64,000 nt of DNA from Cumulibacter soli (lineage in GTDB: Bacteria; Actinomycetota; Actinomycetes; Mycobacteriales; Antricoccaceae). The stretch's first letter is position 1, and each line of letters opens with the position of its first letter. The notes under the pieces were generated by a model, which was not told where the DNA came from, ran no database searches, and saw only the letters and a list, made by a program, of their open reading frames with translations. Location of the stretch: NCBI RefSeq assembly GCF_004382795.1, contig NZ_SMSG01000003.1, positions 1 through 64,000 of the forward strand, given 5' to 3'. Below, in pieces: positions 1-64,000 of the stretch. The translations under genes and the position numbers were made by a program.

Positions 1-127
1 CATATCAGTCTGACCGCGCGTCGCCAACGACACGCTCACCAGCCACCTCGACGAAGCAACGAGGCGCCGCCGGCCCACACGAACCCGGCGGCACCTCACC
101 CTGCCCTTGACAAGCGGTGGCTACATA
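1..127. other. left-edge non-coding stretch
   Basis: No convincing coding frame is visible. An 8-bp GC-rich inverted repeat (66-73 with 85-92) lies just past the end of nucS and could act as a weak terminator, but no T-tract follows it on the minus strand. Confidence 0.3.
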
Positions 128-784
128 TCAGAACAGGCGCTCGGTGGGGTCGCTCAGCCCGCGTAGCTCGTCGTAGTCAGTCAGCACGCAGTCGATCCCG
201 CGGTCCGTGGCCAGGGTGCGCGCCTGCGGCTTGATGACGTTGCCGGCCAGTACGCCGCGCACCGGAGCGATCTTCGTGTCGCGATTGAGCAGCTCGAGGT
301 ATCGGGTGAGTTGTTCGACCGCGGAGATCTCCACGACCCGCTTCACCTCGACCGCGACCGATCCGGTGGCGTCCTTGCACATGATGTCCACCGGACCGAT
401 CGGCGTGGGGTACTCGCGCCGCACCAACCGCATCCCCGAGCCCAGCGAATCGACGTGTAGCGCTAACAACTCCTGCAGGTGCGCTTCGACTCCGTCTTTG
501 GTCAATCCGGGATCGACGCCGAGTTCGTGCGACGTATCGGAATGCACTTCATGAATACGGATGTGCAACGAGTCGCCGGATTTCGCCTTGACCACCCACT
601 CATCGGCGTCCTCGGTGAGTTTGCACGGTGGAGACATCCAGTTCAGCGGCTTGTAGGAGCCGGAGTCCGAATGCACCAGGACCGAGCCGTCATTCTTGAC
701 CAGTAGTAAGCGCTTCGCCTTGGGCAGATGGGCAGACAGCCGCCCGGCGTAGTCGACCTCGCAGGTCGCGATCACGAGACGCAT
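128..784 (-). CDS. nucS: mismatch-specific endonuclease NucS
   Basis: NucS (EndoMS) cuts both strands at certain mismatches and replaces MutS/MutL in many Actinobacteria and Archaea. The product is 218 aa, the usual size. The RecB-like C-terminal nuclease half shows E101, D133, E146 and K148 (the D...ExK pattern in PVDIMCKD...VAVEVKR). The extreme C-terminus, DPTERLF, resembles the sliding-clamp-binding tail known for the family. I chose the ATG at 784, which has GGAGAG upstream and begins [12 protein letters not shown] as in the family; a longer in-frame extension to 976 has no homologous look. It is transcribed away from the aldehyde dehydrogenase gene. Confidence 0.95.
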
Positions 785-921
785 TCCACTCTCCAGTACT
801 TCCCGGCTACTTCGGCGCGCGTTGAGGGTACCTGTGATCGGCAATGGACGATGGCAGACGCCAGGGTGATGAATAATGGATCCCGCTAGTCTACTGTTCG
901 GTAACTCGGGATGGCGGTGCC
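785..921. promoter_or_regulatory. divergent intergenic region nucS / aldehyde dehydrogenase
   Basis: This 137-base gap separates two divergent genes, so it should hold both promoters. I could not pick out a -35/-10 pair I trust. Confidence 0.3.
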
Positions 922-2382
922 GTGAGCATGACGTTCGACAGTCTGAATCCGGCGACGAACCAGGTCGTCGGCACATTCGCCGACTGTGCGCCCGCGGATG
1001 TCGACGCAGCCGTAGCCGAGGCGCGTGAGTCCGCTCGCTGGTGGGGCGAGATCGGGTTCAAGGAACGTCGCAAACGACTGCTGGCGTGGCGATCTGTTCT
1101 GCTGGACCGGATCGATGAGCTCGCGCACTTGGTGTGCGAAGAGGTGGGCAAGCCCGTCGAGGACGCCACCCTGGAGATCGGCCTGGCCGTCGCGCACATC
1201 GACTGGGCAGCGAAGAACGCCGCCAAGGTGCTTCGGCGCCGTCAGGTGTCACCCGGGATGCTGCTGGGCAATCATGGCGCGTCGGTGCGCTACCTGCCGT
1301 ACGGCGTCGTAGGCGTCATTGGCCCCTGGAACTATCCGGTCTTTACCCCGATCGGTGCGATCGCGTACGCCTTGGCGGCCGGGAACGCCGTCGTCTTCAA
1401 ACCGTCTGAGTTCAGCCCCGCCGTAGGAACCCAGCTCGCAGAGTCATTTGCGGAGGTCGTCGGTGAACAACACGTCTTACAGGTGATCACCGGTGCCGGC
1501 GCCACCGGTGCCGCGCTCGCGGCATCCGAGGTCGACAAGATCGCGTTCACCGGGTCGAGTGCGACCGGGCGCAAGATCCTCGCTGCGTGCGCTCCGCGCT
1601 TGACCCCGGCCATCCTGGAGTGCGGAGGCAAGGACGTCGCGATCGTCGATGCGGACGCCGATCTCGAATTGGCTGCCCAGTCGATCGTCTGGGCGGGCTG
1701 TTCGAACGCTGGCCAGACCTGTATCGGCACCGAGCGGGTGTACGTCCACCAGGACGTGTATCGGAAGTTGCTGCAACGCGTGGTGAGCATCGCCGAAGGG
1801 CTGCGGCCGGGAAGTGACGCCGGCGCGTCGTACGGGCCGATGACGCTCGCGAGCCAGAGCGACGTCGTACGCCGCCACATCGCAACCGCGCTGGCCGATG
1901 GCGCCCGCGCCGTGCTCGGTGGTGTGGAGTCCGTTCGTGAACCGTACGTACACCCGGTCGTGCTGACTGACGTACCGGAGACCTCTGATGCGATGCGCGA
2001 AGAGACGTTCGGCCCGGTGCTGATCGTCAACAGCGTTGCCTCGATGCAGGATGCGGTCGCGCGGGCCAACAGTTCGCCGTACGGGCTCGGCGCGGCCGTT
2101 TTCTCGGGCGCAAACGGGCAGCGGATCGCCAGCGAACTGCGTACCGGAATGGTCGCGGTGAATTCGGTGATCGCGTTTGCGGGGATCCCCGCGCTGCCGT
2201 TCGGCGGCGTGGGTGAATCAGGTTTCGGGCGTGTTCATGGCGCCGATGGCCTCCGCGAGTTCGCGCGATCGCAGGCGGTCGCTAAACTCCGTGTACCGAT
2301 TCCCATCGTCGTCACCAGCTTCGAGCGCACACCGAGCGCAGTGAGATTGTTTGTCGACATTCTTCGTCGGCTCCGCGGCTGA
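922..2382 (+). CDS. NAD(P)-dependent aldehyde dehydrogenase
   Basis: ALDH superfamily enzyme oxidising an aldehyde to the acid; the substrate is not readable from sequence. All catalytic signatures are present in 486 aa: PWNYP with N137, the cofactor-loop motif FTGSSATG (209-216), general base E233 in ECGGK, nucleophile C267 in GQTCIG, and EETFGPV. The C-terminus extends past the usual end with a hydrophobic/basic tail, as in the membrane-associated class-3-like group. Start: GTG at 922; an ATG two codons later (928) is equally possible, as neither has a strong ribosome site. It is the first gene of a rightward run with the hydroxyacyl-CoA dehydrogenase and acyl ligase, so acyl or aldehyde metabolism is a reasonable setting. 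Confidence 0.88.
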
Positions 2383-2439
2383 GCGCGTCGTGGATCCAAA
2401 ATCAAGCACCAACCATTTAATAACGAGCTGGAGTGTGAA

Positions 2440-4224
2440 GTGACCCGGGATTTCTTTGTTGTCGGCGTCGTCGGTCTGGGCACCATGGGTGCCGGTATCG
2501 CGGAGGTATTTGCGCGCGCCGGCCTTGAGGTGGTGGCATTCGAACGCGAATCCGAGGGTCTCGAGCGCGGGCGTGGATTCATCACTCGGTCGATTGAGCG
2601 GGCCGTGTCGCGCGGCAAACTCGACGCCGCCGCCCGCGATGCGATGCTCGAGCGGATCCAGTTCACTACCGACTGGCAGGACTTCGCTCGGTGCGAACTG
2701 GTGATTGAGGCTGTGCCCGAGCAGATGGATATCAAGCTCGAGGTGTTCAACCAGCTCGACGCGGTCTGCCCGGCGGACACCATCCTGGCCACGAACACGT
2801 CGTCCCTCTCGGTGACCGAGATCGGAGTGTCCACCAAGCGCCCCGACAAGGTCATCGGTATGCACTTCTTCAACCCCGCACCGGTGATGAAGTTGGTCGA
2901 GGTGATCCGCACCGTGGTCACCGATGAAAAAGTCGTCGAGGACATCCGCGCCCTATGTGCGCAGATCGGCAAGACGGGCGTATCGGTGGCCGACAAAGCC
3001 GGGTTCATCGCCAACGCGCTGCTGTTCGGCTACTTGAACCACGCCGTCGGCATGTACGAGGACCGCTACGCCACTCGCGAGGATATCGACGCCGCCATGC
3101 GGTTCGGCTGTGGCCTGCCCATGGGCCCGCTGGCTCTGATGGATCTGATCGGTACGGACACGGCGTACGAGATCCTGGACACCATGTACAAGCAAGGTCG
3201 CGATCGGATGCACGCGCCGCGACCGATCATCAAGCAAATGATGTCGGCGGGGCTGCTTGGCCGTAAGTCGGGCCGCGGGTTCTACACGTACGAACAGCCG
3301 GGATCGCCCAAGGTCATTGAGGATCGGATGACCCCGCGGCCGGCCGCGGACGGCGGCAGCGCTATCGATCTGACTGGCAAGAAGCTCGGCGTCGTCGGCT
3401 CGGGCACGATGGCCACCGGAATCATCGAGGTGTTGATCAAGGCCGGCTTCCCGACTATCTATGTCGCCCGTGCCGAGGAGAAGGTGGCCAACGTTCGGGC
3501 CGCCATCACCAAGTCACTGGACAAGGCCGTCGGCCGGGGAAAGCTGGAGCAGGCGGACGCCGATGCGGCGCTGGCGCGCTTGAGCGGCACGGTACAACTT
3601 GACGACCTGGCTGATTGCGACATCGTGATCGAGGCCATCGTGGAGGACCTGCACCCCAAGCAGGTGCTCTTCTCGAATCTCGATGAGATCGTCAAGCCAG
3701 AGGCCATCCTGGCGACCACGACCTCGTCGTTGCCGGTGATCGATCTGGCGACGCAGACCGAACGCCCCGAGCGTGTGGTCGGCATCCACTTCTTCAACCC
3801 GGCACAGATCATGAAGCTGGTCGAGGTCGTACACACGATTGCCACCGACGACGAGACGGTGGCTACGGCCCTGGCGCTGTGCGAGGCCGCCGGGAAGCAC
3901 GCTGTGACCTGTGGCGACCGCGCCGGGTTCATCGTGAACGCGTTGCTCTTCCCGTACCTGAACGACGCAATCAAGATGTACGAGGCCAACTACGCGTCCT
4001 CCGATGACATCGATGCCGCGATGAAGGTCGGCTGTGGCTACCCGATGGGCCCGTTCGAACTTCTCGACACGGTCGGCCTGGACGTATCGCTGGCGATCGA
4101 ACAGACCCTGTTCCGCGAGTTCCGCGAACGCGGTATGGCGCCGGCGCCGCTGCTGGAGCACCTGGTCACGGCGGGGTTCCTCGGTCGCAAGACGGGTAAG
4201 GGCTTCCGGGACTACCGTAAGTAG
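2440..4224 (+). CDS. tandem 3-hydroxybutyryl-CoA dehydrogenase
   Basis: Oxidises (S)-3-hydroxyacyl-CoA, probably 3-hydroxybutyryl-CoA, with NAD(P), or the reverse. The 594-aa protein is two full 3HCDH units joined head to tail, each with a Rossmann NAD fold and a C-terminal helical domain. Unit 1 carries GLGTMGAGIA near the N-terminus, NTSSLSVTEI and HFFNPAPVMKLVEV. Unit 2 begins near residue 310 with GSGTMATGIIEV, TTSSLPVIDL and HFFNPAQIMKLVEV. Single-domain bacterial homologues are about 285 aa. Actinobacteria with an ethylmalonyl-CoA/butyryl-CoA route often have such double proteins (recalled). Start: GTG with GGAG about 9 bases upstream. The next gene starts three bases after the stop, so the two are probably co-translated. 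Confidence 0.92.
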   Translation: MTRDFFVVGVVGLGTMGAGIAEVFARAGLEVVAFERESEGLERGRGFITRSIERAVSRGKLDAAARDAMLERIQFTTDWQDFARCELVIEAVPEQMDIKLEVFNQLDAVCPADTILATNTSSLSVTEIGVSTKRPDKVIGMHFFNPAPVMKLVEVIRTVVTDEKVVEDIRALCAQIGKTGVSVADKAGFIANALLFGYLNHAVGMYEDRYATREDIDAAMRFGCGLPMGPLALMDLIGTDTAYEILDTMYKQGRDRMHAPRPIIKQMMSAGLLGRKSGRGFYTYEQPGSPKVIEDRMTPRPAADGGSAIDLTGKKLGVVGSGTMATGIIEVLIKAGFPTIYVARAEEKVANVRAAITKSLDKAVGRGKLEQADADAALARLSGTVQLDDLADCDIVIEAIVEDLHPKQVLFSNLDEIVKPEAILATTTSSLPVIDLATQTERPERVVGIHFFNPAQIMKLVEVVHTIATDDETVATALALCEAAGKHAVTCGDRAGFIVNALLFPYLNDAIKMYEANYASSDDIDAAMKVGCGYPMGPFELLDTVGLDVSLAIEQTLFREFRERGMAPAPLLEHLVTAGFLGRKTGKGFRDYRK

Positions 4225-4227
4225 CCT

Positions 4228-5904
4228 ATGAGCGAGTTCCTGCAGACGCTGCTGCGCACTGCCCGCGAGGAACCGACGCGCGGGTGGTTGGAGACGAAGG
4301 CGCCTAACGGCGCCTTCGTCCGTCGCACCTGGTCGCAGGTGCATGACGATGCGCGCCGGGTCGCCGGGGGACTGCGCGAACGGGGCGTGACGCGCGGCGA
4401 TGCAGTGGCGCTGTTCATGGGATCGCCGGCCGACGTAGCCGTAGCGGTACAGGCGTCATGGCTGATCGGCGCCAGCGTCACCATGCTGCACCAGCCGACC
4501 GCCCGCACCAACCTCACGACGTACGCCGAACAGACCGTCGGTGTGCTGCGGATGATCGGTGCGCGGGCGTTGATAGTGGGCGATCCATACGTCGATCTCG
4601 CGCAACATTTCGCGCCCGCAGCAGATCAACTGCGGGCGCGGTTAGTGCTGATGGCGGACCTGTTCGATTCCACTGCATCGATAGAAGTCGATGTGCAGGT
4701 TGCGGATGAGGACGACGTTGCGCTCCTGCAATTGACCTCGGGCTCGACCGCGGCGCCCAAGGCTGTGACCATCACGCACCGCTCGTTGATCGCGAATATG
4801 CAAGCGATGGTTATCGCGAGCGAGATCACCGATGACGACATCATGGTCTCGTGGTTGCCGACCTTCCACGATATGGGCATGGTCGGTTTCTTGAGCGTGC
4901 CGATGGTGTTCGGATTCCGCTTGGTGAAGGTGACGCCTGCTGATTTCGTGACCAGCCCGACGTCATGGATGCGGCTGATCAGCGAGCATTCCGCGACCAT
5001 CACCGCGGCGCCGAACTTCGCGTACGGCGTAGCGGCGCGATCGTTGCAGAAGGCGACAGATCTCGATCTGTCATCGCTGCGGATTGCGTTGAACGGCGCT
5101 GAGCCGATCGATGCGGCGACGGTCGAGGCGTTCTGCCATGCCGGTGCTGCACATGGGTTGCGACCGGGCGCGATGCTGTGCGCGTACGGAATGGCCGAAG
5201 CCGCGTTGGCGGTATCGTTCGCGCCGTTGGATACCGGTCTGGTACTGGACAACGTCGATGAGCGAGCGCTGAGTGAGCGGCGGGTGGCCGAACCAGTCGA
5301 TCGCGACAGCGGGTCGGCATTCGCGCTGCTAGGGCACCCCTTGCCAGGGATCGAAGTCGAGGTACGGGCCGAGGATGGGGGCACCTGTCCAGAACGACAC
5401 GTGGGCAGGCTCACCATCCGCGGCACTGCGGTGACCAGCGGGTACCTGACCAGTGAAGGGTATCTGCCGGCGCTGGATGACGACGGTTGGTTGGACACTG
5501 GCGACGAGGGCTACCTGTGCGGCGGCCAGGTGGTGGTCTGTGGTCGGCTGAAGGACCTGATCATCCTTGCCGGTCGCAATATCTTTCCAACCGACATCGA
5601 ACGCGCGGTTGAACGCGTACCAGGGATCCGACGGGGTAATAGCGCCGCCGTATCTCTGCCCGCCGGTGGCCGCGAGACAGTTGTGGTGATCGCCGAATCG
5701 CCGTACCACGACGATGCAGAGCATTCGCAACGGATCGCGCACGAGGTACGGATGGCGGCGTACGCCGATCTAGAGGTGCGCGTATCGAAGGTGGTACTCA
5801 TCGCGCCGGGCACGCTGCCGAAGACACCATCGGGCAAGATTCAGCGGGCGCGGGTCCGGGCTGAGTTGCTGCGGGAATCCCCGAACGCCGATGCCTCGAC
5901 ATAA
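4228..5904 (+). CDS. fatty-acyl-AMP ligase-like (FAAL/FadD) enzyme
   Basis: Adenylate-forming enzyme of the ANL superfamily that activates a fatty acid as acyl-AMP, passed on to CoA or a carrier protein. Seen: LTSGSTAAPKAV (P-loop-like A3), WLPTFHDMGMVG, PNFAYGVAAR, NGAEPIDAATVEAF, YGMAEAALAVSF, DTGDEGY, GRLKDLIILAGRNIFPTDIE and the C-terminal lysine in PKTPSGKIQRAR. The WLP..HDMG, PNFAY and NGAEP blocks are closer to FAALs than to ordinary acyl-CoA ligases. No acyl carrier protein or polyketide synthase lies nearby, so the acceptor is unknown. The 558-aa length is typical. It is tightly coupled to the dehydrogenase upstream and overlaps the next small gene by 14 bases. Confidence 0.85.
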   Translation: MSEFLQTLLRTAREEPTRGWLETKAPNGAFVRRTWSQVHDDARRVAGGLRERGVTRGDAVALFMGSPADVAVAVQASWLIGASVTMLHQPTARTNLTTYAEQTVGVLRMIGARALIVGDPYVDLAQHFAPAADQLRARLVLMADLFDSTASIEVDVQVADEDDVALLQLTSGSTAAPKAVTITHRSLIANMQAMVIASEITDDDIMVSWLPTFHDMGMVGFLSVPMVFGFRLVKVTPADFVTSPTSWMRLISEHSATITAAPNFAYGVAARSLQKATDLDLSSLRIALNGAEPIDAATVEAFCHAGAAHGLRPGAMLCAYGMAEAALAVSFAPLDTGLVLDNVDERALSERRVAEPVDRDSGSAFALLGHPLPGIEVEVRAEDGGTCPERHVGRLTIRGTAVTSGYLTSEGYLPALDDDGWLDTGDEGYLCGGQVVVCGRLKDLIILAGRNIFPTDIERAVERVPGIRRGNSAAVSLPAGGRETVVVIAESPYHDDAEHSQRIAHEVRMAAYADLEVRVSKVVLIAPGTLPKTPSGKIQRARVRAELLRESPNADAST

Positions 5905-6205
5905 CCGACGCCGTAGCGAGCCGCAGCGTACGTCCTCGGTCCCGGGCATCCTCGGGACCAGTAACGAGGTCGAGTGGAACGGTGAGCGGTGGCGCGTGGT
6001 GCCGGTGACCGGTTCGGCGGCGCGCAAGGAGTACCGCTGCCCGGGCTGTGATCAGGTGGTGCGGATCGGGCAGGGCCACGTAGTCGTCTGGTCGCAATAC
6101 GACGTGGACGGCGACGATCGTCGCCACTGGCATTCGCCATGCTGGGGTGCCCGCGACCGGCGCGGTCCGGGCGTCAAGCGTTCCCGCAACGCGCCGCGCC
6201 GTTAG
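5891..6205 (+). CDS. small Cys/His zinc-ribbon-like protein, unknown function
   Basis: A 104-aa basic protein of unknown function. A CPGC pair (C50, C53) followed by HWHSPC (H81, C84) looks like a small zinc-binding knuckle. Both ends are rich in Arg. Similar short proteins occur in other Actinobacteria, where automatic annotation sometimes calls them ATP/GTP-binding, but no nucleotide-binding motif is visible here. It overlaps the acyl ligase by 14 bases and so is probably translated from the same message. Confidence 0.7.
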   Translation: MPRHNRRRSEPQRTSSVPGILGTSNEVEWNGERWRVVPVTGSAARKEYRCPGCDQVVRIGQGHVVVWSQYDVDGDDRRHWHSPCWGARDRRGPGVKRSRNAPRR

Positions 6206-6223
6206 GCGACGCAGCGCGTTGCG
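6185..6223. terminator. candidate bidirectional hairpin between convergent genes
   Basis: A 10-bp perfect stem (6185-6194 with 6214-6223) encloses the stop codon of the small Cys/His gene and sits before the end of the convergent coiled-coil gene. There is no clear T-tract. Confidence 0.45.
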
Positions 6224-6226
6224 GTC

Positions 6227-7660
6227 CTAGCGTCGGCCGCGGCGCCGAATGGCGCTGAGTTGCACCTGCCCCTGAGGGGACGAACTACCGCGGCGGCGGG
6301 TCACCAGGATCGGTGAATCGGCGTCCTTGGTAGCCGCCGCCGCTTCCGTATCGGTGTCAGCCGGTGAGGTGGGAGCGGTCTCTTCGGAGGCCTGCTCACT
6401 ACCGGAGTCGGTCTCTGCGGCATCCTGCGCTACCTCTGCGCTGTCCGCGCTGCCGGAATCGTCTGTCGACAACTGTGCGGCACCGTCGGTCTCCTGCGCA
6501 TCCTCAGCGGCTGGATCCTCGGCGGTAGGCTCGTCGGTGGCGTGCGTATCGGCATCGGCGTCAACATCGGTCGATGCCGAGCCATCGGCTGATACGGCGC
6601 CATCGGCTGACACAACGCCATCAGCATCGGTTGTGTCATCGCGTCCATCGGCGAACAGCGTCGGCGCCTCGGGCGCAGTGGCTGTCGGGGCGTCCACGTC
6701 CCGGTCGACGGGTAGATCCTCGGGCGCCTTGGCCAGGTACGCGGGGACGTTGCTGACGAGTTGGCCGATCTGTGCGATCTGCTGGGCGAGTGCCGATCGG
6801 ATGTTCTGAAGTCGGTTCACCTCGTTCTCGGCCTCGGTGATAGCCACGCGTGAACGCTCGTTGGCGTCGGCGATAGTCGCGGTGGCGTCGGCGTGCGCCT
6901 GAGTGAGCATCGCGTCGGCTTCATCGCGGGAAGCCTGCAGTCGCTGTGCGGCATCTTCAACGGACACGCGTTCACGTTCTGCGGCCTCATCGCGCGAGGC
7001 CTTGTCGCGTTCGGCAAGTTCCTGATCGCTGGCCTTGCGACGAGCCGCGAGGGTGATCGTGAAATCGTCCTCGGCTTCCTGGCGGCTGGCCTCGGCATCG
7101 GCGGTCAGCTTCGCCGCTTCTGCCTGGGCGGTCGCCAAGGTTTCCTCGGCCTGCTTACGGTGCTGTTCCAGGTGTTCCGCGGCATTCTTCTTCGCCTCAG
7201 CCAGTACCTCGTCAGCCTCGCTGTGCCGGTCAGCGACGTACTGGTCGGCTTCGGCGCGGTCACTGGCCGCCTGTCGCGCCGCGGACTCGCGCTCCTGCGC
7301 GGCCGCGGCACGAACTTGCTCGGCATCCTTCTCGGCCTCGACCCGAATATCGGCGGCTTCCTCCTCGGCCAGGCGCAGCATCGACGCGATGCGTCCGCCC
7401 ATGGTCTCGAAGGTCGGCGCCTGGGTGTGGCGCAACTCTTGCTTCAGTTCGTCGAGTTCGCCGGCGAGCCGTTCGGCGCGCACATGCGCGTCGGTAGCCT
7501 GCTGCGCGGCCTGATCACGCTCGGCGATCAGCGTGCGCAGGTCGTCCTCGAGTCGACTGATCGCGTCGTTGACCTGATTTCGCTCATAGCCACGCATGAC
7601 TACGGCAAAGTCGCTGGTCGGCGCGCCCATCGGGATGAGGTCGTTGTTGTCTGGAGTCAT
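6227..7660 (-). CDS. DivIVA/Scy-like coiled-coil cytoskeletal protein
   Basis: Likely a polar-growth or cytoskeletal scaffold protein. The first 60 or so residues contain a DivIVA-type segment (SDFAVVMRGYERNQVNDAISRLEDDL). A long Ala/Glu/Arg coiled coil, about 25-300, follows. Then comes an acidic Asp/Thr/Ala linker, about 320-450, with small internal repeats such as VSADGAVSADG, and a basic C-terminal tail (RRRG...IRRRGRR). The 477-aa protein has no membrane segment. Start: ATG preceded by GAGGG. In Streptomyces the Scy and FilP genes sit beside mce, thiolase and meaB (recalled), the same neighbours as here, which supports a Scy-type identity. The role is inferred from architecture and context. 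Confidence 0.75.
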   Translation of the reverse strand: MTPDNNDLIPMGAPTSDFAVVMRGYERNQVNDAISRLEDDLRTLIAERDQAAQQATDAHVRAERLAGELDELKQELRHTQAPTFETMGGRIASMLRLAEEEAADIRVEAEKDAEQVRAAAAQERESAARQAASDRAEADQYVADRHSEADEVLAEAKKNAAEHLEQHRKQAEETLATAQAEAAKLTADAEASRQEAEDDFTITLAARRKASDQELAERDKASRDEAAERERVSVEDAAQRLQASRDEADAMLTQAHADATATIADANERSRVAITEAENEVNRLQNIRSALAQQIAQIGQLVSNVPAYLAKAPEDLPVDRDVDAPTATAPEAPTLFADGRDDTTDADGVVSADGAVSADGSASTDVDADADTHATDEPTAEDPAAEDAQETDGAAQLSTDDSGSADSAEVAQDAAETDSGSEQASEETAPTSPADTDTEAAAATKDADSPILVTRRRGSSSPQGQVQLSAIRRRGRR

Positions 7661-7742
7661 AGAACCCTCAATTGCAAGAGATGGTCCGAGGTCGATACCC
7701 CTACCCTAATGCCCGAGAGCGCTACCAGACGGTGAGGCGTGC

Positions 7743-9080
7743 CTAGAGGTTACGGAATCGATTAATCTTCGGCAGCAACGCGTCGCGCTTTTCCTGATCG
7801 CTGACGCCGAGCCCTTCCTCGGGCGCCAGGCACAGCACGCCGACCTTGCCCTGATGCAGGTTCTGGTGCACGTCGAGGGCCGCCTGTCCCGTCTCTGCCA
7901 AGGGGTAGACCTTTGACAGAGTCGGGTGGATCAAACCCTTCTCGATCAGCCTGTTGGCTTCCCATGCCTCGCGATAGTTGGCGAAGTGTGAGCCCACGAT
8001 GCGCTTGAGGTTCATCCACAGGTACCGGTTGTCGAACTCATGCATGAAGCCGGACGTCGAGGCGCACGTGGTGATGGTGCCGCCGCGCTTGGTGACGTAC
8101 ACCGATGCGCCGAAGGTCTCGCGGCCGGGATGCTCGAACACGACGTCGATGTCTTCACCGCCGGTGAGTTCGCGGATCTTGCTGCCGAATCGCTTCCACT
8201 CGTTGGGGTCCTGGGTGTGCTCGTCTTTCCAGAACTTGTAGCCCTCGGCCTTGCGGTCGATGACCAGTTCGGCGCCCATCGACCGGCAGATGTCGGCCTT
8301 ATCGGGGGAGGACACGACGCAGACCGGAATCGCACCGCCGTTGAGCGCCATCTGGGTCGCGTACGAGCCGAGACCGCCGGAAGCGCCCCAGATCAACACG
8401 ACATCGCCCTGTTTCATGTTGGCGCCGTTCTTGGAGACCAACTGCCGGTACGCGGTCGAGTTCACCAGGCCGGGGGAGGCGGCCTCCTCCCAGCTGAGGT
8501 GCTTGGGCTTGGGCATGAGCTGATTGGACTTGACCAGTGCGATCTGAGCCAGTCCACCGAAGTTGGTCTCGAAGCCCCAAATGCGCTGCTGGGGGTCGAG
8601 CATCGTGTCGTCGTGGCCCTGCGGGTCTTCGAGTTCGACCGACAGGCAGTGGGCGACGACCTCGTCGCCGGGCTTCCACTTCGAGACGCCCGGGCCGACG
8701 CGCAAAATCACGCCGGCGAGGTCGGAGCCGACGATGTGATACGGCAGGTCGTGGCGCTTGGCCAGATCACTGGTGCGTCCGTACCGCTTGAGAAATCCGA
8801 AGGTCGACATCGGTTCGAAGATCGACGTCCACACGGTGTTGTAGTTGACCGAGGACGCCATCACCGCGATCTGCGCCTCGCCCGGGCCAAGTTCGGGGGT
8901 GTCAACTTCTTGTAGGTGCAGGCTCTGGCGCGGGTCCTTGTCCCACGAGGCCAGGCCGTCAAACATGTTCTGTTCGTCTTCGCGGACGACGATCGCTTCG
9001 TAGGACTTCGGAACCTCGATGGAACCGATGCCGGAGGTGTCGCCGCTGAGAATCGCGTCGAGGATCTGGTTCATGGACAT
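7743..9080 (-). CDS. ccrA: crotonyl-CoA carboxylase/reductase
   Basis: Reductive carboxylation of crotonyl-CoA with NADPH and CO2 to (2S)-ethylmalonyl-CoA; without CO2 it reduces crotonyl-CoA to butyryl-CoA. This is the key step of the ethylmalonyl-CoA pathway and a source of polyketide extender units. MDR-family protein of 445 aa. The four CO2-pocket residues reported for the Kitasatospora enzyme (N81, F170, E171, H365) occur here at the same numbers (N81 in VNYNTVW, F170-E171 in IWGFETNF, H365 in VGSHFANYR). NADPH-fold motif: WGASGGLGSYATQ. Start: ATG at 9080 with GAGGAG upstream; a second ATG lies two codons in. mce follows on the same strand about 117 bases upstream, so both may share a transcript. 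Confidence 0.97.
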   Translation of the reverse strand: MSMNQILDAILSGDTSGIGSIEVPKSYEAIVVREDEQNMFDGLASWDKDPRQSLHLQEVDTPELGPGEAQIAVMASSVNYNTVWTSIFEPMSTFGFLKRYGRTSDLAKRHDLPYHIVGSDLAGVILRVGPGVSKWKPGDEVVAHCLSVELEDPQGHDDTMLDPQQRIWGFETNFGGLAQIALVKSNQLMPKPKHLSWEEAASPGLVNSTAYRQLVSKNGANMKQGDVVLIWGASGGLGSYATQMALNGGAIPVCVVSSPDKADICRSMGAELVIDRKAEGYKFWKDEHTQDPNEWKRFGSKIRELTGGEDIDVVFEHPGRETFGASVYVTKRGGTITTCASTSGFMHEFDNRYLWMNLKRIVGSHFANYREAWEANRLIEKGLIHPTLSKVYPLAETGQAALDVHQNLHQGKVGVLCLAPEEGLGVSDQEKRDALLPKINRFRNL

Positions 9081-9197
9081 GGGTGCTCCTCGTTGGGGCG
9101 GACGGCGATAACGGTGGCCGTCGAAAATGGGGCGTAGCGGTCAGGGGTACCGACCAGTGGCGGTCGGTACTGGAGGTTTGGAACGATCGCGCTCGGA

Positions 9198-9617
9198 CTA
9201 GTGGGCGCCCTCGGCGGGCTGTACCAGCTCGACGAGTACGCCGCCGGCGTCCTTCGGGTGAATGAAGTTGATCCGGGAGTCGGCGGTGCCGCGCTTCGGC
9301 TCGGGGTAGAGCAAGCGAACGCCACGCTCGCGCAGCGTCGCGCTGACCGCCTCGATGTCTTCGACGGTGTACGCCATCTGCTGCATGCCAGGTCCGTTCT
9401 TGTCGAGGAACTTGGCGATGGTGCTGTTCTCGTTCAGCGGAGCCAGGAGCTGGATGCTCGAACCGGAATCGCCTACGGCCATCATGGCCTCGCGCACGCC
9501 CTGCTCCTCGTTGACTTCTTCATGCGCCAGCTGCATACCGAAGACCGTCGAGTAGTACTCGATCGCCTTATCCAGGTCGGCTACGGCGATGCCTACGTGA
9601 TTGATCTCGGTGAACAT
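9198..9617 (-). CDS. mce: methylmalonyl-CoA epimerase (His-to-Gln metal site)
   Basis: VOC-fold enzyme interconverting (2R)- and (2S)-methylmalonyl-CoA, possibly also ethylmalonyl-CoA. The product is 139 aa, the normal length. Of the four metal ligands known in the Propionibacterium enzyme (His, Gln, His, Glu), H7, Q56 and E130 are present, but the second His falls at Q80 in GPGMQQMAYTV, where the classic motif is GxHHIA. I recall similar QQ forms in other actinobacterial sequences, so this may be a subgroup rather than a dead enzyme. Start: ATG with AGGAG eight bases upstream. It lies divergent from the thiolase gene and ahead of ccrA. Confidence 0.88.
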   Translation of the reverse strand: MFTEINHVGIAVADLDKAIEYYSTVFGMQLAHEEVNEEQGVREAMMAVGDSGSSIQLLAPLNENSTIAKFLDKNGPGMQQMAYTVEDIEAVSATLRERGVRLLYPEPKRGTADSRINFIHPKDAGGVLVELVQPAEGAH

Positions 9618-9783
9618 GCAAAAAACTCCTTCAGCGCTGAATATCGCTCATCGAAAATAGCAAAACCGAATCAGGTTCGGTCGATTGCGTGGCGTGATGC
9701 GGTTCACCCTACGGCGCCCGCTGCACGCCGTGGAGGCAGGAAGTAGCCTTCGGTGACAAACCATGCGTCATAAGGAGCACCAC
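9618..9783. promoter_or_regulatory. divergent control region with inverted repeat (mce / thiolase)
   Basis: Contains an inverted repeat, ACCGAA-TCAGG-TTCGGT (9665-9681), about 50 bases from mce and 100 from the thiolase start. It is a candidate operator for a dimeric regulator that could control both directions. AT-rich patches near 9640-9665 could hold the mce promoter. Confidence 0.4.
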
Positions 9784-10995
9784 ATGGCCGAGAAGTCTGC
9801 CCGTACGTCCGTCATCGTTTCCGGGGCGCGCACCCCTATGGGCCGTCTGCAAGGCTCGCTCAAGGGTTTCTCCGGCGCCCAACTCGGCGGCGTCGCTATC
9901 AAGGCCGCGCTGCAGCGCGCCGGCATCGCTGGTGAGCAGGTCGACTACGTAATCATGGGCCAGGTGCTGCAGGCGGGCGCCGGCCAGATCCCGTCACGTC
10001 AGGCCTCCGTCGCCGCCGGGATCCCGATGAGTGTCCCGTCGCTGACCATCAACAAGGTGTGCTTGTCGGGCTTGGATGCGATTGCGCTCGCCGACCAGTT
10101 GGTGCGCGCCGGCGAGTTCGATGTCGTCGTTGCCGGCGGTATGGAGTCGATGACCAACGCGCCGCATCTTCTTCCCGGCTCGCGTGCCGGTTACAAGTAT
10201 GGCGCGTTCGAGGTGCTCGACGCGATGGCGTACGACGGTTTGACCGATGCGTTCGATCATGTCTCGATGGGCGAGTCGACCGAGGCGCACAACGGAAAGT
10301 TGAACATCTCTCGCGAAGAGCAGGACGAGTTCGCGGCCCGTTCACACCAGCGCGCGGCGGCCGCGATCGATCAAGGGCGTTTCGCTGAGGAAATCACCCC
10401 AGTCGAGATCCCGCAGCGCAAGGGCGAGCCGATCGTGTTCGACACCGACGAAGGCGTGCGCGCCGACACGACCGTCGAATCGCTGGCCAAGCTCAAGGCC
10501 GCCTTCGCCAAGGACGGCACGATCACCGCGGGTACCGCATCGCAGATTTCGGACGGCGCCTGCGCGGTTGTCGTGATGAGCAAAGAGAAGGCCACCGAAC
10601 TCGGCCTGGAGATTCTCGCCGAGATCGGCGCGCACGGGAACGTCGCCGGACCGGACAACTCGCTGCAATCGCAGCCATCGAATGCGATCAACAACGCGCT
10701 GAAGAAGTCGGGTCGTGCGTTGAGTGAGATGGACCTGGTCGAGATCAACGAAGCCTTCGCCGCCGTCGGTATTCAGTCGATGCGCGATCTGGGCATCGAC
10801 GCCGACAAGGTGAATGTGGACGGCGGCGCGATTGCGCTCGGGCACCCGATCGGTATGTCCGGCGCGCGCCTGGTGCTGCACTTGATCTACGCGCTTCGCT
10901 CGCGTGGCGGTGGCTCCGGCATCGCGGCGTTGTGTGGCGGCGGCGGTCAGGGCGATGCGTTGATCGTTGATGTCCCGGCGCCCGCGGCCAAGTAA
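9784..10995 (+). CDS. acetyl-CoA C-acetyltransferase (thiolase)
   Basis: Condenses two acetyl-CoA to acetoacetyl-CoA or cleaves acetoacetyl-CoA. Thiolase catalytic set: nucleophile C93 (NKVCLSG), H354 ([10 protein letters not shown]) and C384 (LCGGGGQG). The 403-aa product starts at the ATG at 9784 (MAEKSART), which has AAGGAG upstream; a longer frame reaching 9763 lacks a ribosome site. Its stop overlaps the meaB start by one base (TAATG), so the two genes are translationally coupled. With the 3-hydroxybutyryl-CoA dehydrogenase, crotonase and Ccr in this window it completes the acetyl-CoA to C4-CoA route. Confidence 0.95.
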
Positions 10996-11969
10996 TGGCG
11001 GCTCTGACTCGAACGGCGAGCGTCTCCGAACTCGTCGAGCGTGCACGTGAGGGCAATGCTCGCGCGGTCGCTCGGTTGATCTCGCTCGTGGAGGACGCTT
11101 CGCCGAAGTTGCGGGAGGTCGCGGCCGAGCTTGCCCCGCACACCGGCCGCGCCACCATCGTGGGTCTGACCGGTTCGCCGGGCGTGGGAAAGTCGACGTC
11201 GACGTCCGCGCTGGTGCGTGCCTTCCGCAAACAAGGTAAGCGGGTCGGCGTGCTGGCGATCGACCCGAGTTCACCGTTCTCCGGCGGAGCGCTACTGGGC
11301 GACCGGATCCGGATGCAGGATCACGCCACCGATCCCGGCGTGTTCATTCGATCGATGTCTTCCCGCGGCCACCTGGGTGGACTGGCGTGGGCGACTCCTC
11401 AGGCGCTGCGAGTGCTGGACGGGACGGGCTTTGACGTCGTCCTGATCGAGACTGTCGGCGTCGGGCAGGCCGAGGTGGAGATCGCTTCGACGGCTGATAC
11501 GACGCTGGTCCTGCTCGCGCCGGGGATGGGCGACGGAATCCAGGCCGCGAAGGCCGGCATCCTGGAGATCGCCGACGCGTTCGTGGTGAACAAGGCCGAT
11601 CGTGACGGCGCCGACAATGTGGTGCGAGACTTGCGCAACATGCTGGGTCTGGGAGGTCGGCACTCCGAAGCCGGCGCCTGGCGTCCGTCGATCGTCAAGA
11701 CGATCGCGGAGAAGGAAGAAGGCGTCGAGGACGTCGTTGAGGCCATCGAGAACCATCGCGCGTGGATGATCGACAAGGGTGTCCTGACCGAGCGGCGCAT
11801 TGCGCGCGCATCGGGTGAGATCCTCGCGATCTCCATGACCACGCTGCGTGAGCGGATGGGTGATCTGTCCGGGCGGGCTTCGTTGCGCAAACTGTCCGAG
11901 CAGGTTGCCGCGGGTGAAACCGACCCGTACCTCGCCTCGGACACGATTGTCGCGGAGCTGGGCGCGTAG
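10995..11969 (+). CDS. meaB: MeaB-type G-protein chaperone of B12-dependent acyl-CoA mutase
   Basis: GTPase that loads and protects the adenosylcobalamin cofactor of acyl-CoA mutases. G3E P-loop protein of 324 aa with Walker A GSPGVGKST (60-68), DPSSPFSGGALLGDRIRM, ETVGVGQ and NKAD. Older annotations call this family ArgK/LAO transport kinase, now considered a misnomer. The start codon overlaps the thiolase stop. A MarR gene and the mutase follow downstream, so the client is very probably the adjacent mutase. Confidence 0.95.
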   Translation: MAALTRTASVSELVERAREGNARAVARLISLVEDASPKLREVAAELAPHTGRATIVGLTGSPGVGKSTSTSALVRAFRKQGKRVGVLAIDPSSPFSGGALLGDRIRMQDHATDPGVFIRSMSSRGHLGGLAWATPQALRVLDGTGFDVVLIETVGVGQAEVEIASTADTTLVLLAPGMGDGIQAAKAGILEIADAFVVNKADRDGADNVVRDLRNMLGLGGRHSEAGAWRPSIVKTIAEKEEGVEDVVEAIENHRAWMIDKGVLTERRIARASGEILAISMTTLRERMGDLSGRASLRKLSEQVAAGETDPYLASDTIVAELGA

Positions 11970-12030
11970 CGCACGGTACCGCGCGCGGCTCGGCGTTGGC
12001 TGGCATCCTCTCACCGCTAGGGTGGCTCTC

Positions 12031-12531
12031 GTGAGTACGTTGCCGTTGCCTTTCGACCCCATCGATCGCGCTGCTACCAATTGGGAGCAGGTGTGGGGCG
12101 ATGCGACCCGGATGCGGCTGGCCACCTCAGTGATGCGGGTGCAGCAGTTGCTGATCAATTCCTACGACGAGGTGCTGCGCCCACATGGGTTGACATTCGC
12201 CCGGTTCGAGGCGTTGGCGCTGCTGCGGTTCTCCCGCGCCGGGTCGTTGCCGATGAAGATTATCGGCGATCGGCTGCAGGTGCACCCGACGTCCGTGACG
12301 AACATTGTCGAGCGGCTCTCGGCCGCGGGGCTGGTCGAGCGCCGTCCGAACCCGCGCGACGGCCGCGGTGTGCTGGCGGAGTTGACCGATCATGGTCGCA
12401 CGGTGGTGGAGGCTGCGGCCAAGGATCTGATGCAGCGCGATTTCTCCTTGGGGGCCCTCGATGACGCCGAGGTCGGCGCCGTCGTGGCAACCTTCACTCG
12501 GCTGAGGCACAGCGTGGGCGACTTCGAATAG
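12031..12531 (+). CDS. MarR-family transcriptional regulator
   Basis: Winged-helix dimeric repressor of 166 aa. The DNA-binding core is seen in HPTSVTNIVERLSAAGLVERRPNPRDGRGVLAELTDHGRTVV, the MarR recognition helix plus wing. Start: GTG at 12031, preceded by AGGGTGG; a GTG three codons earlier (12022) is possible, and longer extensions overlap meaB without a ribosome site. Sitting between meaB and the mutase, it probably regulates this acyl-CoA block; a palindrome overlapping a promoter-like element lies just downstream. Its ligand is unknown, perhaps an acyl-CoA. Confidence 0.9.
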   Translation: MSTLPLPFDPIDRAATNWEQVWGDATRMRLATSVMRVQQLLINSYDEVLRPHGLTFARFEALALLRFSRAGSLPMKIIGDRLQVHPTSVTNIVERLSAAGLVERRPNPRDGRGVLAELTDHGRTVVEAAAKDLMQRDFSLGALDDAEVGAVVATFTRLRHSVGDFE

Positions 12532-12590
12532 CTAACCCCAACCCGCGGGTGATTTATGTCGCATTCGGTGATCAGGTGACCTCTAGCCTC

Positions 12591-12614
12591 AAGTACTAGG
12601 AAGTCCTACTATTT
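12591..12614. promoter_or_regulatory. candidate MarR operator and promoter upstream of the mutase
   Basis: A 24-base imperfect inverted repeat (left arm AAGTACTAGGA, right arm TCCTACTATTT read back, 9 of 11 matched) contains TACTAT (12607-12612), a good -10 hexamer. A repressor bound here would block that promoter. No convincing -35 is seen. It lies 60 bases after the MarR stop and 65 before the mutase start. Confidence 0.5.
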
Positions 12615-12678
12615 ATGTGTAGGGCCTGATGGGCTCGACGGCTTGATATCGCGAGTTAATCGCAGATAGGTGGAATCC

Positions 12679-14379
12679 ATGACTGCAGAGAACCCCGCCC
12701 GCGCACGTTGGCAGCGGGCGTACGACGAGGCGATCGCCAAGGGTCGGTACGTCGATCGCGACTACACGACGCTGTCCGGTGTTGAGGTAGCGCCGGTCTA
12801 CGGACCTGCCGACGAAAGCGCGGTCGAGGACTTCGAGCGCATCGGATACCCGGGTCAGTTCCCATTCACTCGCGGCCTGCACGCCACCGGATACCGCGGT
12901 CGCCCATGGACGATCCGCCAGTTCGCCGGCTTCGGCAACGCCCAGCAGACCAACGAGCGTTACAAGATGATCCTCGGCGCCGGCGGTGGCGGCTTGTCGG
13001 TCGCCTTCGACATGCCCACGCTCATGGGTCGCGATTCGGACGACGGTCTGTCCATCGGCGAAGTCGGTCACTGTGGTGTCGCGATCGACTCCGCGGCGGA
13101 CATGGACATCCTGTTCGACGGCATCAACCTGCAGGACGTCACCACCTCGATGACCATTTCGGGGCCAGCGGTGCCGGTGTTCTGCATGTACATCGTCGCC
13201 GCTGAGCGTCAGGGCGCCGACATCAGCAAACTCAATGGCACCCTGCAGACGGACATCTTCAAGGAGTACATCGCGCAGAAGGAGTGGCTGTTCGCTCCGG
13301 AGCCGCACCTGCGCCTGATCGGTGACCTGATGGAGTACACCTCCGCAGACATCCCGGCGTACAAGCCGCTGTCTGTCTCGGGGTACCACATCCGCGAGGC
13401 CGGATCGACCGCCGCACAAGAACTGGCCTACACCCTTGCCGACGGTTTCGGATACGTCGAACTCGGTCAGTCTCGCGGCCTGGACGTCGACGTGTTCGCG
13501 CCAGGTCTGTCGTTCTTCTTCGATGCGCACGTCGATTTCTTCGAGGAGATCGCGAAGTTCCGCGCCGCTCGTCGCATCTGGGCGCGCTGGCTGCGGGACG
13601 TGTACGGCGCGAAGAGTGAGAAGGCGCAGCAGTTGCGCTTCCACACCCAGACCGCGGGTGTGTCGTTGACGGCGCAGCAGCCTGACAACAACATTGTGCG
13701 GACCGCGATCGAGGCACTGTCGGCGGTGCTCGGTGGCACTAACTCGCTGCACACCAACGCGCTCGACGAGGTACTGGCACTGCCGTCCGAACACGCCGCG
13801 CAGATCGCGCTGCGCACGCAGCAGGTCATCATGGAAGAGACTGGCGTGCTCAATGTCGCCGACCCGCTCGGTGGCTCCTGGTACGTCGAGGAGCTGACGG
13901 ACAAGATCGAGGCCGAGGCCGAGAAGATCTTCGAGCGGATCATGCGCTTCGGTGGCGGCAAGGATGCCCAGCACGAGATCGGCCCGATCACCTCGGGTCT
14001 GCTGCGTGGCATCGAAGAGGGTTACTTCATGTCCGAGATCGCCGACGCCGCGTTCATCTACCAGGCGTCGCTGGAAAAGGGCGACAAGAAGGTTGTCGGC
14101 GTCAACACGCTGACCTCCACCGATGAGCAGGAGCTCGAGATCCTGCGCGTCAGCCACGAAGTAGAGCTTGAGCAGCGGCGCGTGCTGGAAGCCCGTAAGG
14201 CCGGTCGTGACGAAGCCAAGGTCTCCGGGGCGCTCGACGACATGATCGCGGCCGCACGTGGGTCACAGAACATGATCCCGTCCATGCTCGAAGCATGTCG
14301 GGCCGAAGCGACGCTGGGCGAGATCTGCAACGCGCTACGCGACGAGTGGGGCGTGTACCGCGAGCCGGCGCGCTTCTGA
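12679..14379 (+). CDS. icmA: isobutyryl-CoA mutase-type large subunit (B12-dependent)
   Basis: Adenosylcobalamin-dependent acyl-CoA mutase, catalytic TIM-barrel subunit only. It is 566 aa and lacks the C-terminal B12-binding domain (no DxHxxG), so it needs a separate small subunit, not in this window. Substrate-pocket residues separate the family: methylmalonyl-CoA mutase has Tyr89 and Arg207, isobutyryl-CoA mutase Phe80 and Gln198. Here the equivalents are F82 (TIRQFAGF) and Q200 (EYIAQKEW), both offset by two, i.e. the ICM type. Expected reaction: n-butyryl-CoA to and from isobutyryl-CoA. Start: ATG at 12679 with GGTGG upstream rather than GTG at 12670, giving the length reported for IcmA. 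Commonly annotated simply as methylmalonyl-CoA mutase. Confidence 0.88.
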   Translation: MTAENPARARWQRAYDEAIAKGRYVDRDYTTLSGVEVAPVYGPADESAVEDFERIGYPGQFPFTRGLHATGYRGRPWTIRQFAGFGNAQQTNERYKMILGAGGGGLSVAFDMPTLMGRDSDDGLSIGEVGHCGVAIDSAADMDILFDGINLQDVTTSMTISGPAVPVFCMYIVAAERQGADISKLNGTLQTDIFKEYIAQKEWLFAPEPHLRLIGDLMEYTSADIPAYKPLSVSGYHIREAGSTAAQELAYTLADGFGYVELGQSRGLDVDVFAPGLSFFFDAHVDFFEEIAKFRAARRIWARWLRDVYGAKSEKAQQLRFHTQTAGVSLTAQQPDNNIVRTAIEALSAVLGGTNSLHTNALDEVLALPSEHAAQIALRTQQVIMEETGVLNVADPLGGSWYVEELTDKIEAEAEKIFERIMRFGGGKDAQHEIGPITSGLLRGIEEGYFMSEIADAAFIYQASLEKGDKKVVGVNTLTSTDEQELEILRVSHEVELEQRRVLEARKAGRDEAKVSGALDDMIAAARGSQNMIPSMLEACRAEATLGEICNALRDEWGVYREPARF

Positions 14380-14391
14380 GATCTACCGTCC

Positions 14392-14448
14392 TGATGCGGT
14401 GGGTGCGGCCTGACACTCCCAGTGAGTGCGGCCGAACCCACCGCATCA
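14392..14448 (+). terminator. hairpin terminator after the mutase gene
   Basis: A perfect 13-bp stem (14392-14404 with 14436-14448) begins 12 bases after the mutase stop and encloses a smaller internal hairpin. No long T-tract follows. Confidence 0.65.
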
Positions 14449-14480
14449 CGCGTGTGCGGGGTAGGAACTAGGCTGAGCGT

Positions 14481-15230
14481 ATGCAGACTCGCCTCAGCGA
14501 TACCGCGTACCTCGATTCTTTGGATCGCTCCACCGCAAGTATCGCGGCGCTCGCCAGCAGTATGGACACCGCCAGCCACATACCTTCGTGCCCGAACTGG
14601 AACGTGCGGGACCTGCTTGAGCACCTCGGTGGTGTGCACGCGTGGTCACGCAGCGTGATTGCCGGCGGCAACCCCCGTGATCCGAAGCCGCTGTTGAACG
14701 GCGCAGAGCCGGTTGCCTGGTACGCCGACCAAGCAGCCGCCATGCTCGAAGCGATGCGCGCTGTTGATCCCCAGCAGTCTTCGTGGTCATTCCGCCCAGC
14801 CGAGCCGGTGGCGGCGTTCTGGTTCCGGCGTCAAGCGCACGAGACCGAGATGCACCTCCTCGATCTCGCGCTCGCCGCCGGTGAGGTGGACGCGCACAGC
14901 CCGGCGCTGGCTGCGGACGGCGTGTCCGAGACACTGGATGTGATGGTGCCGCGGATGAATCGTGATCGCCGCGTCGCCGTGGCTGCGCCGATTCTGTTCT
15001 CAGCCACCGACACCGGCGGGCATTGGCTGATCCGTCCGGCCAGCGAGCCCGCGGTCGTCGACTACACATATTCTGAGGGCCCAGCACCCGAGCAGGCTGC
15101 CGTACGCGTCTCGGCGACCGCGGACGCTCTGCTCACGGGTATGTGGCGGCGTACGCCGTACCAAGGCTGGGAAATCTCTGGGGATGTTGCGGTGTTGACT
15201 GAACTGATGGACTCATCGCTCACTCCGTGA
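14481..15230 (+). CDS. maleylpyruvate isomerase-family (DinB-like) mycothiol-dependent-type protein
   Basis: A 249-aa protein with a DinB-like four-helix N-terminal domain and a small C-terminal domain, the layout of the actinobacterial TIGR03083-type family. Members use mycothiol or are uncharacterised. Possible metal-binding residues are H48/H53 (LLEHLGGVHAW) and the HETEMH cluster (H120, H125). CPNWNVRDLLEHL is typical of the family N-terminus. The exact substrate cannot be read. It stands alone between the mutase terminator and the thioredoxin-like gene. Confidence 0.75.
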   Translation: MQTRLSDTAYLDSLDRSTASIAALASSMDTASHIPSCPNWNVRDLLEHLGGVHAWSRSVIAGGNPRDPKPLLNGAEPVAWYADQAAAMLEAMRAVDPQQSSWSFRPAEPVAAFWFRRQAHETEMHLLDLALAAGEVDAHSPALAADGVSETLDVMVPRMNRDRRVAVAAPILFSATDTGGHWLIRPASEPAVVDYTYSEGPAPEQAAVRVSATADALLTGMWRRTPYQGWEISGDVAVLTELMDSSLTP

Positions 15231-15269
15231 GGAATGGACTTCTCGAACCACCGATGAAAGGGATCTGAC

Positions 15270-16238
15270 GTGACCCGACCCCGTCCCGAACAGGCCGCAG
15301 CACTCTCCGCCGCATTGTCTGGCGCTGTCGACCTCAGCGGTCTGAAGGCCCGCGCCGAGGCGGCGCGTAACCCAGCGGCTCCCGACGATGCCTCCGCGCC
15401 GACGGCCGAGGGCGCGGCCCCCGGCGGCCAGGAGCCACCCGCTGCCGGCGGCCAGTTCGTGGTCGAGGTGACCGAGGCCAACCTGCAGCAGGTTCTCGAA
15501 CAGTCCATGCAGGTGCCGGTGATCCTGGAGTTCTGGATCGCGAACGCCGATCAGTCGCAGCAATACGGTGACACGTTCATTCGACTCGCTGAAGAGGGTC
15601 AGGGCACATGGCTTCTGGGGCGAGTCGAAGTCGAGTCTCAGATGCGCGTTGCACAGGCGATGCGGCTACAGGGCGTGCCCGCTGTTCGCGCCGTATTCCA
15701 AGGGCAGATGGTCGCCGAGTTTGATGGACTGCAGCCCGAACAGCAGGTTCGCGAGTTCCTCAAAGCAGTTGTCGAAGGCACCGGGGGAACACTGCCCGAA
15801 GGCGCCGGTCCCCAGGAGGATCCTCGCGTGGAGCAGGCTGAGGCCGCCGTCGCTGCCGGCGAGTTGGACCGAGCCGAGGAGTTGTACCAATCGCTGCTGG
15901 CTGATCAGCCGGCTCACCCGCTGGCTAAGGACGCCATCACGCAGATTCAGTTGATGAAGCGGTTGGATGCCTCCGCGGACAGCGACGGCTCAGATGTGAT
16001 CGCGCAGGCCGATGCGTCGCCGGAAGACCTGCAGTTAGCCTTCAAGGCCGCGGATCTGCAGATCGCGGCGGGGCAGTATGACTCGGCATTCGGTCGGCTG
16101 TTGACGTTCGTGCGCGGCACCGATCAGGATGCGAAGGATCAGGCGCGCGAGCGGCTGATCGAACTGTTCGCGATCGTCGGAAACGCTGAGCCGGCAGTGG
16201 CCACAGCCCGCCGAGACCTAGCCTCGGCGCTCTTCTAG
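15270..16238 (+). CDS. CnoX/YbbN-like thioredoxin-fold TPR protein without CxxC
   Basis: Probable co-chaperone or holdase of the YbbN/CnoX type. Layout in 322 aa: a Pro/Ala-rich low-complexity N-terminus (to about 60), a thioredoxin fold (about 62-170, EVTEANLQQVLEQSMQVPV...GVPAVRAVFQG), then TPR-like helices (about 185-320, AEAAVAAGELDRAEELYQSLL). The active-site segment reads EFWIANADQSQQY where thioredoxin has WCxxC, so both redox cysteines are missing, as in many YbbN homologues. Start: GTG at 15270 after AAAGGGA. Confidence 0.82.
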   Translation: MTRPRPEQAAALSAALSGAVDLSGLKARAEAARNPAAPDDASAPTAEGAAPGGQEPPAAGGQFVVEVTEANLQQVLEQSMQVPVILEFWIANADQSQQYGDTFIRLAEEGQGTWLLGRVEVESQMRVAQAMRLQGVPAVRAVFQGQMVAEFDGLQPEQQVREFLKAVVEGTGGTLPEGAGPQEDPRVEQAEAAVAAGELDRAEELYQSLLADQPAHPLAKDAITQIQLMKRLDASADSDGSDVIAQADASPEDLQLAFKAADLQIAAGQYDSAFGRLLTFVRGTDQDAKDQARERLIELFAIVGNAEPAVATARRDLASALF

Positions 16239-16247
16239 AGCTGCCCT

Positions 16248-16277
16248 GTAGAACTGGAGATCCGCAAGCGGTTCTAC
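16248..16277. terminator. weak convergent hairpin
   Basis: A 7-bp arm pair (GTAGAAC 16248-16254, GTTCTAC 16271-16277) lies between two convergent genes. The loop contains an alternative CCGC/GCGG pairing. Support is modest. Confidence 0.3.
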
Positions 16278-16296
16278 CGGTCGGAGAGCTGACGAA

Positions 16297-17688
16297 CTAG
16301 GCAGCCAGACACGCCGCAGCGGTACCTTCCGGGTCGTTCCGGGCGTCGAGGACGGCCTGACGGAAGGTATCGATCCGATCGAACGAGTCCATTCCGTACG
16401 TGTTGATGATCGTGTCATCCTGGCCGATCGCGATCAGCAACATGACCGCCTCGTCGAGGTCGCCGGCGGAGAGTTGCAGCGTGCCGAACGGTGACTGAAC
16501 CTGTGCCACCGTGGTCTCGAATGCCGCACCGGCGTAAGCGCCAACGAGGCATAGACGTGCGGCGAATCCTTCGGGGCTGTCTTCTTCGACGCCTGAGACG
16601 TCCTGTATTGCCTCGCCGTATCCGAGTGCAATAGCCGTCATTGCGGCAAAGTCGCCAAATTTGTCATAAGCCTGTTTGACGAGTTCTTCACCGGCTTGAA
16701 CGGTTTTATCGTCGGTGCAATAAAAGACCTGTTCGACACTCTGTCCGCCGCAGGATTGCGGCGAGCCCTGGAAAGTCTCGGTGGGTACATCGCTCCAGTT
16801 ATCGGCGACCGCGTCCGCGAACGTATTCATCTCCACGGGGATATCGGTCAGCATCTGGTCATACGCCATGTTGCCGGAGTTGGCGTAATCCTCCTGGGAG
16901 GTATACGGAATTGCCGCGTACTCGCGATCCGGGCCGAACGAGTTGAGGCAATGTTGCGGGCCCTCATTGAACCCCTCCTGGAATGCACCCACGCGGTCGA
17001 ACGCAGAACCATGCGCGTTCGGATCACTCGCTGAGGCCCCGGGCTCATCGCGCAGTAGCAGGTAGCCACCGAGCACGGTGTCGAGGTCCGAACTGGTCGC
17101 ATGGAAGTGCGGGGTACCTTGCACCGTCTGCTCGGTGAATACGCCGGCGTAGCAGTCGGCCTGCCCTTCAATGGCGATGCCTTGGTTGCTGGGCTGTCCG
17201 ACCCGGTTCTGGATTGCGTGGCCGAACTCGTGAGCCATCACCAACGGCACGATGAAATCGCCGTACTGATCGGCGAGTTGCTGCAGGAATGCTCGGTCAT
17301 AGCCGATTGCGTCGTCCGACGGGCAATAGAAAGCGTTGTTCGCCGCCTGCTGGCGATCCTGATCGCTAAAGCAGGGGATGGCCATCGTGCCGTTCACGTC
17401 GTAGGCGTGCACGCCACCGCTGAGCGGCTCTAGCGAGGTACCGAACGCACTCTCGAAGGTGTCATCCCAATACGCCATGACGTCGTCGAGCGAGTTCGCG
17501 ACGAGTTGGTCGATATCGCTGCCATCACCATTAACAATCTCCATATCGGACGGCGGAGCGTCCGACTTGACCCCGCCCGTGGCCGGGTTTGCGAAACCGC
17601 TGACGGTGTGGGTGCACCCCGTGGCTACGAACACCGCCATCAAGAGTGCGAGGAGGCCGAATAGACGGCCTGGACGGCGTGTGCTCAC
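16297..17688 (-). CDS. neutral zinc metallopeptidase, secreted lipoprotein
   Basis: Predicted surface-anchored zinc protease of 463 aa. The N-terminus is a lipoprotein signal: basic STRRPGR, a hydrophobic stretch, and lipobox VATGC with the lipidated Cys at 25. The zinc motif HEFGH (153-157) is followed by EGQADCYAG (E174, D178), the pattern of the neutral zinc metallopeptidase family that includes YpfJ. Several Cys pairs in the extracytoplasmic part suggest disulphides. I chose GTG at 17688 because GAGG lies six bases upstream and the signal peptide then has normal length; an ATG at 17751 adds 21 residues without support. Target unknown. Confidence 0.82.
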   Translation of the reverse strand: MSTRRPGRLFGLLALLMAVFVATGCTHTVSGFANPATGGVKSDAPPSDMEIVNGDGSDIDQLVANSLDDVMAYWDDTFESAFGTSLEPLSGGVHAYDVNGTMAIPCFSDQDRQQAANNAFYCPSDDAIGYDRAFLQQLADQYGDFIVPLVMAHEFGHAIQNRVGQPSNQGIAIEGQADCYAGVFTEQTVQGTPHFHATSSDLDTVLGGYLLLRDEPGASASDPNAHGSAFDRVGAFQEGFNEGPQHCLNSFGPDREYAAIPYTSQEDYANSGNMAYDQMLTDIPVEMNTFADAVADNWSDVPTETFQGSPQSCGGQSVEQVFYCTDDKTVQAGEELVKQAYDKFGDFAAMTAIALGYGEAIQDVSGVEEDSPEGFAARLCLVGAYAGAAFETTVAQVQSPFGTLQLSAGDLDEAVMLLIAIGQDDTIINTYGMDSFDRIDTFRQAVLDARNDPEGTAAACLAA

Positions 17689-17785
17689 GGATGACCTCGC
17701 GCGTGTTCGTGAAATAGGTGCGGAACTAACGATATGCCATCCGTAGTGCACGGACGCGCATCAACAAAGTCTAGGTGCGCGGGTG

Positions 17786-19966
17786 TTATGCGGTGGTAGC
17801 CGCCAACGCGAACCAGACGGCGCCTAGAGGCGGCACGGTGATTACCGCCGATGCGGACTGACCGTGCCACGGCACATCCTCGGCGTGCACCGAACCGAGG
17901 TTGCCCACGCCGCTCCCGCCGTACTCGGGGGCATCGGTATTGAGGACCTCGCGCCATGTTCCGGAGCAGGGCAGTCCGATCCGGTAGTCGTGGTGCGGTG
18001 TGCCGGCGAAATTGATCACACAGGCCAGCGCAGTGCCGTCCTTGGCGTACCGCAGAAAAGCCAGCACATTGCGGTGAGCGTCGTTGGCCTCCAGCCACCG
18101 GAAACCGGACGGGTCGGTGTCGAGTTCGTACAGTGCCGGCGTACGGCGATACCGCGCGTTCAAGTCCGATACGAGACGCTGCACACCCGCGTGCCCTGGG
18201 TCGGCCAGCAGGTCCCAGCGAACGCCGCTTTGCTCCGACCACTCCGTGGGCTGCGCGATCTCACACCCCATGAACAGCAACTTCTTCCCCGGATGGCTCC
18301 ACATATATGCGAGGTAACCGCGCACGCCTGCGCGCTGTTGCCAGTCATCGCCCGGCATCTTCGCCAGCAGTGAACCTTTGCCGTGTACGACCTCGTCGTG
18401 GCTGATCGGCAGTACGTAGTTCTCGCTGTAGGCGTACACCATGGAGAAAGTCAGTTCGCCGTGGTGGTGGGAGCGATGAACCGGATCCTTCTCGACGAAC
18501 CGCAGCGAGTCATTCATCCAACCCATGTTCCATTTGAACCCGAATCCGAGCCCGCCTTCGTCGACGCGACGGGTTACGCCCGGCCAGGCGGTCGACTCCT
18601 CGGCGATCGTGACGATTCCGGGGGCTTTGGCATAGAGGACGGTATTGAATTCGCGCAGGAAGGCGACGGCGTCGAGGTCTTCGCGGCCGCCATGCTCGTT
18701 CGGCGTCCATTGGCCGTCTTCGCGGGAATAGTCTAGGTACAGCATCGATGCCACCGCGTCGACCCGCAGACCGTCGATGTGGAACTCCTCGGCCCAGTAG
18801 AGAGCGTTTGCGACCAGGAAGTTGCGTACTTCGCGGCGGCCGAAGTTGAACACGTAGGTGCCCCAGTCCGGATGCTCACCTCGGTTCGGATCGGCGTGTT
18901 CGTACAGCGGTGTGCCGTCGAAGCGGCCCAGTGCCCACGCGTCTTTGGGGAAGTGGGCCGGCACCCAGTCGACGATGACGCCGTACCCGGCTTGGTGCAG
19001 CCGGTCGATCAGATAACGCAGGTCGTCGGGGGAGCCCAAACGCGCGGTCGGTGCGTAGTACGACGTCACCTGGTAACCCCAACTGCCGCCGAACGGGTGC
19101 TCGGCGATCGGCATCAACTCGACGTGGGTAAAGCCGGTGCCGGCCAGATAGTCGACGAGTTCGTCGGCGAGGGCCCGATAACTCAGGCCAGGTTTCCACG
19201 ATCCCGCGTGCAACTCATAGACGCTCATCGGCGCCTTATGCCAGGCGATCTGCGCACGCTCCCGCATCCAGTGCGCATCACCCCACGTGTGCGCGGATTC
19301 GACCACGCGCGAGGCCCATGCCGGCGGGACGTCGGTGCCGAACGCGAGCGGGTCGGCCTTTTGACGTACGACACCGTCGGCGCCGGTGATCTGAAACTTG
19401 TAGTACACCTCGGCCGAGACTCCCGGGATGAAAATTTCCCAGACCCCACTCGCGCCGATCGACCGCATGGGGTACTGCTGAGCACCCCACGAATCGAAGT
19501 CGCCGGTGACCGTCACGCCACGAGCGTTCGGTGCCCACACGGCGAACGACACGCCCCGGGTGCCGTCGAGCTGACGTACGTGCGCGCCGAGGACCTCCCA
19601 GAGGCGCTCATGGCGGCCCTCACCGATGAGGTGGCAGTCCAGTTCACCCAGAGTCGGCAGCCAACGATAGGCATCGTCTGTGATGTGGGTGGCGTCCGGA
19701 TAAGACGCTTCGAGGCGGTAGTCGGCGACGGTGCCAGCGATGACCGCGCCGAAGATTCCGGGATCGGCCAGCAACGTCATTGGCACGCGTTGATCGCCGA
19801 TCAGCACCGACACGGCGCTCGCCTGCGGCCGGTACGCACGAATCACCACGTGGGCGTCATCGAGGCGATGGATACCCAGAATGGAGTGCGGGTCATGATG
19901 TGTACCGCTCACCAGGCGCGCGACATCGTTCGCGTCGATCGCCGGTGCGGGCGTGGCGTCGGTCAT
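17786..19966 (-). CDS. glgB: 1,4-alpha-glucan branching enzyme GlgB
   Basis: Introduces alpha-1,6 branches into alpha-glucan; here it would act on polymers made by GlgE. The 726-aa enzyme has N-terminal all-beta and CBM48 domains (to about 240), the GH13 barrel and a C-terminal beta domain. Catalytic residues D403 (DGLRVDAV), E456 (IAEES) and D524 ([10 protein letters not shown]) match E. coli D405, E458 and D526 with a constant offset of two. Start: ATG with AAGGAG upstream. It is the last gene of the leftward glgE-mak-glgB operon, 44 bases after mak. Confidence 0.97.
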
Positions 19967-20010
19967 CGGGACTCCTTCGCTGTGCGGACAAGCCTAGTGA
20001 GCACGGGTAC

Positions 20011-21285
20011 TCACCGCCCGCACAACGCCGCAACCGCAGCGAGCGGTATCCGGATTCGCTCCGGCCGATACGTCGCCTCGTACGCCACTTCGTAGAGGGC
20101 TTTGTCCAGGACCAGTGCATCGAGCACCCGGCGATGTACGGCGTCCGGCTGCTGAAGGTGATAGCCCTCCAGGAACATGCGGCAGTTGCGGCTGGCCCAT
20201 TCGCTGGCCAGCGACTCGCTACCGGAATTCCAACGCGCGGCGTAATCGAACGATCGCAGCACCCCGGCGATGTCCCGCATGACCGTCTCCGGCGCGCTCC
20301 GTTCGGTGAGCGGGCGCCGCGGTTCGCCCTCGAAATCCACCAGCGCCCAACCGGAATCGCCGAACAACGTCTGGCCCAGGTGGAGGTCCCCGTGAATGCG
20401 CTGCACACTCATGCTCTCGCGCGCGCCGGCGAGGTCCTCGAACGTCGTGCGTGCCGTGTCCAAGTACGGGGTCAGCTGCGTGAGGTCCGCGACGGCCTCC
20501 AGGCGGGCGAGCAAACGTCGAGAAAGGTCGGCGCCGTAACCGGGAACCGCGTGCTCGCCGAGCGCCGTGCCCAGATCGGCGTGCACAGCACCGAGTGCGA
20601 TTCCCAGCTCGTACGCCGATCCTGGGAAATGCTGTTCAGCGGCGCCGTCGGCGAACCGAGCAGCGTCGGCGACGGCCAACGAGAACCCGTCCTTGCCACT
20701 GACATGTCGGTGCACCGCGAGCAGGTCGAACTCACCGCTGCCCGTGCGTAGCGTCGCCCACCCGACGAGTGCCGGAACATGCGCGTTCCCGGCCGCGCGC
20801 AGTGCGGCGCCGATGTCGATTTCTGGATTGCGTCCGGGGTGGAGTCGGCGAAACACCTTCAGCACGTGCCGCGACGTGGTGAGGGTGGTATTCGACTGAT
20901 CGCGCGGCTGAGTGCCGACGTCATCAAGTTGCAGCGGCTCGTCGTCCTGCCACGTCGAGGTGAGCGACGCATGGCGACCGGTGCCGAGCATGGCCACGGC
21001 ATGTGCGGCGGTGACCGGGTGCGCCAATGCATCGAACCAGAGATGTCCGTCGGCGCGGATGACCTCCTCGATCGGGCCCGCTCCTTGGCATCGAGCCATG
21101 GCCAGCAGCCAGTCGGACGGCCCGTGCGCACCGTGGGCTGTGACGATCCACCAGGCGATCTCCAAACCCTCTTCAACGGGTGCGGCAGCGAACTCGTCGA
21201 TCGTGATCTGATCGACGTCGCGTGCGCCGAACCAACGCTGAGTGCCCAGCCATCGCCGCAGTTCGCCGTCGGGAGGACGTTTCAC
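20011..21285 (-). CDS. mak: maltokinase (Pep2/Mak)
   Basis: Phosphorylates maltose to maltose 1-phosphate, the substrate of GlgE. The 424-aa protein has the typical N-terminal cap (RRWLGTQRWFGARD) and an aminoglycoside-phosphotransferase-like kinase domain with RIHGDLHLGQTLF (catalytic loop) and LVDFEGEPRRPL (metal-binding). The GTG start overlaps the glgE stop (GTGA), so the genes are co-translated. Unlike some actinobacteria, it is not fused to trehalose synthase, and no treS is visible in the window. Confidence 0.93.
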   Translation of the reverse strand: MKRPPDGELRRWLGTQRWFGARDVDQITIDEFAAAPVEEGLEIAWWIVTAHGAHGPSDWLLAMARCQGAGPIEEVIRADGHLWFDALAHPVTAAHAVAMLGTGRHASLTSTWQDDEPLQLDDVGTQPRDQSNTTLTTSRHVLKVFRRLHPGRNPEIDIGAALRAAGNAHVPALVGWATLRTGSGEFDLLAVHRHVSGKDGFSLAVADAARFADGAAEQHFPGSAYELGIALGAVHADLGTALGEHAVPGYGADLSRRLLARLEAVADLTQLTPYLDTARTTFEDLAGARESMSVQRIHGDLHLGQTLFGDSGWALVDFEGEPRRPLTERSAPETVMRDIAGVLRSFDYAARWNSGSESLASEWASRNCRMFLEGYHLQQPDAVHRRVLDALVLDKALYEVAYEATYRPERIRIPLAAVAALCGR

Positions 21286-23276
21286 GGAGCGAGCCGCAGG
21301 ATGTGTGCCGGTTCGCGCTCGCTGGACAACTCGACGAAGTTCGCTTCTCCCCAGTCGTACCGCTCGCCGGTGAGCTCGTCGATGACCGTGAACCGGTCAT
21401 GCCAGTCGAGGCCGAGAGCGGGCAGGTTCAGGCGCACGGTGGTCTGCACGGTTGCGGCTGAATCCAGTGCGCAGCACACGAGCACGACGTCACCGGAGCG
21501 CGGCTCACGCCGCGAGAAGACGATGACCTGTTCGTTGTCGCTGTGGTGAAAGGTGAGGTTGGCGATGCTGCTGAGGACGGCCGGGTGCGCGCGGCGGATC
21601 GCGTTGAGCCGCTGCACGAAAGGTTCGAGGCTCGCGCCGTCCTCGAGCGCTCGCTGCCAGTCTCGGGGGCGGGGCTCGTACTTCTCGCTATTCGCGTACT
21701 CCTCGCTGCCATCGACCGCGGGGGTGTGCTCGTACAGTTCGTATCCGCTGTACATTCCCCATGATCCCGACATCATCGCCGCGAGGACCGCGCGGATCTT
21801 GAACATCGCCGGTCCACCCGTCTGTAGCGACGCATGCAGGATGTCCGGCGTATTAACGAACAGGTTCGGCTTCAGATAACCCGCTGAGCAGACCAGGTCC
21901 TTGCCGAACTCCTCGAGTTCGCCCTTGCTCGTCCGCCAGGTGAAGTACGTATAGGACTGCGAAAACCCCCGCATCCCCAAGCCCTTCATCATCGCTGGGC
22001 GGGTGAATGCCTCGGCGAGGAACAGGACGTCCGGATAGTTACGTTTGATCTCCCAAATCAGCCACCCCCAGAAACCGACTGGTTTGGTATGCGGGTTGTC
22101 CACGCGGAAAATGCGTACACCCCGCTCGACCCAAAACGTGACGATTCGCAGAATCTCGGTATACAGCGACTCGGGCGCGTTGTCGAAGTTCAGTGGATAT
22201 ATGTCCTGGTACTTCTTCGGGGGGTTCTCGGCGTACGCGATCGTGCCGTCCGCGAGTGTGGTGAACCACTCGGGGTGCTCTTTTACCCATGGGTGGTCAG
22301 GTGCACATTGCAGTGCCAGGTCGAGGGCGACCTCCAGCCCTAGTTCGGTAGCGCGGTTGACGAACGCGTCGAAGTCTTGCAGGTCGCCCAGATCCGGGTG
22401 TACGGCGTCGTGTCCGCCGAATCGTGAACCGACTGCCCACGGCGAGCCGTGATCAGCGGCGCCCGCAACGAGGGTGTTGTTCGGACCCTTCCGGTTGACC
22501 TCGCCAATCGGGTGGATCGGCGGCAGGTACACCACGTCGAAGCCCATCTGCGCGATCCGAACCAGTTCGGTGGCCGCAGTCGCGAACGTGCCGTGTACGA
22601 CGGTGCCGTCGCTGGCGGTGCCACCGGTGGAGCGGGGGAAGAATTCGTACCACGCACCGACGGAAGCGCGCGGGCGGTCCACCCATAGCCGATACATCGG
22701 CGAGGCGGTGACGAAGTCGCGCACGGGCTCGTCGTACATCGCGGTGGTCACCGGTTCACTGAGCGCGAGGCGGAGCCGATCGCTGACGGCGCGACTCGTG
22801 TCCGCGAGTTGGTCGGCCGCGGCGCGTAAGGCGTCGGCGTGAGCGCTGGGTACTTCTGCCGCTCGGCGCAACAGGCCGACCCCGGTTGCCAGGTCGTTGG
22901 CGAGTTCGCTCGCGTCCTGCCCGGCGTTCCGCTTGGCTTCGATGGCGTGTAGCCAAGTCGCCCACGGATCGCTGAATGCCTCGACGTAGTATTCCCAGGC
23001 ACCCTCACCGGGGAGATCTACGGCCGCATGCCACCGATCGGTACCAGGCGCTCCCGGGCGCATGCGCGCCGTCACCTGCTCCGCCTCGCCGCGGCGCAGC
23101 ACCAGCGTCGCGCCCAACGCGTCGTGGCCTTCCCGAAACGCAGTCGCGGCGAACTCTATGCGCTGGCCCGGGATACCCCGTAACGGAAATCGTCCGCTGT
23201 CGACGGTAGGGGAGACATCAATGATGGCGAACCTGTCGGTTTCGATGGCCGTGGTGATGCGCGCGGCAGCGTCCAT
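21282..23276 (-). CDS. glgE: alpha-1,4-glucan:maltose-1-phosphate maltosyltransferase GlgE
   Basis: Extends linear alpha-1,4-glucan by maltosyl units from maltose 1-phosphate; GH13_3 enzyme of 664 aa. Catalytic candidates: nucleophile D393 (IFRVDNPHTKPV), acid/base E422 (FLAEAFTRP) and D478 (FVNTPDILH), close to the positions reported for the Streptomyces enzyme (394, 423, 480). Also seen: YLPPIHPIGEVNRKGPNN and ENPPKKYQDIYPLNFD. Start: ATG with GAGGA upstream. First gene of the glgE-mak-glgB operon, a complete polymer-making set except for the source of maltose. Confidence 0.97.
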   Translation of the reverse strand: MDAAARITTAIETDRFAIIDVSPTVDSGRFPLRGIPGQRIEFAATAFREGHDALGATLVLRRGEAEQVTARMRPGAPGTDRWHAAVDLPGEGAWEYYVEAFSDPWATWLHAIEAKRNAGQDASELANDLATGVGLLRRAAEVPSAHADALRAAADQLADTSRAVSDRLRLALSEPVTTAMYDEPVRDFVTASPMYRLWVDRPRASVGAWYEFFPRSTGGTASDGTVVHGTFATAATELVRIAQMGFDVVYLPPIHPIGEVNRKGPNNTLVAGAADHGSPWAVGSRFGGHDAVHPDLGDLQDFDAFVNRATELGLEVALDLALQCAPDHPWVKEHPEWFTTLADGTIAYAENPPKKYQDIYPLNFDNAPESLYTEILRIVTFWVERGVRIFRVDNPHTKPVGFWGWLIWEIKRNYPDVLFLAEAFTRPAMMKGLGMRGFSQSYTYFTWRTSKGELEEFGKDLVCSAGYLKPNLFVNTPDILHASLQTGGPAMFKIRAVLAAMMSGSWGMYSGYELYEHTPAVDGSEEYANSEKYEPRPRDWQRALEDGASLEPFVQRLNAIRRAHPAVLSSIANLTFHHSDNEQVIVFSRREPRSGDVVLVCCALDSAATVQTTVRLNLPALGLDWHDRFTVIDELTGERYDWGEANFVELSSEREPAHILRLAP

Positions 23277-23351
23277 GCGCTCATCCTCGCAAATGCCGGC
23301 CGTTGCCTCCAGGGCGTCAGGAGGTTGAGATGTGTGGCGCTCGACGCGCCG

Positions 23352-24995
23352 TCAGGCGTTCCCTGAGTAGGTCGCCACGGTCCAGCCGAACAGCAGACGC
23401 GTGCCGGGGGTGATCAGCACCTCCTGGTACTGCTCGAGCCGGGTCCAGTCCTGCGCTCCCGGGGGTGCGATATGGGTGCCGTTGAGCGAGCCGAGGTCGG
23501 TCAGGACCACCTGCGCACCGCGGATGGCCAGCAACGCGTGTGCGCTGGACAGCACGGTATCCGGATCGATGACGGTGAGCGCGGCTGCTTGCCCCGACTG
23601 CACCCGCGGATCCTTCTCGGGACGACGACCAACCACGTAATCGCGATCGAGCGCGAACGTAGACCCGTCCTCGAAGACAATCGCACCGACGGTTGGTGTC
23701 GATTGTGCATTCGGCGGCTCCGCGGTCCTCGCCTCGTCGATGGGCAGTGGCTGCGCCGGTCCTGCCGGGCGGACATCGCGTAGATCGACGAGTTGGTAAT
23801 CGGGCGCCGGCACAAACTCCCGCGCCCCACCGGCGTCCTGCCCGTCTACCGACGCGGCGTCGGCCGGGCTAGCCCAGGACCCTGGTGCACCAACCTCAGG
23901 TAGCGGCTGCCCGGCGCTGGGCTGCGCATCCGGCGACGGCTGAGCCGGGTGCGGACCGGTCGAAGGTACGGCGTAATTCGCTCCGGTCTCGGCGCCGTAA
24001 TCGGACGTCCCGTCCTGGTGCACGTACTCACCGGTGCCGCCAGTGGGCGCATCGGTGCTGGGGAGGCCAATGCCGGTCCCCACTGCGCCGCCCGCGCCGG
24101 CAGCACCGCTCGCGCCGGCAGCACCGCCCGCGCCGGCACCAGCAGCAGCGCTCGCGCCCGCACCGGCGGCCGCGGCTAGTCCACCGGCCCCCGCCGCGAG
24201 GCCGGCGGCACCCGCGGCGACGCCCAGTGCGTTTGGAGTCGATCCGGAGCCACGCTCCGCGTCGGCCGCGTCGCCGTCCGCCGTTTCCCAGTGCGTTCCG
24301 GACTCACCTTGCCCGGCCGGCGCGCTTGGCTCGACGCCGGCTGCGATCACATCAGCGTCGTGATGAGCGGGCTCGTGGACAGTTGTGGCAGGCTCGGGCG
24401 CCTGGGGCGGACCGTCCGCCGATACCGCCTCGCCCGACACCGCCTGTGCCGATTCGTCGGCCGATTCCGCCTCTGCCGCAGCCACCTGCGTGTAACTTCC
24501 GGTGTTGCCGCTAGCGTGGCGCCGTCCGGTCGGCAGCGGGTGGACCCAAGCGCCACCACCGGGCACGGCACCGCCGTCGAGGTCGAGGAGTTCACGGACC
24601 GGCTCCGGGTTCGCCTGAGGCTGCCCGATGCCGACGTACACCGATTCGGACATCGCGAACGGCACCGTGATTCCGAGTTCACCGTGCCCGGTCGCAGGAG
24701 CGACATCGGACTGATTGCGTACGGTGACCGGTCCACGCAGCAGACCTTGCGCGCGATCACCCGAGACGATCAACGCGGCGAAGACGGTGCTGGGGTGCTC
24801 CTGAAGCACCTGCTGAAGCGAGCCGAGCGCGCTGGCGAGATCTGCGCCGCCCGGGTCGGTACCCGGCTCCAGTTGCAACACGCCCCCCAGTGCCTCCCAG
24901 GCGGCGGAGGTCGTTTCGGCACCGACCCACAGCAGGCTGTCGGCATTGCGGGCAACGATGCCGTGGCCAGGAACAACTTCGTAACGCAGGGTCAT
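23352..24995 (-). CDS. FHA-domain protein with long Ala/Gly/Pro linker
   Basis: A 547-aa protein with a C-terminal forkhead-associated domain, a phosphothreonine-binding module (about 440-545). Key FHA positions: G456-R457 (VVGRRPEKD), S483 and H486 (LSSAHALL, where the usual SRxH has Ser instead of Arg) and N505-G506 (SLNGT). The first 150 residues form a folded region I cannot assign (LRYEVVPGHGIVARN...FAALIVSGDRAQGLL). Between them lies about 280 residues of low-complexity Ala/Gly/Pro/Glu sequence. The start at ATG 24995 is one base after the pseudokinase stop, so the pair is one translational unit; a longer frame to 25058 would overlap that gene. No membrane segment. Function unknown, probably signalling with its partner. 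Confidence 0.78.
   Translation of the reverse strand: MTLRYEVVPGHGIVARNADSLLWVGAETTSAAWEALGGVLQLEPGTDPGGADLASALGSLQQVLQEHPSTVFAALIVSGDRAQGLLRGPVTVRNQSDVAPATGHGELGITVPFAMSESVYVGIGQPQANPEPVRELLDLDGGAVPGGGAWVHPLPTGRRHASGNTGSYTQVAAAEAESADESAQAVSGEAVSADGPPQAPEPATTVHEPAHHDADVIAAGVEPSAPAGQGESGTHWETADGDAADAERGSGSTPNALGVAAGAAGLAAGAGGLAAAAGAGASAAAGAGAGGAAGASGAAGAGGAVGTGIGLPSTDAPTGGTGEYVHQDGTSDYGAETGANYAVPSTGPHPAQPSPDAQPSAGQPLPEVGAPGSWASPADAASVDGQDAGGAREFVPAPDYQLVDLRDVRPAGPAQPLPIDEARTAEPPNAQSTPTVGAIVFEDGSTFALDRDYVVGRRPEKDPRVQSGQAAALTVIDPDTVLSSAHALLAIRGAQVVLTDLGSLNGTHIAPPGAQDWTRLEQYQEVLITPGTRLLFGWTVATYSGNA
24093..24140. repeat. short 18-base tandem repeat inside the FHA gene
   Basis: A 17-base unit (CGCGCCGGCAGCACCGC) recurs exactly at 24093 and 24111, with a partial third copy at 24129, period 18 (six codons). 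It encodes part of the Ala/Gly linker and could vary in length by slippage in multiples of six residues. Confidence 0.7.
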
Positions 24996-24996
24996 C

Positions 24997-25836
24997 TCAT
25001 CGCTTCCACAGTGCATCGAGCCGGTCGGCCAGATCACCGGCGGTCTTGGGTCGCTCATCGGAAGTCCGCTCGATGCACTGGCGCACGATACGTTCGATCG
25101 GCTCGGGAAGTCCGGTAGCGACGGTGGGTTGATTGTCCAGGATGGTGCTCAACGCGGCGGTCGGTTGGCTCTCATCCAGATTGGGATACAGCGTTCGGCC
25201 CGACGCTGCGTAATGCAACGTCGCGCCGAGGGAGAACAAATCGCTGGAGCGGCTCGGGGCCTTGCCCCGCAGTACGTCTGGGTCCAAGTAGGCCAGGTGG
25301 GGCTGGCCCAAGCGTCCCGTGAGGGTCATTCCGGGGCTGAGGTAACCTGACAACCCTGGGTCGGCGAGTTTCGCTCCGTGCGGGTGCAAGACCACCGCGC
25401 CGGGATGGATGTTGCGATGAGCGATTCCGGCCTCGTGCAGGTCATGCGCTCCGCGGGCCGCACAGGAGATCGCGCGTAACACGTCGGCGAAGTTGAGTTG
25501 AGTAGCCGGTGCTGCGAGGCTACCGCCGGGAAGGTGCTCCATCGCGCAATAGACAACACCGTCGTTTCGACCGACCTCCCACAGTTGCACCAGGAAGTCC
25601 GAGCGAATCTCGGCGATCGCGCGCAATGCTGTTGTGATCGTCTCGAACGTACTGTTGGCATCCGCGCCGGCGTCGGCCGGAATAACCTTCAGGACAGCGT
25701 GCTCGCCGTGCACAGCCAACCGTCGTGGTGTCTTGGCCAGCACGAACGACCCGCCGCTGCCGAGCGCTCGCACGACGTCGAAATCGGCGACCCGATTCAC
25801 CGCAAACGCGGGATGTCCGGTGTTGTCCTGTTGCAT
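24997..25836 (-). CDS. Ser/Thr protein kinase-like pseudokinase
   Basis: A 279-aa protein with a protein-kinase fold and no membrane segment. The glycine loop (LGSGGSFVLAK) and VAIK-type lysine K50 (AVLKVIP) are present. The catalytic loop HRDLKPxN reads HRNIHPGA (140-147): the base Asp is Asn142, the Lys is His and the metal-binding Asn is Ala. DFG reads DPG (159-161). Loss of the catalytic base predicts no ordinary kinase activity, though ATP or ligand binding may remain. Start: ATG at 25836 with GAGGGG upstream; a longer frame to 25941 has no support. The FHA gene begins one base after its stop, so they are likely partners. Confidence 0.85.
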   Translation of the reverse strand: MQQDNTGHPAFAVNRVADFDVVRALGSGGSFVLAKTPRRLAVHGEHAVLKVIPADAGADANSTFETITTALRAIAEIRSDFLVQLWEVGRNDGVVYCAMEHLPGGSLAAPATQLNFADVLRAISCAARGAHDLHEAGIAHRNIHPGAVVLHPHGAKLADPGLSGYLSPGMTLTGRLGQPHLAYLDPDVLRGKAPSRSSDLFSLGATLHYAASGRTLYPNLDESQPTAALSTILDNQPTVATGLPEPIERIVRQCIERTSDERPKTAGDLADRLDALWKR

Positions 25837-25969
25837 GCGTCGCCCCTCACTGTCACCGCAGACTCTAGTCGGCCGGTGCGGTATGAAAAAAGAACCTGCG
25901 CTCAAGTGGCATATCGCACGTAGCGGCAGCACGGACCCCATCGTGCCCGCGTAGCCCGCTTAAGGTTTG

Positions 25970-26800
25970 ATGGAGCATGTGTTTACGCCAAGTCCGCTGG
26001 ACGAGTACGAGTCGGATCCCGACCTCGTCATCGACATGCGTGACGTGTCGGTGCGGCGAGGCCAGACCACGTTGCTGCACGACCTCTCCTGGCAGGTAGA
26101 GCTCGACGAACGGTGGGTGGTGCTCGGGCGCAATGGCGCCGGCAAGACCACCACGCTGCAATTGGCAGCCGCTCAGATGCACCCGACTTCAGGGTCGGTA
26201 CACGTGCTTGGCGAGCGCGTGGGCAAGGTCGACGTCTTCGAACTGCGCCCGCGCATCGGCTTAGCCTCAGCGGCGCTGAACGCGAGGGTGCCGCCGCAGG
26301 AACAGGTGGTCGATATTGTTCAGTCTGCGGGTTATTCCGTCATCGGTCGGTGGCGCGAACGCTACGACAGCATGGACACTGACCGGGCGCTGGAATTGCT
26401 GGAGCAGTGGGGGATAGCGCGTCTCGCCAATCGTGAGTACGGCACTCTCAGTGAGGGCGAGCGTAAACGGACCCAGATCTGTCGCGCGCTGATGACCGAT
26501 CCGGAATTGTTGCTACTCGACGAGCCCGCCGCCGGTCTGGACCTGACCGGTCGCGAGGATCTACTGGGGCGGCTCAGTGAGTTCGCCGCTGACCCGTTCG
26601 CTCCGGCGATGGTCATGGTGACGCATCACGTCGAGGAGATCCCTCGCGGATTCACACATCTGCTCATGCTTCGCGAAGGCGGCGTCGTACGCCAAGGGTT
26701 ACTGGAGCAGGAGATGAACGAGCAGGCGATCAAGGACACCTTCGGCTTGGACGTTTTTCTCAGCCAGCGCCGTGGGCGCTACTTCGCGTCAATCGGGTAA
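25970..26800 (+). CDS. stand-alone ABC ATPase
   Basis: A 276-aa ABC-type ATPase with Walker A GRNGAGKTT (53-61), signature LSEGE (160-164), Walker B LLLLDEP (180-186) and H-loop MVTHHVEE. No permease or binding protein is adjacent, and the protein has no membrane segment. It is a single-domain member resembling ModF/YlmA-type proteins, whose transport role is uncertain. Start: ATG at 25970 after AAGG; TTG one codon earlier is possible. It is divergent from the pseudokinase gene. Confidence 0.85.
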   Translation: MEHVFTPSPLDEYESDPDLVIDMRDVSVRRGQTTLLHDLSWQVELDERWVVLGRNGAGKTTTLQLAAAQMHPTSGSVHVLGERVGKVDVFELRPRIGLASAALNARVPPQEQVVDIVQSAGYSVIGRWRERYDSMDTDRALELLEQWGIARLANREYGTLSEGERKRTQICRALMTDPELLLLDEPAAGLDLTGREDLLGRLSEFAADPFAPAMVMVTHHVEEIPRGFTHLLMLREGGVVRQGLLEQEMNEQAIKDTFGLDVFLSQRRGRYFASIG

Positions 26801-26880
26801 TAGGCATCACGCACCACCTCCGCATACCACCACCGCCGTCCGACAGCCGCGTGGGACGGTCCGTACACAAGGAGCAACAC

Positions 26881-27660
26881 ATGGGTGAGTTCGTCAGGCT
26901 CGAGATCGCTGACGGTATCGGCACCATCCGACTGGATCGGCCGAAGATGAACGCGTTGAGCCGCCAGGTTCAGGAAGAGATCCGCGAGTGCGCGATCGAA
27001 GCCTCGCGCAACGACGACGTCAAGGCCGTCATCGTGTACGGCGGGGAGAAGGTGTTCGCAGCTGGCGCGGACATCAAGGAAATGGAACAGATGAGCTACC
27101 AGGAGATGTCCGTGCAGGCGCACGAGCTCCAGGCCTGTTTCGCTGCCGTAGCGCAGATTCCGAAGCCGACGGTTGCCGCCGTGACCGGGTACGCCCTCGG
27201 TGGCGGAATGGAACTCGCGATGTGCTGTGACATCCGGATCCTCGCTGAGGACGCCAAGGTCGGCCAGCCGGAAATTCTGCTCGGCATCATCCCCGGTGGC
27301 GGCGGCACACAGCGGCTCGCTCGCCTGGTCGGTCCGGCGAAAGCCAAGGACATCATCTACACCGGTCGCTTCGTCGATGCCGACGAGGCGATGCGTGTTG
27401 GTCTGGCCGACAAGGTTGTACCTGCGGCCGATGTCTACACCGCCGCGCAGCAGTGGGCCGGTCAGTTCTCCGGGGGCGCTTCGCTGGCGCTCCGCGCGAT
27501 CAAGGCGGCCGTCGATGATGGCTTGAATGGCGACCTGGCCACGGGGTTGAAACTGGAGAGCAACCTGTTCGCCGCGCTCTTCGCGACCGAGGATCGGGCG
27601 ATCGGGATGAAGTCGTTCGTGGAGAACGGTCCGGGTAAGGCGCAGTTCACAGGCAACTAG
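26881..27660 (+). CDS. enoyl-CoA hydratase (crotonase family)
   Basis: Hydrates 2-enoyl-CoA to 3-hydroxyacyl-CoA; with the hydroxybutyryl-CoA dehydrogenase and Ccr it could supply crotonyl-CoA. Crotonase fold, 259 aa, with both catalytic glutamates, E111 (ALGGGMELAM) and E131 (GQPEILLGIIPGGGGTQRL), 20 residues apart as in rat mitochondrial hydratase. Oxyanion-hole region KVFAAGADIKEM. Start: ATG at 26881 with AAGGAG upstream. A strong terminator follows. Confidence 0.93.
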   Translation: MGEFVRLEIADGIGTIRLDRPKMNALSRQVQEEIRECAIEASRNDDVKAVIVYGGEKVFAAGADIKEMEQMSYQEMSVQAHELQACFAAVAQIPKPTVAAVTGYALGGGMELAMCCDIRILAEDAKVGQPEILLGIIPGGGGTQRLARLVGPAKAKDIIYTGRFVDADEAMRVGLADKVVPAADVYTAAQQWAGQFSGGASLALRAIKAAVDDGLNGDLATGLKLESNLFAALFATEDRAIGMKSFVENGPGKAQFTGN

Positions 27661-27680
27661 TCATCCTCGGATGACGTACG

Positions 27681-27714
27681 ACGAAGGCCGGTCCATCACT
27701 GGACCGGCCTTCGT
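27681..27714. terminator. strong intrinsic terminator after enoyl-CoA hydratase
   Basis: A perfect 15-bp GC-rich stem (27681-27695 with 27700-27714) with loop TCAC, followed by TTCGTT. It sits between convergent genes and may serve both. Confidence 0.85.
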
Positions 27715-27746
27715 TTCGTTGAAGCCGCTCTTTTACGTATGAGGAT

Positions 27747-28574
27747 CTAGCCGCAGCACCCGCCGCCGCAGCACCCACCGCCACCGCCGCCGGGCTGCTC
27801 GTCCGCTTGGGCGGCGACCTGCTGGAGCACCATCAGCAACGTCGAGACGTCCTGCGCTCCGGAGATGCCCCAACGGGAGGCGAAGACGTACGTCGGGACC
27901 GAGGTGATCCCAGCGCCGCGTGCGGCGTCCTGCTGCTCGAGGACGACGTCGATGCCGGCGTCGGAGGAGAGGTACTCCTCGACCTTGACCTCAAGACCAG
28001 CCTCGTCGCACAGTTTCTGCAGGACGTCGTCCGCGCCGATGTTTTCGCCGCAGGTGAAATGAGCAGCCATTAACCGCTCCATCAGATCCGATTGCACGGC
28101 GAGGTCCCGCTCACCGGCGAGGGCGAGCACCCGGTGGGCCGCGAGAGTGTTCACGCTCAACGCACCGTCAAAATCGAACTCCAGGTCGTCGGTCGCCGCG
28201 ATCTGAGCGATATGCGCCATTGACTCGGCCGCCTGCTGCTCGCCGCCGAACTTCTGCGCCATCGCCGGCATGAGCTCACATGCTTCAGTCGATGCCTGGG
28301 GATCGAGTTGGAACGGCATATAGCGGATGCGTACCTGGCCGCCAGCATCGGCGAAGGCCTGCGCGGCAGCGTCGAGGCGACGTTTACCGATGTAGCACCA
28401 CGGGCACACCACGTCGGCGTAGACATGTACGTCGACCGGTGCGGCCGTCGATAGATCAACAGGCGCGGGTGCGGGGGAGCACACCCCGCCGCAGCCTCCG
28501 GCGCCGCAGCCACATCCGCCGTGGGATTCCGAGTCGAGCTCGGACTGGTTCTGGGAGTCAACGGTGCTAGTCAC
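27747..28574 (-). CDS. DsbA/FrnE-family oxidoreductase with Cys-rich tails
   Basis: Thioredoxin-fold disulphide oxidoreductase of the FrnE-like branch of the DsbA family; a cytoplasmic location is inferred because no signal peptide is seen. The core (about 46-255) carries CPWC (57-60), FxxxA-type helices and the cis-Pro segment ITSVPTYVF. Both ends are unusual: an N-terminal Gly/Cys segment with C21, C23, C28 and C32, and a C-terminal poly-Gly tail ending in CC...CC (C268, C269, C273, C274). These suggest metal binding or redox storage. Start: GTG at 28574; GGGGC lies close upstream and a stronger AAGGAG further away, so the start is not certain. Confidence 0.82.
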   Translation of the reverse strand: MTSTVDSQNQSELDSESHGGCGCGAGGCGGVCSPAPAPVDLSTAAPVDVHVYADVVCPWCYIGKRRLDAAAQAFADAGGQVRIRYMPFQLDPQASTEACELMPAMAQKFGGEQQAAESMAHIAQIAATDDLEFDFDGALSVNTLAAHRVLALAGERDLAVQSDLMERLMAAHFTCGENIGADDVLQKLCDEAGLEVKVEEYLSSDAGIDVVLEQQDAARGAGITSVPTYVFASRWGISGAQDVSTLLMVLQQVAAQADEQPGGGGGGCCGGGCCG

Positions 28575-28601
28575 GCGCCCCAGACTACGCGCTCCTTACA
28601 A

Positions 28602-28643
28602 CGAAGCGGCGCCCCAGGTCGACTGACCTGGGGCGCCGCTTCG
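28602..28643 (-). terminator. terminator of the qcr operon
   Basis: A perfect 19-bp stem (28602-28620 with 28625-28643), loop GACT, ten bases past the qcrB stop. Read on the minus strand the tail is TTGTAAG, a weak T-tract. Confidence 0.8.
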
Positions 28644-28652
28644 AGGTGAGGA

Positions 28653-30266
28653 CTAGTGCGTCTTCGCCTCGTCGTCGTCGTACTCGATTCCACGTTCGGC
28701 CAAACCCTCGGGAGTCGGGGGGACCGGTGGGGTCTCGATCGGGCGGAAGAAACCACGCATACCGCGTCCGGCGCCGCCGACCTTGTTCATCTTCTTCGGC
28801 ACTGCTGCGCCGCCGTAGGTGAGGTGGGTGTGCCCGTGCTCATCCGTCTCACCGAGCGGCTGGTGCCGTTCGAAGTACGCACCGTGCGGAGCGCGAACTA
28901 GGATGCCCGTTTCGATGCCGTGCTCGAGCACCTCGCGGTCGTGTTGCTGCAGCCCCAGACAGATCCGGTAAGTCACCCAGTAGGCGATTGGCGGCACGAT
29001 CAGGAAGGCGATACGTCCAGCCCACGTCATCGCGTTCAGCGAGATGTCGAACTTCTCGGCGATCACGTCGTTACCGCCCGAAATCGACAGTACGAGGTAG
29101 AACGAGATCGCCATGGCGCCCAACGCCGTACGCACCGGAACGTCGCGGGGACGCTGCAGCAGGTTGTGCGATGCGTTGTCGCCGGTGAGTTTTCGTTCGA
29201 TCATCGGATACAGAATGAACCCAATGATGATCGGCGCCAGCATATTGATCGCCAGGAAGATCTCCGGGATCGTAATGCCCCAGAATCTGAGCTCCCACGG
29301 CGGGAACAGACGCGCCATACCTTCGGACCAGAGCATGTACCAGTCAGGCTGCGAACCGGAGGAGATCTGCGAGGGGTTGTACGGTCCGAGCATCCACACG
29401 GCGTTGATCTGCACCAGACCACCAAGCGCGGTAATTACGCCGAAGGTCAGCATCGCCAGGGCGCCGCCCTTGGCCATGAAGATCGGGTAGAAGCGATGCC
29501 CGACGACATTCTGTTCGGTCGCCTTCGCCCCGGGCCATTGAGTGTGCTTCTGCTTGAACACCAGCAACAGGTGCGCACCGATGAGGGCAATCATGATGCC
29601 CGGTAGTAGCAGCACGTGCAGGATGTAGAACCTGCCGATGATCAGCTGACCGGGGAACTCCCCACCAAACAACGCGTAGTGAATGAAGGTTCCCAGGAAC
29701 GGAATCGACATGATCACGCCGGAGGTGATGCGAAGCCCGGTACCCGACAGCAGGTCGTCCGGCAGCGAGTAGCCCATGAAGCCCTCGGCGATACCCAGGA
29801 AGACCAGGACGACACCGATCAGCCAGTTGGTCTCGCGTGGCTTACGGAACGCGCCGGTGAAGAACACGCGCAGCAGGTGCACCAGGATCGACGCCATGAA
29901 CAGCAGCGCCGCCCAGTGGTGCATCTGCCGAATCAGCAGACCACCACGGACATCGAAGCTGATGTTCAGCGTTGACTCGTACGCCGCCGAAATCGGAATG
30001 CCCTGCAGCGGCACGTACGAGCCGTTGTAGATGACTTCTTTCATCGAGGCATCGAAGAAGAGCGTCAGGTAGGTGCCGGTCAACAGCAGCATGATGAACG
30101 AGTACAACGCGATCTCGCCCAGCATGAAGGACCAGTGGTCCGGGAACACCTTGTTCAGCATGCGGCGCGTGGGCGCCGCCATTGTCATCCGGTCGTCGAT
30201 CTCACCAGCGACTACGGCGGCCTTGTTGGCCGGACGCCGGGCGGTGGTGGTGGCGTTACTCGGCAT
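28653..30266 (-). CDS. qcrB: cytochrome bc1 complex cytochrome b subunit QcrB
   Basis: Membrane di-haem cytochrome b of the menaquinol:cytochrome c oxidoreductase; it oxidises menaquinol and feeds the aa3 oxidase supercomplex in actinobacteria. The 537-aa protein has the N-terminal b-type domain with haem-ligand regions [23 protein letters not shown] and FYILHVLLL...[15 protein letters not shown], plus a Qo-site region with QPDWYMLW and PPWELRF. The actinobacterial C-terminal extension (from about 420) ends in an acidic tail. It overlaps qcrA by 11 bases and is the last gene of the leftward operon. Confidence 0.96.
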
Positions 30267-31446
30267 TCTTGGTCACTCCTCGCTGACGGTCCCAGAACGC
30301 CGGGCCGACCGGCTCGCGGAAGTCGCTGCGTGCGACGAAGTAGCCCTCGTCATCGACATCGATTGGCAGCGCGGGAAGCGAGCGGGTAGCCGGACCGAAG
30401 ACCGGTTTGGCGTCGTCGACGATCTGGAACTGGCTCTGGTGGCACGGGCAGAGGATGCGGCCTGTCTCACGCTCGTACAGCGAGACCGGGCATCCGAGGT
30501 GCGTACAGATCTTCGAGTACGCGACGTACTCGTTCCAGCGGGCGGGCCCGCCCCAGTCCTCGCGCTCGTTCATCGGCCGGGCCTGGAACTTCTCGGCCTG
30601 GTCATGATGCATGCGGATCAGCATCGTGGGGGTGTCGGACTGATGAGCCAGTCCTTCGGTGTACGGGTACACCGTCTCCAACGAACCTGGCTCCATATCG
30701 CCGGGGCGAACCGGGGTGCCATTAGCGCGAAGTAGGCGAGTGCCCTTCTTCCAGGCCGTGTGGAACAGAGCGTCGTCGCGGTACGGGTTATTGATCAAGC
30801 CGCCGAGCGGAATGATCGTGGCGAGTCCGAGAACACCGCCGGCGCCCAATAGCGAGCGACGCAGCAACTTGCGGCGGTCGATTCCGAGGCCTTGTGCACC
30901 CTTGACCAGCGTGGCGCCGGTGGCCTGCCGCTCGATCTCCGGTGACGCGCCCTCGTGGCGCTCCTGAATGGTGACCTCGTGCGGCATCAGTTTCTTTGCC
31001 CAGATCACCATGCCTGCGCCGAGTAGCAGCAGCGCTCCGCCGAGAGTGATGCCGAGCAGCGGCGTGTACCAGAGTGCGGCGCTGCTCTCGGTGGGAGCAA
31101 CGTCATTCACCCGCCACGGCCAGAACAGGAAGATGGCGACGAAGGCGAGCCCGAAGATCGCCGCGAGGGTGAAGCACAGCGCGACCTGACGTTCAGCGCG
31201 CTTCTCGCCCCGGCTGCCCGGGGGGAACATGTACTCCTGCGAGAGGACCTGCACACCGTCGATGGCGCCGCCGAGTTCGGCTAGCTCGTCCGTCGACATC
31301 GCGGCCAACTCTTCGTCGGTCACCGATACCTTCTGCTTGGACGCCGCATAACGTGCCGCGATGCTCGCTGGCGAACCGTCGCGGGCCGGTTCCTGCTCGG
31401 GGACACCACCCGAATCTTCTGCCGGCGGTTGATTGAACCCGCTCAT
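30256..31446 (-). CDS. qcrA: cytochrome bc1 complex Rieske iron-sulphur subunit QcrA
   Basis: Carries the 2Fe-2S cluster that takes electrons from menaquinol to the QcrC haems. In 396 aa: a cytoplasmic N-terminus, membrane helices near 85-105, 120-145 and 205-225 (the last after a twin-arginine-like [11 protein letters not shown]), then the Rieske domain. Cluster ligands: C314 and H316 (CTHLGC) and C333 and H336 (CPCHQSQF), with the C319-C335 disulphide. The start overlaps the qcrC stop (ATGA). Confidence 0.96.
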
Positions 31447-32270
31447 GACTTACCTGCAATCCAAATTGTTCCAACGATCAGCACAGCGAGCCCGCCCAGC
31501 CAGATGACCAGGCCCTCGGGGATGGGGCCAGTGCGGCCGATCGGGTGGCCACCAGGATTGTGGTTCTGCTGGAGCATGTCGACGTACGCGATGATGTCTT
31601 TCTTCTCTTCGTCCGTCAGTTGGTTCGGGCCGAAGATCGGCATGTTCTGCGGGCCGGTCAGCATGGCCGTGTAGATCTGGGTCGGCGATGCGTTCATCAG
31701 GTCCGGAGCGTGCTTACCAGAAGACAGCGCTCCGCCCTGCCCCGTGAAGCTGTGGCACGAGGAGCAATTGAGCCGGAAGAGCTCGCCGCCCTCGGCGAGG
31801 TCGGCTTGTGCGAGATCCTCATCGGTGACCTCAGGGATCTCCGGTCCGCCGAACTGACCGATGTAGGCGGCCAGCGCTAACGTCTGCTCGTGGTCGTACA
31901 TGACCTGCTTGGCCGGGGCCTGAGCATTCTGCTGCGCCATCGGCATGCGGCCGGTGGACACCTGGAAGTACACGGAGGCCTCGCCGACGCCGATCAGCGC
32001 CGGACCGCGGTCCTCGACGCCCTCAAGGTTGGCGCCGTGGCAGGTGATGCAGGACTTGTCGTAGATGTCCTGACCGAGCGCGATGGCGTCGGCGCTGCCG
32101 GCCGCAGACTCTTCCTCGGCTTGGGCTCCCGGCGTGGCCATGGAGTACATGGTGCCGACGAGAGCCAGGGCGCCGGCCAGAGCGCCAGCGCGACGCGCGA
32201 ATCCCTTGCGCTTCGCGCGGGTCTTCGCGGCCTTGTTCTCAGGCGGCGAGGGCTGCGAACTGGCACTCAT
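31443..32270 (-). CDS. qcrC: cytochrome bc1 complex di-haem cytochrome c subunit QcrC
   Basis: Di-haem cytochrome c that in actinobacteria passes electrons directly to the aa3 oxidase without a soluble cytochrome c. In 275 aa: an N-terminal signal/anchor (GALAGALALVGTMYSM), two CXXCH haem sites (CITCH and CSSCH, each in its own domain), axial Met candidates, and a C-terminal membrane helix (GLVIWLGGLAVLIVGTIWIAG). First gene of qcrC-qcrA-qcrB, 75 bases after ctaE. Confidence 0.96.
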   Translation of the reverse strand: MSASSQPSPPENKAAKTRAKRKGFARRAGALAGALALVGTMYSMATPGAQAEEESAAGSADAIALGQDIYDKSCITCHGANLEGVEDRGPALIGVGEASVYFQVSTGRMPMAQQNAQAPAKQVMYDHEQTLALAAYIGQFGGPEIPEVTDEDLAQADLAEGGELFRLNCSSCHSFTGQGGALSSGKHAPDLMNASPTQIYTAMLTGPQNMPIFGPNQLTDEEKKDIIAYVDMLQQNHNPGGHPIGRTGPIPEGLVIWLGGLAVLIVGTIWIAGKS

Positions 32271-32345
32271 GATCGGTTCACCTTGTCTCCGGTCGTGGTC
32301 GTGGGTGCAGGGGATGAAAGTGGTTGTTCGTTGGTCACGGGCGGC

Positions 32346-32963
32346 CTACACCCAGGTCATGATGTAGATCACGAAGAAGAGGCCGATCCAGACCACATCG
32401 ACGAAGTGCCAGTAATACGAGACGACGATTGCTGAGGTGGCTTGTGCCGGGGTGAATCGGCCCATCGTGGACTTGATCAACACGATGATGAACGCGATCA
32501 AACCGCCGAGGACGTGCAACCCGTGGAAGCCGGTAGTCATATAGAAGACGGACCCGTACACACTCGACGAGATCGTGGTGTCGTGCTCGGTCACCAGTAC
32601 GTAGAACTCGTAAGCCTGTCCGACGATGAAGATCAGACCGAGCAAGAACGACAGTGCGTACCAGCGACGTAACCCGAACACGTCGCCGCGTTCAGCGGCG
32701 AACACGCCCAACTGGCAGGTGATCGACGACGACACCAGGATGATCGTGAAGATCAGCGCGTATATGTGGTTCAAATGGGTGGGGTGCGGCGGCCAGCCGT
32801 CCTCGGCACCCGTTACCGCCTTCGCCGTGAAATACATGGCGAACAAGCCGGCGAAAAACATGAGCTCACTGCTGAGCCACACGATGGTCCCAACGCTGAC
32901 CATGTTCGGTCGCGATAGCGAATGGACCTTCTCTGACCTAAAGGCATCGGTTGCTGTCGTCAC
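32346..32963 (-). CDS. ctaE: cytochrome c oxidase subunit III CtaE
   Basis: Subunit III of the aa3-type oxidase; five membrane helices in about 205 aa. Characteristic segments: [33 protein letters not shown] and [19 protein letters not shown] chose GTG at 32963 ([16 protein letters not shown]), which matches the family N-terminus in length; a longer frame to 33035 would run into the divergent promoter. Followed by the qcr genes on the same strand, the standard actinobacterial order. Confidence 0.93.
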
Positions 32964-33048
32964 GGCGGTAATTATGGCCCCTTCCGTTCGCTCTATGTGA
33001 ACCGGGTAGGCGTTTCGCGAACTATATTTCGGCATACCCTCAGAAACT

Positions 33049-33993
33049 GTGCGTTACCTGCTCGCTGTGGGGGTCGACCCCAGCACCGTCCCGCCATTTA
33101 CCTTCGCCACCATCTTCACCCAACCGGCGGTCGACCCGCTATTGCTGACAGGTGTTGTTCTGGCTGGCGCGCTCTACCTATGGGGCGTCGCGCGGTTGCG
33201 TCGTGGTGGTGTGCGGTGGCCGGTCGGACGTACGTGGGCGTTCCTGCTCGGCGGCTTGGGGTCGCTGTCGTTCGTCACGATGTCCGGGATCGGCGCGTAC
33301 GACGAGACCCTGTTCAGCGTGCACATGGTGCAGCACATGACGCTGGCGATGGTGACGCCGATCTTCCTCGCGCTCGGGGCGCCGGTCACGCTAGCGCTGC
33401 GCGCGCTGCCGATAGGCGGTCGCAAGCGGCTGAACGCGGTACTGCATTGGAAAATCTCCAAGTTCTTCATGTTCCCGCTGGTGGGCTTCGTGATCTTCAT
33501 CGCCAGCCCATGGGTGCTGTACTTCAGCGGTTGGTACGAGGCCTCGATCGAGAATGTCTGGCTGCACGAGTTGATGCACGTGCACTTCCTGCTGTCCGGC
33601 GCCGTTTTCTTCTGGCCGTTGATCGGGCTCGACCCGGTGCCCGGCCGGGTGAGTCACCCGATGCGCGCGCTACTACTGGTCGCGACGTTGCCGTTTCATG
33701 CCTTCTTAGGGCTGACGATCATGCAGTCGACCGAGTTGCTGGCCGGCGATTACTACGAATCGCTGAACCTGGCGTGGAGTGACCCCTTCTCCGAACAGCG
33801 GGTCGGGGGCGGACTGCTGTGGTCTTCCGGAGAGTTCGTGGGGCTGCTGATGCTCGGCGTTGCGCTGTATCAGTGGATGAAAGCCTCGGAACGCGAAGCA
33901 GCTCGGGTTGATCGGCAGCTGGATCGCGCGGAGCAAGCCGCCCGTCGGTCCGCGAGGGCGACCGACGCCGACGCGTCGCGCCCCGGCGAGTAA
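33049..33993 (+). CDS. CtaG-like cytochrome c oxidase assembly protein
   Basis: Polytopic membrane protein of 314 aa related to the caa3_CtaG family, implicated in copper delivery and assembly of haem-copper oxidases. About seven helices are visible, with conserved His segments in them: [23 protein letters not shown] and [11 protein letters not shown]. Cytoplasmic C-terminal tail rich in Arg/Ala/Asp. GTG start, divergent from ctaE, which fits a role with the oxidase. Confidence 0.85.
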
Positions 33994-34008
33994 CCTAAGC
34001 CCGAGCCC

Positions 34009-34024
34009 GCCGAGCCGACTCGGC
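34009..34024 (+). terminator. small hairpin after the CtaG-like gene
   Basis: A perfect 6-bp stem with a CCGA loop lies 15 bases after the stop. It has no T-tract and could be a weak terminator. Confidence 0.3.
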
Positions 34025-34062
34025 AGAAATGCCACTGTCGTACTACCACGGAGACCAGCACG

Positions 34063-34500
34063 ATGACCCACGCCGATCACCCCGACGCTGCCGAGCAGGT
34101 ACACACCGTTCTGGTGTACAGCCCGATCATCGAGCGCCGCGACGCAGTCCGCACCGCTATCGGACGTCGCCCGGCCAAGGACGTCGGCCGGATTGAATGG
34201 ATCGACTGCTCGACGTACGACGAGGTGATCGAGAACGTCGATCGCGGGGGAATCGCGCTGGCGATCCTGGACGGCGAGGCGCAGCCTACCGGCGGAATGG
34301 GCCTGGCTCGGCAGATGAAGTACGAGCTTGAGGATTGCCCGTCCGCGCTTGTCGTTGTGGCCCGTGAGGCCGACCGTTGGCTGGCCACATGGGCGCTGGC
34401 CGATGCGGTCCTGGTGTACCCGGTTGATCCGCTGACAGCCGGCGAGGTTGTCGCAGAGCAACTGCGGAACCGGACTGCCGGCGTGCCTGTCCTGCGATGA
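34063..34500 (+). CDS. receiver-like domain protein, degenerate
   Basis: A 145-aa protein with the alternating beta/alpha look of a response-regulator receiver domain. An Asp (D70, ALAILDGEAQPTGGMGLAR) sits where the phospho-acceptor would be. The N-terminal acidic pair is missing (VLVYSPIIERR), and the conserved Lys near the C-terminus is replaced (VLVYPVDPL), so normal phosphorylation is unlikely. No output domain. It overlaps trpD by ATGA, a link I recall in other Actinobacteria. Function unknown. Confidence 0.7.
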   Translation: MTHADHPDAAEQVHTVLVYSPIIERRDAVRTAIGRRPAKDVGRIEWIDCSTYDEVIENVDRGGIALAILDGEAQPTGGMGLARQMKYELEDCPSALVVVAREADRWLATWALADAVLVYPVDPLTAGEVVAEQLRNRTAGVPVLR

Positions 34501-35546
34501 GCGCGCAGCACACCTGGCCGTCTGTGCTGGGGGCACTGCTGGGCGATCGCGGCGTGTCCCGCGAGGCAGCAGCGTGGGCGATGAACGAGATCATGGCCGG
34601 CGCGGCGACGAACGCGCAGACGGCCGGATTCGCGGTAGCGTTGCGCGCTGCCGGCGAAACGCCGGAGGTCGTGGCTGGCATGGTGGACACGATGCTTCAG
34701 AACGCGGCCGACGCGAGCGCGCCGGCGGGCTGCGTGGACATCGTCGGTACCGGCGGCGATCAAGCCCATACGGTAAATATCTCCACTATGTCGGCGATCG
34801 TCTCCGCCGGTGCGGGGGTTCAGGTTGCCAAACATGGTGGGCGTGCGGCGAGTTCGGCATGCGGTGCGGCCGACGTTCTCGAGGAACTCGGGGTCAAACT
34901 CGGCCTCGACGGCGACGGTGTGGCGCGGTGCATCAACGAAGTCGGGATCGGCTTCTTCTTCGCGCCCAATTTTCATTCCGGAATGCGTTACGCCGGGCCG
35001 GCTCGCAAGGAGCTCGGCATTCCGACCGTCTTCAACTTCCTCGGGCCGCTGTCGAATCCGGCGCGACCGAGTGCCATGGCCGTTGGCTGCGCAGATGAGC
35101 GGATGGCGCCGATCATGGCCGACGTGATGCGGATGCGTGGCGTCTCGGCGCTCGTATTCCGCGGCGATGACGGCCTGGACGAACTGACCACGACCACGAC
35201 CTCGCGGGTATGGGTGGTACCAGCCGATGGCTCGCCGGTGCAACAACAGCAACTCGATCCGGCGTCACTGGGTATCGGAGCGGCCCAACCCGAAGATCTG
35301 CGCGGCGGACCACCCGAGTTCAACGCTCAGGTGGTGCGCGATCTGCTCAATGGGGCGACCGGCCCGGTGCGTGAGGCGGTTGTGCTGAACTCGGCCGCGG
35401 CCATCATCGCGCACGACGGCGTACCGGCGTCCGCGGTCGAGGTGCAAGCGGCGTTCCCGGAGGCGCTGCGCCGTGCGAGTGAGGCGATCGACTCAGGAGC
35501 TGCTGCCAGTGTGCTTGAGCGGTGGATTGCCGTCAGCAACGCATAG
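34497..35546 (+). CDS. trpD: anthranilate phosphoribosyltransferase
   Basis: Second step of tryptophan synthesis: anthranilate plus PRPP to phosphoribosylanthranilate. The 349-aa protein shows GTGGD (84-88), NISTMSA, KHGGRAASS (from 112), FAPNFHSGMRYAGPARKELGIPTVFNFLGPLSNP and DGLDELTTT, all family hallmarks. It is not beside the other trp genes, the usual actinobacterial situation next to the bc1/oxidase genes. Start overlaps the receiver-like gene. Confidence 0.96.
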   Translation: MSAQHTWPSVLGALLGDRGVSREAAAWAMNEIMAGAATNAQTAGFAVALRAAGETPEVVAGMVDTMLQNAADASAPAGCVDIVGTGGDQAHTVNISTMSAIVSAGAGVQVAKHGGRAASSACGAADVLEELGVKLGLDGDGVARCINEVGIGFFFAPNFHSGMRYAGPARKELGIPTVFNFLGPLSNPARPSAMAVGCADERMAPIMADVMRMRGVSALVFRGDDGLDELTTTTTSRVWVVPADGSPVQQQQLDPASLGIGAAQPEDLRGGPPEFNAQVVRDLLNGATGPVREAVVLNSAAAIIAHDGVPASAVEVQAAFPEALRRASEAIDSGAAASVLERWIAVSNA

Positions 35547-35563
35547 CGCCATCGTTCACGACC

Positions 35564-35581
35564 GCCAGGGTTCGCCCCGGC
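35564..35581. terminator. TTCG-loop hairpin between trpD and the AsnC-like gene
   Basis: A 7-bp stem with one mismatch closed by a TTCG loop, located between convergent genes. Candidate for shared termination. Confidence 0.4.
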
Positions 35582-35594
35582 AGGGTGCGTGGCG

Positions 35595-35870
35595 TTAGAG
35601 GCCGATGCTGAAGGTGGACTCCAGATCGTGCTGGGAGAACGCCTGGAAGGCGATGTGGGTGTCGGTATCGATGACCCCCTCGGTCTTATTGATCCGACCT
35701 GAGACCACGCTGGCGATCTCGTCGAACTCGCGCACTCGCACGATGGCGATCATGTCGATATTGCCGGCGACCGAGTACACCTCGCTCACGCCCTCGATAT
35801 CGGCGAGGCGCTGTGCCGTCTCGGGGATCGCGTTGGTGGCGGCGGTGATCATAACGATCGCGGTGAGCAC
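35595..35870 (-). CDS. stand-alone Lrp/AsnC ligand-binding (RAM) domain protein
   Basis: A 91-aa protein containing only the alpha/beta ligand-binding domain of Lrp/AsnC regulators (VLTAIVMITAATNAIPETAQRLADIEGVSEVYSVAGNIDMIAIVRV...), without a DNA-binding helix-turn-helix. Such domains bind amino acids and form oligomers. Start: GTG at 35870 with GAGGAG upstream; a longer frame to 35903 lacks support. Its lying beside trpD could hint at amino-acid sensing, but that is inference. Confidence 0.85.
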   Translation of the reverse strand: MLTAIVMITAATNAIPETAQRLADIEGVSEVYSVAGNIDMIAIVRVREFDEIASVVSGRINKTEGVIDTDTHIAFQAFSQHDLESTFSIGL

Positions 35871-35927
35871 CGGAATCTCCTCGCTGTCGGTGGTTGTCCC
35901 CAAATCGTAGCGCTCGGTCGGCGTCGC

Positions 35928-37631
35928 TCAGCGGGTACCGAACGCGTGGGCGTACCGCTGTGCCGAGGACGCGGGGCTCACTAGTTCGCCGTCTATGTCG
36001 ACGAGGCGAGCTCCGCTGCTGATCATCCATCGTGCGAGCAACCGGGTCTCCTCATACTCATGCGCGATCGCTTCGGTGGCGTCATCCGGGAAGTGCTGCT
36101 CGGTGGCGCGCAGTTCGCGCGCGATAGGCAGCACCGAGGACGTGCGGTCGGCAACCGCGGCCGCCGCCAGTCGGCCGCGGGTAATGACGGCGAGGTCCCA
36201 GCGCCCTCCGGTGGCCGGCGCGGCCAGGACCATTCGGGCGACGGAGCCGAGTTGCTCGAGTTGCTGTGTTCTGCTCAGGCCGCTCACCAGCGAACGGGCA
36301 CGATCGCGCACCTGGGCGGCGTCCTCGAATCGTTCGGCGTCCGATAGGCGTTGGATTCGGCGGTGCAGCGGCTCCAATAACGGTGACGGGTCTGCTCGGG
36401 CGGACTGAATGATGGGTGAGATCTGAGCGGCGTACTGCTCGGGGGTTTGGGTGCCGGTGCATGGTGCTGAGCACCTACCGAGCTCCGCCAGAGCACATGG
36501 TGTCGGCGCAGTGGTGGTGGTGATCCGGTCAGTGCAGCGTCGCACCAGGTTCGATTCGTGGATCGCATCCATCGCCGCGGTTGCGGCGCCGCGGGATCCG
36601 AATGGACCGATCTGCGCCAGCTCGCCGTCCCGCCGTCGGTGGACGATACTCAGTCGCGGAAAGCGTTCACTGGTCAAGCGCAACCACACCGAAGAACGGG
36701 CGTTCTTCGACCGTCGGTTGTAGCGCGGCGCGAGCGCGTCGATCAACCGCACTTCGCGGATCTGTGCCTCCAAGTCGTGCGCGCACTCGACGACGTCGAC
36801 TTTCGTGGCGAGCTGCACCATCTCACGCATCCGAGCCCGCGGTTCACTGGCGGTGAAGTATGCCCGCACTCGTCGGCGTACCGACGAACTCTTGCCGACG
36901 TACAGCGCGGCTCCTTGCGCATCGCGGAAGATGTATACCCCAGGGCCGGTCGTTAATGGGTCGGCGAGGGTGCGTTTCGCGCGTTGCGCCGGGGTCGTCT
37001 CCTGTAGCAGCGCCAGTAACTCATCGACGGTGTGCACACCATTCGAGCCGCCGATTCGTTCCAGCAGCGCGTGCAGCACGTCGAGTGTCGCGCGCGCATC
37101 ATCCAGCGCGCGATGGGTGGGTGTGGTGGCCGCGCCGAGGTGCGCTGCAAGCGTGCCGAGTTTGTGGTTGGGCACCTCACCGCCGACGAGGACGCGACGC
37201 GCCAACTGCAACGTGTCGAGCGTCCGATGACGAGGCCAGGCGAGGTCGGTAGCGCGGGCAGCAGCCTTGAGAAATCCCAGATCGAATCCGGCGTTATGCG
37301 CGACCACGATGGTCCCGGCGTTGAGACCGGCGAACTCAAGAAAAGTGGGGAGTACGCCGGTGATTGGTGGGGCTGCATCGACCATGCGATCGGTGATTCC
37401 GGTGAGCACCTGCACATAAGGGTCAATCGGAGCCTGAGGGTTGACCAGGGTATGGAATTCGCCGAGCACTTCACCGCCGCGCGACTTCACCGCACCGATC
37501 TCGGTGATGGCGTCCGCTGCCCGTGACCCGCCAGTGGTTTCCAGGTCGACAACCAGAAACGTGGCCTGACTCAGTGGTTCACCGATCTCATCAATGCTTA
37601 GTTGTGCGGGCAGGTGCGGCATGGCGAGCAC
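35928..37631 (-). CDS. DEDD exonuclease fused to a UvrC-like GIY-YIG domain
   Basis: A putative DNA-repair nuclease of about 567 aa. N-terminal DnaQ-like 3'-5' exonuclease (VVDLETTG, VAHNAGFDLGFL, HRALDDARATLDVL). Middle GIY-YIG nuclease as in UvrC/Cho (GPGVYIFRDAQGAALYVGKSSSVRRRVRAYF). Then a Cys-containing UvrC-type segment (CALAELGRCSAPCTG) and a UVR-like helical region (RRIQRLSDAERFEDAAQVRDRAR). The mycobacterial locus next to trpD has a similar fusion (recalled). The start is uncertain: GTG 37631 is chosen, with ATG 37622 and TTG 37652 as alternatives; none has an ideal ribosome site. Confidence 0.88.
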   Translation of the reverse strand: MLAMPHLPAQLSIDEIGEPLSQATFLVVDLETTGGSRAADAITEIGAVKSRGGEVLGEFHTLVNPQAPIDPYVQVLTGITDRMVDAAPPITGVLPTFLEFAGLNAGTIVVAHNAGFDLGFLKAAARATDLAWPRHRTLDTLQLARRVLVGGEVPNHKLGTLAAHLGAATTPTHRALDDARATLDVLHALLERIGGSNGVHTVDELLALLQETTPAQRAKRTLADPLTTGPGVYIFRDAQGAALYVGKSSSVRRRVRAYFTASEPRARMREMVQLATKVDVVECAHDLEAQIREVRLIDALAPRYNRRSKNARSSVWLRLTSERFPRLSIVHRRRDGELAQIGPFGSRGAATAAMDAIHESNLVRRCTDRITTTTAPTPCALAELGRCSAPCTGTQTPEQYAAQISPIIQSARADPSPLLEPLHRRIQRLSDAERFEDAAQVRDRARSLVSGLSRTQQLEQLGSVARMVLAAPATGGRWDLAVITRGRLAAAAVADRTSSVLPIARELRATEQHFPDDATEAIAHEYEETRLLARWMISSGARLVDIDGELVSPASSAQRYAHAFGTR

Positions 37632-37732
37632 CGTACGACGAGTCTCCGACAATTTTTGCGACCGAACCTCGGCCTCGTTGAGTTGCCGGTTCGGGCGGGA
37701 AATTTGTCGGTGTCCGTTCCTAGCCTGCTGTC

Positions 37733-37942
37733 ATGATCATTGACTGCGATACTTGCCAGGCCAAACCGGAGGCGTGCGGCGACTGCATCATGACGGTGCT
37801 GGTGGAGGCCGATCCGATGGGAACCGACATCGACGATGCCTCGGCGAACGCTTTGATGGCGTTGGCGGACGGCGGCCTGGTGCCGCCGCTACGGCTGGTG
37901 CCGATGCTGACCGATCCGGATTCCAGCCGTCGCGCCGGATAA
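37733..37942 (+). CDS. small Cys-rich conserved protein, unknown function
   Basis: A 69-aa protein beginning MIIDCDTCQAKPEACGDC: two CxxC-type pairs within the first 18 residues, a likely small metal site, followed by an acidic/hydrophobic tail. Short proteins with this start are common near this locus in Actinobacteria (recalled). No function can be assigned. Confidence 0.6.
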   Translation: MIIDCDTCQAKPEACGDCIMTVLVEADPMGTDIDDASANALMALADGGLVPPLRLVPMLTDPDSSRRAG

Positions 37943-38002
37943 CGGCGGTTGGAATTGTCACGAACCGGTGACGACGGTAACCTGTGCGTGGCCTTCAGAA
38001 CT

Positions 38003-38155
38003 TAGGGGTCCGCAACGCGGCCCGCTGGATGCCACCGCCGAGACGTCATGTACGTGCCGGGGACCCGCGTTAGTTCTGGGGTGAATCGGAGCCCGTGCTC
38101 CGTAGGGCGATCTTCCCCGCCCGAATCCGTCAGCTAACCCGGTAGGCGGACAGAG
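38003..38155 (+). promoter_or_regulatory. cyclic di-AMP (ydaO-yuaA) riboswitch
   Basis: The 5' leader of the NlpC/P60 gene holds the conserved blocks of the ydaO-type riboswitch: GGGGTCCGCAACGCGG at the 5' side, GGGGTGAATC in the middle, and CCGTCAGCTAACCCGGTAGGCGG before the 3' end. In Actinobacteria this class precedes cell-wall hydrolase genes and normally switches expression off when c-di-AMP is high. Ends are approximate; the ribosome site of the gene (AGGAG near 38162) lies right after it. Confidence 0.88.
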
Positions 38156-38173
38156 GAAGAGGAGTAGGTCTTC

Positions 38174-39193
38174 GTGGTTGCCAAGACCCCACGTGTGCGT
38201 CGTGCCCTGTCCGTGACCGCGATCGCGACCTCGTGTGCTGTGGGCTTACTCATCGCTCCCGGCGCGGCACACGCCGTTCCGGAGAAGGACGCCGAGGCGA
38301 TCCAGCAGGAAATCGTGCAGACGCAGCACGATCTGGGGATCATCGCCGAGGAGTACAACGCCGCGAAGATCGAGCTCGCCACGTTGAGCGACGCCGCCGA
38401 GCAAGCGCAGGCTGCCGCTGACGACGCGCTGGCCAAACTTGAGGACGAGCAGACCGCGCTCACCGAGACGAGTGTGGGTTTGTATAAGACATCGAGCGTT
38501 GGCAGCGCGACGACGATCCTCTCAGGTTCGACGCCCCAGGAAGTGATCGACAAGCTTTCCACGCTCGCGCAGGTCTCGGATTATCACGGTCAGTCCGTTG
38601 CTGCGTTGTTGGCCGGACAGGCCGAGGCCGATACCGCTGCCGCGGCCGCCGAGCAGGCTGCTGCGGATGCAGCCGCGGTAGAAAAGAAGTTGGCTAACAA
38701 GAAGGCCGATATCGAAGCAAAGCTGCCCAAACTGGAGGAGCAACTCGAGTCGCTGGACGCCCAGGAACGCGAAGCGGTGATGGCGCAGGCCGGCGGACAT
38801 GCCGTCGCCGACGACGAGGAGAGCGTCACCGTTGAATCCGGCAGCGGCGGTAGCGCGACGGCGCAGGAAGCGGTACAAGCCGCCTTGTCGCGCCAAGGAT
38901 CGCCGTACGTGTGGGCGGCGGCCGGTCCGTCATCCTTCGACTGCTCGGGGCTGATCGTGTGGGCGTACGCGCAGGTCGGAATTTCGTTGCCGCACCAGTC
39001 GGAGATGCAGGCCGCGGCAGGTCAAAGCCTGCCCGTCTCTCAGGCTGCCCCTGGCGACATCCTATGGATGCCAGGCCACGTCGGTATGTACATCGGTAAT
39101 GGGCAGGTAGTGCACGCGCCGACGTTCGGCGATGTCGTACGCGTCGTTCCTGTCGGCGAGATGGGCTGGCAGTCGGCCACCCGCATCGCCTAG
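38174..39193 (+). CDS. secreted NlpC/P60 peptidoglycan endopeptidase (RipC-like)
   Basis: Cell-wall hydrolase cutting peptide stems. In 339 aa: signal peptide (ALSVTAIATSCAVGLLIAPGAAHA, cleavage near residue 35), a long Ala/Glu/Gln coiled coil (about 36-205), a short Gly/Ser linker, and the NlpC/P60 domain (about 228-339). Catalytic residues C257 (FDCSGL), H302 (PGHVGMYIG) and H314 (VVHAP). The coiled coil resembles RipC/PcsB-type proteins that FtsEX controls, but no ftsEX is here. GTG start after AGGAG, behind a c-di-AMP riboswitch. Confidence 0.93.
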   Translation: MVAKTPRVRRALSVTAIATSCAVGLLIAPGAAHAVPEKDAEAIQQEIVQTQHDLGIIAEEYNAAKIELATLSDAAEQAQAAADDALAKLEDEQTALTETSVGLYKTSSVGSATTILSGSTPQEVIDKLSTLAQVSDYHGQSVAALLAGQAEADTAAAAAEQAAADAAAVEKKLANKKADIEAKLPKLEEQLESLDAQEREAVMAQAGGHAVADDEESVTVESGSGGSATAQEAVQAALSRQGSPYVWAAAGPSSFDCSGLIVWAYAQVGISLPHQSEMQAAAGQSLPVSQAAPGDILWMPGHVGMYIGNGQVVHAPTFGDVVRVVPVGEMGWQSATRIA

Positions 39194-39236
39194 TTGAGGC
39201 GCTCACATTGACGCCGTTGCACGAATCCACTCGACG

Positions 39237-40358
39237 GTGAAGACGCTCGTCGTCACGAACGACTATCCGCCCAGGCAGGGCGGTATCCAGACGTTCGTGC
39301 GTGCGATCGTCGATCAGTTCGACCCCGACGACATCGCGGTATACGCCTCGAGTTCGCCCGGCGCGGCGCAGTACGACGCTCAGGCGCCGTTCGAAACCGT
39401 GCGGGCGAACACCCGCATCCTGCTGCCGACCCGGGCCGTCACCCGTGAGGTCACCGCGATGATGCGCCGGGTCGGTGCAGATCGCGTCTGGTTCGGGGCC
39501 GCGGCGCCCTTGGGCCTGATGGCGCCGAAATTACGTGCGGCGGGAGCGGCGCAGTTGGTTGGCACAACGCACGGGCATGAGACCGGCTGGGCGATCACGC
39601 CAGGCACCCGTCAGACCCTACGCGCGATTGCCCGCGGGCTAGACGTGACGACGTACATCACGAACTACACCGGTTCAAGGCTGGCTCCGTTGTTGGATCC
39701 GGTGACGACCATGCGCCGGCTCTCGCCCGGAGTGGACGTCGAGCGATTCTCGCCGAGCGTTGATGGGTCGCCGCTGCGCGAACGGTTCGGCCTCACCGAC
39801 CGCCTAGTGATCGGCTGTATATCCCGTCTGGTGCCACGCAAGGGGCAGGACGTGCTGATCGAGGCGATGCCGGCGATCATCGCGCGTCATCGCGACGCCG
39901 CGCTCATGATCGTCGGCGGGGGGCGGTATGAAGCCGCGCTGCGCCGCCGGGTCGCCCGGGCCGGGTTGCAACGGCACGTCATATTCACCGGTGGGCTGGC
40001 TTATGACGAACTACCGTCGGCATACGCGGCTTGTGACGTGTTCGCAATGCCGGCGCGTACCCGCAACCAGGGCTGGGACGTCGAAGGACTGGGCATGGTC
40101 TATCTCGAGGCGGCCGCGACGGGGAAGGCGGTGATCGCCGGCAACTCCGGAGGCGCGCCCGAGGCTGTTCGGCACGGCGAGACCGGGCTCGTCGTTCAGC
40201 GACCCCAGTCGCCGACGGCTGTGGCCGCAGCACTCGGTGAACTGCTGGACAACCCGGCGCGCGCAACCCGCATGGGTGCTCACGGGCGCGAATGGGTCAT
40301 CGACGAATGGACCTGGAATCGACAGGCCGGGGTGCTGCAGGAACTGCTTGGCGGGTAA
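39237..40358 (+). CDS. pimB: GT4 mannosyltransferase, PimB'-like
   Basis: GDP-mannose-dependent glycosyltransferase, GT-B fold, 373 aa, matching the PimB' type that adds the second mannose to phosphatidylinositol monomannoside. Seen: DYPPRQGGIQTFVRA (acceptor loop), GTTHGHETGW, SRLVPRKGQDVLIEA and EGLGMVYLEAAATGKAVIAGNSGGAPEAV (nucleotide-sugar binding with E..). It lies between the cell-wall hydrolase and the acyl-CoA ligase as in mycobacteria (recalled). GTG start without a clear ribosome site. Confidence 0.85.
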   Translation: MKTLVVTNDYPPRQGGIQTFVRAIVDQFDPDDIAVYASSSPGAAQYDAQAPFETVRANTRILLPTRAVTREVTAMMRRVGADRVWFGAAAPLGLMAPKLRAAGAAQLVGTTHGHETGWAITPGTRQTLRAIARGLDVTTYITNYTGSRLAPLLDPVTTMRRLSPGVDVERFSPSVDGSPLRERFGLTDRLVIGCISRLVPRKGQDVLIEAMPAIIARHRDAALMIVGGGRYEAALRRRVARAGLQRHVIFTGGLAYDELPSAYAACDVFAMPARTRNQGWDVEGLGMVYLEAAATGKAVIAGNSGGAPEAVRHGETGLVVQRPQSPTAVAAALGELLDNPARATRMGAHGREWVIDEWTWNRQAGVLQELLGG

Positions 40359-40370
40359 GGACGCGGATCG

Positions 40371-42155
40371 CTAACCGTAGAGGGCGTCGATGTCGTCCGC
40401 GAACTCGGCCAGCACGGCCGGACGGCGTAACTTCAGCGAGGGTGTGAGCTGGCCGCCTTCGACGGTGAAATCATTCGGCAGTACCTCGAACTTCCGAATC
40501 GCCTCCGCGCGTGAGACTGCCTTGTTGGCGTAGTCCACGGCGCGCTGTAGCCCGGCGCGTACGTCGGAGTTGCGCATAGCCTCATCCGGGGACATCGCCG
40601 GCAAACCGTGATCGGCGAGCCACCCGGAAAGCATCTCGACGTCCAGTGTGATCAGCGCGCCGATGAACGGTCGGCGGTCGCCGACGATGATGCATTGGCT
40701 GACCAACGGATGCGCCCGCAGCCTGTCCTCCAGCACGGTCGGTGCGACGTTCTTACCGCCGGCCGTCACGATGAGGTCTTTCTTGCGCCCGGTGATCGTC
40801 ACGAAGCCTTCGGCATCGATCTCGGCGAGATCGCCTGTATATAGCCAACCGTCACGCAGCGTCGCGGCCGTTTCGTCGTCGTTCTGCCAGTACCCCTTGA
40901 ACACATTCGGCCCGCGGACGAGCAGTTCGCCATCGTCGGCAACGCGCAGCGTGCCGCCCGGTATTGGGCGACCGACGGTGCCGATCTTGTTGTGCTGTGG
41001 CGTATTCAGCGCGGCCACCGGGGAGGTCTCGGTCATCCCGTAACCTTCGATCACCTCGATGCCGACGCCCCGGAAGAAATGGCCGAGCCGCTCACCGAGA
41101 GGTGCCCCGCCGGAGACGCTATAGGCGCACCGCCCGCCAAGAGCATCGCGCAACTTGGCTCCCACCAGGCGGTCTAAGACGGCGTGCAACAGGCGCACGT
41201 GTGGTGGGATCGAACCGGTCGACTTCGCCCGCGACCAGGTGATGGCGGTTCGTGACGCGAGATCGAAGAGTTTCGCCTTGAGTCGACCACGCGCTTTCTG
41301 CTCTGCGGAGTTATAGACCTTCTCGAAGACGCGTGGGACGGCCAGCAGGAAGGTGGGCCGAAACTCGGCGAGGCGTTCCATGAGCGCCGAGATGTCCGCT
41401 TCGTGTCCCACCCGGGCGCGGGCTGTGAACGCGCCGAGTTGAATGATCCGCGCGAAGACGTGCGCCAGCGGTAGGAACAGCAACGTTGAGGAACCCGGCT
41501 TGATGAACGTATCCAAATCACCGATGGCATTTCGGGCGTTCGAGACCAGGTTGGCGTGCGTGAGCCGGCACCCCTTCGGCCGCCCGGTGCTGCCGCTGGT
41601 GAACACGATGGTCGCGTCGTCCTGGCCGGCAGTGGCGGCACGCAACTCGGCGATTCGTTCGGCGGGGACCTCAGCGCCCTGGGCGCTGAGGTCCGCCAGC
41701 GCGTCGTCCTCGATGAGGAAGACCTGATCCAGCGCGCCGAGCTTCGGGCGCGCGCCGTCGACGCGTCGCATCAGCTCAGCATTCTCGACGAACGCGAAGC
41801 GAGCGTCGGTGCTGCCCAGGATCCACTCGATCTGGTCCTCGCTTGAGGTCTCGTACACCGGGACGACGACGCCGCGCGCGGCTTGCACGGCAAAATCGAT
41901 CACGCCCCACTCGTACCGGGTGTGCGACATGAGACCGACGTGCTCGCCAGGCTTGAGGCCCGCGGCGACGAGCCCGCGCGCCAACTGCAGCACGTCCTCG
42001 GCGAATTCGGCGAATGTGACGTCGTGCCATGCGCCGTCGATTCGCCGCGCGTACGCCGGTTCGGTCGGGTAGCGCTGCGCGTAGTCGAACACCACGTCAG
42101 CGACGTTCACCTGCGCTGGGCAGTCATAAAGGGACGGAACTGAGACTTCGTGCAC
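40371..42155 (-). CDS. long-chain acyl-CoA ligase, FadD15-like
   Basis: Activates long-chain fatty acids to acyl-CoA through acyl-AMP. The 594-aa ANL enzyme shows FTSGSTGRPKGCRLTH, GYGMTETSPV, LYTGDLAEID and GRKKDLIVTAGGKNVAP. Start: GTG at 42155 with an excellent AGGAGGG; the longer frame to 42293 lacks one and would cross the promoter of the divergent SRPBCC gene. Ends 12 bases from the convergent pimB gene. Confidence 0.93.
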   Translation of the reverse strand: MHEVSVPSLYDCPAQVNVADVVFDYAQRYPTEPAYARRIDGAWHDVTFAEFAEDVLQLARGLVAAGLKPGEHVGLMSHTRYEWGVIDFAVQAARGVVVPVYETSSEDQIEWILGSTDARFAFVENAELMRRVDGARPKLGALDQVFLIEDDALADLSAQGAEVPAERIAELRAATAGQDDATIVFTSGSTGRPKGCRLTHANLVSNARNAIGDLDTFIKPGSSTLLFLPLAHVFARIIQLGAFTARARVGHEADISALMERLAEFRPTFLLAVPRVFEKVYNSAEQKARGRLKAKLFDLASRTAITWSRAKSTGSIPPHVRLLHAVLDRLVGAKLRDALGGRCAYSVSGGAPLGERLGHFFRGVGIEVIEGYGMTETSPVAALNTPQHNKIGTVGRPIPGGTLRVADDGELLVRGPNVFKGYWQNDDETAATLRDGWLYTGDLAEIDAEGFVTITGRKKDLIVTAGGKNVAPTVLEDRLRAHPLVSQCIIVGDRRPFIGALITLDVEMLSGWLADHGLPAMSPDEAMRNSDVRAGLQRAVDYANKAVSRAEAIRKFEVLPNDFTVEGGQLTPSLKLRRPAVLAEFADDIDALYG

Positions 42156-42281
42156 GTGCCCTCCTACGCCGAGAATATGTACGAGCCTAATAGGTTGCGC
42201 GATGCGTGAGGGCCACGCGCCCGCACCACGATTGTCAGTACGCTGGTCGGGCGTATCCCTGATTGAAGGAGTCGACACCCA

Positions 42282-42722
42282 ATGACCGAGCATTCGACCC
42301 AGTCGATAGTCATCGACGCGGCACCGGAGCAGATCATGGAGGTCATCTCAGACTTCGATGCCTACCCCACCTGGGCCGGGTCGGTGAAGTCGGCGGACGT
42401 CGTCGAGGCAGATGAGAACGGCTGGGCAAGGACCGTCGACTTCGTGCTGGATGCCGGCGTACTCAAGGATCGCTACACCCTCGAGTACGACTGGGACAGT
42501 TACCCCGAGCAGGTCGATTGGCATCTGACCAAGGGATCTATGCAGAAGTCGCAGCACGGCAGCTATGCGTTGCAGGACAACGGCGACGGCACCACCAAGG
42601 TCACCTACTCGCTGTCGGTGGATCTCGCGATCCCCATGCTCGGCATGATGAAGCGCAAGGCCGAGAAGGTCATCATGGACACCGCGCTCAAAGAGCTCAA
42701 GAAGCGAGTTGAGTCGCTCTGA
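42282..42722 (+). CDS. SRPBCC/START-like lipid-binding fold protein
   Basis: A 146-aa SRPBCC-fold protein (helix-grip hydrophobic pocket; APEQIMEVISDFDAYPTWAGSVKSADV...WHLTKGSMQKSQHGSYALQ). Members bind lipids or polyketides; the mycobacterial counterpart at this position is the uncharacterised TB16.3 (recalled). Start ATG with AAGGAG. Its stop overlaps the apparent CTG start of the ArsA-like gene. Confidence 0.88.
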   Translation: MTEHSTQSIVIDAAPEQIMEVISDFDAYPTWAGSVKSADVVEADENGWARTVDFVLDAGVLKDRYTLEYDWDSYPEQVDWHLTKGSMQKSQHGSYALQDNGDGTTKVTYSLSVDLAIPMLGMMKRKAEKVIMDTALKELKKRVESL

Positions 42723-43567
42723 GCGCGACCACTACGGGGCTTCTCATCGCCGCCGACGACCCGGCCTCGGCGGCCGGCACGGCGTCCGCGCACGATTACC
42801 AGGCGCTGCGGTGGCCCGATGACGGGCCCCGGTTGCTCGAGGAGCAATGGGGAAGCATCGGCCCGGTACTTGACGCGCTGACCGCGCAGACCGGCGTACC
42901 GCGCACTGCCCCAGATGAAGCCGCGGCGATGCCCGGTATATCTACGATCGCCGTATCGCTCGCGCTACGCGACACGGCGCAGCGGACGGCGTTGATCGCC
43001 GAGCCTGCGGCGCTCACGAGTCTGACGTCGACCCTCACGCACCTGACGTACGCCCAGGCGCGGGTATTACCGATGCCGTTGGATGTGCTCGCCGGTCTCA
43101 ATCGTGCACTGCGCGCAGTTTCTGCCGCAGCGAGTGCGCTGTCGGTCTCTGGGGACTTACTTGCCGCGCTGCGTACCCGATCCAGATGGGCTGCGCTGGT
43201 AGCCGCAGATGGGGAATCGGCGCGACGCGTTGCACGACATCTCGCGCTCACCGGTATCGCCGCTTTCGCACCCGGGACCGCGCTCGTGGATGGGTTGACG
43301 GCGGGACCAAGCGCACTCAGCAGTCCGTGGCTCCACGTCGAACAGGACGGTGAGGAGTACGAATTGCTGGTGTCAGCGCCGGGGATCGAGAAGGACGCGA
43401 TGAGTGTCGCGCGTTCTACCGACGATCTGATCGTGACGGTCGACGGGATAGCGCATCCGATCGCGCTGCCGAGCGGACTGCGACGATGTGACGTGGTAGG
43501 CGGTACCGTCCGTGATGACGGGATCCGGGTGCGGTTCCGGCCGAAGGAGGGCGTCTGGCGTGAGTGA
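42719..43567 (+). CDS. ArsA-like protein lacking the P-loop, apparent CTG start
   Basis: A 282-aa protein resembling ArsA-family ATPases from their middle onward: AADDPASAAG at the DPAHSL position, RLLEEQWGSIGPVLDALTAQ, EAAAMPGISTIAVSLALRD, and an ArsA_HSP20-type C-terminal beta domain (WLHVEQDGEEYELLVSAPG...IALPSGLRRCDVVGG). No GKGGVGKT-type P-loop exists, so ATPase activity is unlikely. There is no ATG/GTG/TTG in frame between the in-frame stop at 42710 and TTG 42833, yet the frame codes convincingly from 42722. A CTG at 42719 overlaps the SRPBCC stop as CTGA, like the usual ATGA coupling, so I place the start there. In mycobacteria the equivalent gene keeps its ATPase motif (recalled). Confidence 0.68.
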   Translation: MSATTTGLLIAADDPASAAGTASAHDYQALRWPDDGPRLLEEQWGSIGPVLDALTAQTGVPRTAPDEAAAMPGISTIAVSLALRDTAQRTALIAEPAALTSLTSTLTHLTYAQARVLPMPLDVLAGLNRALRAVSAAASALSVSGDLLAALRTRSRWAALVAADGESARRVARHLALTGIAAFAPGTALVDGLTAGPSALSSPWLHVEQDGEEYELLVSAPGIEKDAMSVARSTDDLIVTVDGIAHPIALPSGLRRCDVVGGTVRDDGIRVRFRPKEGVWRE

Positions 43568-43736
43568 GGACGACGTTGGCCCGCTGGCCGAAGAATTGAA
43601 GTTGCTCGCGCTCGCGATACGAGCTCAGGATCCGAATGCGCCCGGCAGCGTGTTACGCACCGTCGGCGAGTACTTCGGCGGAATCGATCACACCGCGCGA
43701 GCGGAACCAGATATTCAGCGCATCGAGTTCTCATGA
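43560..43736 (+). CDS. small conserved protein between ArsA-like and ROK genes
   Basis: A 58-aa acidic protein (VSEDDVGPLAEELKLLALAIRAQDPN...) of unknown function. GTG start at 43560 with AAGGAGG upstream; it overlaps the ArsA-like gene by eight bases and the ROK gene by ATGA, so it belongs to the same operon. Predicted N-terminal amphipathic helix. Confidence 0.65.
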   Translation: MSEDDVGPLAEELKLLALAIRAQDPNAPGSVLRTVGEYFGGIDHTARAEPDIQRIEFS

Positions 43737-44695
43737 GTTGCATCGTCGGGGTGGATGTCGGCGGCACCAAGATTTCGGCCGCTGTCGTCGAAGACGATGG
43801 GACGTACGACGCTCCGCGGATCGTCGCCACCCCGATGAATGACGGCGAGGCGATCGAGTCTGCGGTCGTGGCGTTGGTCGAGACCGTACGCGCCGGTCGA
43901 TCGCTCACCGCGGTGGGGATCGGTGCTGCAGGATGGATCGACGCGGAGCGCGATCTCGTGCGCTATGCCCCGCATCTCGCGTGGCGCGACTTGGCGCTCG
44001 GGCGCCGACTGGCCGAACGCCTCGGCGTACCGGTGTGGTTGGAGAACGATGCAAATGCAGCGGCCTGGGCCGAGTATCGCTTCGGCGCGGCGCGCGGGCA
44101 CCGAGTTGCGTTGTGCGTGACGGTTGGTACCGGCCTGGGTGGCGGGATCGTGGTGGACGGCACGCTATTCCGGGGCGCTTTCGGAATGGCTGGCGAATGG
44201 GGCCACCTGCGGGTAGTGCCGGACGGCCGCCGATGTGCCTGCGGCAACCGTGGTTGTTGGGAGCAGTACGCCAGCGGGAGTGCGCTTGCCCGCGACGCAC
44301 GCGAACTCATCGAGACCTCGCCGGGAACGATCGGTCGGCTGGCGGAACTGGTCGGATCCGGCGCACAGTTACTCACCGGTGCGGACGTGTCCGCCGCGGC
44401 GGCGGCCGGTGATCTCGCCGCGGTGGATCTCGTCACTGAGGCAGGTCGTTGGCTCGGTCAAGGGATTGCCGACATAGCTGCGATCCTTGACCCGTCCGTG
44501 ATAGTCATCGCGGGCGGGGTGGCAGAGGTTGGTGAGCTATTTCTGGCGCCGGCGCGCGCGAGGTTCGGGCAGGTCTTCGCTGGCCGCGGTCACCGCTCGC
44601 ACCCCGATATCGTCGCGGCGACGATGGGAGCGAATGCTGGCATCGTCGGGGCGGCCGACCTCGCTCGCTATCGAGGCGTCGGGACATCCGAATAG
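43733..44695 (+). CDS. ROK-family glucokinase
   Basis: Phosphorylates glucose or another hexose with ATP. ROK protein of 320 aa: DVGGTKISAAVV (phosphate 1), catalytic D106 (LENDANAAA), GTGLGGGI, EWGHLRV with H158 and the ROK zinc site CACGNRGCWEQY (C168, C170, C175 with H158). No DNA-binding helix-turn-helix, so it is a kinase and not a repressor. In Streptomyces a glucokinase sits beside similar SRPBCC/ArsA-like genes (recalled). Confidence 0.92.
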   Translation: MSCIVGVDVGGTKISAAVVEDDGTYDAPRIVATPMNDGEAIESAVVALVETVRAGRSLTAVGIGAAGWIDAERDLVRYAPHLAWRDLALGRRLAERLGVPVWLENDANAAAWAEYRFGAARGHRVALCVTVGTGLGGGIVVDGTLFRGAFGMAGEWGHLRVVPDGRRCACGNRGCWEQYASGSALARDARELIETSPGTIGRLAELVGSGAQLLTGADVSAAAAAGDLAAVDLVTEAGRWLGQGIADIAAILDPSVIVIAGGVAEVGELFLAPARARFGQVFAGRGHRSHPDIVAATMGANAGIVGAADLARYRGVGTSE

Positions 44696-44765
44696 GGCGG
44701 CAGTACGCCTGAGCGGATGTCGTCAGGGAGGGTCACCCAAACCCCTGCTCGGACAGTGGAGGCAG

Positions 44766-45455
44766 CTAGACGCGAGCGCCGTCGTCGAAGGGATCGTCCG
44801 GACGGTCGCGCAGTTGCATCAGTAGGTACCCGACCCCGCCCCCAATCAGCACGACGCCGATCACCACCGACAGCGTGAAAGAAATCGGCAGCACAGTCGG
44901 TGAGAAAAGCGCGATACAGCCCGCGATCAACAGCACGATGCCGATGACCACCTTGCTCGTAGGTTTGGGCATCGGTGGGGGAGGTGGCGGCTCGTACCCC
45001 TCATCTTCTTCGGCCTCGATCTCGGCGAGCCAATCGCCGTCCGCCTTACGCCAGCCGCTCGACGGCCCTTCGGGTTCCTGAGGTGCTGCCGGCCGCGGCG
45101 CTACCTCTGGTTCCGGGCGGTCCGGCACGTGCGAGGGGCCATCGAGCGCACCGATAATTTCGGCGAACCGCGCATCAACCTCCTGCGCGTCGAGAGTTAC
45201 TCGGCGTGCGCCGTACTCGCGGTGCGCCTCGTCTGCGACGGCGGCGGCATAAGACACCTTTTCCCCGTCGACGTACACCTCTCGAATGTCTGGGGAATCG
45301 GACCGGGCGACGTAGCAGGCAATCCGGGCATCGGACATCGCCGCGAGCAGCGACTCGGTCTCGTGGCGTTGGATGCTGCGGAGTCGGGTGTACGACGCGG
45401 CGATGAGCCCGTTGTGGCGATCGGGCCGTCCCTCAGGCTCTTCCAGCGTGCTCAT
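44766..45455 (-). CDS. membrane protein with two C-terminal helices, unknown function
   Basis: A 229-aa protein of unknown function. The first 100 residues are a soluble region (RLRSIQRHETESLLAAMSDARIACYVARSDSPDIREVYVDGEKVSYAAAVADEAHREYG). A Pro-rich linker with PPPPPPMPKP follows, then two membrane helices (VVIGIVLLIAGCIALF, FTLSVVIGVVLIGGGVGYLLM). ATGA overlap with the esterase gene upstream, so both are co-translated. Confidence 0.7.
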   Translation of the reverse strand: MSTLEEPEGRPDRHNGLIAASYTRLRSIQRHETESLLAAMSDARIACYVARSDSPDIREVYVDGEKVSYAAAVADEAHREYGARRVTLDAQEVDARFAEIIGALDGPSHVPDRPEPEVAPRPAAPQEPEGPSSGWRKADGDWLAEIEAEEDEGYEPPPPPPMPKPTSKVVIGIVLLIAGCIALFSPTVLPISFTLSVVIGVVLIGGGVGYLLMQLRDRPDDPFDDGARV

Positions 45456-46312
45456 GTCGTCCCGAGCCGATCAGAAATCCACTGCCGCGACGTATCGAAG
45501 ATGTATTGCGCGTCGTAATCCAGCGTGGCGACGTGGAACGAACGCGGCAGCACGTGATGGCTGACATCGGTGCTGGCGATTCCCGACAGCAAGATCCGTG
45601 CCGACGCCGGTTCGACGATGTGATCGGTCGCGCTCTGGTACAGCACGACGGGCGTCGACACCATGCCCAGATCGCCGCGGGTGATGCCCCATAGTTCTTG
45701 TAGGGAGTACGCCGCGCGCAACGGCAACCGGGTGTAGGCCAACTCGCGTACGCCAGGTTTCGCGACGTCGTTCGAGATCCCGGGGAACGAGCCGACGAAC
45801 CGCTGCAGCAGCGGGAGCAGGAAGGCATCGCGGCGTTCGGTCGACAGGGAGGGGTTGATCAGCATCGTGCCGAGTAACCGGTCGCCAAGCGACGTGGGGC
45901 CGTATTGCTGAGTCAACCGAATGGCGAGCGTTCCGCCCATCGAGAGCCCGGCGATAACGACCTTCTCGCAGTGCTCGCTCAGTCGAGCCAACGCACCCTC
46001 GAGCTCGCCGTACCAGTCGTGCCACCCGGTCGTGTTCATATCTCGCCAGGTCGTGCCGTGCCCTGGCAGTAGCGGCACGCTGACCGACCACCCAGAACGT
46101 TGCAGTTCGGCCGCCCACCCCCGCATAGCCTGCGGCGTGCTGGTGAATCCGTGCGCGAGCAGCACACCGACCCGGCGTCCCTCGCCGGTGTCGGCCAAGG
46201 TCTCGATGGGCTCGGCGCCGGGCATCGGTGTCACGGCTGTTTGCTGGGATGTCACGAATCTCTCCGCCATTGGTGAGGTCCGCTCGGCGAGCGCGGAATT
46301 CCTGGCACCCAT
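45452..46312 (-). CDS. alpha/beta hydrolase, carboxylesterase/lipase type
   Basis: Serine hydrolase of 286 aa similar to carboxylesterase Est30 and monoacylglycerol lipases. Triad S124 (GLSMGG), D230 (SATDHIVEP) and H260 (RSFHVATLDYD); oxyanion motif LAHGFTSTPQAM. No signal peptide. Start: ATG at 46312 with AAGG; ATG at 46270 is a weaker alternative. Together with the adjacent acyltransferase and glycerol kinase it fits glycerolipid turnover, an inference. Confidence 0.85.
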   Translation of the reverse strand: MGARNSALAERTSPMAERFVTSQQTAVTPMPGAEPIETLADTGEGRRVGVLLAHGFTSTPQAMRGWAAELQRSGWSVSVPLLPGHGTTWRDMNTTGWHDWYGELEGALARLSEHCEKVVIAGLSMGGTLAIRLTQQYGPTSLGDRLLGTMLINPSLSTERRDAFLLPLLQRFVGSFPGISNDVAKPGVRELAYTRLPLRAAYSLQELWGITRGDLGMVSTPVVLYQSATDHIVEPASARILLSGIASTDVSHHVLPRSFHVATLDYDAQYIFDTSRQWISDRLGTT

Positions 46313-46403
46313 GATGCCTTAGAGTCAGTGCACGTCGCCGGAGTTCGGTCACGGCGTCACCGCTTCGGCGGTATGGCCGGGCACCATCGGAAGGGTTACG
46401 CGC

Positions 46404-47171
46404 TTGTTCTACTGGTTGATGAAGTTCATCGTGATGGGTCCGCTGTTGCGGTTCTTCGGGCGCCCGAAGGTCACTGGCGCCGAGCACATTCCGAAGCGCG
46501 GCGGAGCAATCATCGCCTCGAACCATCTAGCGGTGGCGGACTCGTTCTATATGCCGTTGATGATTCGTCGTCGCGTGACTTTCCCAGCCAAGCAGGAGTA
46601 CTTCACCACCGGCGGGTTGAAGGGGAAGGCAATGAAGTTCTTCTTCTCCGCAGCGGGGCAGGTTCCGATCGACCGCTCCAGCGGCTCAGCGGCGAACGCG
46701 GCTCTGATCACCTGCAAACGTTTGCTGGCTGAGGGCGATCTGGTGGGAATCTATCCGGAGGGCACCCGTTCGCCGGACGGTCGCCTCTACCGGGGTAAGA
46801 CCGGTGTGGCGCGGATGGCGCTCGAGGCGCGGGTCCCGGTGATCCCGGTGGCGATGGTCGGCACGGACGAGGTGAACCCCGTCGGGTCGAAAATGTGGCG
46901 CCGTGGCCACGTGCAGGTTCGCTTTGGCGAACCGCTGGATTTCACCGAACTGCACGACAAGTCCGGTAACGCGCCCGCCGAACGCCAGATCACCGACCGG
47001 ATCATGCTCGAACTTAAGCGGCTCGGCGAGCAGGAATACGTCGACATGTACGCGGCGAAGGTCAAGACGGTCATGGATAAGACAGGGCATTCCGCCGAGC
47101 AGGTTGTGCGTGACATCGTCGCCACCTCCAACGCGCCGCAGCGGCGCCTTGAGGACGTCGAGAAACCTTAA
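46404..47171 (+). CDS. 1-acyl-sn-glycerol-3-phosphate acyltransferase (PlsC-type)
   Basis: Membrane-associated acyltransferase of 255 aa for phospholipid or glycolipid acylation. HX4D motif H41-D46 (NHLAVAD), glycerol-binding region, YPEGTRSPDG (E119-T121) and the VPVIPVAM motif. TTG start at 46404 preceded by GGAAGGG; ATG at 46422 is an alternative. The stop overlaps the convergent glpK stop by three bases. Mycobacteria carry a homologue at the corresponding place (recalled). Confidence 0.9.
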   Translation: MFYWLMKFIVMGPLLRFFGRPKVTGAEHIPKRGGAIIASNHLAVADSFYMPLMIRRRVTFPAKQEYFTTGGLKGKAMKFFFSAAGQVPIDRSSGSAANAALITCKRLLAEGDLVGIYPEGTRSPDGRLYRGKTGVARMALEARVPVIPVAMVGTDEVNPVGSKMWRRGHVQVRFGEPLDFTELHDKSGNAPAERQITDRIMLELKRLGEQEYVDMYAAKVKTVMDKTGHSAEQVVRDIVATSNAPQRRLEDVEKP

Positions 47172-48643
47172 TCCTCGGCCCAAGCCAGGCTGCGGCGCAC
47201 GGCGTCCCGCCATTGTTCGTGGCGGCCGTCATCGCGTACGCCCCGGACCGGCTCGAAGGCGCGATCCTCGCGCCAGGCTGCGGAAATCTCCGCCATGGAT
47301 CCCCACACGCCGCTCGCCAACCCGGCCAGGAACCCCGCACCGGCGGCCGTGGTGTCGGTGACCTGCGGGCGCCGCACCACGCAGCCGAGCTGATCGGCCT
47401 GCAGTTGGCACAACAGGTCGTTCTCGCTGGCGCCGCCATCGACTGACACGCTGGTCAGAGTGAGTCCGGTCTCGCCGGTCATCAGATCGATGACATCGCG
47501 GACTTCGAACGCGATCGCGTCGAGCGTTGCCCGGCACAGGTGGGCTCGGGTCGTGCCGCGGGTCAGGCCGAGGATGGTGCCGCGCGCGAGCGGATCCCAG
47601 TCCGGGGCGCCTAGACCAGTCAGGGCTGGCACGAACACGACGGACCCGCTGTCGGGCACCGAGCGCGCTAACGCCTCAGACTCGGCGGCGTTACCGATGA
47701 TTCCCAGCCCGTCGCGCAGCCACTGGACGGCGGCGCCCGTGACGAAAATAGAGCCTTCGAGGGCAAACGTCGGGCCATCGCCGAGGTCCCACGCCAGGGT
47801 GGTCAGCAGTCCGGATCCGCTACGTACCGGATCGTTTCCGGTATTCGCGAGGATGAACGACCCGGTGCCGTAGGTGCACTTGACCGATCCAGGAGTGAAA
47901 CATGCCTGGCCGAACAGCGCGGCTTGTTGGTCACCGGCGATTCCGGCGATCGGCAACGCACTGCCGTCGAGGCTGAGCACGGACGTTGTTGCGACGCGGC
48001 CGGACGATGTGGTGACCTCCGGCAGCGCGGCGCGTGGCGCCCCGAAGAGGTCGCACAGTTCATCGCTCCACTGCCCGGCGAACGTGTCGTACAGCAACGT
48101 GCGGCACGCATTCGTCACATCGGTGACGTGCAGCCCGCCGGTCATCCGGGCGATTAAGTACGAGTCAACGGTGCCCACGGCGTACCGACCGGACGTCACG
48201 CCCGCCCAAACCTCGGGTTCGTTCCGAGCGATCCACATCAGTTTTGTGGCCGAAAAGTACGGATCGAGGCGCAACCCGGTCAGGTCGCGCACGCGCGCTT
48301 CATGTCCCGCCTCGCGTAGTTCGGTGCAAATGGCTGCGCTGCGACGGTCCTGCCAGACGATCGCTGGCCGCGGCGCGGCGAAGGTAGCCCGGTCCCACAG
48401 CACGACAGTTTCACGCTGGTTGGTTATCCCGATACTTGTAGGCGGCTGCTCGGCTGCATCCAAGGCAGCGCGACAGGCCGCGAGCATCGCTCCCCAGATC
48501 GACTCCGGATCATGCTCAACCCAGCCAGGTCGAGGGAACAGTTGCGGGAATTCGCGGTAGCCGCGCGCGGTCACCGCGCCGTGCTCATCGATGACCAGGG
48601 CGGTGACGCCGGTCGTGCCGGCGTCGATGGCGAGAACGGGCAT
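47168..48643 (-). CDS. glpK: glycerol kinase
   Basis: ATP-dependent phosphorylation of glycerol to glycerol 3-phosphate. FGGY-family, 491 aa: DAGTTGVTALVIDEHG, ITNQRETVVLWD, WQDRRSA, CTYGTGSFILANTG and the C-terminal signature region with DGGASENDLLCQLQAD. No glpF, glpD or glpR is adjacent. Some residues differ from textbook GlpK (GAPDWDP in place of GAPYWDP), so a related polyol cannot be excluded. Confidence 0.9.
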   Translation of the reverse strand: MPVLAIDAGTTGVTALVIDEHGAVTARGYREFPQLFPRPGWVEHDPESIWGAMLAACRAALDAAEQPPTSIGITNQRETVVLWDRATFAAPRPAIVWQDRRSAAICTELREAGHEARVRDLTGLRLDPYFSATKLMWIARNEPEVWAGVTSGRYAVGTVDSYLIARMTGGLHVTDVTNACRTLLYDTFAGQWSDELCDLFGAPRAALPEVTTSSGRVATTSVLSLDGSALPIAGIAGDQQAALFGQACFTPGSVKCTYGTGSFILANTGNDPVRSGSGLLTTLAWDLGDGPTFALEGSIFVTGAAVQWLRDGLGIIGNAAESEALARSVPDSGSVVFVPALTGLGAPDWDPLARGTILGLTRGTTRAHLCRATLDAIAFEVRDVIDLMTGETGLTLTSVSVDGGASENDLLCQLQADQLGCVVRRPQVTDTTAAGAGFLAGLASGVWGSMAEISAAWREDRAFEPVRGVRDDGRHEQWRDAVRRSLAWAED

Positions 48644-48700
48644 TCATCGATGCTATGCGGTCCGCCTCGCGACCAAACGCGCATCGACTAGGTTCGGTGC

Positions 48701-49177
48701 GTGCGCTTCTTCTACGACACCGAATTCATCGAGGACGGCGTCGGCATCGATTTGGTGTCGATCGGCATCGTCGACGAGACCGGTCGCGAGTATTACGCCA
48801 TCTCCGCTGAGCACGACCCGTCAAAAGCCGGGCCGTGGGTACGCCGCAATGTGCTCGATCAGCTGCCGTCGCCGTCCAGCAAACTGTGGCGCAGCCGTTC
48901 GACGATCCGCGATGAGGTGCTCGAGTTCCTACTGGCTCCCGGCGAGCCGATCGAACTGTGGGCCTGGGTGGCGGCGTACGACCACGTCGCGCTGTGCCAG
49001 TTGTGGGGCGATATGACGCGCCTGCCCAAACAGATCCCGCGATTCACCCACGAGCTCAAACAGCGATGGGAGGACCGGGGGTCCCCGAAACTGCCACCTG
49101 CTGAGGTGAATGCGCACGACGCGCTGGTGGATGCGCGGCAGAACCTGACGCGGTGGCGGTTGATCCACGGCGAGTAG
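48701..49177 (+). CDS. 3'-5' exoribonuclease of the DEDD (Rv2179c-like) family
   Basis: A 158-aa RNase T-like fold protein; family members trim 3' RNA tails and are named polyadenylate-specific exoribonuclease AS. DEDD residues: D6 and E8 (FFYDTEFIE), D94 (AAYDHVAL) and D144, with H139 (NAHDALVDAR). GTG start. It directly precedes the class II DAHP synthase gene, as in mycobacteria (recalled). Confidence 0.88.
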   Translation: MRFFYDTEFIEDGVGIDLVSIGIVDETGREYYAISAEHDPSKAGPWVRRNVLDQLPSPSSKLWRSRSTIRDEVLEFLLAPGEPIELWAWVAAYDHVALCQLWGDMTRLPKQIPRFTHELKQRWEDRGSPKLPPAEVNAHDALVDARQNLTRWRLIHGE

Positions 49178-49196
49178 CCGGTGTAGGCGGGCATAG

Positions 49197-50582
<1,386 letters not shown>

Positions 50583-50762
50583 ACCCTGCGACGGAGCGCG
50601 CGTACCGGAAACAGTGGGCCAGGTTTACGGTAGGCCGCGACACGACAGGGCCGGATCGTCGCGTGAACGCAATCCGAAACTGCCTCGGATCCGGGTGCTA
50701 TGTTTAGCGCACTTTGTGGCGGGCTATCAGTCAACCTGGATGCCCCACCGTTGTGAGGGGCG

Positions 50763-51932
50763 ATGAGTATGGACTCGACGTTCCGAGTGCCCGGCGGCGA
50801 CCCGAATACTACGGAGGGGCGCAGTGATTCTGAGCCGCTGATTGCCTCCACCATCGGTATCGAACTTGATGGCGCCGAGACGCCGAGCGAAAAGAAGAGC
50901 GCCTGGATGCGGTTCGCATCGATTGTGCTCACGGTCGCCATTTTGTACCTGGTGTTCTTTGTGGTGCTGCCGAGTATCGCCAGTTATGAAGACATCTGGG
51001 ACGCCATCAGTTCGATGAGTGTCGCTGCAGCGATCGCGCTGATCGTCGGTGGTCTCCTGCTGATCGCGGTGACTGGGCTACAACTGGCGGCGGCGCTCGA
51101 GGGTCTGCGGTTCCTCCCGGCTGTCATCACCCAGCCGATGTCATCGGCTATAGGGGCGATCGTGCCGGGCGGGGCGATCGCCTCGCGCGCGGTGTTTCTG
51201 CGCCCGTTCGGTGTCGAGCCCGCGACGTACGCGCGTACGTATGCGGCCTCCGCGTTCTCGGTGACGTCCTGCGTGCTGGTGATGCCGTCGGTCGGGCTGA
51301 TCATCTTTTTGCTCGCGTCGCAGTCGCCGGATGCCCGCGATATGCGGACACTAGCGCTCATCGCCGCGCTGGTCGCGTTGGTCATCGCCGCGGTAATGCT
51401 CGTGATGGTCAGTAGCGCTGCAGTGTGCCGGTGGGTGGCGCGCACCGGCACCGCGATCGTCGCGAAGTCGGCGTGGTTGTCCGGGAAACTGCAGGCATCC
51501 GGGTGGGAAGTGGCGGTCGCGCAGTGGCGTGAGGACACGGTACAAATCGTGCGGGAGCGGCGATGGCGACTGGGTGCCTCGGTCCTGGCCGCCTATTGGG
51601 GCAATGGTGCCCTGATGATCGCGTGTATGTACGCGTGTGGACTGCCGTACTCCGCGATGAGCATCCTCATCGGGCTAGCGACGTGGAGTTTGGCGCGGTT
51701 GCTGCTGGCCGTACCGCTGACGCCCGGCGGCGTTGGCGTGTTGGAACTCGGGTACGCGGCCGTGTTCACCGCGATGGTCGCCGACGTTTTTGACGAGAGC
51801 GTGGTGGCAGGTGTGCTGCTGTACCGCGCGCTGACGTACGTCCTGCCGATCTTCCTTGGTGGTGTGTTGATCCTGATCACGCGCCTACGCGGTACCCGAG
51901 AGCGGCCGCATCACCGTGATGCTGAGCAATAG
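50763..51932 (+). CDS. flippase-like membrane protein (lysylphosphatidylglycerol synthase TM domain)
   Basis: A 389-aa polytopic protein of the LPG_synthase_TM/UPF0104 family, thought to flip lipid-linked substrates. An acidic N-terminal tail (1-45) is followed by about eight helices. The family motif PLTPGGVGVLELGYA lies near the C-terminus. No soluble lysyltransferase domain is attached. Start: ATG with GAGGGG upstream. Heads a rightward run with the patatin and second acyltransferase. Confidence 0.82.
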   Translation: MSMDSTFRVPGGDPNTTEGRSDSEPLIASTIGIELDGAETPSEKKSAWMRFASIVLTVAILYLVFFVVLPSIASYEDIWDAISSMSVAAAIALIVGGLLLIAVTGLQLAAALEGLRFLPAVITQPMSSAIGAIVPGGAIASRAVFLRPFGVEPATYARTYAASAFSVTSCVLVMPSVGLIIFLLASQSPDARDMRTLALIAALVALVIAAVMLVMVSSAAVCRWVARTGTAIVAKSAWLSGKLQASGWEVAVAQWREDTVQIVRERRWRLGASVLAAYWGNGALMIACMYACGLPYSAMSILIGLATWSLARLLLAVPLTPGGVGVLELGYAAVFTAMVADVFDESVVAGVLLYRALTYVLPIFLGGVLILITRLRGTRERPHHRDAEQ

Positions 51933-51941
51933 GTTGCGCCG

Positions 51942-52805
51942 ATGATGAGCGCGGATCAGCGTGTGACTGAACCAAAGAGTCGCGTCGCGTTCGTACTTGG
52001 CGGCGGAGGAGTTCTTGGCTCGTGCGAGGTCGGGATGTTGCGCGCTTTACTCGAGCGCGATATCCGACCGGATCTGGTGCTGGGTACGTCGATCGGTGCG
52101 ATCAACGGAGCGATGATTGCGGCCGACCCTAGCGTGTCGACGATCACCGGTATGACGGAGCTGTGGCAGCAGATCGGCGGTGGATCCGTCTTCGGCGAAT
52201 CGTTCCTCGCCCAGGTGCGCAACCTGGTGCGCAACCGTACCTACCTGTACGGCTCTGATCCGCTACGCGCCATGCTCATCGACCACTTCGGCGATCGGCG
52301 CATTGAAAGTCTCGCGGTGCCGTTTAACTGCGTCGCGGCCGGTATCGAGACCTCGGCAGAACGATGGTTTACCGAGGGACCGATCGTGCCGGCACTGCTG
52401 GCCAGCAGTGCCGTACCCGGGTTGTTCGCCTCTGTGGAAATCGACGGCGTGCATTACCTGGACGGGGGACTGGTCGACAGCATCCCAGTAGCCCGCGCGA
52501 TCGCGCTCGGGGCTCAGGAGGTCTACGTGCTGCAGGTCGGTCGGATCGAGACACCGTTGAGTCCGCCGCGCCGGCCGTGGGAGGTCGCGACGGTCGCGTT
52601 CGAGATAGCGCGTCGGCACCGGTTCGCCACAACGATGGCCGGCCTGTCCGACGAACATCGGGTGCACGTGTTGCCGACCGGCGCGCCGGTACCCACAGGA
52701 GTGCGTCAGCAACTGAAGTTTCGGGACTTCTCCGTCGTCCCGCGACGAATTGACGCGGCGTACGACGCGACCGCGCGTTATCTCGATTCGGCGGAGCGCA
52801 GATGA
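51942..52805 (+). CDS. patatin-like phospholipase
   Basis: Serine-aspartate dyad lipid acyl hydrolase of 287 aa. Oxyanion loop LGGGGVLGSCEVG (without the basic residue seen in plant patatins), nucleophile S50 (GTSIGAING) and catalytic D174 (YLDGGLVDS). Cytoplasmic, no signal peptide. The stop overlaps the next acyltransferase start (ATGA), which suggests deacylation and reacylation of the same lipid pool. Confidence 0.9.
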   Translation: MMSADQRVTEPKSRVAFVLGGGGVLGSCEVGMLRALLERDIRPDLVLGTSIGAINGAMIAADPSVSTITGMTELWQQIGGGSVFGESFLAQVRNLVRNRTYLYGSDPLRAMLIDHFGDRRIESLAVPFNCVAAGIETSAERWFTEGPIVPALLASSAVPGLFASVEIDGVHYLDGGLVDSIPVARAIALGAQEVYVLQVGRIETPLSPPRRPWEVATVAFEIARRHRFATTMAGLSDEHRVHVLPTGAPVPTGVRQQLKFRDFSVVPRRIDAAYDATARYLDSAERR

Positions 52806-53818
52806 GAGTGCCACCGAAGTGGGTACGGCGGCCAATCGCCTACCTCACGATCTACTTGTTGTTCGCCATCACTGTGCTCGCCTCGCCGGTGTTGGTGATC
52901 GCGGCGGTGATCGCCTCGTACCGCATGCCTGGTCGCTGGCGCGCGTTGCGGCTGTTTGGGTTCGCGATGACCGGACTGTTCGTGGAAGCGGTCGCCGTGT
53001 TGGTGGCCGGAATTCTCTGGCTTGCCAGCGGATGTGGCTTCGCCTTACGGTCACCGCGGTTCCAGCGTGCGCACTACGCCGTGTTGCGTTGGGCATTGGC
53101 GACTCTGATCGCATCCGCGAAACGGCTGTTTCATCTGGAAGTCGAGATCGAAGGCCCGGATCCGGCCTCCGAGGCCGCCTTGCCTCCCGACCGCCCGATG
53201 CTGGTGCTGTGCCGGCACGCCGGGCCTGGCGATAGTTTGCTGGTGATGGATGCACTGCTGAGCCAGGCGCGTCGGCGTCCCCGTGTCGTGCTGAAGGACA
53301 CGATGCAACTCGATCCGACAGTGGACCTCTACCTGAACCGGTTACCGGCGAAGTTCGTCAACCCGAATCCCGGTGAGGGCGAGAACATGACCGACGGGAT
53401 CGCGGCGCTCGCGCGCGATATGGGCAGGGACGACGCGCTGCTGATCTTTCCGGAGGGCGGGAATTTCACCCCGAAACGCCGCGAGCGCGCGATTCGACGG
53501 TTGCGCGAAGCCGGCCGCACCGAGGCAGCTGAACTGGCCATGTCGATGCGCCATGTACTTCCGCCGCGGCCGGCCGGCGTCAGCGCCGCGCTGGATGCGG
53601 CGCCTACCGCAGACGCTGTGTTCGTGGCCCATACCGGCCTCGATCACATGGCGACGGTCGCGGACATCTGGGCCGAATTACCACAGGACAAAGTGCTGCG
53701 GTCGCGCTGGCGGGTAGACGCCGCTGAGGGGATCGGGCGCACGGAGGACGAGCGAGTGCGCTGGCTGAACGAGCACTGGATCGACCTCGACGAGTGGATC
53801 GACGCCAAGAACGCGTGA
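52802..53818 (+). CDS. PlsC-type acyltransferase with N-terminal membrane helices
   Basis: A 338-aa protein with two or three hydrophobic helices at 12-75 and an acyltransferase domain. HX4D motif H139-D144 (CRHAGPGD), then IFPEGGNFTPKRRERAI as the substrate-binding block. Longer and with a more divergent motif II than the first PlsC gene, so the acceptor lipid probably differs. Co-translated with the patatin gene. Confidence 0.82.
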   Translation: MRVPPKWVRRPIAYLTIYLLFAITVLASPVLVIAAVIASYRMPGRWRALRLFGFAMTGLFVEAVAVLVAGILWLASGCGFALRSPRFQRAHYAVLRWALATLIASAKRLFHLEVEIEGPDPASEAALPPDRPMLVLCRHAGPGDSLLVMDALLSQARRRPRVVLKDTMQLDPTVDLYLNRLPAKFVNPNPGEGENMTDGIAALARDMGRDDALLIFPEGGNFTPKRRERAIRRLREAGRTEAAELAMSMRHVLPPRPAGVSAALDAAPTADAVFVAHTGLDHMATVADIWAELPQDKVLRSRWRVDAAEGIGRTEDERVRWLNEHWIDLDEWIDAKNA

Positions 53819-53849
53819 TCACCGGTTCCGCCGCTAACGCGCATAGTGA

Positions 53850-56174
53850 ATGGCTAGTGTGACCGATGTGATCGGAACCTTCGCGCGACGTGTTAGCACT
53901 CGGATCGTTGCCGACCTCCGACCGGCCACGGGGGCACCGGTATGGGCGCAGACGGCGCTCGTTGCATCGATTCGTCAGGTCGCTTTCTGGGCAACTGCAG
54001 CATGGCAAGTGCTGATGGTGATCGTGTGTGCTGTGTCGGTCGGCGTGGACGGTGCGTTCCTGATCGCCGCAAACGTGTGCCTCGCCGTTCTTGCGCTGAC
54101 GGCGCTCCACACCAGTGTGCCCGACGAGTTGATACCGATTGCGTTGATGGCACTCGGTCTGTGGTCGTACACATCGGCGACCGACATCGAGTCGACTCTG
54201 ACGTTCGCTGCTAGTTGGCAAGTAAATGTCGCATCGTGCGTAGCGAGTTTGATTATTCTGCGCCGCTATCTATTGCCGCTGATCGTCACGTGCTCGGGCG
54301 CGGTCGCCCTCACGCTCGCCGTGGTACATCCTGACTGGGGCGCGCATCTACCCGTATCAATTGTGTTTACGCAGACCGTGATTGTTGTCGTGGTGCGGTG
54401 GGGGCTACCGGAGTTGCTTGCTGTGGCAACGGAGGCCGACACCGCGTCCGGGCGCGCTGAGGGTGCAACTCGAGGGGCGCGTCTGGCTCGGCACATCAGC
54501 GCGCGTATCGCTGAGCAATCGAGGCTCGTGCACGATACGGCGATCAACACGCTCGGCGCGATTGCGAATGGCGGTGCGTCGGTTATTGACGCTGGCCGAG
54601 TGCGCGAGCAGTGCGCTCGTGACGTTGAGGAGTTGCAGGCGCTGCGTGATGCGCAAGGGAGATCAAAATCGCGTCATCTCATCGAGATTTTCGAACACAC
54701 GCGAATGCCGATCCGCCGCAGCGGATTGGATGACGATGCGCTGGAGCGCCTGTCGGCTCAACTATCGCCGACCACGATCGGCGCCATCCTCGGATGTGTG
54801 CGCGAAGCGATCACGAACGCGGCCAAGCACTCTGGCGCCGATAGCGTCACTGTCGACGTACGTATCGTCGATGCCAAGGCCATCGTGTCAGTGTTGGACG
54901 AAGGAGTCGGATTTCGGCTTCCCGAGCCCGCTGGACGCGGGATCGAGCGCTCGATCCGGGAGCGCGCCCGTGACGGCGGAATCGATGCTGAGGTAACCAG
55001 CCAACTGGGTCGTGGAACAAGGGTGACGCTCACCGTGTCGACGGCAGCGCCCAGCAGCGCACCGGCGGCGTACACGCGTGCGGAACTTGAGTCCGCGATG
55101 AACACCGTGCACAAAAGAGCTGGTCTGCTGTGGGCGTTCGGTGTCACTGCGGTCGGCGTGGCATTGACCATCAACGGTGGCGCGAGCGGGTATCAAGCGC
55201 ATTACGCGATGCTTGCGCTGATGCTTCTCGCCTGCGCGATCGCTGCTATGCCGGCAATGCTGCGTGTTCCACGCATCCAATCAACCGTGCTGACTATCAT
55301 CGCCTGCGCCGTGTTCTTCCTCTCGCAGGCAGCTACGTCCTTCGGTACTGAGGGCGCGGTCCATGCCCAGGCTCTCGCCGCCACGGGGCCGTTCGTAGTC
55401 ATGCTGTCGCTACGGCCACCGCGCGTCGTGGTCCGCTGGGGATTCGGATTATGGGCACTAGTGGCAGCCACGATGTGCCTTGTTGCAATGGTGGGTGGTA
55501 TCGGATCCGCTCCGATCGTCGCAGTTGCCGCGTTCGTTGGCGTTGGTTTCTGCGTCGTGTGGTCAATCTTCCAATCGGTGGTTGAGGACGTCAGCCACGG
55601 TGCTTGGGGCGACCAACAGCGGGCGTTCGCCGCGAGTATGAGTGCTGAACTCGCGCGCGCCTCGCAGCAGACTTATCGACGGTGGCTGGATGCCGGGTTG
55701 GAGACGACTATGGCATTGCTGCGTCAAATCGCAGATGGTCGTCGCGATCCGTCCGAACCGGCGGTCGCGGCGCGCTGCGCGGACGAAGAACGGTATCTGC
55801 GACAACTCCTTCAGATCAGCCCCGAACTGGCGCATCTGGGCCGACAACTTATCGCGAGCCTGCGTTACGCGCGAACCCGCGGCGTGCGATTTGTGCTGCG
55901 CCTTGGTGATGTCGACGCCCCAGATGATGTCGCCGCACGAGAGATCGCGACGGTTGTGTTCGACGGCATCGCCGCTACTGCGCCCGGCGATCGATTGACG
56001 GTGACGGTGCTACCGGTCAGCGGTGGCGTGCAATTGACGATGACCGGGTCCGCGCTCCCGATGCCGGCCATGCCGGGGCGCGCGTGCCGGCATCGCCGTC
56101 TGGAGTCGATCGATGTCGTGGAGATTGCCTTTGTCGAAGGCGAATTTCACGGAGCTGTCGCGGTTGTGGCCTGA
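53850..56174 (+). CDS. tandem membrane sensor-kinase-like protein (second half degenerate)
   Basis: A 774-aa protein made of two membrane-plus-cytoplasmic units. Unit 1: about six helices (45-185), a HisKA_3-like helix with candidate H228 (QSRLVHDTAINTLG), and a HATPase domain with N-box N323 (REAITNAAKHSG), G1 D350 (VLDEGVGFRLPEPAGRGI) and G2 QLGRGTRVTL. This is the layout of NarL/LuxR-coupled histidine kinases. Unit 2: about six helices (425-610) and a cytoplasmic part (620-774) in which the His (ASQQTYRRWLDAGLETTMALL) and the ATP-binding boxes are gone. No response regulator gene is adjacent. Start ATG 53850. Signal unknown. Confidence 0.75.
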   Translation: MASVTDVIGTFARRVSTRIVADLRPATGAPVWAQTALVASIRQVAFWATAAWQVLMVIVCAVSVGVDGAFLIAANVCLAVLALTALHTSVPDELIPIALMALGLWSYTSATDIESTLTFAASWQVNVASCVASLIILRRYLLPLIVTCSGAVALTLAVVHPDWGAHLPVSIVFTQTVIVVVVRWGLPELLAVATEADTASGRAEGATRGARLARHISARIAEQSRLVHDTAINTLGAIANGGASVIDAGRVREQCARDVEELQALRDAQGRSKSRHLIEIFEHTRMPIRRSGLDDDALERLSAQLSPTTIGAILGCVREAITNAAKHSGADSVTVDVRIVDAKAIVSVLDEGVGFRLPEPAGRGIERSIRERARDGGIDAEVTSQLGRGTRVTLTVSTAAPSSAPAAYTRAELESAMNTVHKRAGLLWAFGVTAVGVALTINGGASGYQAHYAMLALMLLACAIAAMPAMLRVPRIQSTVLTIIACAVFFLSQAATSFGTEGAVHAQALAATGPFVVMLSLRPPRVVVRWGFGLWALVAATMCLVAMVGGIGSAPIVAVAAFVGVGFCVVWSIFQSVVEDVSHGAWGDQQRAFAASMSAELARASQQTYRRWLDAGLETTMALLRQIADGRRDPSEPAVAARCADEERYLRQLLQISPELAHLGRQLIASLRYARTRGVRFVLRLGDVDAPDDVAAREIATVVFDGIAATAPGDRLTVTVLPVSGGVQLTMTGSALPMPAMPGRACRHRRLESIDVVEIAFVEGEFHGAVAVVA

Positions 56175-56178
56175 GCCG

Positions 56179-56493
56179 CTACGAGGTCATGTACAGGATC
56201 CATCCGGTGCCCATCAAGACCACGCTGACCGCGGTCAACCGCACCTCCCATGGGCCGGGATCATCGAGTTCGCCGCTGATTATCTTGCCCAGGTTGCGCA
56301 GTAGGGCCAGCGTGGTGAGCCCCGCGAGCATGACCAGGATGAGTCCGATGCCCGCCAGTCGATGGGTGGTACCGCCGACGGTGAACACCACGAAACACAC
56401 CATGCTGCCTAGCCAGCCGATGCCGAGTACGGCGGCGGTCATCCGCCAGTTGGACGACAAAGGCACCTCGTCGGGCATCATGCTCACTTTCAT
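56179..56493 (-). CDS. small three-helix membrane protein, unknown function
   Basis: A 104-aa protein with three predicted membrane helices (about 18-40, 46-66, 84-103) and a short acidic loop. No recognised motif. It lies 28 bases after the phosphatase gene on the same strand, so it is probably co-transcribed, and is convergent with the sensor gene, five bases apart. Confidence 0.65.
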   Translation of the reverse strand: MKVSMMPDEVPLSSNWRMTAAVLGIGWLGSMVCFVVFTVGGTTHRLAGIGLILVMLAGLTTLALLRNLGKIISGELDDPGPWEVRLTAVSVVLMGTGWILYMTS

Positions 56494-56521
56494 CGTGTGT
56501 GGGTATCGGGGCGGGCCGGGT

Positions 56522-58108
56522 TCATCGCACCTGCCACGCGGCAGGCCGGAGGTCGCTACGGTGCACTGTGCCGCGCTCGAGGATCCAGTCGATCAGCAGA
56601 TCACGCACTCGTTGTTGATTGTTGTATAGCGGAGGATTTCCTGCCGTACCCGGGAAACCGCCGCCGCCCGACGCGCGGTAATTGCTCATCGCGACCACGA
56701 CGTGCTCATCACCTCGAACCGGCTCACCGTCGATACGTAGCCCACTGATGCGCGACCCGACCGGTGCCATCGGGTCGATCTCGTACGCCACGTCGTGATC
56801 TGCCGACCCGAGCGAATCGACGTTGTACGCCGGCACATCCCAGTCACCGAAACCGCGCGCATTGTGCTCAAGGTAGGCGAGTAGGTCATCACCGCTGAGT
56901 TCGACGGCGTGCAGTTCGTTCTCGAACGGGTAGATCCGACTCACGTCGCGGATACTGATCGGGCCACGCCCCAATCCACCGTGTTCGGCGAACAGGGCCG
57001 TCACCGACAGCACCCGCCGAGGCCGCTCACCTCGTTCGCGCAGTGCGCGCCGTACGACGGTGGACTGCACCACGTTCACCAGATCGAGGGCCGCCGACGG
57101 CCCGATCGTGGCGGGCGCCGCCTCGATCGGTTCGGCAGCTTCGCCTATGCGGCGCGCGGTGTAGGCACGGGTCCGTTCGTGCGCGGCCTGCAGCGGCGCG
57201 ATGAACGCAGCGTCCGGCTTGACCTCGGCGACCGGCAGGCTACGCGGTACGCCGCCCAGCACCTTGACGCGTCCGTCCGGACCGCGACGTAGCCGCAGAT
57301 CGATCCGGCCGAGTCGGCGACCGAAACACAGCGGCTCGACGTACGGCACCTCGGTGCCGGTCGCCGCACAGGTCAGCTGGCCGACCTTCTCGACGTGCTG
57401 GTGACCGAGGAATATGGCGTCGATACCGGGCACCTCGCGGATGAGCCGCGCCGTGTCGTTCTCGGGCCACGGCAGCGTATCGCCGTACGTCGAGGACGGA
57501 CCCAGTCCAGCGTGCGATAGCACCACGACGACATCGGCGGCGTCTGCACGCAGCGCTTGCACCTGCTCGGCCGCCGACTCGACGAGCCCATCGACGGTCA
57601 CCCTGCCATCCAGGTGCGCGTGGTCCCAGATCGCCGAACCAGGCGTACTGAGGCCGAGGACACCGACGCGCACTTCGCCGAACTCGCCCAACTCGAGGGT
57701 GCGCGTCATGCGCGAGCAGACGCCGTGCGCGCCGGTGATGTTCGCGGCGAGGAGCGGAAACTCACAGGATTCGGCGTACCGGCGCAGATGGTCTAGACCG
57801 AAGTTGAATTCGTGGTTGCCCACGCTGGCTGCCGTGACGTCGAGCGTGTTCAGCGCGGTGGCCATTGGATGCGGCACGTGTTGTTCCCGCGCGGCCAGCG
57901 ACATCAGCGGGGTGCCTTCGATCGTGTCGCCGACGTCGAACAGCAGCGCTGCGGGGTCTTCTCGCCGGATCTGCCGCAGCAGGGTGGCAATGCGGGCCAG
58001 GCTGCCGGGCTCGGCGGGCGGAGCATCGGTGAGGTAATCCCACTCCAACGCGCGACCGTGCACGTCACTGACGGCGAGCAGCGTCAGCGTCCGCTCCTGA
58101 TGCAGCAT
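56522..58108 (-). CDS. 5'-nucleotidase-family metallophosphoesterase
   Basis: Bifunctional-type UDP-sugar hydrolase/5'-nucleotidase or 2',3'-cyclic nucleotide phosphodiesterase family, 528 aa. N-terminal calcineurin-like metal site: D15 and H17 (SDVHGR), FDVGDT, GNHEFNFG, LSHAGL and LGHQHVE. C-terminal 5'-nucleotidase domain: FENELHAVELSGDDLLAYLEHNARG and SNYRASGGGGFPG. No signal peptide is visible, although relatives are usually secreted, so it is probably cytoplasmic. ATG start at 58108 after GAGG. Confidence 0.88.
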   Translation of the reverse strand: MLHQERTLTLLAVSDVHGRALEWDYLTDAPPAEPGSLARIATLLRQIRREDPAALLFDVGDTIEGTPLMSLAAREQHVPHPMATALNTLDVTAASVGNHEFNFGLDHLRRYAESCEFPLLAANITGAHGVCSRMTRTLELGEFGEVRVGVLGLSTPGSAIWDHAHLDGRVTVDGLVESAAEQVQALRADAADVVVVLSHAGLGPSSTYGDTLPWPENDTARLIREVPGIDAIFLGHQHVEKVGQLTCAATGTEVPYVEPLCFGRRLGRIDLRLRRGPDGRVKVLGGVPRSLPVAEVKPDAAFIAPLQAAHERTRAYTARRIGEAAEPIEAAPATIGPSAALDLVNVVQSTVVRRALRERGERPRRVLSVTALFAEHGGLGRGPISIRDVSRIYPFENELHAVELSGDDLLAYLEHNARGFGDWDVPAYNVDSLGSADHDVAYEIDPMAPVGSRISGLRIDGEPVRGDEHVVVAMSNYRASGGGGFPGTAGNPPLYNNQQRVRDLLIDWILERGTVHRSDLRPAAWQVR

Positions 58109-58418
58109 CGATGGCCTCGAGGTTGTGGGGTATGCGTCATGTCACTCCGCAGATGCGACAGACTTCCACATCCTGGGAACGTGAGGTAAAACTGCTGGTC
58201 TGCGGTAGTCCCCGCGCCGGATAAGCGTATCGTTAGTCGGGCTGCGTCCGGCCGGTGAACGTGAGGTATGGCATCACCGGGTCGCTGATGCACGCCAATA
58301 GCGCTAGTTTCAATCAGTTGGCACTCGCGCCACTGCACCCAACGCACACCCAGTGTGCTGAGCCCTAGCCGGTGTACACCGGCACGGTCCACCGCCCCAA
58401 CAGGAGGTTCGGCTGACG
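58109..58418. promoter_or_regulatory. 310-base divergent control region before etfBA
   Basis: No gene is seen. It contains a 12-base exact direct repeat GAACGTGAGGTA at 58177-58188 and 58257-58268, 80 bases apart, which could be paired regulator sites, and the etfB ribosome site AGGAGG at 58402-58407. Promoters for both the phosphatase and etfB must lie here, but I cannot place them firmly. Confidence 0.5.
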
Positions 58419-59198
58419 ATGAAGATCGTCGTACTCGCGAAGCAGGTGCCCGATTCGGGCAACCCCCGCACGCTTAATGAAAGTGACAAGACCGTCGACC
58501 GCGCCAACGCGGACCTCGTCCTGAACGAGATGGACGAGTACGCAATCGAAGAGGCCCTCAAAATGAAAGAGGCCTTCGATGGCGAGGTGACCGTGCTGTC
58601 GGTGGGACCCGCGTCCGCGACCGACACGGTCCGCAAGGCGCTGCAGATGGGCGCTGACAAGGGCGTACTGGTCACCGACGACGCCATTGCCGGCTCGGAC
58701 GCCGTAGGCACCGCGAAGGTGCTCGCCGCTGCGCTGGGCAAGCTCGAGTGGGACCTCGTCCTGGCAGGTGCGGAGTCGACCGACGGTCGGGTCTCGGCCA
58801 TGCCGGCGTTGCTCGCCGAACTGACCGGCGCCACCCAGTTGACCGGTGCCCGCAGCATCGGCATCGATGACGACACGGTCACCATCGAGCGTCAGATCGA
58901 CGGCGGCTTCGAGGTCGTCCAGGGTCAGATGCCCGCGATCATCTCGGTGTGGGACACCATCAACGAGCCGCGTTACCCGTCGTTCAAGGGCATCATGGCC
59001 GCGAAGAAGAAGCCGATCGACGAGCTCACCCTCGCCGATGTCGGCGTCGACGCGAGCGAAGTTGGTCTGTCTAACTCGTGGACGCAGGTCGTTGACGCAT
59101 CGCCGCGCCCGCCGCGTCAGGCCGGCGAAAAGGTCGACGACGAGGGCGACGGCGGCCAGAAGCTCGTTGCGTACCTCGTGAGCCAGAAGCTCGTCTAG
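58419..59198 (+). CDS. etfB: electron transfer flavoprotein beta subunit
   Basis: Beta subunit of ETF, which takes electrons from acyl-CoA dehydrogenases; binds AMP. The 259-aa protein has KIVVLAKQVPDSG, NEMDEYAIEEALKMKE, VLAGAESTDGRVSAMPALLAE and the ETF beta signature region VQGQMPAIISVWDTINEPRYPSFKGIMAAKKKPI. Start ATG with AGGAGG. etfA follows after 20 bases. Confidence 0.97.
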   Translation: MKIVVLAKQVPDSGNPRTLNESDKTVDRANADLVLNEMDEYAIEEALKMKEAFDGEVTVLSVGPASATDTVRKALQMGADKGVLVTDDAIAGSDAVGTAKVLAAALGKLEWDLVLAGAESTDGRVSAMPALLAELTGATQLTGARSIGIDDDTVTIERQIDGGFEVVQGQMPAIISVWDTINEPRYPSFKGIMAAKKKPIDELTLADVGVDASEVGLSNSWTQVVDASPRPPRQAGEKVDDEGDGGQKLVAYLVSQKLV

Positions 59199-59218
59199 GC
59201 AAGGAAGAGAGAAACGAC

Positions 59219-60175
59219 ATGGCTGAAGTACTTGTTGTCGTCGAAGCCGCCGACGGGCAGCTGAAGAAGACCACCTCCGAACTGCTGACCGGCGCTCGCG
59301 CGCTCGGCGAACCGTCGGCCGTCGTGTTCGGCCCCGCCGGTACCACCGACGCGATCGCCGGTGCGCTCGCCGAGGCCGGCGCTGAGAAGATCTACGCCGC
59401 CGAGAGCGACGAGGTCGTCGGCTACTCGGTCGCCCCGAAGGCCGAGGTGCTCGCGCAGCTCGTGGCAGAGAAGTCCCCGGCGGGCGTTCTGCTGCTGTCG
59501 AACATGGAAGGCAAAGAGGTCGCCGCGCGCCTGGCGCTGAAGACCGGTAACGGCTTCCTGACCGATGCGGTCGACATCAATGCCGACGGTTCGGTCGCGC
59601 AGTCGATCTTCGCCGGCGGCATGAACGTCACTTCGAAGGTCACCACGTCGGTCGCGATCATTACCGTTCGCCCGAGCTCGATCGCCGCGGTTGCCCAGGC
59701 GGGCGCCGGTGCACGTGAGGACGTCGCCGTCGCGCTGTCGGACAACGCTCGCAAGTCGGCGATCCTGGACCGGATCGAAGAGTCCACCGGTTCGCGCCCG
59801 GACCTGACCGAGGCCGACATCATCGTATCCGGCGGTCGCGGTGTCGCCTCTGCCGAGAACTTCGCGGTCATCGAGGCGTTCGCCGACTCGATGGGGGCAG
59901 CCGTCGGCGCCTCGCGTGCCGCGGTCGACTCGGGCTTCTACCCGCACCAGTTCCAGGTCGGCCAGACCGGTAAGACGGTCTCGCCGCAGCTGTACGTCGC
60001 GTGCGGCATCTCCGGAGCGATCCAGCACCGCGCGGGCATGCAGACCTCGAAGACCATCGTCGCGGTCAACAAAGACCCCGAGGCGCCGATCTTCGAACTC
60101 GCCGATTTCGGCGTCGTGGGCGACCTGTTCAGCGTCGTGCCGCAGGCGACCGAAGCGGTCAACGCGCGCAAGTAG
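59219..60175 (+). CDS. etfA: electron transfer flavoprotein alpha subunit
   Basis: FAD-binding alpha subunit of ETF, 318 aa. The C-terminal FAD domain shows [79 protein letters not shown] and [14 protein letters not shown]. Links the acyl-CoA reactions of this window to the respiratory chain via an ETF:quinone oxidoreductase not seen here. AAGGAAGAGAG ribosome site. Confidence 0.97.
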
Positions 60176-60192
60176 GTCCAAGTAACACCGCC

Positions 60193-60226
60193 AACGGCGG
60201 CCGTACCCTCGGGTGCGGCCGCCGTT
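60193..60226. terminator. hairpin terminator after etfA
   Basis: An 11-bp perfect stem (60193-60203 with 60216-60226) continues inward with ACCC/GGGT pairing, giving about 16 pairs around a two-base loop. It lies between convergent genes and could act both ways. Confidence 0.75.
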
Positions 60227-60284
60227 CGCATTCTCACCCGTCGGCCCCTCGCGCCGGTCGTCGGTGGTCAGGGGGCGGTTGAGC

Positions 60285-61121
60285 TCAGCCGGGCTTGCGG
60301 CAACTGAAGATGACTGTGCCGGGCACCAGAGCGCCTCGTTGTGGGGACCACTGGCCCCAGACGATATCCCGCCCCGGCGTCCACTCCGGCTCGATGAGGT
60401 CCTCCAGGACGAATCCCGCGCCGATGATGTCGCGGACGCGGCCACTCATCGTGCGGTGGGTTTCGACGTACGTCGCGCGTCCACTGGTGTCGAGTTCGAC
60501 GTAGGCATTCGGATCGAAGTACGACGTACGGACCGTAAGGTCGGCCGGATCGGGGGAGTCCGGCAGCGCCCACCGGATCGGATGGTTCGTGGAGAATACG
60601 AACAGCCCACCCGGTCGCAGGACCCGGAACGCCTCCTGCATTACCAACTCCGGACGTGCGACGAACGCGATCGCGCCGAACGAGGACACCGCTAGGTCGA
60701 ACACTCCCGAAGCGAACGGGATCGCTGTCGCGTCCGCCTGCACCAGTGGTACGTCGATGCCGGTGCGGTCGTTGGCAGCCAGGGCGTGCCGCAGCATTCC
60801 GCCGGAGAGGTCGAACGCTACGGGGCGTGCGCCCTGGCGAGCCAGCCATCGAGCGACCGGTGCGGACCCGCAGCCGAGTTCCAGGGCGAGGGCTCCGCGC
60901 AACTGCTCGGCGGCGCCCAGCAGTCGCGCCTCGGTTTCGCGCAAGCCCTCCGGGCACCACAAGAGATCTACATCGCCGATATCAGAGGCATGTTCGCGTA
61001 GGTAGTCGTCGGCATCGATGTCCCACCAGTGCCGCGCGGCACGTCGAGCTTCGGCCGGGTCGGCCGGCCGTTGAGTCACCCCGTTGAGTCGACCGAGACC
61101 ACTCGGCGGCGTTAGAGTCAT
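60285..61121 (-). CDS. class I SAM-dependent methyltransferase
   Basis: A 278-aa Rossmann-fold methyltransferase (Methyltransf_11 type). Motif I LELGCGSAPVARWLARQG, then VAFDLSGGML, VQADATAIPFASGVFDLAVSSFGAIAFV and RVLRPGGLFVFSTNHP. Substrate unknown. ATG start at 61121; the upstream gap of 268 bases to rpsA holds both promoters. Confidence 0.88.
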   Translation of the reverse strand: MTLTPPSGLGRLNGVTQRPADPAEARRAARHWWDIDADDYLREHASDIGDVDLLWCPEGLRETEARLLGAAEQLRGALALELGCGSAPVARWLARQGARPVAFDLSGGMLRHALAANDRTGIDVPLVQADATAIPFASGVFDLAVSSFGAIAFVARPELVMQEAFRVLRPGGLFVFSTNHPIRWALPDSPDPADLTVRTSYFDPNAYVELDTSGRATYVETHRTMSGRVRDIIGAGFVLEDLIEPEWTPGRDIVWGQWSPQRGALVPGTVIFSCRKPG

Positions 61122-61389
61122 GGCACCACCCTAAAGTGGGTGAGCATGTTGTGAGGCAGGGCACCGACGGCCTGATATAGCAGGCTAGCCCTGCGGCGAC
61201 AACTTGCGTACCATGAGGGTGCGCTATGGGTCTGCGCTGCCTCGGTATGGAGCAGGCCGTGCTCGACTCGCTTCGTCGTATTCGCGCGAACCTCATGATC
61301 GGTGTCGGTTCGTGCTCCGGATCAGCGGTGTGGGTCGCCAAAGACCTCTAACGCACCCGCCAGTATCCATGTCCGGAGCAACCTTCTAC
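61122..61389. promoter_or_regulatory. leader and divergent promoter region of rpsA
   Basis: No gene is seen. TTGTGA (61149-61154) and GATATA (61174-61179) form a possible rightward promoter, though the 19-base spacing is long. A frame is open from 61204 into rpsA, but it lacks a ribosome site and the residues do not resemble S1. Confidence 0.35.
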
Positions 61390-62853
61390 ATGACCGCTAC
61401 CACCGAGAGCGCTACGACCCCCCAGGTCGCCATCAACGACATCGGCTCGGCTGAGGACTTCCTCGCCGCCGTCGACGCCACCATCAAGTACTTCAACGAC
61501 GGAGACATCGTCTCCGGCACGATCGTCAAGGTCGATCGCGACGAAGTCCTGCTGGACATCGGTTACAAGACCGAAGGCGTCATCCCCTCCCGTGAGTTGT
61601 CCATCAAGCACGACGTTGACCCCAATGAGGTCGTCGAGGTTGGTGATGAGGTCGAGGCTCTGGTCCTGCAGAAGGAGGACAAGGAAGGCCGCCTGATCCT
61701 GTCGAAGAAGCGCGCGCAGTACGAGCGTGCCTGGGGCAAGATCGAAGAGCTCAAGGAGGCCGACGAGCCCGTCAAGGGCACCGTTATCGAGGTCGTCAAG
61801 GGCGGCCTGATTCTGGACATCGGCCTGCGCGGCTTCCTGCCCGCGTCGCTGGTCGAAATGCGTCGCGTGCGCGATCTGCAGCCGTACGTCGGCCGCGAGA
61901 TCGAGGCCAAGATCATCGAGCTCGACAAGAACCGCAACAACGTTGTGCTGTCGCGTCGCGCATTCCTCGAGCAGACCCAGTCCGAGGTTCGCAGCGAGTT
62001 CCTGCACCAGTTGCAGAAGGGCCAGGTCCGCAAGGGCGTCGTGTCCTCGATCGTCAACTTCGGTGCGTTCGTCGACCTCGGTGGCGTCGACGGGCTGGTG
62101 CACGTCTCCGAACTGTCCTGGAAGCACATCGATCACCCGTCCGAGGTCGTCGAGGTTGGCAACGAGGTCACCGTTGAGGTGCTCGAAGTTGACCTGGACC
62201 GCGAGCGCGTATCGCTGTCGCTGAAGGCGACTCAGGAAGATCCGTGGCGTCAGTTCGCCCGTACTCACCAGATCGGCCACGTCGTACCGGGCAAGGTCAC
62301 CAAGCTCGTTCCGTTCGGCGCGTTCGTTCGCGTCGAGGACGGCATCGAGGGTCTGGTGCACATCTCCGAGTTGGCCGAGCGCCACGTCGAGATCCCGGAG
62401 CAGGTCGCCCAGGTCGGCGACGAGATCATGGTCAAGGTCATCGACATCGATCTGGATCGTCGTCGGATCAGCCTCTCGCTGAAGCAGGCCAACGAGGTCG
62501 AGGGCGGCGACAAGCCGGAATTCCACCCCGAGGCCTACGGCATGGAAGCCAAGTACGACGCCGAGGGCAACTACATCTACCCCGAAGGCTTCGACGCCGA
62601 GACCCAGGAATGGCTGCCCGGCTACGACAAGCAGCGTGAGGACTGGGAGCGTGAGTACGCCGCGGCCCAGGCCCGTTACGAGGCTCACGTTCGCCAGATC
62701 GAGGCCGCTCGTGAGGCTGACGCCCAGGCTGCGGTTGAGCAGGGTGCCGGTACCGGCGGATCGTTCTCGTCGAACAACGAGGGTGGCTCCGGTACCCTCG
62801 CCTCGGACGAGGCGCTGGCCGCGCTGCGCGAGAAGCTGGCCGGTGGCGAGTAA
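61390..62853 (+). CDS. rpsA: 30S ribosomal protein S1
   Basis: mRNA-binding ribosomal protein S1, 487 aa, with four S1 (OB-fold) domains, near 38-107 (GDIVSGTIVKVDRDEVLLDIGYKTEGVIP), 124-190, 208-277 (GQVRKGVVSSIVNFGAFVDLGG) and 293-363 (GHVVPGKVTKLVPFGAFVRVEDGIEGLVHISEL). An acidic/Gln-rich C-terminal tail follows, as in actinobacterial S1. Start ATG at 61390 (MTATTESATTPQ), GGAG 12 bases upstream; ATG at 61369 is an alternative. Followed by a strong terminator. Confidence 0.97.
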   Translation: MTATTESATTPQVAINDIGSAEDFLAAVDATIKYFNDGDIVSGTIVKVDRDEVLLDIGYKTEGVIPSRELSIKHDVDPNEVVEVGDEVEALVLQKEDKEGRLILSKKRAQYERAWGKIEELKEADEPVKGTVIEVVKGGLILDIGLRGFLPASLVEMRRVRDLQPYVGREIEAKIIELDKNRNNVVLSRRAFLEQTQSEVRSEFLHQLQKGQVRKGVVSSIVNFGAFVDLGGVDGLVHVSELSWKHIDHPSEVVEVGNEVTVEVLEVDLDRERVSLSLKATQEDPWRQFARTHQIGHVVPGKVTKLVPFGAFVRVEDGIEGLVHISELAERHVEIPEQVAQVGDEIMVKVIDIDLDRRRISLSLKQANEVEGGDKPEFHPEAYGMEAKYDAEGNYIYPEGFDAETQEWLPGYDKQREDWEREYAAAQARYEAHVRQIEAAREADAQAAVEQGAGTGGSFSSNNEGGSGTLASDEALAALREKLAGGE

Positions 62854-62861
62854 CCGCTAGT

Positions 62862-62911
62862 ACATATGAGTAGAGCCCCAACCCGAAAGGGTTGGGGCTC
62901 TACTCATATGT
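62862..62911 (+). terminator. very strong terminator after rpsA
   Basis: A perfect 23-bp stem (62862-62884 with 62889-62911) with a GAAA loop, followed by GGCTTTT. It begins nine bases after the rpsA stop. Confidence 0.92.
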
Positions 62912-62963
62912 GGCTTTTCGTGTGAGCAGCCAATGTGGCCCGTGGGGCCAATCGGACAACTCC

Positions 62964-63194
62964 TCAGAGCGACATGATCAGTGCGATCGCGGGTCGGGGC
63001 TGCTGGCCTGCTTGACGCAGCCACGCGAATGAGTGACGCGAGCGCGAGAAGGTGAACATGTGCCACCAGCGGCGCTGCCGGGCGTACATCGCGTAGAAGT
63101 CACGTGCAGCAGGCAGTTCCCGACAATAGATACGGTCACCGCGACCGTACCTATGGCGGCCTGCCCGCTCGTGCGGAAGGGCGTGTCGCGACAT
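62964..63194 (-). CDS. small Arg- and aromatic-rich protein, unknown function
   Basis: A 76-aa basic protein (MSRHALPHERAG...CRELPAARDFYAMYARQRRWWHMFTFSRSRHSFAWLRQAG). No known motif, but the ATG at 63194 has GGAG five bases upstream and the Trp/Phe/Arg-rich composition is unlike the noise frames around it. A longer frame to 63233 adds nothing. It stands alone between the rpsA terminator and coaE, facing left. Confidence 0.5.
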   Translation of the reverse strand: MSRHALPHERAGRHRYGRGDRIYCRELPAARDFYAMYARQRRWWHMFTFSRSRHSFAWLRQAGQQPRPAIALIMSL

Positions 63195-63402
63195 CGGAAC
63201 TCCACGTCTGCGGATGGAAATACTGGACAGCATCTAGAGTAGGCATGACGCGCGGCGCAAGCGTGCCTAACACGCCGTGTCGCCTCACTGGTTACAAACT
63301 GTTATCTTCCGTCACGCTGAGCATGTCGCGTAACACTGGCATCGTACGTCGCCTGAGTCACGCGAGTAACAGCCGTTACGGGAATGGATGCGTGGAGGAT
63401 CC
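63195..63402. promoter_or_regulatory. intergenic region before coaE
   Basis: No gene is seen. TTACAAACTGTTATCTT (63291-63307) is the most AT-rich patch and may be part of a promoter. A GTAACA-like word recurs near 63331 and 63366. GGAGGAT (63394-63400) is the ribosome site of coaE. Confidence 0.35.
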
Positions 63403-64000
63403 TTGCTGACTCTGGGATTGACCGGCGGTATCGGCTCGGGCAAAAGTGCCGCGAGTACCGTGCTGAACGAACTGGGCGCGACGATCGTGGACGCCGACAA
63501 GATCGCCCGCGAGGTCGTCGAGCCGGGCACCGATGGTCTGCGGCGGGTCGCGGAGGCTTTCGGGGATCAGGTGCTTGACAGCGATGGGTCGCTGAATCGT
63601 CCGGCGCTTGCTCAGATCGTCTTTAACGATGAGCAGGCCCGGCAGACGCTGAACGGAATAGTGCATCCGTTGGTGCGCGGCCGTAGCGAGCAGATCGTGG
63701 CTGCCGCCGGGGACGATGCGATTGTCGTGCACGATATTCCGCTGCTAGCCGAAGGCACGATGGCGCCGTCCTTCCATCTCGTGCTCATCGTCGCGACGCC
63801 GCAAGAGGTCCGCCTGGAACGGCTGAGTACCCACCGCGGTATGGACCGTGCGGACGCCCTAGCTCGGATCAAGGCCCAGGCCACCGAAGAACAGCGACTG
63901 GCGATCGCTGATGTCGTGCTCGACAACGCCGGCAGTCCACAAGAACTGCGCGAGCAGATTGAGCAGGTGTACGCCGATCGGCTCACGCCGTACGCCGATG
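63403..64000 (+). CDS. coaE: dephospho-CoA kinase, partial (runs off the window)
   Basis: Last step of coenzyme A synthesis: phosphorylation of dephospho-CoA. The N-terminal 199 residues are present. P-loop GLTGGIGSGKSAAS at residues 5-18, followed by DADKIAREVVEPG, HPLVR and DIPLLAEG. The start is TTG at 63403, with GGAGGAT three bases upstream, giving MLTLGLTGG. Actinobacterial homologues often carry an extra C-terminal domain (GrpB-like), which would lie beyond the window. Confidence 0.93.
   Translation, partial: MLTLGLTGGIGSGKSAASTVLNELGATIVDADKIAREVVEPGTDGLRRVAEAFGDQVLDSDGSLNRPALAQIVFNDEQARQTLNGIVHPLVRGRSEQIVAAAGDDAIVVHDIPLLAEGTMAPSFHLVLIVATPQEVRLERLSTHRGMDRADALARIKAQATEEQRLAIADVVLDNAGSPQELREQIEQVYADRLTPYAD

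Follow-up and report, generated by a model that had tools for sequence, protein, structure and literature searches.

Kinase-like and FHA genes at the locus

The window, a stretch of 64,000 nucleotides of Cumulibacter soli DNA (contig NZ_SMSG01000003.1, positions 1 to 64,000), carries on its minus strand a kinase-like gene directly followed by a gene for an FHA protein, with the following features:

24997..25836 (stop included), minus strand: predicted pseudokinase gene, 279 aa, with HRN-I-HP, DPG and a shortened glycine loop; K50 and D159 kept
25324..25326, minus strand: T171 codon; T171 lies within the activation loop (GMTLTG) and is a candidate phosphothreonine docking site
23352..24995 (stop included), minus strand: FHA protein gene, 547 aa, its ATG one base past the kinase TGA
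24522..24995, minus strand: N-domain, residues 1-158, for which AlphaFold2 and structural matches predict a compact fold like that of PP2C, with no acidic residue conserved
23682..24521, minus strand: linker of low complexity, residues 159-438, in which one short motif is conserved, FxPxxDxxxxDLxxV ... PLP
23352..23681, minus strand: FHA domain (PF00498 match), R457, S483, H486, N505 and G506 kept

The spacer of a single base agrees with the original prediction, and promoter and terminator scans over 23200-26100 found none.

The kinase-like protein matches Pfam Pkinase with 71 bits (E 1.4e-19), above the cut-off of 31.7. Its AlphaFold2 model (pLDDT 83.9) has a Hanks kinase fold, with structural Z up to 24.8 (PknA), and the protein stops after the last kinase helix. 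The catalytic loop reads H140-R141-N142-I143-H144-P145-G146-A147, D159-P160-G161 stands in the DFG position and K50 is present. Residues of active Hanks-type Ser/Thr kinases are replaced at N142, H144, A147 and A70; the last takes the place of the alphaC Glu in all five orthologues of the family, and this Glu is present in 45/45 kinases without an adjacent FHA gene. The HRN motif, the lost catalytic-loop Lys and Asn, the DPG and the retained K50 had all been recognized in the original prediction and are confirmed here. It had also described the glycine loop as kept, but this loop is two residues shorter in all five orthologues than the GxGxxG of relatives. Absent from that prediction were the loss of the alphaC Glu, the recurrent pairing, the predicted PP2C-like N-domain, the active-looking relatives and the sugar-enzyme neighbours.

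The activation-loop position T171 is a threonine in all 13 FHA-adjacent kinases compared and in 33 of the 45 others; residues 166-176 are modelled with a pLDDT below 50. T171 may be phosphorylated. With Gly at +3, it is not an obvious FHA ligand.

Domains of the FHA protein

The C-terminus of the FHA protein matches PF00498 with 30.1 bits (cut-off 20.7). The residues R457, S483, H486, N505 and G506, which we take to be those that bind phosphothreonine, are invariant across the five family genomes. The protein scores below the cut-offs for FhaB (21.1 bits, cut-off 125) and OdhI (16 bits, cut-off 200), and membership of either was rejected. A weak match in the PDB is 5a8i (E 0.0044), presumably ArnA, an FHA protein of Sulfolobus with a zinc finger. 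Relatives of the window protein carry a zinc-ribbon-like cysteine stretch ahead of the FHA domain; unlike these, and unlike ArnA, the window protein has no such stretch, and the partners differ from those of ArnA. The linker had been described as long and disordered. Its length (about 280 aa) is confirmed, and its composition is of low complexity: alanine makes up 25%, glycine 16% and proline 10%, and the net charge is -28.

The N-domain of 158 aa had been called unassigned, and it has no Pfam match. Its AlphaFold2 model (pLDDT 84.2) has PP2C-type phosphatases as its best structural matches: in Foldseek the best E is 3.4e-3 with a probability of 1.00, TM-scores reach 0.52 at an rmsd of 6-9 A, and no match falls under E 0.001, while the VIA comparison gives Z 9.9 to SpoIIE and 9.1 to PstP. 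At the level of sequence, hmmscan found no PP2C match in the N-domains of 13/13 members, and hhalign of the N-domain against the family's own PP2Cs gave probabilities of 0.9% and 0.5%, an unrelated control being run as well. The Asp residues of the PP2C motifs bind metal. The motifs of the family's PP2Cs that hold them (NNxD, DGMGG, DG, PDN) are absent from the N-domain. The 13 aligned N-domains share no acidic column that is fully or almost fully conserved, against full conservation in ten aligned PP2Cs (10 of 13 stretches, leaving out L123, which has a stop, L124 and L137). The N-domain is predicted to be a compact fold like that of PP2C phosphatases but without the metal-binding acids.

Plant KAPP combines an FHA domain with a PP2C fold that is an active phosphatase, and TAB1 is an inactive PP2C fold that serves a kinase as adaptor. 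The structural matches of the N-domain include TAB1 chains; for both proteins the likeness comes with no demonstrated sequence relation, and the N-domain of the window protein has no conserved acid.

Conservation of the pair in the family

The pair is present in all five family genomes compared (group f1, three genera), with spacers of 1, 1, 1, 2 and -4 bases and kinases 57-66% identical to that of the window. HRN, DPG and the FHA phosphothreonine residues are invariant in these five genomes, which answers the check on HRN conservation that the original prediction had suggested. For three of the ten possible genome pairs, dN/dS is 0.19-0.28 for the kinase, 0.36-0.41 for the linker and 0.11-0.19 for the FHA domain. 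As far as the sequences tell, this supports the view that the window kinase is a conserved pseudokinase partnered by the FHA gene.

An anti-phage role was considered and rejected: the PADLOC matches of the kinase (PD-T4-6, mad6) are generic, the active-looking relative in family genome G003 scores higher, and the FHA protein had no PADLOC match.

FHA adjacency and loss of the HRD Asp among relatives

Relatives were drawn from samples of the order and class, with six candidates scored per genome. An FHA gene is the direct neighbour of 13 of the 58 kinases compared, a set that is not random, as the searches used the alignment of dead f1 kinases and a further dead kinase, the latter adding 4 of the 13 coupled kinases. 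The dead-kinase search matched 27 genomes, of which nine were new and were examined. A second match in G347 (L103, 33% identical, with canonical motifs) was taken as another kinase, outside the 58.

In all 13 FHA-adjacent kinases the HRD Asp is lost (N, A or G). It is kept in 42 of the 45 relatives without a directly adjacent FHA gene, a class that may hold errors, as a very divergent far-side FHA gene could be missed where only 1.5 kb of flank was available. The loss in the remaining three shows that adjacency is not required for it; the catalytic-loop Lys is missing in 11 of the 45. Similar pairs of a dead kinase and a reader occur in other families of the same order.

When the 58-row tree is built without these columns of catalytic residues, the 13 coupled kinases fall in three places. 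A single clade for all 13 is weakly rejected (p-AU 0.042), and a single clade of f1 with f2 and f16a, 11 of the 13, is not (p-AU 0.247). An earlier tree, with 49 kinases and three outgroup rows, did not reject one origin for the nine adjacent rows (p 0.318). The kinase tree warns of long branches. A sign test on independent pairs was not significant (three pairs). Plausibly, the HRD Asp was lost in coupled kinases on two or three occasions.

Gene neighbourhood

Downstream of the pair, on the same strand, lie genes of alpha-glucan metabolism:

21282..23276, minus strand: GlgE (maltosyltransferase) gene (PF11896, PF21702), 75 bases downstream of the pair; candidate output
20011..21285, minus strand: maltokinase-like (Pep2) gene, in the same run; its match to the NCBIfam model TreS_Cterm (putative maltokinase) reaches 166.6 bits, under the cut-off of 375
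17786..19966, minus strand: GlgB branching enzyme gene (TIGR01515, 934 bits, cut-off 464)

A glgE gene lies near the pair in 5/5 f1 loci and the maltokinase-like gene in 4/5, not being found in G003. A GH15 trehalase-like gene precedes the pair in 5/6 f2 and f16a loci. In two of three groups the pairs adjoin either glgE/glgP or a GH15 trehalase-like gene; the f16b pairs have no sugar enzyme, with FLAVO and TM144 genes instead. As gene order around the pair is conserved within f1, its place beside the glg genes may be plain inheritance.

Elsewhere in the same genome, two other FHA genes, possibly fhaA and fhaB, lie at C5 174432-175123 beside a PP2C gene at C5 173794.

Comparison with described systems

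The original prediction knew of no described system of this form, but pseudokinase-FHA pairs have been described (PMC12599244; PMC11898655; PMC9600267; PMC9436818). In mycobacteria, PknB phosphorylates the dead Hanks-type domain of MviN (MurJ), and this brings in the FHA domain of FhaA (PMC12599244; PMC11898655). In layout the window FHA protein resembles FhaA, with a globular domain at the N-terminus, the FHA domain at the C-terminus and a long linker between them. The MviN pseudokinase belongs to a membrane flippase, and both its beta3 Lys (VALT) and its DFG are gone (PMC12599244). Unlike it, the window pseudokinase is predicted to be a free protein of 279 aa that keeps K50 and DxG, and its gene adjoins the FHA gene. 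The class of such domains, ActPs3, is described by these two losses, a deletion in the activation loop and its place in the membrane protein MviN (PMC12599244); membership was rejected for the window kinase, which retains K50 and DxG and ends after the kinase fold.

In type VIIb secretion the pseudokinase EssB/YukC and the FHA domains of EssC/YukB, all membrane components, bind each other; these FHA domains are described as lacking the conserved residues that bind phosphothreonine, and their contact with the pseudokinase is considered independent of phosphorylation (PMC9600267; PMC9436818). In contrast, the FHA residues of the window protein are intact in all five family genomes.

The ActPs2 pseudokinases are mostly actinobacterial and, like the kinases of all five family genomes, have HRN for HRD; mostly they also have Arg for the beta3 Lys, a DFG deletion and insertions of 32 and 250 residues (PMC12599244). 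Membership of this class was likewise rejected: K50 and D159-P160-G161 are present, and there are no such insertions in the 279 aa. The pairing of a pseudokinase with an FHA protein is known in kind, and the free form encoded by adjoining genes is a variant of it; the pair itself was not found in print among open-licence PMC papers.

A possible phosphorylation-gated scaffold, and alternatives

The reading we prefer, to which we give somewhat less than an even chance, is that the pair encodes a scaffold gated by phosphorylation, in which pseudoenzymes are combined with a live reader; MviN-FhaA is a precedent for it and EssB-EssC a second one. The pseudokinase and the FHA protein would form a complex, and a canonical kinase of the cell (of PknA/PknB type) would phosphorylate either a threonine in the flexible activation loop of the pseudokinase, T171 and T173 being the likeliest, or one on a client enzyme. 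The FHA domain would then bind the phosphorylated threonine, with the pseudokinase and PP2C-like domains as docking surfaces. The clients might be the enzymes of trehalose and alpha-glucan turnover that adjoin the pair, a weaker part of the proposal.

The original prediction had offered a scaffold or an ATP-sensing switch. In the latter, the pseudokinase would bind ATP through K50 and D159, with weak Mg or without it, and its occupancy would alter the contact with the FHA protein. K50 is kept in 58/58 kinases compared and D159 in 5/5 f1 members. However, the switch is weakened by the shortened glycine loop and by three residues missing from all five orthologues, the alphaC Glu and, in the catalytic loop, Lys and Asn; moreover, DxG has become ExA in 4/4 f16a pairs, so that the Mg site is not shared by all pairs of this kind. 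We regard the switch as unlikely, though with some standing.

The neighbours of the relatives raise another possibility. Active-looking relatives belong to a larger cluster with an exchanger-like gene, FLAVO and a small membrane-like protein: a Na+/H+-exchanger-like gene neighbours 43 of the 45 non-adjacent kinases and a FLAVO gene the other two. In the preferred scaffold reading, the pair would in origin be a coopted part of this signalling cluster, whose kinase mostly looks active. The other possibility is that it has kept the cluster's job and regulates transport or the envelope, the glg neighbours being incidental, as the conserved f1 gene order would allow and as the f16b pairs, which remain with FLAVO and TM144, would suggest. 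Against this, four of the five family genomes keep the pair although the FLAVO gene was not found there, and f2 and f16a pairs stand in a run with a sugar enzyme; we give this explanation a small chance.

Smaller still is the chance we allow residual or altered catalysis, by which the HRN kinase would phosphorylate weakly or carry out another transfer, such as AMPylation as in SelO. Pseudokinases with new chemistry (SelO, SidJ) are described in PMC12599244, and K50 and D159 are retained, but the catalytic Asp is gone together with the Lys, the Asn and the alphaC Glu, and unsystematic inspection recognized no other conserved residues that might stand in for them. Neutral decay, with the kinase redundant, which the original prediction would have taken from homologues with intact HRD and DFG, can be dismissed as very improbable: the HRD Asp is indeed kept in most non-adjacent relatives and G003 carries both dead and active-looking versions, but purifying selection acts on the dead form itself, with identical substitutions in five genomes of three genera, and simple decay is rejected on that account.

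Returning to the scaffold, the conservation of the dead form suggests that the kinase was turned into a docking part rather than left to decay. In its widest form, which we consider doubtful, the proposal is that direct coupling to an FHA gene accompanies kinase death (13/13, with two or three origins), giving a dead writer, a dead eraser-like domain of PP2C fold and a live reader that would together control trehalose and alpha-glucan enzymes. For most bacterial pseudokinases no function has been assigned. In this kinase family, active-looking and dead versions are close enough for comparison residue by residue, and the dead ones are coupled to a reader with a predicted phosphatase-like domain. 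It is thus directly testable whether a bacterial kinase that loses catalysis becomes a docking subunit, and whether GlgE and the GH15 enzyme are its clients.

Kinase and FHA genes and their conservation

Both genes of the pair encode a product with a Pfam domain over the cut-off:

25836-24997, minus strand, kinase-like protein of 279 aa
24995-23352, minus strand, protein of 547 aa with a C-terminal FHA domain

The original prediction described a kinase with HRN, DPG and a retained K50, followed after one base by an FHA gene. Reading the window's protein directly bears this out: the motifs are HRNIHPGA and DPG, K50 is kept, and a single base separates the kinase stop from the FHA ATG. The glycine loop, also said to be kept, is shorter by two residues than that of relatives, and Ala stands in place of the alphaC Glu, a loss that the prediction had not mentioned.

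The pair is present in all five genomes compared from the window's family (f1, three genera), with the kinase stop and the FHA start separated by one base in three genomes and by two in another, and an overlap of four bases in the fifth. HRNIHP and DPG occur in 5/5 kinases, so that HRN, the conservation of which the prediction proposed to check, is invariant, as are R457, S483, H486, N505 and G506 of the FHA domain. By NG86 on three genome pairs (dS 0.6-1.7, partly saturated), dN/dS was 0.19-0.28 for the kinase, 0.26-0.34 for the N-terminal domain of the FHA protein (N-domain, residues 1-158), 0.11-0.19 for the FHA domain and 0.36-0.41 for the linker. Decay of the window kinase is rejected on the conservation of the pair and its motifs and on the kinase dN/dS.

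The linker (window 23682-24521) holds a short stretch conserved in the family, FxPxxDxxxxDLxxV ... PLP, and is otherwise variable; a similar F.SV.L ... PLP stretch was read by eye in relatives' FHA linkers. Elsewhere in the window, ARAGORN places a tRNA-Cys at 37110-37187 (plus strand), antisense inside an open frame (35928-37652), perhaps a false positive.

Recurrence of coupling

Among 58 kinases (49 in a first set, 9 added later), 13 have an FHA gene as direct same-strand neighbour, and all 13 have lost the HRD Asp; it is kept in 42 of the 45 uncoupled kinases (Ser in two, Asn in one), in a sample biased by the use of dead kinases as query in both the order search and the later search, the latter contributing 4 of the 13. 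The first 49 kinases alone give a loss in 9/9 coupled versus 3/40 others. A sign test on independent pairs, only 3 in number, was not significant.

Catalytic motifs of the coupled kinases
f1, five genomes: HRN, DPG
f2, genomes G106 and G078: HRA, DPG
f16a, genomes G347, G185, G768 and G783: HRG, EPA
f16b, genomes G774 and G776: HAA; DLG and DIG

In a tree of the 58 kinases built without the catalytic columns, for which the program warns of long branches, the coupled kinases occupy three positions: f1 and f16b, each inside a starred clade whose other members are uncoupled, and f2 grouped with f16a. A single clade for all 13 is rejected (p 0.042); the test does not reject one that joins f1, f2 and f16a (p 0.247). 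From these positions and tests, coupled dead kinases likely had at least two origins, and possibly three.

Active-looking relatives and a larger cluster

Counting the window's own genome, relatives were found at E 1e-35 or better in 37/397 genomes of the order sample and at 1e-45 in 14/394 of the class sample. Kinases that are not FHA-adjacent mostly look active: HRD Asp, catalytic Asn, DLG and alphaC Glu occur together in 42/45, and the catalytic-loop Lys in 34 (Thr in 8, Asn in 3). A larger cluster was read in 19 loci.

Members of the larger cluster
FLAVO, 586 aa: sub-threshold Trp_halogenase match only (E 0.037)
TM144, 144 aa: membrane-like, judged by eye
FHA protein: N-domain of the same kind, plus a zinc-ribbon-like cysteine stretch
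Na+/H+-exchanger-like protein: PF00999
Two kinases: a relative of the window kinase, and a second, canonical kinase

The full set of six was seen in 12 of the 19 loci, and two more (L089, L095) show every gene except the second kinase; the others are two short contigs (L087, L088) and three coupled pairs (L094, L096, L097). Loci L025, L026, L084, L090 and further ones show a conserved actinobacterial-type six-gene cluster. In f16b, FLAVO and TM144 accompany the pair and the exchanger is absent. G003, a genome of the window's family, carries both the larger cluster and a window-type pair; FLAVO was not found in the other four family genomes.

Three kinases beside an exchanger-like gene have lost the HRD Asp and kept DLG (L087 3617-4405, HRS; L088 3825-4616, HRS; L092 9103-9906, HAN) and are possible intermediates.

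Gene neighbourhood

Downstream of the pair, in the window and two congeners, glgE, a pep2-like gene and glgB come next in the same orientation. G003 and G004, also of the family, have a convergent glgP separating the pair from glgE, and no pep2-like gene was found in G003. GlgP was undetected in the window's genus (0/3), and thus the pair stands beside glgE with or without glgP. According to a passage of PMC4663749, M. tuberculosis GlgE is reportedly inhibited through PknB phosphorylation.

Five of six f2 and f16a pairs have a GH15 gene ahead of the FHA gene; in the sixth (G185) the contig starts inside the FHA gene. Both of the GH15 proteins scanned carry a trehalase-like N-domain; against an archaeal trehalase model they reach 425 and 407 bits, below its cut-off of 820. 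At L141 (14655-17695) and L142 (8704-11854), the GH15 trehalase-like, FHA and pseudokinase genes are tightly packed, with frames that abut or overlap.

N-domain of the FHA protein

A scan of 13 N-domain members found no PP2C family up to E 10; two chance families each matched one member, and sequence profiles show no relation to PP2C. The AlphaFold2 model (13-row alignment) has pLDDT 84.2 and pTM 0.80. Its first 11 Foldseek PDB matches are PP2C/SpoIIE-type phosphatases, as judged partly by title, and the twelfth is an amidotransferase; the best E was 3.4e-3, none being below 0.001, with query-normalised TM-scores of 0.35-0.52. VIA-align gave Z of 9.9 for SpoIIE, 9.4 for Rv1364c, 9.1 for PstP and 7.6 for TAB1, with row 50 still at 7.1, where a best Z of 7-8 is typical, per the tool, for models without a clear match. 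These comparisons suggest that the N-domain is quite probably PP2C-like in fold. The N-domain alignment has no conserved acidic column; metal motifs are conserved in 10 aligned PP2Cs of the window's family. On its residues, we take the N-domain not to be a metal-dependent phosphatase.

Known systems and proposed mechanism

Two forms of pseudokinase-FHA pair are already described: MviN-FhaA, where pairing is phosphorylation dependent (PMC12599244), and YukC-YukB/EssB-EssC, where it is held to be phosphorylation independent (PMC9600267, PMC9436818). Membership of the window pair in ActPs2, ActPs3 or EssB-EssC is ruled out by the features tested. The pairing is thus known in kind, and an earlier description of the window-type pair was not found in the open-licence PMC literature. 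Because its FHA residues are intact, the window pair would work most like MviN-FhaA.

The activation-loop residue T171 is the prime candidate phosphorylation site of the pseudokinase, since Thr stands there in 13/13 coupled versus 33/45 other kinases (raw counts, relatedness ignored). In the best reading, the pair would be a scaffold, gated by phosphorylation from another kinase.
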